Positions 1 through 32,698 of a stretch of 32,698 bases of DNA are shown in pieces. The notes under the pieces are model-generated. The model was not told the DNA's origin. It searched no databases and was given only the letters and a program-made list of their open reading frames with translations. Source of the DNA: a virus; IMG/VR virus record IMGVR_UViG_3300018420_000059, positions 1-32,698 of that record. One strand, 5' to 3'. The stretch's first letter is position 1. Each line of letters begins with the position of its first letter. The position numbers were made by a program, and so were the translations under genes.

Positions 1-210
1 ACAAGCACTAACCATCTCAAGTGGGCTCCAATGCTGGTGTTTAATCAAGTATTTGATAAGTTTTTCGTTTGTTTCGCTGTTCATCTGATTGCTAGGGTTA
101 CTAACTCTAGCACAGAACGCAATAAGGTCCTGACAATTTAATGGCATACCATCTGGATATGTCATAAATTCACTTGCTTTACTGTAACTAATTAATTTAA
201 CATTAGTCAT
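1..210 (-). CDS. thyX: Flavin-dependent thymidylate synthase ThyX, N-terminal part (cut by window edge)
   Basis: The first 70 codons read from the ATG at 210 and run off the left edge. The visible part carries the ThyX N-terminal pattern: VKLISY near the start, then DLIAFCARVSNP and KHQHWSPLEM, the latter matching the conserved H-x-S-P-x-E segment of the ThyX fold. ThyX makes dTMP from dUMP with FAD/NADPH and methylene-tetrahydrofolate, supporting phage DNA synthesis. The diagnostic RHRxxS motif would lie outside the window, so it cannot be checked. A GGAGG ribosome site lies about 10 bases upstream. The start overlaps the stop of the upstream glycosyltransferase-like gene by 8 bases (ATGACTAA), so the two are translationally coupled in the same operon. 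Marine T4-like phages commonly carry thyX. Confidence 0.88.
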   Translation of the reverse strand, partial: MTNVKLISYSKASEFMTYPDGMPLNCQDLIAFCARVSNPSNQMNSETNEKLIKYLIKHQHWSPLEMVSAC

Positions 211-1186
211 CTAAACTATCCTCCACTTGATCTTCTCTTACTTGTGCTCCAAGTCTGCTTGGATTAATATATACCTCTTTAAAGAAACGACTGCCATCTG
301 CTCCGATGTCAGCAATTTCTAAATCAAGTTCTTTACGCAACTTAACGCCCAGGTCCTGAGTTGCCTGTAGTAGTTGCTGTTTATTCCAGGTGGCACCTGT
401 ACGCTTACATAGTTCTGTACCATCAGCAAACTCAGGCAATACTTCATTGTTAAACATGTCACGCAAATATACAAAATCTCGGACATCTTTCCAGTCCCAA
501 TCACTACGCACAACATTTGTCATATAACAACCCAGTCGTGCGCCATAAATTGCCCATAAACCATTTTCTACATCTTCACCCACTGTCATCCAGGTTAATA
601 ATCTCTGATAGTTCTTTTTGTGTACTTTTTTGATGTCCTTGGGATCTACAACATCACCGTCTACTAGTCCCATTTTGACACCTTCACGGAAACCTGCTCG
701 CCATGCCTGAAGTGGCGAACCATTGTTCATAACATCACAATAGATGTTGTTCATTTGTACATAATGTATATTCCAACAAAAGTCAACCTGCGCTCTCGGA
801 TCATTATCTGGGGCATTTTCGTGTGTACGCATATTGTATACTACTTGTTTGGGCCAACTTTTAATACCGCCATTACCATATACTAATCCGTTTACAGTGT
901 TTTTTCCTGCCCAACTAATAACGTGATTATTTCCTATTCGGTCCATGTCAATTTCTACATTAAAGAAATCAGGACGTACAATGTTATCAGCGTCAATGGT
1001 AATAAAGCGATCAGTTTCTGCTAAATCAGCGGCCGCTTTGTGTGCGGCATCGCTTCCAAATACTCCATGGCTTCGCTTTGCCCATGGACATTTTTCCAAC
1101 AAGTCAGCATAGTTTTCATCAGCATTGGGTTCATCAAAACTAATATACACTATATCAAACTCGTTGATGCTAGTTAAATTCGACAT
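203..1186 (-). CDS. Glycosyltransferase-like protein (GT-A type, putative)
   Basis: A 327-residue protein. The N-terminus has FDIVYISFDEPNAD (residues 10-23), followed by a helix ending in the segment FITIDADNIVRPDFF (about residues 61-75). A hydrophobic strand leading into an acidic DxD-type motif (here DADN) is how GT-A glycosyltransferases bind the metal and nucleotide-sugar. I infer a sugar transferase, perhaps acting on virion protein, DNA or cell-surface glycan; the acceptor is not visible. The ATG at 1186 has a good ACGGAG ribosome site and lies 17 bases inside the end of the preceding 332-aa gene. Its stop overlaps thyX by 8 bases. Similar proteins are usually annotated hypothetical in marine myoviruses. 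No signal peptide or membrane segment is seen. Confidence 0.55.
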   Translation of the reverse strand: MSNLTSINEFDIVYISFDEPNADENYADLLEKCPWAKRSHGVFGSDAAHKAAADLAETDRFITIDADNIVRPDFFNVEIDMDRIGNNHVISWAGKNTVNGLVYGNGGIKSWPKQVVYNMRTHENAPDNDPRAQVDFCWNIHYVQMNNIYCDVMNNGSPLQAWRAGFREGVKMGLVDGDVVDPKDIKKVHKKNYQRLLTWMTVGEDVENGLWAIYGARLGCYMTNVVRSDWDWKDVRDFVYLRDMFNNEVLPEFADGTELCKRTGATWNKQQLLQATQDLGVKLRKELDLEIADIGADGSRFFKEVYINPSRLGAQVREDQVEDSLDD

Positions 1187-2168
1187 CAGGTTCTCCGTGT
1201 TTTACATTTAAAAAATGGTTTTTATAAAGTATTGTTGGCTGTTCAGGCCATTTAAAATACAGATCTCTGTATATTTCTTTTTTACTTAACAGGCTTTGTA
1301 CATCTAAACTAAATCCTCCAACAATGTTATCTGGAGTTCCGTCAGTAACCAGGAATTGTTGTTCTTCTATTCCACGGAATATATAACTTAAACTAGGTCT
1401 AATGTCACTAATTATTTTAATTTTTCCGGGTTCTACTTCGGTAATATATAAATGTGCGTTGCCCTCTGTATGACTTAACTGTAGTAGTTTACGTTTACTG
1501 CTACTGTAATCAGTTTCTACATATTTGTTATTAAATTCAATTCCGTAACTGTGAAAGATGGGTCTAGTGAATACACTCATGTTATCAATATCCAGTATGT
1601 CAATAATTTCACTAATATCAATGCTGATTCTGCTGTGACGGAATAATAATACTGGATCTATTTTAACTGCTTTAATTAGCCAGTCTGGGTCGTTACGGCG
1701 AGTAAAATACAAGTCAAGTAAGTGACTACTAGTATTACTTATCTCGTGAATGTCGCCCAGATTAAAATGCTGTTGTACTACTCGAATGTCAATACTGATA
1801 TCCAGTATACCTGGATCTTTATAAAATTGTATATAGATATCTTTGGCAGTGGGATTACTGTCAGTAATTTTAAGCAGTCTGTTATCAAGTTCTCGAATTT
1901 GTAGTGTGTTACTCTTTTTACCAAGGTCATATTTTTCATTAACTGGATCCCAGATAATACCAATGATGCTTTTATCTATTTTACCGCTGGTGAGTCCACT
2001 TACCAATTCCTGATTTTGTGTTTCAGTTACAAGGATACCGTTATGCGGATCCTCTTTCATACTCTTACCAGATACTCTTAATATTTTACCACTTTTTTCG
2101 TTAAACTTAACAAACCAAGTGCGTTTAATATCACTGGGTTTGCTGTCGATAATACGTTTGTTGTTCAT
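1170..2168 (-). CDS. Conserved hypothetical protein in the glycosyltransferase operon
   Basis: I do not recognise this 332-residue protein. It looks beta-rich: alternating hydrophobic segments such as WFVKFNEKSGKILRV near the N-terminus and HLYITEVEPGKIKII and FSLDVQSLL near the C-terminus. It has few glycines and no cysteine-histidine cluster, no Walker motif, no DxD motif following a hydrophobic strand, no signal peptide and no transmembrane helix. Its start lies 38 bases inside the end of the preceding glycosyltransferase gene and its end overlaps the next by 17 bases, so it is tightly embedded in the operon. The context suggests an accessory or acceptor protein for the transferases or a virion-associated protein, but the sequence itself does not show which. 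There is no strong Shine-Dalgarno site before the ATG at 2168; coupling to upstream translation is likely. Confidence 0.7.
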   Translation of the reverse strand: MNNKRIIDSKPSDIKRTWFVKFNEKSGKILRVSGKSMKEDPHNGILVTETQNQELVSGLTSGKIDKSIIGIIWDPVNEKYDLGKKSNTLQIRELDNRLLKITDSNPTAKDIYIQFYKDPGILDISIDIRVVQQHFNLGDIHEISNTSSHLLDLYFTRRNDPDWLIKAVKIDPVLLFRHSRISIDISEIIDILDIDNMSVFTRPIFHSYGIEFNNKYVETDYSSSKRKLLQLSHTEGNAHLYITEVEPGKIKIISDIRPSLSYIFRGIEEQQFLVTDGTPDNIVGGFSLDVQSLLSKKEIYRDLYFKWPEQPTILYKNHFLNVKHGEPDVEFN

Positions 2169-2976
2169 GAAAAATATCGTTAGTTAAAAAGTCAGCCTCG
2201 TGGTAACTTAGTACACTGTTTATAGCATAGTTTTGTATTTTTATTTTGCCGTCTGTGCTGGGCCAAACATTAAGATAGTCTGTCCAGTTTGGAATGTCTC
2301 TACTAAAGTAAAATCTACTGCCAATCATATCAGTATAGGTGAATAAACCAGTGTACAGCGGACGAACATCTTCCAGTATGTTCATGTGTGTGACACTGAT
2401 GCTGGCGCTCATATTGGGGTCAAAAGTATCTGGAACGTGATGCTTTGCTAGAATCTCTTCATACAATTCAGCATAGTTACGATAATACGGATCGCTTAGT
2501 TTAAAATAATCCAGTGCTTGTTGTGCGTCTTTGCGAAAATAATACATATTACTGTATACACTGTGTAAACTGTTTAATTTATAATTAGCAAATCTTGGAT
2601 CTTCCAGTATATCGTGATTTTTAAAATTTTTAACAGTTGTAGGAAAACACAAATCATGATTATCTAATAGATATTCCCAAGTGTTGTCCATGTCACAAAG
2701 TACAAGGGTACCAGCACTCATTACAATGTTGTGCTGATAGGGTGTCATGTAAATGGCTTGCCATTCGTTCAATCTGGTTATATCGTGTGTGTCGTAGGGA
2801 TATTCAATAATATTATCAAACGGTTCTTCGTACTCACTCTCAAATACATTTAAATCTGGTACACATACACTGATTAGACTATCAGGATTTCTAGCAAGTA
2901 AACTATATGCTAGAGCGGTGGCTTGACGTCGTTCAGTGCTTGTGTTAGCAAATACTAGGTATCCACAATTATCCAT
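2131..2976 (-). CDS. Glycosyltransferase family 8-like protein, divergent paralogue
   Basis: A 281-residue protein resembling the gene just upstream (2969-3853) in layout. Both begin with a strand ending in F-A-x-N (GYLVFANTS here), continue with an A-x-x-LA helix, then a valine-rich strand ending in D. A hydrophobic strand then runs into a DxD motif (LVLCDMDNTW, about residues 91-100), followed later by a Y-S-N-M-Y-Y-F segment and SISVTHMNI, which aligns with VSIATHILNG of the neighbour. This is the pattern of retaining GT-A (GT8-like) enzymes. The acceptor and sugar are unknown. A GGGAG ribosome site precedes the ATG at 2976, and the start overlaps the upstream stop by 8 bases. The paralogy was judged by eye and needs an alignment. 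Confidence 0.5.
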   Translation of the reverse strand: MDNCGYLVFANTSTERRQATALAYSLLARNPDSLISVCVPDLNVFESEYEEPFDNIIEYPYDTHDITRLNEWQAIYMTPYQHNIVMSAGTLVLCDMDNTWEYLLDNHDLCFPTTVKNFKNHDILEDPRFANYKLNSLHSVYSNMYYFRKDAQQALDYFKLSDPYYRNYAELYEEILAKHHVPDTFDPNMSASISVTHMNILEDVRPLYTGLFTYTDMIGSRFYFSRDIPNWTDYLNVWPSTDGKIKIQNYAINSVLSYHEADFLTNDIFHEQQTYYRQQTQ

Positions 2977-3853
2977 CTGCTTTCTCCCAGAGTGTTTGCC
3001 AGTGTCTGTCCAGAGCCCGTTTGTTCATGACATGTAAATCAATAGCGCCATGGTTTACAAGAATATTTTTCCAAACTTCTTCTCTATCATTACTTAAACA
3101 AATCCATTCGTCTTGTCTGACTTCAATAATGTCATCTTTTTGATCTAGAAAGTACATGTTAGTGGGTAATTGATTAACAACATCATCTTCTACCATGCCG
3201 TTGAGTATATGTGTAGCAATACTTACACAATAGTCTGTGCGGAATAGTCTTCCAGGAAAATTATACAGGTAGCGATAGAATTCATAGTTATCAGCAACAT
3301 GAGCCCAGGTGTTGAAAAACAACTCACTGCGTTCGCTCCTGTCAAAATAGACAACAGTACTCCACCACATTTTAATACCAGCATCAAACAACCAGGTTTC
3401 TCTGGCCGCAGGTGGCTCGTTACGAATATTACGAGCATCACGGAACATACCTACACCAGTGTAGTTGTCCCATACATGATTTAAATAATTGTTTCGTACA
3501 ATGTAGTCAATGTCTAACAGCAATGTTTTTTCGTAAGGTGAATATTCCCAAACTTTGTGTTTATTGCTGTTGCTAAATTGTGCTTCAAATGTACTCCAGG
3601 GACTATCATAATGCTGGCGTACATTTTGTTTCATCTCGTCAGTTGTAATAACAATGTTGTCAAAATATTCTGATAAATTGTATTCAGTTAAACTTTGTTC
3701 TGCCCATTTCATTGTACCGCTATCAGTTATAACAGTTACAGGAACACCCAAATGTCGCTTCACATATTTGGAAGCCAACATTGCTAGTCTAATGTAATCA
3801 ATTTGTTCGTTATTGTATGCGAAGAAACAAACACCACGTTGGTTATCTGTCAT
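2969..3853 (-). CDS. Glycosyltransferase-like protein (GT8-type, putative)
   Basis: A 294-residue protein from the ATG at 3853. A TTG six bases further upstream could add two residues, but the ATG shares a base with the upstream stop (TAATG), the coupling geometry used repeatedly in this genome, so I chose it. N-terminal strand VCFFAYNN, then a helix and VPVTVITDSG, which is the nucleotide-sugar-binding half of a GT-A fold. KTLLLDIDYIV (about residues 114-124) carries the DxD metal motif. WWSTVVYFDRS and TDYCVSIATHILNG follow, typical of the acceptor half. No membrane segment. The start of a run of three glycosyltransferase-like genes that ends in thyX. The function (fibre, DNA or surface glycosylation) is inferred from fold only. 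Confidence 0.6.
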   Translation of the reverse strand: MTDNQRGVCFFAYNNEQIDYIRLAMLASKYVKRHLGVPVTVITDSGTMKWAEQSLTEYNLSEYFDNIVITTDEMKQNVRQHYDSPWSTFEAQFSNSNKHKVWEYSPYEKTLLLDIDYIVRNNYLNHVWDNYTGVGMFRDARNIRNEPPAARETWLFDAGIKMWWSTVVYFDRSERSELFFNTWAHVADNYEFYRYLYNFPGRLFRTDYCVSIATHILNGMVEDDVVNQLPTNMYFLDQKDDIIEVRQDEWICLSNDREEVWKNILVNHGAIDLHVMNKRALDRHWQTLWEKADG

Positions 3854-4200
3854 TACCAATCCATAATACTTTTAATATTTCTGGCTTTTTTAATTTTGTC
3901 ATAGTGTGCGGCAAATTCATTTGTAGCACTAAAATAAGCACTCAACAATTCGTCAAGTAACTCTTGTAATTTGTTAATTTTTACGGGATTTTCTTTACTA
4001 TCAACTAGAACACTTTCAGTATGTCCTAGATCAATCAAAGTTTTAACAAAACTAATAGTGTCTTCGCCCGCTCTAAATACACCGCCAGCATAGTGTACAA
4101 TTCTTAATTGCTCGACACGATTCTTGATATTCTTCTTTTGATTGTTAATCGTTAGATTAAAATTAGAGAACTCAAGAGCTTTCTGTAGACGTTCGTCCAT
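3853..4200 (-). CDS. Small helical hypothetical protein, first gene of the glycosyltransferase-thyX operon
   Basis: A 115-residue protein that I do not recognise. It is charged and mostly predicted helical: a lysine- and asparagine-rich N-terminal third, a central VHYAGGVFRAGEDTISFVKTL segment, and an amphipathic C-terminal helix. No cysteine, no membrane segment. The ATG at 4200 has an excellent AAGGAG ribosome site with 7-base spacing. Two promoters lie directly upstream: a sigma70-type (4236-4264) and a late octamer (4223-4230). The stop codon overlaps the next start by one base (TAATG). As the leader gene of the operon it may be a small regulator or adaptor, but nothing in the sequence proves this. 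Confidence 0.75.
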   Translation of the reverse strand: MDERLQKALEFSNFNLTINNQKKNIKNRVEQLRIVHYAGGVFRAGEDTISFVKTLIDLGHTESVLVDSKENPVKINKLQELLDELLSAYFSATNEFAAHYDKIKKARNIKSIMDW

Positions 4201-4222
4201 CTGTTTACTCCTTGAATGTATA

Positions 4223-4230
4223 GTATTTAT
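4223..4230 (-). promoter_or_regulatory. Late promoter octamer ATAAATAC
   Basis: Read on the minus strand the octamer is ATAAATAC, 22 bases before the ATG at 4200, with AAGGAG in between. It matches the T4/cyanophage late -10 box recognised by gp55-containing polymerase (TATAAATA or CTAAATA). The same spacing of 22-23 bases occurs at 6992 and 28507. Confidence 0.65.
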
Positions 4231-4235
4231 GACTT

Positions 4236-4264
4236 ATTATATGCTATGTTTTTAGAAAAGTCAA
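4236..4264 (-). promoter_or_regulatory. Sigma70-type promoter TTGACT-N17-TATAAT
   Basis: On the minus strand TTGACT (4264-4259) is followed after exactly 17 bases by TATAAT (4241-4236), a near-perfect host-type promoter. The expected start site falls about 30 bases before the ATG at 4200, overlapping the late octamer at 4223-4230. It would give early expression to the small helical protein, the glycosyltransferases and thyX, separately from the upstream fibre genes. Confidence 0.7.
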
Positions 4265-4267
4265 CGA

Positions 4268-5320
4268 TTAAAATGCTGTCCAAGCACTGTGTTGAACTAC
4301 TGTGGGTTCTTCTCTTGCTTGGAAAATGTAATCGTCTGTTATGCTATTGTGCGTTACCTGAAAGTATTGGCTGGCACTTGTAAGCATAATTGCTGGATCC
4401 GGACTCTCATCAGGAACAATGAATCCCAAATCCAGGTCAATCTGGTCATTTGTTACAGTCGTTTCAGTAGTATCATCATATAGTTTTACTGTTACATAAA
4501 CATCAAACTGATTACCGGCACCACTTGGCTCGTCACCTCTAGCCCAGATTTCAATACGTCTATTACTGTAACCACCATAACTGTATGCGTAAGCACCACC
4601 TGTACCAGAGTAACTCCATAATATTGTATCAGCAGTTGTAATATCATAAAAACCACCAACACTTGTGCCAGTGCTAGTTCCAGTGCCACGAACGTCAATA
4701 GCTCTTAAATGAATTTCGCCCACTGCTGAAAAACTACTATCCCAACCTTCATCAATACCAACTGTTGTACTCAGAGGATCCAATGTAAACGCACCACCAG
4801 CATTGAAGAAATAACGTGCTTGTGTATAGTTAGTGAATGAATATTTTGCCGTACATTCTATTCCATCACCACTGCTGCCACCCCAACTTAGTGTGCTGGT
4901 AATTGTGATCTCACTTGGAGAGTAAACTCTATCCAGTGTGTTAAGATCAAATTTGTTAGCAATAATATTATTTGTGATGTCAGTTTCAACATCGTTTAAA
5001 TGATCATCTAGGATAACAGTACCTACCACATAGCCTGTGCTGAGTGTGGCATTCTCGTCTTGGTGATAAAGTCCGGTGTTTACCTGAGCAATTAGTCGAT
5101 TGATATGTTGGCTTTCAATAATTGTGCTTTGAGTAACAGCCGTGTTTATTCCAGTTTCGTCTACTTTGACACTTGCCTGTCCCCAACCATTTTGGTGATT
5201 GGTTTTGACTGTATCGCTGAATGCGCTACTAGTATGAATGTCAGACCAGTATTCATTATATAAATCTCTGACCGAATTAAAATCACTTGCTAGTGCTTTG
5301 TTCCCTTTTGAAACTGGCAT
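4268..5320 (-). CDS. Virion structural protein, tail fibre-like
   Basis: A 350-residue protein. Residues 1-130 look helical and polar (SDFNSVRDLYNEYW near the N-terminus). The C-terminal two thirds are beta-rich, glycine/serine/threonine-rich and low in charge, with the segment QARYFFNAGGAF (about residues 187-198), a signature I associate with cyanophage structural proteins annotated as fibre or virion proteins. A glycine-rich patch follows at about 213-250. It is the last gene of the late structural block. The ATG at 5320 has an AAGGGGAA ribosome site and follows the previous stop by 12 bases. It is probably part of an adsorption fibre or baseplate-attached appendage; the exact role cannot be assigned. 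Confidence 0.65.
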   Translation of the reverse strand: MPVSKGNKALASDFNSVRDLYNEYWSDIHTSSAFSDTVKTNHQNGWGQASVKVDETGINTAVTQSTIIESQHINRLIAQVNTGLYHQDENATLSTGYVVGTVILDDHLNDVETDITNNIIANKFDLNTLDRVYSPSEITITSTLSWGGSSGDGIECTAKYSFTNYTQARYFFNAGGAFTLDPLSTTVGIDEGWDSSFSAVGEIHLRAIDVRGTGTSTGTSVGGFYDITTADTILWSYSGTGGAYAYSYGGYSNRRIEIWARGDEPSGAGNQFDVYVTVKLYDDTTETTVTNDQIDLDLGFIVPDESPDPAIMLTSASQYFQVTHNSITDDYIFQAREEPTVVQHSAWTAF

Positions 5321-5332
5321 TCTGTATTCCCC

Positions 5333-6223
5333 TTACTTCGTACCAACTACAATCTCAACTAGGTCTACTCCTTCAGTATTTTTATCAGCCAATGCTCTGC
5401 CTACAATGCGATACCAGTCAAGAGCTTCTTGTCTTTCATAATCACTAACTGCTCTTGCTACGCCAGGCTCTTCACTGCTTACTAGTCTTTGCCCTTTGCG
5501 AACTTGTCCAATAACCTTACAAGGTACCCTGCCTTCTAGTGCTACTGCTACGCCAGTAGTCTGGCTGTTCATTAAATATGCTGGATCTGTTGAAACTACT
5601 CCAAACACTTCTGGATCAAATGCTTCAGTTGTTTGTGTAACTTCTGCTTCTCCACCAATTTTAACCACTGTACCTGGCTCATATGCTGCGTCAGTCGTGT
5701 ACATTTCCGCTAAGTCAGCGTACTCAGCACTCGTGGCTGTACCATGAAATTTCATATTTTGTGCTAGTGTAATACCGGCTTTAACATCGGTAGTACTAAA
5801 ATAATCAATAAAAATACTTGCGTATGGATCAGAACTAGCAATAGTAAAGTCTACATTACTTACAACAGCAACCGCATTGCCTTGATCACTGAACAATGTA
5901 ACTGTTTGCGTTGTAGCACTTGTGTCGGTAATTTCAACACTGCTTACTTGACTTGCTGAACTTAATCCAACCCACGCACTGTTATGGTAATATGATAAAA
6001 CTCCACTGCTGTTGTTTAACCATAATTGACCTTCAGTTGGATTTGATGGAGCAGTTCCGTTAGCAAAATTTTCTAGTAAGTGTAAAAAGTTTTCAGCAAT
6101 AGTTTCACCATAGCCGAAATAGTTTTTACCAACTAAACCAATATCTGTTGTTGTGTTTACTGTACCATCATTTACTGTAATAGCGGTTTTGGTACTGTCA
6201 CTATAATCTACTGTATATGCCAT
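5333..6223 (-). CDS. Tail fibre-like protein with C-terminal YADLAE-type domain
   Basis: A 296-residue protein in three parts. Residues 1-80 form an N-terminal segment with DIGLVGKNYFGYGE and PTEGQLWLNN, common at the start of marine phage fibre proteins. A beta-rich serine/threonine stretch follows (80-160). The C-terminal domain begins at EYADLAEMYTTD and contains PGTVVKIGG, VFGVVSTDPAYLMN and GRVPCKVIGQVRKGQ. That tail domain recurs at the ends of many T4-like cyanophage and other phage fibre proteins; peptidase-G2/intramolecular-chaperone domains look similar, but I cannot show cleavage. The likely role is host-contact fibre or its trimerising tip. The ATG at 6223 lies two bases from the previous stop, with AGGAAG just upstream. 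Confidence 0.7.
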   Translation of the reverse strand: MAYTVDYSDSTKTAITVNDGTVNTTTDIGLVGKNYFGYGETIAENFLHLLENFANGTAPSNPTEGQLWLNNSSGVLSYYHNSAWVGLSSASQVSSVEITDTSATTQTVTLFSDQGNAVAVVSNVDFTIASSDPYASIFIDYFSTTDVKAGITLAQNMKFHGTATSAEYADLAEMYTTDAAYEPGTVVKIGGEAEVTQTTEAFDPEVFGVVSTDPAYLMNSQTTGVAVALEGRVPCKVIGQVRKGQRLVSSEEPGVARAVSDYERQEALDWYRIVGRALADKNTEGVDLVEIVVGTK

Positions 6224-6224
6224 C

Positions 6225-6968
6225 TTAACTTCCTGCTCTAATTCTTAATGTATAGATCACTTGGATCTTCCTATTCGCACTCTTTTGAATAGGATGGAAT
6301 ACAATATGACTGATATACTTACCAGCCTCGTTTATTAGGCCAATCTCATCAAAAATGTATTCGCCTGTCATACTTGAACTATTATCTAATGCGCTCTGAC
6401 TGGTTGCTGTACCATCTCCTGTACCTGCGCCAGTCGCTGTAAACACTGTGCCTGGGTTACTGTCAGTAGCACCAATTAGTGTAAAGTCAGTGGGTGTACC
6501 AGTACCAACACTAACAATAGTGTATTCTGTACCAATAGCAAAACTTCCAGCACTAGTGATGGGATCATTGTAGTCCAATGTACATGTTACAATAACGTCA
6601 CTGTATACTTGACCATCATATTTTACAACAGTAACACGATTGTCCAAATCTGTGTTATCGCTAACATCTTTTGTGTATGTTGCATTGTAAAGTGTTCCGC
6701 TAGCCGTATCGGTGTTTGGTGTTTTATATGACACACTACCAGTACCATCAATGCTTGTACCGCCGTTACCAAACGCCATGTTAGTAATAGTGAATCCAGC
6801 ACTTGTTACCGCATCAGTAGCACCGCCTAGTAGACTAGCGATAGCAACAGCAATATTTTCAAAGTTAATAGCATTGTGCTTGTCCAACAGGACGTCACCA
6901 GTATCAATGTCTTTAATTAATACATGACCATCAACCAATGCTAGTGCGCTATCATTAAATTTATTCAT
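6225..6968 (-). CDS. Virion structural protein, fibre/collar-like, with inserted repeat module
   Basis: A 247-residue protein. The N-terminal part (LALVDGHVLIKDIDTGD ... IAVAIASLLGG) and the C-terminal part (YIFDEIGLINEAGKYISHIVFHP then IQVIYTLRI) form a recognisable phage tail-fibre/collar type core, where the F-D-E-I-G-L motif is typical. About residues 141-190 are an extra glycine/threonine-rich module that also occurs in the giant protein upstream. The gene has its own late octamer (6992-6999), with ACGGAG between it and the ATG at 6968. It therefore starts a transcription unit for three fibre-like genes. It probably decorates the distal baseplate or fibres. Confidence 0.6.
   Translation of the reverse strand: MNKFNDSALALVDGHVLIKDIDTGDVLLDKHNAINFENIAVAIASLLGGATDAVTSAGFTITNMAFGNGGTSIDGTGSVSYKTPNTDTASGTLYNATYTKDVSDNTDLDNRVTVVKYDGQVYSDVIVTCTLDYNDPITSAGSFAIGTEYTIVSVGTGTPTDFTLIGATDSNPGTVFTATGAGTGDGTATSQSALDNSSSMTGEYIFDEIGLINEAGKYISHIVFHPIQKSANRKIQVIYTLRIRAGS
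6399..6548 (-). repeat. Shared protein module, copy 1 (Y-x-I-V-x-V-G ... FTLIGA ... TVFTATGxGTGxGTA)
   Basis: About 50 codons that resemble 11308-11442 both as protein (FTLIGA, GTVFTATG and GTG are shared) and as DNA (for example the plus-strand run gcaccaattagtgtaaagt occurs in both). It sits in the middle of an otherwise ordinary fibre-like protein, suggesting insertion or exchange of a module. Confidence 0.7.
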
Positions 6969-6991
6969 CGTTTGCCTAATCTCCGTTAGTT

Positions 6992-6999
6992 GTATTTAG
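6992..6999 (-). promoter_or_regulatory. Late promoter octamer CTAAATAC
   Basis: Minus-strand CTAAATAC lies 23 bases before the ATG at 6968, just before the end of the giant gene's downstream gap. ACGGAG (6981-6986) lies between box and start. Identical to the octamer at 28507-28514. Confidence 0.65.
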
Positions 7000-7001
7000 C
7001 C

Positions 7002-10000
7002 TTAAATATCAATACCCTGAGAGGTGTTATTCAACTCAACTGCCTCAATATTTGTGCTAGTCGCATCTACTATACTCTTACCCAAGTTGTTGAAATGTAA
7101 AAATTCCTGTCTTTCCTTATGGCTTAGTTGAGTAATATCTCTTATAGTTGTCAATGCGTTTCCATGTAGCGCAACAATCGTGTCGCCGTTACTTAAATTT
7201 TTAGTCAGTGTACCGTTTTGTTCACGTTCTACACTGTACAATGTGTTACCATTTACATAGTGGTAACGTATTACTTCACCGTTAATCCAGGCATAACCAC
7301 CTGAACTATTAAACACGGTGCCATCTGTTACAGCAATAGTGCTATCAGTTACATCAGCAGTCAGTGTTGTACTCATGTTTGCTGGTAAACTATAGGCATT
7401 AACCATGTTGTGTTCGTCCTGATGATACAAGAATGTTCTACTATTAGCGTCTACAACACCAGTAAAGTTTACAGTATCAGCAGTTTTATTTGTTTGTACT
7501 ATTATGTTTAAACTTTCTAGCGGATCAATCACAGCCTGGAAATCCCACCAGTTGCCATCTGTACCACTAGTAGCATACTGATAGTTCAGTGTAGCAGGTT
7601 GTAAGAAGTCTCCTCCAGTTACTGCGTCATAACTGTCAGTGTCAGTAAAGTCAGCACCGCTATAAGTTGCTGTCGCTGTTTCACCAAACGCACTCTTGAG
7701 TACTGTGTTAGGTCCATAGTTTTTATCATCATAATAATCTATCACATTGTCTGGTTTACCATATGCGAGTGTAATAACGCTCTTTGGTGTTTCTTCGATA
7801 TTAATTGTACTGCTTTCATCAATAGTATTAATGTTGTATAATGATCTAACCTTTGTATGGAATGGTTTAACTTGTTCCATATAACCCATCACAGTGTCTA
7901 CTCCAGTCTTGGTGTACTTCTTAATCGTAGTATTAACTGGTGTAGTGATGTTCATTTGTACATAAGTTGTCTTGTAACACCAGTCAACATAACTGTGTGT
8001 AGCAAGAACATAGTCAATTACACTAAAGAAGAACTTGTTAAAGTTTTGTTCAAACTTACGAATAAACAAATCTTCTCTACATGCTTTTACAAAGAAGTTA
8101 ACGTAAGTTATTACGTCACCATCCCAACCAGTGTTATCCCAACGACTTTCACTATCCCATTCATCAATGTAATAGTCATTGTACATGTAATCGTTGAACT
8201 GTATAGTAGCGTTACGTTTTCTCAACAAATCCCACTCACTGGTGTTTTCGTTCCACTGATAAAGTTCGCTACGATCCAGGTCTAACGAGTAATCGTAAAT
8301 GCGTAATTCTACTACACGATCACGTGATGTGTCAATACCAGAAAGTTCATTTTCATTGACAATAATTTTACTTGCTGGAGGCATACTCTGTTCTAGTGTA
8401 TACACATAGTCGGCCCAATCCCACATTCTAGTTAAATCATAAACGCTGGCAATTTCTCTCCATTTGCTAGCATCATTTAATTCTGTTCTTGGATTTGTGC
8501 CACTGCTTGCCTGATAACTCACTGCTCTGTAAACTTTTTTAGCATAACGAACTTCATCGCCAGCGTAGTATTCAGTTGCTGGTGTCCATACATCCATGTT
8601 ATTGACACTGGTTGTTATATCGAGAGCATGGTTGTTGTATCCAATATTTCTATCCCAGGTATCACTTAAATCAATAACCAAGTTCATTGTTTTTAGCAAG
8701 TGGTTAGCGGCACTAACTGCGTTACGTCTAGCATCCAATATATTCTTAAACCAACCCTGTCCTAGTTTTCTATCATCACCAAAACGGTTAAATTCATGTA
8801 AACTTTGATTAGGGAATCTAATTCCAGTTCCGCTTTGAATACCAATCAAGTTGTCTTTGAGTCCAAGGTACCAGTATGCTGGAATAACGTCAATATCTTC
8901 GTTAATACCAGTCCAACTACTGTGTGGAATTCTGTCTGGCTTTAGATTAATTTGTAGTACTGTGCCAGTGTCTTTGATAAAGTATTCGATATTGCTGAGA
9001 ATAAGTGAATCAGGCTGGTTTGATTCGTCACTGCTACTCAAAACCGCACCCCAAGGAATACCAAATGCTGTTGGATCTTCCAGTATACTCGCTAATTCTG
9101 TTACAGTATACTTTCTATTTGTATTCGGTACTGTAGTTTTATTCTTAACCCAGAAGTAGTAATACCTAACAAAATCTTGAGTAGATTCGTTCCAGGTTAA
9201 ATCTTCACTCCAGTAATACATTGGTTCTCCACTGCTATCCAGTTGCGAATAAGGTGTACCAGTTGCTATCTTTCCAAACATTTCAGTACCGTTAGTAACC
9301 GCTTCGTCATATTCATCAGGAGGAACAATACTCTTTGTCCATTCATAAACATCAAATTGGCTACCAGTGAAAGTATTGCCCCAGGCTCTTTCTCTATAAT
9401 TTCTTGGTCCCTGATCGTAATCCCAATATCTAACAGTACTGGTATCCCACCAGGTAACGCCAACTTCGTCAGTATCCCAGACGCTAGTTGCTAGTACTGT
9501 AGCAGTGTCAAAATCTGGATCAGTACTGGCGTTATATTGCGCTCTGTCTAAATTACTAATATTATCCAGTTCTCTTTCGGCAACACCAGGGAAAATTCCT
9601 CTTAGTGGATCCCAGATTTCCAATTCCGCTACAGTCTGTTGTTGTTGTGGATCATAAATCAATAAACTTTCTACTAGGCTGTTGTTTACACGACGTGTTT
9701 TATATCTGTCAGTTTGTAGTACCCATTCACCAGTGTGTCTACTTCCAGTTCGTTTCCATTTGTAAACGTTTGTACTAGTAACACCAGCACTGTCTTCAAG
9801 AGCAAACGCATATGAGTTTTTGTCCCAGAAATAATAATCACTTGTTTCAGCAGTAATAACATCACTGTGTCTGTTAAACTTGGAGTTTCTTAAAACCATA
9901 ATATGTGGACTAGTTCCGCATTCTTCAATGAACATGTCAATGTAGAACACATTGGGTTCACTAAGTGTGCCCAACTTAGTAACACGGTGAATACCGTTTA

Positions 10001-13000
10001 CACTAGGTGATGTTGTACTATTGTGAATCATCACATAGTCGCCAACGTTTAACTTGTGGGCAACATTAAGTGTAATTCTAGCATCATTTCCGTCTGTGCT
10101 TTGTGTGCCAGCACAAATACTACATCCTGGATCAGCACTGTCGTAAGCATACCAACCTGGATCTTGAACTTGTAGTACATTCCAACCAAAGAACTTGCTT
10201 TGTAAACCATCAGTTGTACCAGTTGCTGTTACCATGTCTTTATCGTCAGCAATCCAGATATTAAATAAACTTCCGTCTTTTCTACTTGTAGTATCGTCTA
10301 GTTTTCTCCAGTCATTGGGATCAAACACGTTGGCAATACTTGTTTCGCTAGCAAAGAAGTCACCCGATCCAATACCTGACTGAGTATTCATATCGTTACT
10401 GGAAGCACCAAGGTTAATACTAATACCAGTGCTTTCCAGTCTTAACTGATTACCTGCTGTAACACTAGCAGTAAAGTCTGGAATACCCCTGTCATTTAAA
10501 CTAGTAACAGCATCAGCAAGAGTTTGTACTTTGGGCTGTTGAGTTGGTGTTGCTAGTGGCGTACTTGCTGGTAATTGTAATATTGTATTGGCAGTACCGC
10601 CAATAGTTAACTGGTTCATGATACTGCTTACACCAGTAGCACTTGTTGGATTCTTAGTAATTACCACCGCTCCACTGCTCTCGCTTGCTACAATGTAACT
10701 AGGCAATGTGGTAATAGCATTAATCTGTGCGGCTGCTGTAGTAGCGTTCATTGCTGTATGAACATCAGTAGTTTTTGTAGTAGGCGTAACTGGTATAAGC
10801 GTAGGTGTTAAACCTAACAGCGTATTAGCATTTAATTTACCAGTACTAGCACTGCTTCCAATAGTTAATGTGGCATTGACATTGCCCTGTGCCTGATATA
10901 TAATTTCCAATTGATTAGTATTAAACACCTGGGCATACAATCTACCTGTAATGTCACTGTCGTTAATAATTTGTATCACATCTGCCAGGTCTAAACTAGT
11001 GCCTGCTGGGTATGTACTATCAACCATTGGTATAAGTGTGCCGTTGATTTGTAATTCATAGTTAGTGTTATCAGCAATAACAGGATCAGTTAATGCTGTA
11101 CTTCTCACATAAGCATTACCGCTATTTGTAGCAGTTGTATCAACTACCTGGGTTGCTACTAGGTTTTCAAAGTTGTAGTTTGTACCGTCAATAGTAATTA
11201 CGTTTGGACTTGGTATAGTAGTAAACGATACACCTGTTGCTACAATAGGAGCATAAACTGTTTGGGTTTCATCAAACCATATACTGTATACAGTTGGACT
11301 ATACACTGCTTTGCCGTTGCCGGTTCCAGGCCCTGTTGCTGTAAACACTGTACCAACAGTATTGTTACTGGCACCAATTAGTGTAAAGTTAGTTGTACCA
11401 ACTTCAACAATCTGATAATTTTGTCCAGTTACAAAGTTGCCACTACTGATATGATTAGCCGTTTCGTCAACACTTGGAGTAGTTGCTGGATATGTAATGA
11501 TAGCACTTGCTGGGTCAGTTGCTGGATCAGCGTAACTAAAAACTGGTTCAACAGCGGCTCCGGTGAATACTAGGTTACTACCCACAACATTGAACCCAAT
11601 ATAATCTACATTACATTCATACATGGCGCCCTGGTAACGAATCTGGTCAAAACGCTTGTAACTTGTAGTGCCATTCCATGTTGGAACATTAGCCCAATCA
11701 GCCAGTTCATCATATACTGTGCCAATGTCATTTATGTTTAGAATTCTATACTTACTCTCACTAGTAATTAGGTCGCCAGCGGTAGTTAGTTTTCTATTGC
11801 TCAAATAAGTGTCATAATCAGTAGTAGCAAAAGTTAAACTTGCTGGATTTCCATTAACTATATCAGCACTATTAATTTCTTCTAAGTTAACAACTCGTGG
11901 TATATTTCCGCTTGCTCTTAACTGATCAGGTCTTAGCATTATTTCAATACTTGACGTTTGTTTTGTGTCACCAAAATAACTATGACGGAACATCCATTCT
12001 TCATGAATACCCAGTCTACTAGTACCGTTATTAACAACATCACTTCTCATTAAACGCTGTACTACGTCTTTGGTACCCTGCTCTTTGATATATCCTTTAT
12101 AAAACTTACTAAATGTATTTTCATCTAGATCAATATTTTCCTTCCAGGCTTTATCAAAGTTACCAATGGTAATATTTTCTGCTTTACTGACACCAGCGTT
12201 GACATTTTCAATACTAAAGTCATAAAAGTCATCAATAGTTTGGACACTACTATCCCAGTTTTCAAGAATACTGTTATCCTGAATTAGATAACCAGGCGCA
12301 CTTCTAAGTCCGGACCAGTCTTTTGTTTTTCTACCCTGTAGTTTTAGTCTCCATTGTCTTTGATTTGTAATATTGTCAAACAGGATTTCATTGAACTCTG
12401 TACGATTTTTAAACATTAATACATGTTCCCATTTCACAACAGCGACATTAATACTACCAAAGTTAAACGCACTTGCTTCAGGCTTAATACTAATAGTTGT
12501 AGTTGTGCTGTTACGTTGTACTATTAGTTGATCCTGACTGATAACCCTACCTGACTGATCAAGTATACTGTTTTCGCTGTTAGGCATTGTATTAAATTCC
12601 AGCACATAGCCGTCATTTGTAAATTCAATACTGTCACCAATTCTCAAAGTAAAGACGTCGTCAGCATCTGCCTGTAATGCCCACTGGGCAAAATACAATG
12701 CTTGACTATCACCAAGTTCTTGTGTAGTAAATCCTACACTTTTTAACCAGGCATAATATCCTCTGATAAAATCATAAGTATCTTGTATTTTTGTATAACT
12801 GTGTCCATATTCTACAATACTTGTAGTAGATAGGTAGTTTCTATATTTTTTAAGAACAACGCCGGCAGATATTTCAATATTTTCAAATATATTATTACCA
12901 GTTGTTTTAGGATCTAACATTTTAAATTGTTGTTTTGTTTTACTAATACCTTTAACAATAAATGCTGTTGGTGTTTTTGTAATAATAATGTTACTAGCGT

Positions 13001-16000
13001 TTAACACTTCTCTTGGCATACTGCGATACATTGATACATCAAAATCGTTCTCACCAATTCTAAATTTACCTGCTGGACCACTTTCTGTATATACATTTAA
13101 TAGGTTCTTTCTACTAAAGCCGTTTAGTTTTTGTACTAGTTGTGTGTTTAGGCTATAGTACTGTTGTTCCTGATTGTCAGTTGCCTGATTGCGTTTTGCC
13201 AGGTTTGCTTGTAGATGGTTAAGTCCGTTTGCCCAAAATGGTGTTGCTTTTGTTGTAACACGGAATACTGCGCTCGCATCAGATGCGCCAGTTGGATTAT
13301 ATAAATCATGTACTGGTGCTTCTTGATATTCGTATCCTCTTTTAACCAAACTAACATGTGTAATTTCGCCATCGCTATTGGTGTTTACAATAGTAGTTGC
13401 TTGCTTGGCGTGATCCTGATTAACTAGGAATAATTGTGTGTCTGTGGCAAATCCATCTGAGCTATTGTCCACAAAAACTCTAGTAACAAGTCTGTTATAA
13501 ACTTTGCCGTGATAACGGAACTCTCTTGGATTAACAAGTACACGACTGTCTTTGGTAATAACCATGTTTAAGTTACTGTCGTTACCGTATTCAACTTGTC
13601 CAGGCTGGAAGAATTCCGCCCAGGCATCTGCTGGATTAAGTTTAATAATGGCATCCAACATCGCTGCTTGGCCTTTACTACTCTGTCTCCATTCGTATTC
13701 AACTGGTCCCCAATCACCAAAAACAAATTCTTGAGAAGCTGCAACCGTGTCATTAGGTGGGTCACCTGGATTTGTTGCCATACCTAAAATATAACCTATA
13801 TATTCCAAAGAACCATCAGTCTTTACTGGAGATTTATTATCCCAATCCCAATAATATCTAGCAAAACGGATATCCTGTCTGTCTTTTTCATCAATTGGAT
13901 GGCTTACTAACCCACGCTTCAAACTCTTGATAAGTCTGGCTCGTTTAGTAGCATCTGTCCAACTATAAACATCGTCCCACCAGTCTGGCTTTTTACCAAA
14001 ACCCAGCATGTGCCAGGGTGTTAGTTGTGGAGAACTTGTGCCAAACAATACAGTGTACGCACCTTTCCAGTAACCTGGTAGTGTATTGCCAGCGAAGTGT
14101 TTTCCAGGATCAATAGTATTGTAGTTCCAGGTTGTCGGGTCAGTGGCGTCATATACAACACCGCCATTTAAATCGCTAACTCCACGCAATAATTTCCATT
14201 CGTTAAAGTATCTCTCAACATAACCATCAATGTCACTTAACTTATACCAGGTTGCTAGGTGCTGACTTGGTAAGAACTTTTTATAACTTGTATACTTGGT
14301 AATGTCATCAACTACACCATTATAAATTCTTTTTTCTAATTCAAAAAGTGCGGCATTAACTGGATCAAACTCTTTATGATTTACATCCTGTAGAACCCAA
14401 AACTTATTGCCCGGTGTTGTAATTAATTCGCCATCATGTGTATAAAAATAACCACTGCTAGTTCCGCCTACAAATGTAGGAATAGTAATGTTGCTTAGTC
14501 CAACCTTAGCAAGGCTAACTGGAACATAACTTTCGTCATCCATATTATGATAGTAAACAGTTAGCGTTGGATTACTACTTCCAATTCCGCTAGGAGCACC
14601 AACTGTAGTCAAGATAGTAATTTCACTACCATTAATAGTGTATTCGTTGTCTCGTTCTAATAATCTTTCCAACCAAACAGTCTGGCCCTGATCATTAACA
14701 TAACTGCTTCTTAAATAAATGTAAACGTGATCTCTGTGGTTTTCGTCACTGTTAAAAGTAAATCGTGTAGTAAAGGTTCTCCATGCGCTTGTGCTTACAT
14801 CATCAAGTTCAACAGTCTGATACTTGTCGTAAACACTGTAAACCATATTGCTGTCCTGGTGTAGTGTTGAACCTTTTCTTGTGTTTGTAATCGCCTTTAG
14901 CGCATCATTAACTAGATCTTTTACTGTTGTATAACTGTTTGCTGTATACAATCTTTTAATCTGACTGACAAAACGCTGTTTAAAACTCCACCATTCGTTA
15001 CCCTGATTGTTTAAGGCACTGCTGATATTCATATTAGGATCAGCATAACACAAGTCGTGCATAACACTTACGTCATTGTGTAGGAAAATTTCTCCACCAT
15101 GATTGCTTAATCTGTTAATTTTATGGTTATTGTTGTTGCCAAAACTTTGTCCGTCAAATCCTGGAATCATTGATATCATACTCTTCCAGTGACTAATTGT
15201 TTCAGGAATAGTAAATGTTTCCAGCAAATAGTTTGTTGGGTTATGTTCGTGTACAAGTGGCATACTCCCATTGTAACCATAATCTGTACTGTTTGCTTTG
15301 TAGTCAACATCAATGATGTCACCCGCACTCAATAAACTATTATTGATTGTAAGTGTACTATTATAAAGTGTGTATTCGCTAGATTTTAATTGTCTACCGT
15401 TAATGTATACTTTATGATAAAAATATGTAGTATCGTCAACAGCAATAATCTTTGCTCTTGTATTTGAATCGTAACCGTACCAATAATAATCGTCAACAGT
15501 ACTAGGTACTGTAACACTAATTGTTTCATCAAACCCGTCACTGTTTTCATCTGTTCTAACAATTACACCAGAACTAACTGGAATAACATTTCGATTTACG
15601 TCAAAAAACTTTAACTGTGTGCTACTATCCAATCCAATTAAATCGTGAATAGTAATTGTACTACCTTTTGTAGCAAGAATATTTGGAAAAGTTTCACGTC
15701 TACTATTATACTCATTGTGATTTAACAATTCTAGAGCAGTAAAGTCATCATCACTTTGTTTTACTGTGACAAACTCACTGCTTGTTAACCAGTTGTTTCT
15801 TCCCAGTGGAACACTAGTTGAGTTACCAGTTAATTCTGTAACAGTTTGCTGATAGTTTACCCAAGCACCATTAGCATGTGGAGCCGGATTATAGATAAAC
15901 TGTGTACGATCACTTCTTTTAAATGTTGGATACCCACCAATGGTTCTTCGCTTACCAATACTGTCACCATTTGTTAGTTTAACAACATAGTCGTATTTTT

Positions 16001-18137
16001 CTGTTATCATAAAGTTTTCAAAAACTAAATCAGCTCTGTTTCCGCTATCTTTATACACTGGAGCAAATCCCAGTTCTTTATCAATCACACCAGTTGGGTT
16101 AACTTTATAACCAAATAATTTGTTGCCATTAAATGTGCTTTCAGGATATACTGAACTGTTGTTTAGAATTTTTTCATTTTCATCATACAAACTAAACAAC
16201 GGAGCCTGGTTAGGTCCTTGTTTATGTTGTCCTAGTACAATATTTGATCCGTTGTAGTAAACGTCTCTAAATTTATATCTAGTAACCAAGTCGCTAGTAT
16301 TACCGTCCATAATCAAAAGTGTTTCACCAGGACGTAAATTTTGACTATTATATCCAGTGCTTGTTACCGTGTATAATTGATATCCATTTTCCACTACAAA
16401 AGTAGCACCCACTGGCAACCCGGTATAATTTGCGATGTCGTCAATAATAAAGTCTACAGGTCCCCACCAGTAAAATCTTGTGTTGGTGACACCTCTCTGG
16501 AAAGTAGCATAGTTATACAAGTTTAGATTGGCTTCAAACTCAATAATTGGACGCTTTGCTTGACTGATGCTTGTTAGATAGTTACTAGCAAGAATTTCTG
16601 GAACAAATCTTTCCAGTGTTAGAATAACATCCTTGTGTATCCAGTGATTTACTCGACACCAAGCACTGCTAGGAAGGTCGTTCTTTGCTACTACTAGATA
16701 GTCTTTCTTCTCATAGGGTAAGACACTACTGTCATAAACTGTAGTATCCCAACCACCAGTTAACGCAAAGGCGATCTCTTTTAAACTTTCAGACAGTCCA
16801 AGAGGAATAGGACTTCCAGTACTTGCTACTAGACTTGGATCAATGATAGTAGTTAAAATAAGTTCACCACTTGTTACACTACTTTCTACATAAAAAATTC
16901 TTTCCTTGTCCAGTGGGTTACTAAATGTAAACGTAGCATCAAACTGTACTACCATTCCAGTTACAAGTGGATCCCAGCCATCTTCATTTGAACTCCAGAA
17001 CAACAATGTTGGATCTGGATCAACTGTACTAAACAAACCAGGGTTAGTTGTTTTATTTTGCCAAACATAATTATGGTCAGCAATAAGTTCAAAAGGATCG
17101 CTAGTACCCGCTGTACCAGTACCAGCATAATTTTGCCCAACTCTGGTGTCCTTGAGTACACCGTTGTTGGCATATCTGCTAAATGTTACAATGTTACTTG
17201 GATCAAAGTAACTGCTGACTTCATCTTTGTATGTTGTAGCATCTGGAAAACGTGGACGGTTGTTTTCGTCTAGATATTCTCTGATAAAAATTTGTACGCC
17301 AACACCAGTTACAAGATATGTTTTACCAATAACTGAACTATCATAACCGCTTTCAAGTTTAATTAACATTCCATCCTGTAAATCAAATGTTCCGTTATCG
17401 TCACTAAACTGCCATACGCTTTGCTGTTGTACATCTGTTAAAAAGTCTGTGCTGTATGAAATGGCAGCACCAGTTAGTGTTACTGTATCTCCTGTGCTTG
17501 GTATAGTGATTAAACTTACTTCTGTACCAGTACTAGTATAGTCTGTATTAAGGGTTAGTGTAACACCGTTTAAACTAACATCAGTAATAGTTCTGCTGTC
17601 AGCAAAACTAAAAACGTATCTTTCATCGTTACCAGCAAAATCTCTGGTACCATCATTATAACTTCTGTATACTGGCATTTCTGGAATCCAGTAATAGTTT
17701 AAATGGTTTAAAAATTTATCTTCGCTGATAGGTGGTTCGTATACATAACAATCTGAACTGTATGCACTGTTGTAGTTGTACTGGTTAAAATTACTGTTAA
17801 CGCTGTTAGCAATGTCATCAAAAGTTATTTTATTAATAACTTCTCCGCTGATATCTTTTGTAACAATAGCAGGAGTTAAACCTAGTTTGTTTGTGGTAAG
17901 ATACGTTTCATCTTTTTTGTTACGATATTTTCCGTGCTTGCTACCAATAAACGCATCAACATCCTGTAAGTCGCCTTTGCGGACCATTTGATCCAGTGTA
18001 GCATCTAACCATTTTTGATTTAAGTCTGTATTAAAAACACCCGGCAAGTACTCGCTGGTTTTAATATTATTGGTTTTGTACTTACCTACTCGCTTCTTGT
18101 TTTCGGTAGCCTTGCCATTTGCGTCAAATTCTGCCAT
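7002..18137 (-). CDS. Giant virion structural protein in the gp7 (baseplate wedge) position
   Basis: A single open frame of 3711 residues, roughly 0.4 MDa. It directly follows gene 6, where T4 has gene 7 (1032 residues), so a wedge or wedge-attached role is inferred from order; I see no secure gp7 similarity. The N-terminus (SEYLPGVFNTDLNQKWLDAT, then VDAFIGS and a YYWIP motif) resembles large cyanophage virion proteins. Recurrent small beta-modules of the type V-x-L-N-G-x-x-L ... D-Y-T occur near residues 185-225 and 900-945. Residues 2150-2180 and 3180-3227 contain W-x-x-x-T-x-Y ... G-D-x-V-R-Y-x-x-x-x-Y patterns like CBM5/12 carbohydrate-binding modules. Residues 2232-2277 hold the shared module. 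A threonine/serine-rich low-complexity stretch covers about 2290-2600. A beta-domain with HKLNVGDYVMIHN follows near 2690, WWDTSTVRYWDYDQG near 2895, and VKPFHTKVRSLYNI in the C-terminal tenth. AGGA lies 9 bases before the ATG at 18137. Confidence 0.8.
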   Translation of the reverse strand: MAEFDANGKATENKKRVGKYKTNNIKTSEYLPGVFNTDLNQKWLDATLDQMVRKGDLQDVDAFIGSKHGKYRNKKDETYLTTNKLGLTPAIVTKDISGEVINKITFDDIANSVNSNFNQYNYNSAYSSDCYVYEPPISEDKFLNHLNYYWIPEMPVYRSYNDGTRDFAGNDERYVFSFADSRTITDVSLNGVTLTLNTDYTSTGTEVSLITIPSTGDTVTLTGAAISYSTDFLTDVQQQSVWQFSDDNGTFDLQDGMLIKLESGYDSSVIGKTYLVTGVGVQIFIREYLDENNRPRFPDATTYKDEVSSYFDPSNIVTFSRYANNGVLKDTRVGQNYAGTGTAGTSDPFELIADHNYVWQNKTTNPGLFSTVDPDPTLLFWSSNEDGWDPLVTGMVVQFDATFTFSNPLDKERIFYVESSVTSGELILTTIIDPSLVASTGSPIPLGLSESLKEIAFALTGGWDTTVYDSSVLPYEKKDYLVVAKNDLPSSAWCRVNHWIHKDVILTLERFVPEILASNYLTSISQAKRPIIEFEANLNLYNYATFQRGVTNTRFYWWGPVDFIIDDIANYTGLPVGATFVVENGYQLYTVTSTGYNSQNLRPGETLLIMDGNTSDLVTRYKFRDVYYNGSNIVLGQHKQGPNQAPLFSLYDENEKILNNSSVYPESTFNGNKLFGYKVNPTGVIDKELGFAPVYKDSGNRADLVFENFMITEKYDYVVKLTNGDSIGKRRTIGGYPTFKRSDRTQFIYNPAPHANGAWVNYQQTVTELTGNSTSVPLGRNNWLTSSEFVTVKQSDDDFTALELLNHNEYNSRRETFPNILATKGSTITIHDLIGLDSSTQLKFFDVNRNVIPVSSGVIVRTDENSDGFDETISVTVPSTVDDYYWYGYDSNTRAKIIAVDDTTYFYHKVYINGRQLKSSEYTLYNSTLTINNSLLSAGDIIDVDYKANSTDYGYNGSMPLVHEHNPTNYLLETFTIPETISHWKSMISMIPGFDGQSFGNNNNHKINRLSNHGGEIFLHNDVSVMHDLCYADPNMNISSALNNQGNEWWSFKQRFVSQIKRLYTANSYTTVKDLVNDALKAITNTRKGSTLHQDSNMVYSVYDKYQTVELDDVSTSAWRTFTTRFTFNSDENHRDHVYIYLRSSYVNDQGQTVWLERLLERDNEYTINGSEITILTTVGAPSGIGSSNPTLTVYYHNMDDESYVPVSLAKVGLSNITIPTFVGGTSSGYFYTHDGELITTPGNKFWVLQDVNHKEFDPVNAALFELEKRIYNGVVDDITKYTSYKKFLPSQHLATWYKLSDIDGYVERYFNEWKLLRGVSDLNGGVVYDATDPTTWNYNTIDPGKHFAGNTLPGYWKGAYTVLFGTSSPQLTPWHMLGFGKKPDWWDDVYSWTDATKRARLIKSLKRGLVSHPIDEKDRQDIRFARYYWDWDNKSPVKTDGSLEYIGYILGMATNPGDPPNDTVAASQEFVFGDWGPVEYEWRQSSKGQAAMLDAIIKLNPADAWAEFFQPGQVEYGNDSNLNMVITKDSRVLVNPREFRYHGKVYNRLVTRVFVDNSSDGFATDTQLFLVNQDHAKQATTIVNTNSDGEITHVSLVKRGYEYQEAPVHDLYNPTGASDASAVFRVTTKATPFWANGLNHLQANLAKRNQATDNQEQQYYSLNTQLVQKLNGFSRKNLLNVYTESGPAGKFRIGENDFDVSMYRSMPREVLNASNIIITKTPTAFIVKGISKTKQQFKMLDPKTTGNNIFENIEISAGVVLKKYRNYLSTTSIVEYGHSYTKIQDTYDFIRGYYAWLKSVGFTTQELGDSQALYFAQWALQADADDVFTLRIGDSIEFTNDGYVLEFNTMPNSENSILDQSGRVISQDQLIVQRNSTTTTISIKPEASAFNFGSINVAVVKWEHVLMFKNRTEFNEILFDNITNQRQWRLKLQGRKTKDWSGLRSAPGYLIQDNSILENWDSSVQTIDDFYDFSIENVNAGVSKAENITIGNFDKAWKENIDLDENTFSKFYKGYIKEQGTKDVVQRLMRSDVVNNGTSRLGIHEEWMFRHSYFGDTKQTSSIEIMLRPDQLRASGNIPRVVNLEEINSADIVNGNPASLTFATTDYDTYLSNRKLTTAGDLITSESKYRILNINDIGTVYDELADWANVPTWNGTTSYKRFDQIRYQGAMYECNVDYIGFNVVGSNLVFTGAAVEPVFSYADPATDPASAIITYPATTPSVDETANHISSGNFVTGQNYQIVEVGTTNFTLIGASNNTVGTVFTATGPGTGNGKAVYSPTVYSIWFDETQTVYAPIVATGVSFTTIPSPNVITIDGTNYNFENLVATQVVDTTATNSGNAYVRSTALTDPVIADNTNYELQINGTLIPMVDSTYPAGTSLDLADVIQIINDSDITGRLYAQVFNTNQLEIIYQAQGNVNATLTIGSSASTGKLNANTLLGLTPTLIPVTPTTKTTDVHTAMNATTAAAQINAITTLPSYIVASESSGAVVITKNPTSATGVSSIMNQLTIGGTANTILQLPASTPLATPTQQPKVQTLADAVTSLNDRGIPDFTASVTAGNQLRLESTGISINLGASSNDMNTQSGIGSGDFFASETSIANVFDPNDWRKLDDTTSRKDGSLFNIWIADDKDMVTATGTTDGLQSKFFGWNVLQVQDPGWYAYDSADPGCSICAGTQSTDGNDARITLNVAHKLNVGDYVMIHNSTTSPSVNGIHRVTKLGTLSEPNVFYIDMFIEECGTSPHIMVLRNSKFNRHSDVITAETSDYYFWDKNSYAFALEDSAGVTSTNVYKWKRTGSRHTGEWVLQTDRYKTRRVNNSLVESLLIYDPQQQQTVAELEIWDPLRGIFPGVAERELDNISNLDRAQYNASTDPDFDTATVLATSVWDTDEVGVTWWDTSTVRYWDYDQGPRNYRERAWGNTFTGSQFDVYEWTKSIVPPDEYDEAVTNGTEMFGKIATGTPYSQLDSSGEPMYYWSEDLTWNESTQDFVRYYYFWVKNKTTVPNTNRKYTVTELASILEDPTAFGIPWGAVLSSSDESNQPDSLILSNIEYFIKDTGTVLQINLKPDRIPHSSWTGINEDIDVIPAYWYLGLKDNLIGIQSGTGIRFPNQSLHEFNRFGDDRKLGQGWFKNILDARRNAVSAANHLLKTMNLVIDLSDTWDRNIGYNNHALDITTSVNNMDVWTPATEYYAGDEVRYAKKVYRAVSYQASSGTNPRTELNDASKWREIASVYDLTRMWDWADYVYTLEQSMPPASKIIVNENELSGIDTSRDRVVELRIYDYSLDLDRSELYQWNENTSEWDLLRKRNATIQFNDYMYNDYYIDEWDSESRWDNTGWDGDVITYVNFFVKACREDLFIRKFEQNFNKFFFSVIDYVLATHSYVDWCYKTTYVQMNITTPVNTTIKKYTKTGVDTVMGYMEQVKPFHTKVRSLYNINTIDESSTINIEETPKSVITLAYGKPDNVIDYYDDKNYGPNTVLKSAFGETATATYSGADFTDTDSYDAVTGGDFLQPATLNYQYATSGTDGNWWDFQAVIDPLESLNIIVQTNKTADTVNFTGVVDANSRTFLYHQDEHNMVNAYSLPANMSTTLTADVTDSTIAVTDGTVFNSSGGYAWINGEVIRYHYVNGNTLYSVEREQNGTLTKNLSNGDTIVALHGNALTTIRDITQLSHKERQEFLHFNNLGKSIVDATSTNIEAVELNNTSQGIDI
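11308..11442 (-). repeat. Shared protein module, copy 2 inside the giant protein
   Basis: Codons for about residues 2232-2277 of the giant protein (Y-Q-I-V-E-V-G-T-T-N-FTLIGAS ... GTVFTATGPGTGNG). It resembles copy 1 at 6399-6548 at protein and DNA level and lies directly next to the CBM-like module and the threonine-rich stretch. Confidence 0.7.
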
Positions 18138-18143
18138 TTACAT

Positions 18144-21100
18144 TTATCCTGCCTTGATATTTGTTTGTGTAATACTCTGGATAATGTCTACATCTTCCAC
18201 ACTTACATTTGGTATAAACAGTTCATCACTTGTTGGTGTAATCTGGAACAAGTCACCAAACACACTGTCCTCGCCAAGAGGAACAATAACAAAACTGCTG
18301 ATAATACCAGCCATTTCTTTATGTACATAGGCTGCTAGTTCTGTAAAGTAGAATGTTTCTCCAAAATCCCAGTTGTTAATATCAAAAAATGTATTAATAT
18401 TTTCTACAACTTTACTCTTGATTTCGTTGTCGGTATATCTAGTGCCAGCCATTTTAATAACTCTAAACTTAGCTCGTAAGTTGCTTGGTGCTTTTGTACC
18501 AAACAATACCTTGTATCCCACTGGACGATATACAATACTGTCGCTCATTGCCTTTTTGCTGATGTTTTGGTTGAAACTCTGGTTGAGTTCGTCAACTGTT
18601 GGCGGCACTGGCTCAGATAAATCGTTACGCTGATCTGTTAACCAACTTCTAAATTCTGTATCATAAGTGTTTGTTAACACAAACACATCAATAATATTAG
18701 TAAAACTTGGATCAACCAGTTGATTTTCTGCTGGAACGTGTGTCCATTCAAAACGCAAATCTGTTAGTCCATTTCCACTAATAGCAGTAAAACTTTCTGG
18801 ATTATCTGGTCTGTCATCTTTTGAGTTATCAATTAAACTTAGAATAACTTTACTATTATCGTATAAACCAAACTTGTCTCCGTCTGTAGCAAATTCATAA
18901 CCATAAACATAGAAACTACCAGCAATACTATTGCTTGTGCTAATCTGTGTAATATCAATCTTATCTCTGCGTTTCTTTTTACTGTTTTCGTCTAGATAAA
19001 ACTCATTAGTCAAGTTACTGAATTCAATTTGGCTACTGCTTAGTGTGTATCTTACTACACGACTAGTAATTGTCCATTTATCTATACCGTTGTCATTTGT
19101 GTACTCAACATGAATAATCCAGTTATTGTCGTAAACATCTAAACTGGAATTGCCACTAACAGTTCCATCAATTTGTGTTAAGTTATAATCTCTTGTAAAT
19201 GATGTAGGGAATGCAGCATTGTAGTTTGTGGGATATGGATCCTTGCGGATAATATCCCATTCATCATTGTAGTAATCATACTTAACAGCAAAAGGTACTT
19301 TTCTATTCAAGTATGAAATAACTTGTGTTCTTTCACCCTGGCTGAAGTTTCGATTGAATACTGGAAATACTTTTTCAAGAATAGCACCAGTTGGTACTAC
19401 CGCATCAAGTTGAATGGCTCCAACATTACTTGCTGTTAAGCCAGTTGGTTGACCGCCTGAGTTATCTACTCCTAAACCATTGGCAAATATTTTTGTAATT
19501 CTTGCCCAGTGGTCCGTACCATTTAAACTAAATTTACAAATGCTACCAACTTTAACATACTTTAAGTATGTAACTGCGGTGGCGCCAGTTCTGTTAATAA
19601 CAACGTTCTGGTTAATAAAATAACCAGCACTGATATCACTATTTGGTCTTTGCCAAATCATTAAGTCGCCAATAATAATTCTATATCCAGTTGGTACTGG
19701 TGTACCACCACTGGTTGCTGTAATAGTTGCTACTCTAGTACCAGTATTGTAACTAACTGTATAGTTGTTTGTTACTTCAACACCATCAGTGTCTAAAATA
19801 GTTGTGAACGCATCAATACCGCTTGCTGAATAACTAAAGGTAGTTGTAGTGGCGTCTCCAGCGTATTCTACATAATAATCATCTTTAAGATCATCAAATG
19901 TCGCACTGTACTTGTCATAATATAAATTAATTAATTCATCATCATTTAATAGTGGTTTAAAATACTTGTCAAATACTGTTGTAGCAGTTAATCCACTTGG
20001 AATACTTTGCTTGATTTTTTCTTCTTTTGCTAGTGTACCATCAGTAGCAAACATTCTAACATTAGTATAAGCACCAGTTGGATCGTTAAAGTCTACATAA
20101 CGACTGTGTCCGCTGTGTGTGCGGTTAACACTTTTTAGTTTAGTAATAATGTCGCTTTGTGTCAACAAATAACTGTTATAATCCTGGGCAGTAATCATTC
20201 TGTCCTGGCTACTGTATACTAGCGGAGCATTTGTTTTAATATCATCTAAACTTTCACTAGCACTTGCGTTGGTGACACTTTGCCTTAGTTGTACACTCAT
20301 AGTTGCTGTATAACTGTTACCATCGTCACCAATATACTCGATATTAATTCTCTTGGTACCAATATCGTCTGGACGCAATACATAAGTGTCATTTAAACCA
20401 GTACGATACCAAACACGAATAATATCTTTTGGCAAGTTGCCAAAAGCACTGTCAGCAAACTGTATGCTTACTTGATTGTTTTCTCTGGTTTTAACTGCGT
20501 AAATATCTCTTACGCCAGCATCAATAGCATTGTAGATAGCATTACTGCCTGAAGTATTTTCTACCTGAGTCCAGTTCTTTACCACCATACCAGCACTGTC
20601 AATAGTTTGTACCCAAACATCAGTGTTATTAACATTATCTGCATCAACATCCAGTGTCATGTTGCTGATTGGATCGTCAATGTTAAAGTCCTGGAATTGT
20701 AGACTACCTTGTTTAAATCCAACAAAGAAACCAGTGCCGTCACTTGTAACACCTTTACCATCATTCTGATATACTACACTAAACGCACCAGTTGGATTTG
20801 GGGTGTTTTCTTTAAAATCTTTTTGTACATTATTGTAATCTAAACCAATGATATCAAAACTTGTTTGGCTACCTTGTGCTACACCAGTAATATCAAAGTT
20901 GATCTGGTTAATAGCATTGTTTAGATTGTAAAAACTTGTAACTTTACCGCCAATAGTTGCTTGTTTTCTCGGACTACCAAACGGGTTAGTAGGAGCAAAG
21001 ACAGCATTCATAAGAGTGTTAAAGTTATCAAGGTTATCAATACTTGTAATACTTTCAAAACGAACTTCCTGATTACCCAGGTTTTCACCATTGGCACCAA

Positions 21101-21488
21101 TTACTGCTTCATTTGTTTTAATACTGTTGACTTTTAGCAATCCGCTAGCAGTCACATTTCTGCGTGGTTGGTAACCCAAAAAGTCAGCAAGTTTAAGAAC
21201 ACTGTCTTGCCTTTCTGCTGTGCTTAAAAAGTTGTTGCGACTGTTTAAGTCTACACGAAACGCTAGGTTGTGTCCAAACATAGCAATAACATCGAGGAGT
21301 GCTACAAATTCTGCGCTCTCAACCCAATCATTATAACTTTCAGCATAGTTGTTCCTAACATAGGAAACCATGCTTTCTCTAATACTATCAAAGTCGTATG
21401 CTTGAAAGTTTGCGTTAACGAAAGATTCATATACTGCTGTATAATCTTCTGCCGCAAATATTTTACTTTGTCTTACTTGCTGTGCCAT
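18144..21488 (-). CDS. gp6: Baseplate wedge subunit gp6
   Basis: A T4 gene 6 homologue. The N-terminal third has the family signature: AYDFDSIRESMVSYVRNNY, then WVESAEFVALLDVIA, FRVDLNSRNNFLSTAERQDS and a Y-Q-P-R-R-N element (about residues 30-110). The C-terminus has YKVLFGTKAPSNLRAKFRV and WDFGETFYFTELAAYVHKEM, also typical. gp6 forms the dimeric ring that joins neighbouring baseplate wedges. At 1114 residues it is clearly longer than T4 gp6 (660). One extra beta-rich piece is visible around residues 540-605 (FSYSASGIDAF ... TVSYNTGTRVATIT). It follows gp25 by 2 bases; the ribosome site is weak, so coupling is likely. Its gene order 25-6 is the same as in other T4-likes. Confidence 0.95.
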   Translation of the reverse strand: MAQQVRQSKIFAAEDYTAVYESFVNANFQAYDFDSIRESMVSYVRNNYAESYNDWVESAEFVALLDVIAMFGHNLAFRVDLNSRNNFLSTAERQDSVLKLADFLGYQPRRNVTASGLLKVNSIKTNEAVIGANGENLGNQEVRFESITSIDNLDNFNTLMNAVFAPTNPFGSPRKQATIGGKVTSFYNLNNAINQINFDITGVAQGSQTSFDIIGLDYNNVQKDFKENTPNPTGAFSVVYQNDGKGVTSDGTGFFVGFKQGSLQFQDFNIDDPISNMTLDVDADNVNNTDVWVQTIDSAGMVVKNWTQVENTSGSNAIYNAIDAGVRDIYAVKTRENNQVSIQFADSAFGNLPKDIIRVWYRTGLNDTYVLRPDDIGTKRINIEYIGDDGNSYTATMSVQLRQSVTNASASESLDDIKTNAPLVYSSQDRMITAQDYNSYLLTQSDIITKLKSVNRTHSGHSRYVDFNDPTGAYTNVRMFATDGTLAKEEKIKQSIPSGLTATTVFDKYFKPLLNDDELINLYYDKYSATFDDLKDDYYVEYAGDATTTTFSYSASGIDAFTTILDTDGVEVTNNYTVSYNTGTRVATITATSGGTPVPTGYRIIIGDLMIWQRPNSDISAGYFINQNVVINRTGATAVTYLKYVKVGSICKFSLNGTDHWARITKIFANGLGVDNSGGQPTGLTASNVGAIQLDAVVPTGAILEKVFPVFNRNFSQGERTQVISYLNRKVPFAVKYDYYNDEWDIIRKDPYPTNYNAAFPTSFTRDYNLTQIDGTVSGNSSLDVYDNNWIIHVEYTNDNGIDKWTITSRVVRYTLSSSQIEFSNLTNEFYLDENSKKKRRDKIDITQISTSNSIAGSFYVYGYEFATDGDKFGLYDNSKVILSLIDNSKDDRPDNPESFTAISGNGLTDLRFEWTHVPAENQLVDPSFTNIIDVFVLTNTYDTEFRSWLTDQRNDLSEPVPPTVDELNQSFNQNISKKAMSDSIVYRPVGYKVLFGTKAPSNLRAKFRVIKMAGTRYTDNEIKSKVVENINTFFDINNWDFGETFYFTELAAYVHKEMAGIISSFVIVPLGEDSVFGDLFQITPTSDELFIPNVSVEDVDIIQSITQTNIKAG

Positions 21489-21490
21489 AA

Positions 21491-21874
21491 TTAAATAAAC
21501 TCAATCCCGTTTTGCGCTTCAGCATCGAACTTTAGCTCTAAATCTGTTGGAGTTTTAGTTGGCTCGTACATCAATTCTATTCTTACTGTTACCAAATGAT
21601 CATCATGATTAACACGAACTGATCTATCGGTTAATGTAAACCTAGGATCATAACTTACTACGTTAAGCACGTCATCATTGATGAGATCCATAGTGGCTTC
21701 ATCTAACGGTAAAAATACATAATAAGGCAAATCACTACCAAACTGTGGATTAGTAAATTTTTCGCCTTTTCTAATAGCGAAATGATTTGCTAAATCACGC
21801 TTTGCCAGTTCAATACCCGTTAATCCTGTAACGTTTGTACTTTCAAGTGATGTATATCCAATTATCTTTTCCAT
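21491..21874 (-). CDS. gp25: Baseplate wedge subunit gp25
   Basis: 127 residues, close to T4 gp25 (132). It carries the GPW/gp25 pattern: LTGIELAKRDLANHFAIRKGE, then FTNPQFGSDLPYYVF, then LINDDVLNVVSYDPRF and a C-terminal VTVRIELMY strand. gp25 forms the inner baseplate wedge core with gp6 and gp53 and helps trigger sheath contraction. A late octamer (21879-21886) ends only 4 bases before the ATG at 21874 and no Shine-Dalgarno site is present, so the late mRNA is predicted to be leaderless. Confidence 0.95.
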   Translation of the reverse strand: MEKIIGYTSLESTNVTGLTGIELAKRDLANHFAIRKGEKFTNPQFGSDLPYYVFLPLDEATMDLINDDVLNVVSYDPRFTLTDRSVRVNHDDHLVTVRIELMYEPTKTPTDLELKFDAEAQNGIEFI

Positions 21875-21878
21875 ATAG

Positions 21879-21886
21879 ATATTTAT
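21879..21886 (-). promoter_or_regulatory. Late promoter octamer ATAAATAT abutting gp25 start
   Basis: Minus-strand GATAAATA is followed by TCTAT and then the ATG of gp25. With the T4 late box placed at -13 to -6, the A of ATG is +1. No leader or Shine-Dalgarno site would be left. Confidence 0.5.
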
Positions 21887-21914
21887 CTGAAAAAATCACT
21901 GGTTTTCAATTACA

Positions 21915-22454
21915 CTATGAACTCATTAAACTTTCTTGCTTGTGGAAAAGATAGGGTTCCCAATCAGGGTGAATGTTAGTATATTGTAGGAATTTTGTGC
22001 TTTTTGTATTGAGTTGATAGTAACTTGGTTGTACTGGAGGGTTGATGGGTGTTATAGTTGTTTTGTTGGACTTGGCGGTATTACATTTTCTACATGCGGT
22101 GGTACAGTTTGTCCAGTTTGTTCTGCCACCGTGACTCCGGGGTACCACATGATCTATAGTTAAGTCGCATTGCCGGAATTCTTCAAAGCAATATTGACAT
22201 CGGAAATTATCCCGAAGGAACAAGTTACGACGAGTAAACTTTGCCAGTGGCGGTAGTTTGTGCCAGCGTTTAAGCATAACAATAACAGGCATAGGCATCT
22301 CAAAACTAGGACTGTGTAAGATACGATCTTCGTTGCTTTTTACTATGATGACTTTTTCCTGGAAATATGCTTTAACTGCGCTCTGCCACGTGATTGTACT
22401 GAGTGGTAATAGGCTAAGTGGCTGGCTGTCAGCATTAAGTAATAACACGCTCAT
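21915..22454 (-). CDS. Free-standing HNH endonuclease
   Basis: 179 residues. The N-terminal half (VLLLNADSQPLSLLPLSTITW ... ILHSPSFEMPMP) matches a widespread bacterial/phage HNH family with this N-terminal region. The nuclease core is at about residues 86-130: FRCQYC, then LTIDHVVPRSHGG, W-x-N, and ACRKCNTAKSN. The two CxxC pairs bind zinc and the DH histidine is the metal-activating residue; all key positions are intact. It lies between the lysozyme-like gene and gp25, inside a structural block, a typical site for a homing-type nuclease. A housekeeping role such as DNA packaging is an alternative. A late octamer ends 4 bases before its ATG. The stop is TAG. Confidence 0.88.
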   Translation of the reverse strand: MSVLLLNADSQPLSLLPLSTITWQSAVKAYFQEKVIIVKSNEDRILHSPSFEMPMPVIVMLKRWHKLPPLAKFTRRNLFLRDNFRCQYCFEEFRQCDLTIDHVVPRSHGGRTNWTNCTTACRKCNTAKSNKTTITPINPPVQPSYYQLNTKSTKFLQYTNIHPDWEPYLFHKQESLMSS

Positions 22455-22458
22455 GTTG

Positions 22459-22466
22459 GTATTTAT
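22459..22466 (-). promoter_or_regulatory. Late promoter octamer ATAAATAC abutting HNH start
   Basis: Minus-strand AATAAATA is followed by CCAAC and then the ATG of the HNH gene; it overlaps the TAA stop of the preceding gene. With the box at -13 to -6 the A of ATG is +1. No Shine-Dalgarno site is visible upstream. Confidence 0.5.
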
Positions 22467-23200
22467 TCAGCCGCTTGTTCAACAATAGTACGTTTTCTAC
22501 TCTGAGGTAAATTAGGCAGGAAGCGATTTGTTTCCTTGTAATAGATATACTCTGCTTGTTCTTTAGCATGTTGATCCATCATTCTATCAGGGTAGTCAGC
22601 TCTGATTGCTTGTATACCTTCTTCCTTGGTAATCGCTCTGGTTTTTAGTGCGCCGTAGTCAGCAAACATCAATATTCTTGCTTCTCTCTGGCATTGCTTA
22701 CGAAAATGCCCACTCAGTATGAATGCCGTAAACACATATTTCCATTGTCTGTTTTCAATATACTCTCGCACATCAAATTTTCTAAACTCACTACCAATAA
22801 AACCAAAATCTCCGGTTCGGCAATACAGGCTTAGTAGCGCATCATATTGTGTTTGACTTAAACTGTCAAGACTTATATTCTTTTTAAATGCTCTTTCTTT
22901 ACGTTTAATTTCAGCAATCCAATAACTGTAGGCTTCAGTTTCCAGTAATCCCTTTTTATTAAATTCGTCATTCAGAACTTGATTATATCCAATAACAGTG
23001 AATCCAGATTTTCCAATATATTTGTAACCTCGCCAACCAACATTTCCATACATAAACTGAAGTATACTTTCACTGGCTTCTAGATCTTTTAGAGGTACTA
23101 GTGTATTAACTAAACCGTCATCCAGCACAGTAAACAAATCTGTTTCAATTAAATCTGTAGTGCTAATTGTGTTGGGTAATCTAACTTCAATGTTGGCCAT
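22463..23200 (-). CDS. Lysozyme-fold-like protein next to gp5 (possibly detached, inactive tail lysozyme)
   Basis: 245 residues. A central stretch looks like a GH24 (T4 lysozyme-type) fold: WRGYKYIGKSGFTVIGYNQV (residues 56-75) resembles the R-L-K-x-Y-x-D-x-x-G-x-x-T-I-G-Y-G-H start, LSQTQYDALLSLYCRTGDFGF (about 114-134) resembles the L-x-x-x-Q-x-D-A-L-V-S-F-x-F-N-x-G helix, and QREARILMFADYG (about 171-183) resembles the R-R-x-A-E-x-x-L segment. The positions of the catalytic Glu and Asp appear to be Asn53 and a non-acidic residue, so activity is doubtful. T4 gp5 carries a lysozyme domain inserted between its OB fold and its helix; gp5 here lacks it and this gene overlaps gp5's stop by one base. 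Assignment is by eye only. Confidence 0.4.
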   Translation of the reverse strand: MANIEVRLPNTISTTDLIETDLFTVLDDGLVNTLVPLKDLEASESILQFMYGNVGWRGYKYIGKSGFTVIGYNQVLNDEFNKKGLLETEAYSYWIAEIKRKERAFKKNISLDSLSQTQYDALLSLYCRTGDFGFIGSEFRKFDVREYIENRQWKYVFTAFILSGHFRKQCQREARILMFADYGALKTRAITKEEGIQAIRADYPDRMMDQHAKEQAEYIYYKETNRFLPNLPQSRKRTIVEQAAE

Positions 23201-24423
23201 TAGTTTGTATTACCCTCACTGTTATTAAACTGTTCTTTAATCTGACTAGCACCTTTCCAAGGGTGATGTTCTGGCACTCTATCAGCCGCACTACTTTGTA
23301 TTTTAGTATTTTCCGGTAACTGATTTACCTTAACACGTTTTGCTGTATCAGGTACTGGACCGTTCATATCAATTCGCTTTGCTTGTTCTTTGTAGTTACC
23401 TGCCGCTGTTAGGTTAGCATTAAGTGCCGCTTGTACTTTATAATTCTTTTCTGTATACAAATCCAAATCACCAGCAAACGCATCAATTTTGATGCCATCT
23501 TCGCCAGTGCTTCTAATATTAATACCCTTGTCTGCTTGCATATTAATATTACCCTTGGCGTGTAAATTAAAGTCTGCTTCAGTGTGTAAACTAATGTCAT
23601 CCTGTGCGTATACGTCCAGATTACCATCTTCACTCATTTCCATCCAGGCAGTGCCATCGTGGTTAGTGATGAAGATCATCTTGTTGGTATCGTCAATTAG
23701 TATTTCAGCACCACCTCTACTTCTTATACGAATGTTTCTGCTCAGTGCGCTACCAGCATCTGTTTCAGTACCATCATCCATGGTTAACACATGTCCGGCT
23801 CTAGTAGTAAAGCCAAATACTCTACTGGGAGATTCTCTTCTAGCACTACTCATACTGTGTCCACGAGCAAAGTCTTTGTCAAGACCCTGTGTTTTTAATT
23901 GTTCAGCAAACTCAGTATCTTTAGGACGTTTAAATGCTTCCTGATCTCTGGGGTTTTTCTCACCAACTGGATTAACTTCTCCGTCACTATCCAACCCACT
24001 GGGTCTGCCGCCCAGCATGTGATTACGATCTTTACTCTGTAGTGTACCTATTAGGAATCCTTCCTGACGGCTTGCTGTAAATCCAACTAATACTTCTGTA
24101 CCTACAGCCGGAGGTTGTGGCCACATGCCATAAGTTTTAGGAGTACCGCCAGTAACTTCTTCGTTTTCACCAAAGGCTTTAACGTCACTTACAGCATCCA
24201 GTGTGTTAGTAACTCCACCAAATGGACTTACAAGCAATACATTTGTTGGAGTTTCAGAACCAAACTCGGGAATTCTACAAGTAATTCTTCCCAGGAATAG
24301 ACTGTCTTTGGTGTCTGTTACTACACCAATATACAATCCAATGCTTCTGTTAACGCCAGCAAGTCCGCCTTGTTTAACTCTATCTGGTGTTGTTGTTCCA
24401 TCACTTCTAAAAAATCCACTCAT
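23200..24423 (-). CDS. gp5: Baseplate hub / spike protein gp5 (without lysozyme domain)
   Basis: 407 residues. An N-terminal OB fold (about 27-130) contains LFLGRITCRIPEFG and GTEVLVGFTASRQEGFLIG, the gp5/VgrG-type hub barrel. After a polar linker, SRVFGFTTRAGHVLTMDDG leads into a beta-helix of short repeats (about 210-355) such as DVYAQDDISLHTEADFNLHAKG (only key residues matter: alternating I/L/V in octad-like strands). Trimers form the puncturing spike below the tail tube. T4 gp5 is 575 residues with a lysozyme domain between these parts; the shorter length here fits its absence. The ATG at 24423 follows the previous stop by 3 bases. The next gene overlaps by one base (TAATG) and may be the missing lysozyme domain. 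Confidence 0.88.
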   Translation of the reverse strand: MSGFFRSDGTTTPDRVKQGGLAGVNRSIGLYIGVVTDTKDSLFLGRITCRIPEFGSETPTNVLLVSPFGGVTNTLDAVSDVKAFGENEEVTGGTPKTYGMWPQPPAVGTEVLVGFTASRQEGFLIGTLQSKDRNHMLGGRPSGLDSDGEVNPVGEKNPRDQEAFKRPKDTEFAEQLKTQGLDKDFARGHSMSSARRESPSRVFGFTTRAGHVLTMDDGTETDAGSALSRNIRIRSRGGAEILIDDTNKMIFITNHDGTAWMEMSEDGNLDVYAQDDISLHTEADFNLHAKGNINMQADKGINIRSTGEDGIKIDAFAGDLDLYTEKNYKVQAALNANLTAAGNYKEQAKRIDMNGPVPDTAKRVKVNQLPENTKIQSSAADRVPEHHPWKGASQIKEQFNNSEGNTN

Positions 24424-24426
24424 TTA

Positions 24427-26304
24427 TCAATCCCAGTCTAATTTCTCTAACTCTTCTCTAACTAGTAGAGAATTTGTATTAGTGTCTCTAAAACAGTTTA
24501 GTGTCATAGAAAATTCACCACGTCTTAATTTTGTTTCTATCGCGGCAACAGTGTATACTCCACTGCTTAACAAATCCATAGATCCTTTTTTAGGATTTTC
24601 TGGTTCTAACATACTTTCATCAGGATAGTAATTGCGTACAACGAGCATGGCACTCTCTGCCATATATTTACTAAGGTCTTCGTTATTACCACTACTCAGC
24701 GCACCAGGCGCACCCATCCAGAATGGATCTCCAATAACATCTAAGTCAATTCTAAACATATCTTCATCACGATTTGCTAGTTGTTGATGAGCGAGCGTAT
24801 CTAATCCAATATTATCTCCCAGTGTTTCATTACTTTGTTGATCTGCGGCACTGCTCTGAGTAAATTCATATATAGGTTTTACTATTGCTGTCATCAATGT
24901 TTGATCAACCTGAGTGTCACTCAGGTAATTAAAGTTACTGCTATTTTTTTGTATTTCAGTTTTGCTTATCTTATCACTTGCTGGTATAGGAGGATTCTTT
25001 ATATCTGCTCCGTATAGTGGATGCGTACCAGTGGCTGCTTGACTAGGATTAGCATAAAATTTTCCCTTGTATGGATCTCTGGCAACAGCAAATAAATGAT
25101 GAAAATTTATCTGAAAATTCATAATCTCTGTATTTTTACCTGTGTACAAATAATCATAAATTTTACTAATTGGCAAATCTTTAAACCTGGAAATCTGAAA
25201 TGCTTTGTCTGATGTTTTTTGTTTATTTTTTTCTGGGTCTATAGCAGGAACAGCATAATCCCATTTTATTCCAATAGTAATAACAACTTCTTGTTCTCTC
25301 TGATTTGTTTCTGGATCAATTTTGTCCTTAAACACTACACTGGGCGTTACTGTCAAGATTGGCGCTTTCTTTGCTTTGGGATCATCTGTAAACTTTTTAA
25401 CATATTTTCCCCAAGCAGGAACATTTTTAGTAATTTCATTCATACACCAACTTACCATGTTTGTTCCACTTTTGGTGGTTGTGTCTCTTTTGTCCTTGTC
25501 ATCCTTGCTGGCATTACCTGCGCTGGCTGGACTTGAATCTGTCGTTCCGCTATACTGAGCTTTGCCCATATCAAAACCAGGAACGCCATCTTCGGCCGCA
25601 ATAGTAGCACTTTTATCCAATACTACTTTCCAGGTTTTCATCGTTCTACCGCCAGTTTTTTCTCTTAATTTTTTTTCAGTTTCGTTTAATTTTTTATTAA
25701 CTTGATCTAATAATGTCCTTACATTATAAACACCAGTGAATGTAATGTCTGTTTCAATTTTTGTTTGTATAGCAGCAGTACCAACCATATTTTGAGCAAG
25801 TACATTGTACACAGAACCTTGCGGTCCTAGAGTTGCTTTCATATCTTGTATCTTAAGCGGTAAAAAGAATATACCTGGATATCTAGCAGGATAACTGTTA
25901 TCTGGATCAGTACCCAAGAACTCTATTTGCATAATATACAAGGCTTCTTGCATAGTATCAAAATTTTGAATACTGCTGTAACTGATAATTCGGTCAACCA
26001 GTTTAAATCCCATTGGCTCAGTCAAATCAAAAGTAACATTACCAATAACAGTATTTCCACTGTTAGCGGAAGCGTTTACCTTACTATTGATAATAATATT
26101 ATCGATAGCATACTGGGCAGTTACTCCGCTTTCAGCAATAATTACTGCTTTGCCGTTGTTTAAAAACATTGTTCTTTTGGAATTATCTGCTAAGTCACTA
26201 GGAGATTGCCATACATCTTGATCAATTAACCAGAATGTTACCTTGTATGTAGGACTGTTTACACTGGTAAACCAGTTATTTGTAATCTTTGTTTTTCTAG
26301 CCAT
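24427..26304 (-). CDS. Probable baseplate hub structural protein
   Basis: 625 residues from the ATG at 26304, one base after the gp53 stop; a GTG start 24 bases upstream, inside gp53, is possible but less likely. The C-terminal part has FRIDLDVIGDPFWMG, then LVVRNYYP, and ends with VYTVAAIETKLRRGEFSMTLNCFRD. This arrangement (a GDP-x-W motif plus a terminal Y-x-V-x-x-V ... G-x-F-x-x-x-L strand pair) recurs in large structural proteins located between gp53 and gp5 in cyanophages. A lysine-, serine- and threonine-rich linker lies about residues 250-285. I infer a hub component comparable in position and role to T4 gp27, which links gp5 to the tail tube, but direct similarity to gp27 is not evident to me. 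Confidence 0.65.
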   Translation of the reverse strand: MARKTKITNNWFTSVNSPTYKVTFWLIDQDVWQSPSDLADNSKRTMFLNNGKAVIIAESGVTAQYAIDNIIINSKVNASANSGNTVIGNVTFDLTEPMGFKLVDRIISYSSIQNFDTMQEALYIMQIEFLGTDPDNSYPARYPGIFFLPLKIQDMKATLGPQGSVYNVLAQNMVGTAAIQTKIETDITFTGVYNVRTLLDQVNKKLNETEKKLREKTGGRTMKTWKVVLDKSATIAAEDGVPGFDMGKAQYSGTTDSSPASAGNASKDDKDKRDTTTKSGTNMVSWCMNEITKNVPAWGKYVKKFTDDPKAKKAPILTVTPSVVFKDKIDPETNQREQEVVITIGIKWDYAVPAIDPEKNKQKTSDKAFQISRFKDLPISKIYDYLYTGKNTEIMNFQINFHHLFAVARDPYKGKFYANPSQAATGTHPLYGADIKNPPIPASDKISKTEIQKNSSNFNYLSDTQVDQTLMTAIVKPIYEFTQSSAADQQSNETLGDNIGLDTLAHQQLANRDEDMFRIDLDVIGDPFWMGAPGALSSGNNEDLSKYMAESAMLVVRNYYPDESMLEPENPKKGSMDLLSSGVYTVAAIETKLRRGEFSMTLNCFRDTNTNSLLVREELEKLDWD

Positions 26305-26305
26305 A

Positions 26306-26587
26306 TTATGAGAACTGTTTAGGTACACGGATCTCTAGACCCGATTTAAAATCAATGATAGGATCTTTGAGAGTATCTTGGTTGTATTCAGCAAAAATCC
26401 ACCAAAGTTTAGCATTACCGTATAAATCGTATGCTAGTTTGTCCGGTCTTTGATCGTACTTGGATTCTAATGTCATAGTTTTTGTATCTGATGAACGAAT
26501 AGTGTCTACAGTTGGAACCATAATGTCCAAGTACTTATTGTCAATAACTGGTGTGTTTCTGTACATGCTGTTTGAATCGTAAGCCAT
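26306..26587 (-). CDS. gp53: Baseplate wedge subunit gp53 (short)
   Basis: 93 residues. The core KYDQRPDKLAYDLYGNAKLWW, then AEYNQDTLKDPIIDFKSG and IRVPKQFS, is the gp53/LysM-like domain pattern. It is much shorter than T4 gp53 (196) and seems to keep only this LysM-like part plus a short N-terminal arm (YRNTPVIDNKYLDIM). gp53 clamps the wedge core of gp6, gp7 and gp25 in T4. The start overlaps the gp48 stop by one base (TAATG); AAGGA lies upstream. Confidence 0.9.
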   Translation of the reverse strand: MAYDSNSMYRNTPVIDNKYLDIMVPTVDTIRSSDTKTMTLESKYDQRPDKLAYDLYGNAKLWWIFAEYNQDTLKDPIIDFKSGLEIRVPKQFS

Positions 26588-27888
26588 TATGGATATCCTT
26601 TATATAAAACTGAGCCTTGCATATAATCGTCCCAATTCCATTCAGTACGGACTTTAGTTGGAACTGTTTGTACTGTTAATCCTAGGCTTACCATAAACAA
26701 TGTTGGAATATAACTAGCACCACCAGGAACATCTTTTGTTTCATTGAAAAATTCTGTTCCCTGGTTAACCTGATTTTGCGTTTCGTTTAATTTGTCGCTT
26801 TTTTGTTTCTGATAACCAGCCTGTAGATCATAAAAGTCTCCCAGGTAAACCCAGCCTTCTTTGTTAAACACCATTCCAACATAGTCAGTATCTTCAGGGT
26901 AAGTGAAGTTTACATTTCTAATAACCACTGGTGTGTTTTTAAAGTTAAGAGCACCATACGCACTAAACCTTAACACAGGCGGTGGAGTGCCAGCATTTTC
27001 ATTTCTAGAACCATCTGGATTATTTTGACCAAACTGACTTTTTACCATACTCTTTAAAAAGTGTAGTGCTGCCATAGTATGTGCGGCATCTTTTTGTGTG
27101 TTGGCAGTAAACATAGCAGTCATATCAATCTGCGGATTCTGTGTATTCATATAATATTGTTGTTGATAAACGCTGTGCGTTAAATCGTAACTGCCATAAG
27201 CCGCTCCATGTCCCATATTGATAGTAGGAGTATAAGGAAACTCCAGTATCATGTGAGTACCTGTTGGATTTAACAATGGTTGTAGGAAACCTCGCTGTGC
27301 TTGTGTAATATAACTAGGCAATGACCATACTAGTTTTACTTTTTCAGTACCTTCAATACCGACACCTTCAGTTCTAGTTGGTCCGCCTAACACGCCTCTG
27401 TCTTCTAGAGCCCTTTGTGGAATAATCTCGTTTTTTACTATTTCTGTTGCTCTATCAGCTGCAGCTTCTTTTTCTCTCTTTGCTTTTTCTTCGTCTTGTT
27501 TTTTCTGTTCAGCAGTTTTTCCGGTAAAAAAGCCAACTTCTGCTTCGTCTGCCTGATTTACACCTTCTGCTACTCCGCCTTCCTGATCTGTTGTGGTTGG
27601 TTCTGGTTTTGGTTTAGGCGGTGGATCTGCAGGAACGTTTTCGTCCTCGATCCATTTTTTCATATTTTTTAAAAAATTCTTCTTGGCTTCGTGATCGTCT
27701 TCTTTGATCCATCTGTTAACGCCTAGGAACCTGTCTGGGTTTTCCGCATAAAATTCCTCCGCTTCTTCAGGAGTCATATTAACAAATTTTGTTACACCTT
27801 TGTCATTTTTGATAGCAACAGGATAGTTTTTACCTTTACGTCGCATCTGCATGGCTTTCGGTTTATTTGAAAATCCACCACTAGCCAT
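26587..27888 (-). CDS. gp48: Baseplate tail tube cap gp48, with charged N-terminal extension
   Basis: 433 residues. The C-terminal 260 residues carry the cyanophage-type gp48 pattern: LEFPYTPTINMGHGAAYGSY, then LTHSVYQQQ, an MTAMFTANT strand, AALHFLKSMVKSQFG, TPPPVLRFSAYG and a final beta segment FMVSLGLTVQTVPTKVR. gp48 sits on the hub and starts tail-tube polymerisation. The first 165 residues differ: a lysine-rich part (RRKGKNYPVAIKN), an acidic helical part, a proline-rich linker (DPPPKPKPEP) and a K/E-rich coil (AEQKKQDEEKAKREKEAAAD). The ATG at 27888 has a strong GGAGG site and shares one base with the previous stop. Confidence 0.88.
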   Translation of the reverse strand: MASGGFSNKPKAMQMRRKGKNYPVAIKNDKGVTKFVNMTPEEAEEFYAENPDRFLGVNRWIKEDDHEAKKNFLKNMKKWIEDENVPADPPPKPKPEPTTTDQEGGVAEGVNQADEAEVGFFTGKTAEQKKQDEEKAKREKEAAADRATEIVKNEIIPQRALEDRGVLGGPTRTEGVGIEGTEKVKLVWSLPSYITQAQRGFLQPLLNPTGTHMILEFPYTPTINMGHGAAYGSYDLTHSVYQQQYYMNTQNPQIDMTAMFTANTQKDAAHTMAALHFLKSMVKSQFGQNNPDGSRNENAGTPPPVLRFSAYGALNFKNTPVVIRNVNFTYPEDTDYVGMVFNKEGWVYLGDFYDLQAGYQKQKSDKLNETQNQVNQGTEFFNETKDVPGGASYIPTLFMVSLGLTVQTVPTKVRTEWNWDDYMQGSVLYKGYP

Positions 27889-28484
27889 TATTTGCCTCCA
27901 AGTTTATTGTTAACAAAGTCAAACACTTGTTGATCAAATTTACCAAAGAAATCAGTAAATGCTTTTTGTTTGTCTTCTTCCGGAGCATCACTACGCATAA
28001 CATTACGGAAATCCGTAGCACTACGGCCCGCATCTTTAATAGGCACAGTGTACACATAACCAGCCTCATCTGCTGTTAGCATTGGCTCACCTTTTTCCAC
28101 TGTGTCTTTCCACCATTTTAGATATCCCATTTTCAATCTGTTAGCGTCCTTTTCACCATACACCAGCACTAATGCTGTTTTAGTTGGATCTTTGCCCGCT
28201 TTGGTCATGTCAACATTGTACGGATGGGTGTTAATAATATGATCAGCAGGTATGCCAAACATTTGTGTCATTAGCATTGCTTTCTCATCAAACGAGAACG
28301 GATCACGTTCCGGCTCTGCTTTCTTGCCCACCATAGTGCTGATAAATACACGGTCACTACCAAACTTCTGGACTAGATCCTGATATACCTGGTAATGGCC
28401 ATTATGCATAGGCTGGAATCTTCCGCCATAGAACACTATCAAGTCAGTAGTGGGTGCTTCTGTTATGATGTCAGTAATTCGCAT
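27888..28484 (-). CDS. Nucleotidyltransferase, NMN adenylyltransferase-like, with capsid-targeting-like leader
   Basis: 198 residues. GGRFQPMHNGHYQVYQDL (residues 20-37) is the H-x-G-H motif of the cytidylyltransferase-like superfamily. RDPFSFDEKAMLM resembles the N-P-F-T-x-x-E-R-x-x-M-I of NadM-type NMN adenylyltransferases, and GRSATDFRNVM matches the I-S-x-T-x-x-R signature that holds ATP phosphates. It would join a nucleotide to NMN or a related phosphate to form NAD or an activated metabolite. Related enzymes occur in marine T4-likes. The first residues MRITDIITEA resemble T4 capsid-targeting leaders cut after I/L-x-E by the prohead protease. It is the first gene after a late octamer (28507-28514) with GGAG before the ATG, so it is expected late, with virion genes. 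Confidence 0.82.
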   Translation of the reverse strand: MRITDIITEAPTTDLIVFYGGRFQPMHNGHYQVYQDLVQKFGSDRVFISTMVGKKAEPERDPFSFDEKAMLMTQMFGIPADHIINTHPYNVDMTKAGKDPTKTALVLVYGEKDANRLKMGYLKWWKDTVEKGEPMLTADEAGYVYTVPIKDAGRSATDFRNVMRSDAPEEDKQKAFTDFFGKFDQQVFDFVNNKLGGK

Positions 28485-28506
28485 TCAGTTGTTCTCCGTA
28501 ATACTT

Positions 28507-28514
28507 GTATTTAG
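28507..28514 (-). promoter_or_regulatory. Late promoter octamer CTAAATAC heading the structural block
   Basis: Minus-strand CTAAATAC lies 22 bases before the ATG at 28484, with ACGGAG between. It would start the leftward transcript of the adenylyltransferase and baseplate genes. Confidence 0.7.
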
Positions 28515-28528
28515 TTGAAAAAAACCAC

Positions 28529-28557
28529 TTGACAAACAATGTGTTACAGTGTATATT
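28529..28557 (+). promoter_or_regulatory. Sigma70-type promoter TTGACA-N17-TATATT for gp55
   Basis: Perfect -35 TTGACA (28529-28534), 17-base spacer, -10 TATATT (28552-28557). The expected start site is about 17 bases before the gp55 ATG at 28581, and AAGGA precedes the ATG. It is expected to be read by host polymerase early in infection and to drive gp55-gp47-gp46 and following genes. Confidence 0.75.
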
Positions 28558-28580
28558 GTATATAATAAAAAGGAAATCTA

Positions 28581-29408
28581 ATGGCAGTAAACTACCTATC
28601 AAACAAGGAAATACTTAAAGAGATACACAATTCAAAGATGAGTTACAGTTGGGTTAGAGAAGATCAATACTTCTATTTTGATCATATCATTGATAATATT
28701 AGCGAAATTACACCCAAAAACATTAAAATAGCCAAGGAAAACAGAGCATCAAGACTACAAAAACTAGCACATGATGCTGAAGTTTTACGTTGGGAACGTG
28801 GCGAAACAGGCAAGAAAACCAAGCCCAAGGCCGCAGACTTTGCTGTAAACGTTAAAGACATTCCTGACACTGATGTTGTTTTTAGGCTTATGACTTTTGA
28901 ACATGTACCCAAAGAAGAGCGTAAGAATAATCCAAAAACTGTAGCAGACGAACATGCTAAATGTAACTTTCCACCGTTTCAGCACTATGCTTTTATTGAT
29001 GGAGAGTGGCAAGAAGTAGCAAGAAGTCACTGGGAAGGTGGCAAAGAAAACGGACATTTTTGTACTACACATGGCAAAACCAATGATCGTTTAGCCAGAA
29101 TGTATCTTAAACTTTGCGAACGTTATAGTATGAGAAGTAACTGGCGTGGCTATACCTATGTTGATGAAATGCGTGGACAAGCATTGCTACAACTTAGTCA
29201 AATTGGACTACAATTTAACGAAGCCAAAAGTCAAAACCCATTTGCGTATTATACAGCCGCAATAACAAATAGTTTTACAAGAGTTCTTAACCTAGAAAAA
29301 AGAAGTCAGAATATCAGAGATGACTTACTAGAAGAAAATGGATTGAATCCTAGTTTTACTAGAACATTCAATGCTGAGTGGGAATCACAGCAACAAAATC
29401 ACGACTAA
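28581..29408 (+). CDS. gp55: Late transcription sigma factor gp55 (extended)
   Basis: 275 residues versus 185 in T4. The C-terminal 100 residues hold the sigma region-2-like core: SNWRGYTYVDEMRGQALLQL, then NPFAYYTAAITNSFTRVL and KRSQNIRDDLLEENGL, matching gp55 of marine T4-likes. gp55 replaces host sigma and recognises the TATAAATA-type octamer seen upstream of five genes here. The N-terminal 160 residues are extra: charged helices and a Cys/His-bearing stretch (HAKC at about 123, HFCTTH at about 154-159) that could bind a metal. The T4-style hydrophobic C-terminal clamp-binding tip is not evident; the protein ends in a polar glutamine-rich tail. It starts the rightward operon, under the sigma70-type promoter at 28529. 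Confidence 0.88.
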   Translation: MAVNYLSNKEILKEIHNSKMSYSWVREDQYFYFDHIIDNISEITPKNIKIAKENRASRLQKLAHDAEVLRWERGETGKKTKPKAADFAVNVKDIPDTDVVFRLMTFEHVPKEERKNNPKTVADEHAKCNFPPFQHYAFIDGEWQEVARSHWEGGKENGHFCTTHGKTNDRLARMYLKLCERYSMRSNWRGYTYVDEMRGQALLQLSQIGLQFNEAKSQNPFAYYTAAITNSFTRVLNLEKRSQNIRDDLLEENGLNPSFTRTFNAEWESQQQNHD

Positions 29409-29420
29409 AAGGAAAAATCT

Positions 29421-30458
29421 TTGACACAGTTATTTGACGAAGTGGTTGTATTCACTGACATCCACTTTGGTATGAAGAATAATAGTAGGTCTCACAATAT
29501 AGATTGTGAGGAATTTATCAAATGGATGATCGAGCAAGCACATGCTCGTGGTATCACTAAATGTATTTTTATGGGAGACTGGCATCATCACAGAGCCAGT
29601 ATTAACGTAAGTACACTCAATTACACTACCAGCAATCTGCGTAGACTTAACGATAATTTTGAAGAAGTTTATATGATCATGGGCAATCATGATCTATACT
29701 ATAGGGAAAAACGTGAAATCCACAGTATCCCTATGGCAAGCGAGTACCCAAATATTACCGTTGTAAACGATGATATTTTGGTAAAAGATGACGTTGCTAT
29801 TGTTCCCTGGCTCGTTGAAGACGAGTGGAAGAGAGTAAAAGATATCAAATGTAAATATATGTTTGGCCATTTTGAACTCCCCAACTTTTACATGAACGCT
29901 ATGGTACAAATGCCTGATCATGGACACGGACTAAAGGCAGAAGATCTTAATAAACCAGAAATGGTTTTTAGCGGACACTTCCATAAACGTCAGGAACGTG
30001 GCAACGTCATCTACCCAGGTAATTGTTTCCCACACAATTACAGTGATGCCTGGGACGATAACAGAGGAATCATGTTCCTCAAATGGGGCGGAAAGCCAGA
30101 GTACATAAACTGGCCTGATGCCCCTCGTTATCGTACAATTAGTTTGTCAAAACTGATTGACAATCCTGAGAAAGTGTTGTCTAATAAGACATACTGTAGA
30201 ATTACTCTCGACGTACCTATTACATACGAAGAAGCAAACTACATCAAAGAAACTTTTGCGGCTCAGTACAATCTCCGTGAGATTGCTCTTATGCCGAGCA
30301 AAAAAGAAGAACATGCTCAAGACTGGACTGCTGGTGCTGAACTAGAAGTAGAAAGTGTAGATCAAATTGTACTTAACCAGTTACAGAGTATTGAAAGTAC
30401 TACAATTAAAAATACATTACTAATAGACATATACAATGGCTTAAACGTTAATGCTTAA
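29421..30458 (+). CDS. gp47: Recombination endonuclease subunit gp47 (Mre11-like)
   Basis: 345 residues, near T4 gp47 (339). The calcineurin-like metallophosphatase motifs are all present: FTDIHFG (11-17), GDWHHH (52-57), GNHD (88-91), GHFE (149-152) and GHFHKR (185-190). With gp46 it forms the Mre11/Rad50-type nuclease that resects DNA ends for recombination-dependent replication. The start is TTG at 29421, preceded by AAGGAAAAA; the next in-frame Met lies after the first metal motif, so the TTG start is required. It follows gp55 by 12 bases and overlaps gp46 by 8 bases (ATGCTTAA). Confidence 0.95.
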   Translation: MTQLFDEVVVFTDIHFGMKNNSRSHNIDCEEFIKWMIEQAHARGITKCIFMGDWHHHRASINVSTLNYTTSNLRRLNDNFEEVYMIMGNHDLYYREKREIHSIPMASEYPNITVVNDDILVKDDVAIVPWLVEDEWKRVKDIKCKYMFGHFELPNFYMNAMVQMPDHGHGLKAEDLNKPEMVFSGHFHKRQERGNVIYPGNCFPHNYSDAWDDNRGIMFLKWGGKPEYINWPDAPRYRTISLSKLIDNPEKVLSNKTYCRITLDVPITYEEANYIKETFAAQYNLREIALMPSKKEEHAQDWTAGAELEVESVDQIVLNQLQSIESTTIKNTLLIDIYNGLNVNA

Positions 30459-32220
30459 AATTAAAAATATCACAGTTAAAAATTTTATGAGCGTGGGTAA
30501 TGTTACTCAGGCTGTACAATTTGATCACGCAGGACTGACACTGGTCCTGGGTAACAACATTGATCTGGGCGGTGATGGCAGTCGTAACGGTACTGGTAAA
30601 ACTACTATTGTAAACGCACTCAGTTATGCGCTGTTTGGTAATGCCTTGTACAACATTAAAAAAGACAACCTAGTCAATAAAACAAACAACAAACAAATGC
30701 TTGTTACAGTTGACTTTGAAAAGGACGGCAACAACTATAGAATTGAACGTGGACGCAAACCTAACTTGTTCCGATTTATGGTTAACGACTCTGATGCCGC
30801 TAGCACTGATGAAATGCAAGGCGAGGGTCGTGAAAGTCAACATGTTATTGAACACTTGATTGGAATGAGTCATGTAATGTTTAAACATGTTGTAGCACTA
30901 AACACTTATACTGAACCTTTCCTTAGTATGAGAGCAAACGATCAGCGTGAACTGATTGAACAATTACTGGGTATTACACAACTAAGTGAAAAAGCAGAGA
31001 TACTAAAAGAGTTACTAAAAAATACCAGAGACGGTATCCAGGAAGAAACCTATCGTATTAAGGGTATTGAAGAAGCAAACGAGCATATTAGTAACAGCAT
31101 TAAAGACCTGGAAAGACGGCAAAGATTATGGATTGAACGTCGTGAGACTGATATCAAAGATTTAGAAACAGAATTACTAGCACTAAGACAAGTTGACATT
31201 GAAAGGGAACTTCAAGCACACACTGAGTTTGCTGAGTTTAATGCTCGTAAACAACAAATTGACACACTAAACAGTGAAATTGCTAAACTTACTACTAGCA
31301 TTGAAAGAGAACAAAAACGTTTAGATAAAGCACAAGCAGATTTAGATGCCACACTGAAACACGAGTGTTATGCTTGTGGACAAGAGATTCACGACGAGCA
31401 ACATGATAAAATAGTTGCTCAAAAGACAGAATTAGTAGAAGAGTCAGTAAAGCACATTACTTCTGACACAGAATTGCTAAATGAATATAAAGAGGCATTA
31501 ACTTCTATTGGTGAACTTGGAGTTGCTCCTAGGTTACACTATAACACTGTACAGGAAGCATATCAGCATCAGAACAGTGTTACATCATTGGAAAATAATA
31601 TTGCTAGTAAAAAAGAAGACGTTGATCCATATGACGAACAAATTGCTTCGCTCAGAGAAACTGGACTTAAAGAAGTTGATTGGAACGAAGTTAACCGTTT
31701 AACTGAATTAAAAGATCATCAGGACTTCTTGCTTAAACTACTTACTAACAAAGATAGTTTTATTCGCAAGCGTATTATTGAACAAAACTTACAGTTCTTG
31801 AATACAAGACTGGAATACTATATTACTAGATTGGGATTACCACACGAAGTTCAATTCCAACCAGATTTATCAGTTAGTATTATACAACTAGGACAGGATT
31901 TAGACTTTGACAACTTATCACGTGGAGAACGCAACAGACTTATACTTGGTTTAAGTTGGGCATTCCGTGATGTATTTGAAAGTATGAATCATCCAGTTAA
32001 CTTGCTGTGTATTGATGAGTTGGTTGACAGTGGTATGGATACAATAGGTGTTGAAAGCGCATTGGGTGTATTAAAGAAAATGGAACGTGAGCGTCATAAA
32101 AACATCTTGCTTATCTCACATCGTGATGAACTAGTGGGCCGTGTTAACAGCATACTACAAGTCACAAAAGAGAACGGCTTTACTACATTTGACAATGAGG
32201 TTGATGTGGTAAATGCCTAA
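30451..32220 (+). CDS. gp46: Recombination endonuclease subunit gp46 (Rad50/SMC-like ATPase)
   Basis: 589 residues, near T4 gp46 (560). Walker A is GDGSRNGTGKTT (41-52). Long coiled-coil arms flank a zinc-hook CYAC (Cys306, Cys309). The ABC signature is LSRGER (489-494) and the Walker B segment LLCIDELVDSGMD has Asp522-Glu523, followed by the ISHRDE switch histidine. It dimerises through the hook and, with gp47, processes DNA double-strand ends. All key residues are intact. Translation is coupled to gp47 by an 8-base overlap, and its stop overlaps the next gene by 8 bases (ATGCCTAA). Confidence 0.96.
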   Translation: MLKIKNITVKNFMSVGNVTQAVQFDHAGLTLVLGNNIDLGGDGSRNGTGKTTIVNALSYALFGNALYNIKKDNLVNKTNNKQMLVTVDFEKDGNNYRIERGRKPNLFRFMVNDSDAASTDEMQGEGRESQHVIEHLIGMSHVMFKHVVALNTYTEPFLSMRANDQRELIEQLLGITQLSEKAEILKELLKNTRDGIQEETYRIKGIEEANEHISNSIKDLERRQRLWIERRETDIKDLETELLALRQVDIERELQAHTEFAEFNARKQQIDTLNSEIAKLTTSIEREQKRLDKAQADLDATLKHECYACGQEIHDEQHDKIVAQKTELVEESVKHITSDTELLNEYKEALTSIGELGVAPRLHYNTVQEAYQHQNSVTSLENNIASKKEDVDPYDEQIASLRETGLKEVDWNEVNRLTELKDHQDFLLKLLTNKDSFIRKRIIEQNLQFLNTRLEYYITRLGLPHEVQFQPDLSVSIIQLGQDLDFDNLSRGERNRLILGLSWAFRDVFESMNHPVNLLCIDELVDSGMDTIGVESALGVLKKMERERHKNILLISHRDELVGRVNSILQVTKENGFTTFDNEVDVVNA

Positions 32221-32512
32221 GATATTTGAATCTCCTGACGGCGGAAAGACCGTTTTTGAAAGAGAAATAGGCGATACACAGAGGCAAAAAGTGAACGACG
32301 ATACATTTACAATTAATATATCAGACCCGATGGACAATACTATCACTATGGGCGATACTACCGGAATTTTTAGTGTTAGTAGTCCATCAATAACTTTTGA
32401 AGACACAAGTATCTGGACTAAATATCCTGATCTACAATCTAACTCAGTGAGAGAAAATCTCGGAGTAGATGTAATTCATGATATTAAAAAGATAATTGAT
32501 GACAAACAGTGA
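32213..32512 (+). CDS. Small acidic hypothetical protein downstream of gp46
   Basis: 99 residues, not recognised. The N-terminus PKIFESPDGGKTVFERE reads like a beta-hairpin, the middle (FTINISDPMDNTITMGDTTG) is a polar beta region, and the C-terminus (VRENLGVDVIHDIKKIIDDK) is an amphipathic helix. Acidic overall, no cysteine, no membrane segment. It overlaps gp46 by 8 bases and the next gene by 14 bases, so it is part of the same operon and very likely translated. The role may relate to the 46/47 nuclease or the GIY-YIG protein, but that is context only. Confidence 0.7.
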   Translation: MPKIFESPDGGKTVFEREIGDTQRQKVNDDTFTINISDPMDNTITMGDTTGIFSVSSPSITFEDTSIWTKYPDLQSNSVRENLGVDVIHDIKKIIDDKQ

Positions 32513-32698
32513 TTGGACGTATCAAGGCGAACCTGTAACAGAACTTCCGGAAGATTGTACTGGGTTCGTATATCTAATCACGAATACTACTAATGGCAGA
32601 AAATATATAGGCAAAAAACTGGCTCGTTTTAAAAGATCAAGACCACCACTTAAAGGCAAAACTAGAAAAAGACGTTATACAGTAGAATCAGATTGGCG
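32499..32698 (+). CDS. GIY-YIG nuclease-like protein, N-terminal part (cut by window edge)
   Basis: The first 66 codons from the ATG at 32499. After a short polar start it has GFVYLITNTTNGRKYIGKK, i.e. the paired V-Y and Y-I-G strands of a GIY-YIG nuclease, followed by a basic stretch with KGKTRKRR. The catalytic Arg and Glu further on lie mostly outside the window. Proteins of this type are encoded in the replication/recombination region of many T4-like marine phages. The start overlaps the end of the 99-aa gene by 14 bases and has only a weak ribosome site. A nuclease role (repair, restriction of host DNA or homing) is inferred. Confidence 0.65.
   Translation, partial: MTNSDWTYQGEPVTELPEDCTGFVYLITNTTNGRKYIGKKLARFKRSRPPLKGKTRKRRYTVESDW

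Follow-up and report, generated by a model that had tools for sequence, protein, structure and literature searches.

A nucleotidyltransferase gene found in a 32.7-kb virus fragment (the window; 32,698 bases, the entire virus record) encodes a short N-terminal leader that ends in the L/I-x-E motif of T4-type capsid-targeting sequences. The best explanation, and one that we consider likely from the conservation of this leader, is that the enzyme is packaged in the phage head, trimmed by a protease and probably injected; a strictly conserved T4-like head-loading tag suggests that the enzyme is carried in the particle and delivered into the host. Under this explanation, the gp55-type sigma factor encoded next to the gene would recognise its late promoter, and the enzyme would be expressed together with the structural genes. 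The nine residues MRITDIITE would act as a capsid-targeting sequence, bringing the enzyme into the prohead core, where a gp21-type prohead protease would cut after Ile-Thr-Glu to leave the mature nucleotidyltransferase (APTTD...) in the head. The mature enzyme would be injected with the DNA and, in the new host, would join a nucleotide to a phosphorylated partner molecule ahead of phage gene expression.

The window carries T4-like wedge, gp46/47-like and gp55-like genes, and its nearest isolates, as judged by the gp6-like protein, are PA5oct- and RaK2-type jumbo myophages (∼37–40% identity). The source of the enzyme gene is a marine T4-like phage of an uncultivated clade. Since this fragment contains no head genes, the evidence on the protease and scaffold was taken from relatives. 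The features of the window that bear on the enzyme are collected in Table 1.

Table 1. Position of the enzyme gene, its signals, its motifs and its neighbours in the window
Feature	Position	Strand	Remarks
Virion structural protein, next gene in the same operon	26587..27888	minus	phrog_12050, E 3e-36
Nucleotidyltransferase gene, 198 aa	27888..28484	minus	ORF confirmed as real
SATDFR, candidate second ATP-binding motif, residues 155-160	28005..28022	minus	S155, A156, F159 and R160 invariant (61 aligned homologues)
GGRFQPMHNGH, HxGH nucleotidyltransferase motif, residues 20-30	28395..28427	minus	Invariant except residue 28 (61 aligned homologues)
Leader MRITDIITE, residues 1-9	28458..28484	minus	Predicted cut after Glu9, new N-terminus APTTD; [LI]-x-E conserved in homologues; low-confidence AF2 segment
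GGAG, Shine-Dalgarno motif of the nucleotidyltransferase gene	28494..28497	minus	
ACTAAATA, T4-type late promoter box	28508..28515	minus	23 nt before the enzyme ATG
Late sigma factor (gp55-like), divergent neighbour	28581..29408	plus	phrog_12791, E 4e-88

The gene and the chemistry of its product

The ORF has an ATG start and 198 codons, and its product begins with MRITDIITEAPTTDLIVFYGGRFQPMHNGH. In the sequence TAATG its stop codon runs into the start codon of the downstream structural gene, and the two genes are probably translationally coupled. In 4/4 relatives checked, a gene followed at the same place, and four relatives (G003, G009, G010 and G011) have the arrangement gp46-gp47-gp55 / enzyme–structural genes in common with the window. 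Elsewhere in the window, an HNH endonuclease gene (21915–22454) was located between the lysozyme-like and gp25-like genes; it occupies the same place in G003 and G009.

Residues 18–93 matched the Pfam model CTP_transf_like (E 1.4e-7; 32.2 bits, above the curated cut-off of 21), and the product was assigned to the HxGH-type nucleotidyltransferases. The AF2 model (mean pLDDT 88.8) showed a Rossmann-type core from residue 14. A preliminary description of this DNA had called the protein NMN-adenylyltransferase-like. This held insofar as the best sequence matches and the best solved fold match belonged to the NadM/archaeal NMNAT group, but structures of CoaD (PPAT) and NadD (NaMNAT) came within ∼1.5 Z of NadM in the fold comparison, and the cut-offs of the curated NMNAT models were not reached (best, 32.2 bits against a cut-off of 127 for PRK01153). 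With PPAT and NaMNAT scoring almost as high as NadM, NMN is an insecure substrate. Further, no NadV, NADAR or Nudix genes were found in the contigs of five relatives, which include contigs of 192 kb and 151 kb and may be incomplete. With no curated NMNAT cut-off reached, CoaD and NadD close and NadV not found in relatives, NAD synthesis is plausible but no more than that; the conversion of NMN and ATP to NAD+ would be the likeliest single reaction of the enzyme, without being a secure one.

It is about an even question whether the enzyme is packaged but catalyses something other than NAD synthesis, as a cytidylyltransferase or another HxGH adenylyltransferase would; either outcome is compatible with packaging. 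PHROGs call the relatives cytidyltransferases, CoaD and NadD are structurally near, and NadV was not found in two large relatives, whereas a published survey reported it in every NadM phage (PMC9503650). Against this, the GRFQPxHxGH motif is typical of NadM and archaeal NMNAT, which are also the best sequence matches. Action on NAD at infection is one possible function, though less likely than not. It is doubtful that a widespread uncultivated T4-like clade carries in its heads a preformed, tag-addressed, NAD+-making enzyme that restores NAD+ from the first moment; if it did, NAD+ would be restored before any phage gene was expressed, countering NAD-depleting host defences.

Conservation and modularity of the leader

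Relatives were gathered by two scans of a viral collection, keeping the best 80 matches each time. The pattern M[RK]...[LI]-x-E was found within residues 1–10 in 151/151 intact-start homologues among these matches, bearing out the capsid-targeting-like leader of the preliminary description; the only exceptions among the matches listed were five homologues, all cut by contig ends. The 151 intact-start homologues among the matches listed represent 73 distinct proteins, 46 distinct leader peptides and 59 distinct leader DNAs. Among the 73 distinct proteins from the matches listed, P1 was always Glu (73/73), P3 was Leu in 66 and Ile in 7, and P2 took eight different residues, while P1′ was Asp in 40, Ala in 26, Ser in 4 and another residue in the other three. 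Leader length varied from 8 to 10 residues, with the form of the predicted cleavage site kept across lengths (MRYSQLTE↓A, MRITDIITE↓A and MRYSDIILTE↓D; here and below, arrows mark predicted cuts). The leader therefore sits at the extreme N-terminus, spans about 10 residues and ends in L/I-x-E, as a T4-type capsid-targeting sequence does.

Substitutions at leader positions were counted on a tree for which only the core sequence was used. P3 had undergone 18 codon changes but just two residue changes (Leu/Ile), and P1 no residue changes; P2 and P5 had changed residue 13 and 18 times, respectively. The lack of silent turnover at P1 is uninformative, since its codon is almost only GAA, while the turnover at P3 is informative. 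Cleavage by T4 gp21 follows the rule L/I-x-E. Fixed P3 and P1 positions with a free P2 are the pattern expected of selection for this rule, and the earlier proposal that I-T-E followed by A fits it agrees with the retention of [LI]-x-E in all 73 distinct homologues among the matches listed.

Several observations indicate that the leader is separable from the enzyme. The first ten residues of the AF2 model had a pLDDT of 56, and most solved enzymes aligned from model residue 12–15. The enzymes of RaK2, Ettore, Hallingskeid and S-RSM4, which are deep homologues, have no such leader. In a freshwater branch, 66/73 sequences lacked a matching leader and mostly started directly at the core, while 7/73 carried a leader of another type, with [LI]xE↓[ASDE] immediately before the core; start sites in this branch were assigned with a simple score, and individual assignments may be in error. 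The leader is modular and has been gained or lost, as the deep homologues are without it.

An alternative is that the N-terminal residues belong to the enzyme proper, for instance as a dimerisation or substrate-closure helix, and that the L-x-E match is incidental. Residues 3–7 are predicted to be helical, and in the linker after the predicted cut Ala is conserved at P3′, as is Asp at P5′; these features would suit such a role. We consider it unlikely, however, since the leader varies in length by up to two residues in a segment of low model confidence, residues turn over at P2 and P5 with P3 and P1 alone staying fixed, and the core is where most solved enzymes begin to align and where many homologues begin.

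Late expression, prohead protease and location in the particle

Among the matches listed, a NNTAAATA box was found 17–24 nt upstream of the start in 151/151 homologue genes. Most of these promoters had TATAAATA, the T4 late promoter, at 18 nt. Together with the T4-type box at the window gene, this supports late expression of the enzyme gene, as had been proposed.

The spacing of these boxes was also inspected at other genes. In relatives G009, G010 and G011 and at loci L024–L095, the ATG of 13 distinct genes lay exactly 5 nt after TATAAATA; none in the relatives lay 0–4 or 6–7 nt after it, and a second cluster was seen at 17–23 nt. The gp25-like and HNH genes of the window (21874 and 22454, minus strand) had the same 5-nt spacing behind NATAAATA. 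The T4 late box lies at −13 to −6. If the same holds here, the A of the AUG would be +1 at the 5-nt-spaced genes, making leaderless late mRNAs possible.

Late-promoter genes seemed enriched for M[KR]...[LI]xE leaders (p = 0.0004), but five of the seven belonged to the nucleotidyltransferase family. When this family was excluded, late genes genome-wide showed no enrichment for such leaders (p = 0.26), and a large leader regulon is therefore not claimed. Individual leader-like N-termini were seen in the G010 contig (138577–149000) and the G011 contig (154635–155321), namely MLIEDIITE↓D (103 aa, phrog_727), MKISQIISE↓A (66 aa), MIHKIAKQIIAE↓A (606 aa) and MRLHNLFE↓N (228 aa, with a zeta-toxin/AAA kinase fold). 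These genes are candidates for further internal proteins, the overall enrichment not being significant.

A Peptidase_S77 prohead protease was detected in 12/24 relatives' contigs searched, all of them fragments. The G003 contig, which encodes an enzyme 89% identical to that of the window, is one that carries it. The preliminary description had named conservation of the leader in homologues with a gp21-type protease as a test; the leader proved to be conserved there, including in homologues whose own contigs carry the protease. In four relatives, gp23 shows conservation of a Y-[LI]-x-E↓[ST]-A site; in three relatives, the scaffold gene contained 11–14 [LI]xE sites followed by a small residue, compared with ∼3 in shuffles (about 4-fold). 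One of the scaffold sites, LKE↓D, is conserved and is relevant to the many leaders with Asp at P1′. Judged by sequence, the protease of this lineage appears to use L/I-x-E sites in its head substrates.

The enzyme is encoded first in a baseplate operon, raising the question of whether it might be a tail or baseplate component, with its leader docking there and not in the head. Although operon position and coupling to the structural gene would agree with this, it is quite improbable: the L/I-x-E site is a head-protease signature, and cyanophage virion enzymes encoded outside baseplate operons still keep the leader. A chance match in an ordinary cytoplasmic late enzyme is strongly disfavoured and barely credible, since, although about one gene in ten has such a match ([LI]-x-E in the first 13 residues of 10.5% of genes versus 7.4% of internal windows in two large relatives) and a single match is weak alone, this one gains significance from its conservation in all 151 homologues (73/73 distinct) among the matches listed and from the codon turnover at P3.

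Comparison with cyanophage and T4 systems

A tblastn search with the window protein alone returned six phage records only. The cyanophage branch was reached via a consensus query, which served as a lead only; all cyanophage leaders quoted here come from the database records themselves. In T4-like cyanophages, enzymes of this superfamily have leaders that closely resemble those of T4: they begin with MKSFSQFLTE↓T in P-SSM2, MKKFSAFLTE↓A in Syn33, MKNFNSFLTE↓A in S-B68 and MKRFLQFLSE↓A in DSL-LC02, while the S-CRM01 leader deviates (FFKE). Mass spectrometry has detected the enzymes of S-SCSM1 (PMC9602691), S-CREM2 (PMC10665884) and S-SZBM1 (PMC9146016) in purified virions. Their records show the leaders MKSFLQFLKE↓A, MKNFSSFLTE↓A and MRFRQFIIE↓A, respectively, and the S-CREM2 gene adjoins gp55 and has TATAAATA upstream. 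The virion NMNAT of S-CBWM1 has no such leader. The authors of these studies propose carriage and injection, and also possible co-purification (PMC9602691, PMC10665884, PMC9146016). The leader was unmentioned in the literature searched on capsid targeting with cyanophages, and in PMC10665884.

Published cyanophage proteomes have repeatedly found NMNAT-like virion proteins while leaving contamination possible. A conserved protease-type leader would provide these proteins with a specific means of packaging and a cut site open to testing, would extend that mechanism to a second, uncultivated T4-like clade, and would offer a criterion by which injected enzymes of uncultivated phages could be predicted.

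In two GenBank records the annotated start appears to miss the leader: in S-8S56 (L290) translation from an in-frame GTG further upstream would give MSFFKRVRTILE↓S, and in C48C1 (L296) IKNFSQYLLEE precedes the called start. In Microcystis phage Mel-JY01 (L011, 11243–13162) and at L012 (9926–12328), the nucleotidyltransferase is joined to a long C-terminal part that looks ligase-type by eye (KxDG-like) and has no Pfam hit. An I-A-E↓G motif lies between the two parts in Mel-JY01, possibly marking a cleavable packaged fusion.

The best solved fold match, the bifunctional NMN adenylyltransferase/Nudix enzyme NadM (2r5w, 2qjt), has the GRFQPxHxGH motif in common with the window enzyme, which differs from it in lacking a Nudix domain, in its low identity (16–19%) and in having no accompanying NadV found in the relatives' contigs. 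The enzymes of S-SCSM1, S-CREM2 and S-SZBM1 belong to the same nucleotidyltransferase superfamily and start with the same type of L/I-x-E↓A leader, but are distant in sequence, and most have a low-complexity linker or an extra C-terminal part. A ten-residue sequence is enough for targeting in T4, where positions 4 and 7 are important for this step and positions 8 and 10 for processing (PMC9026906). At 8–10 residues, the family leader is slightly shorter than the T4 sequence of ∼10 residues, and its P1′ is often Asp. The T4 internal proteins are injected defence proteins whose sole common feature is the targeting sequence (PMC3012670). The window enzyme shares with IPI, IPII and IPIII a short N-terminal leader with a basic residue 2 and an L/I-x-E end, a late promoter and a gp21-type protease in the lineage, but its cargo is a metabolic-fold enzyme and its packaging is predicted from sequence. 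T4 Alt is a head-packaged ADP-ribosyltransferase cut by gp21; packaging, trimming and injection are likewise predicted for the window enzyme, which differs in fold and chemistry.
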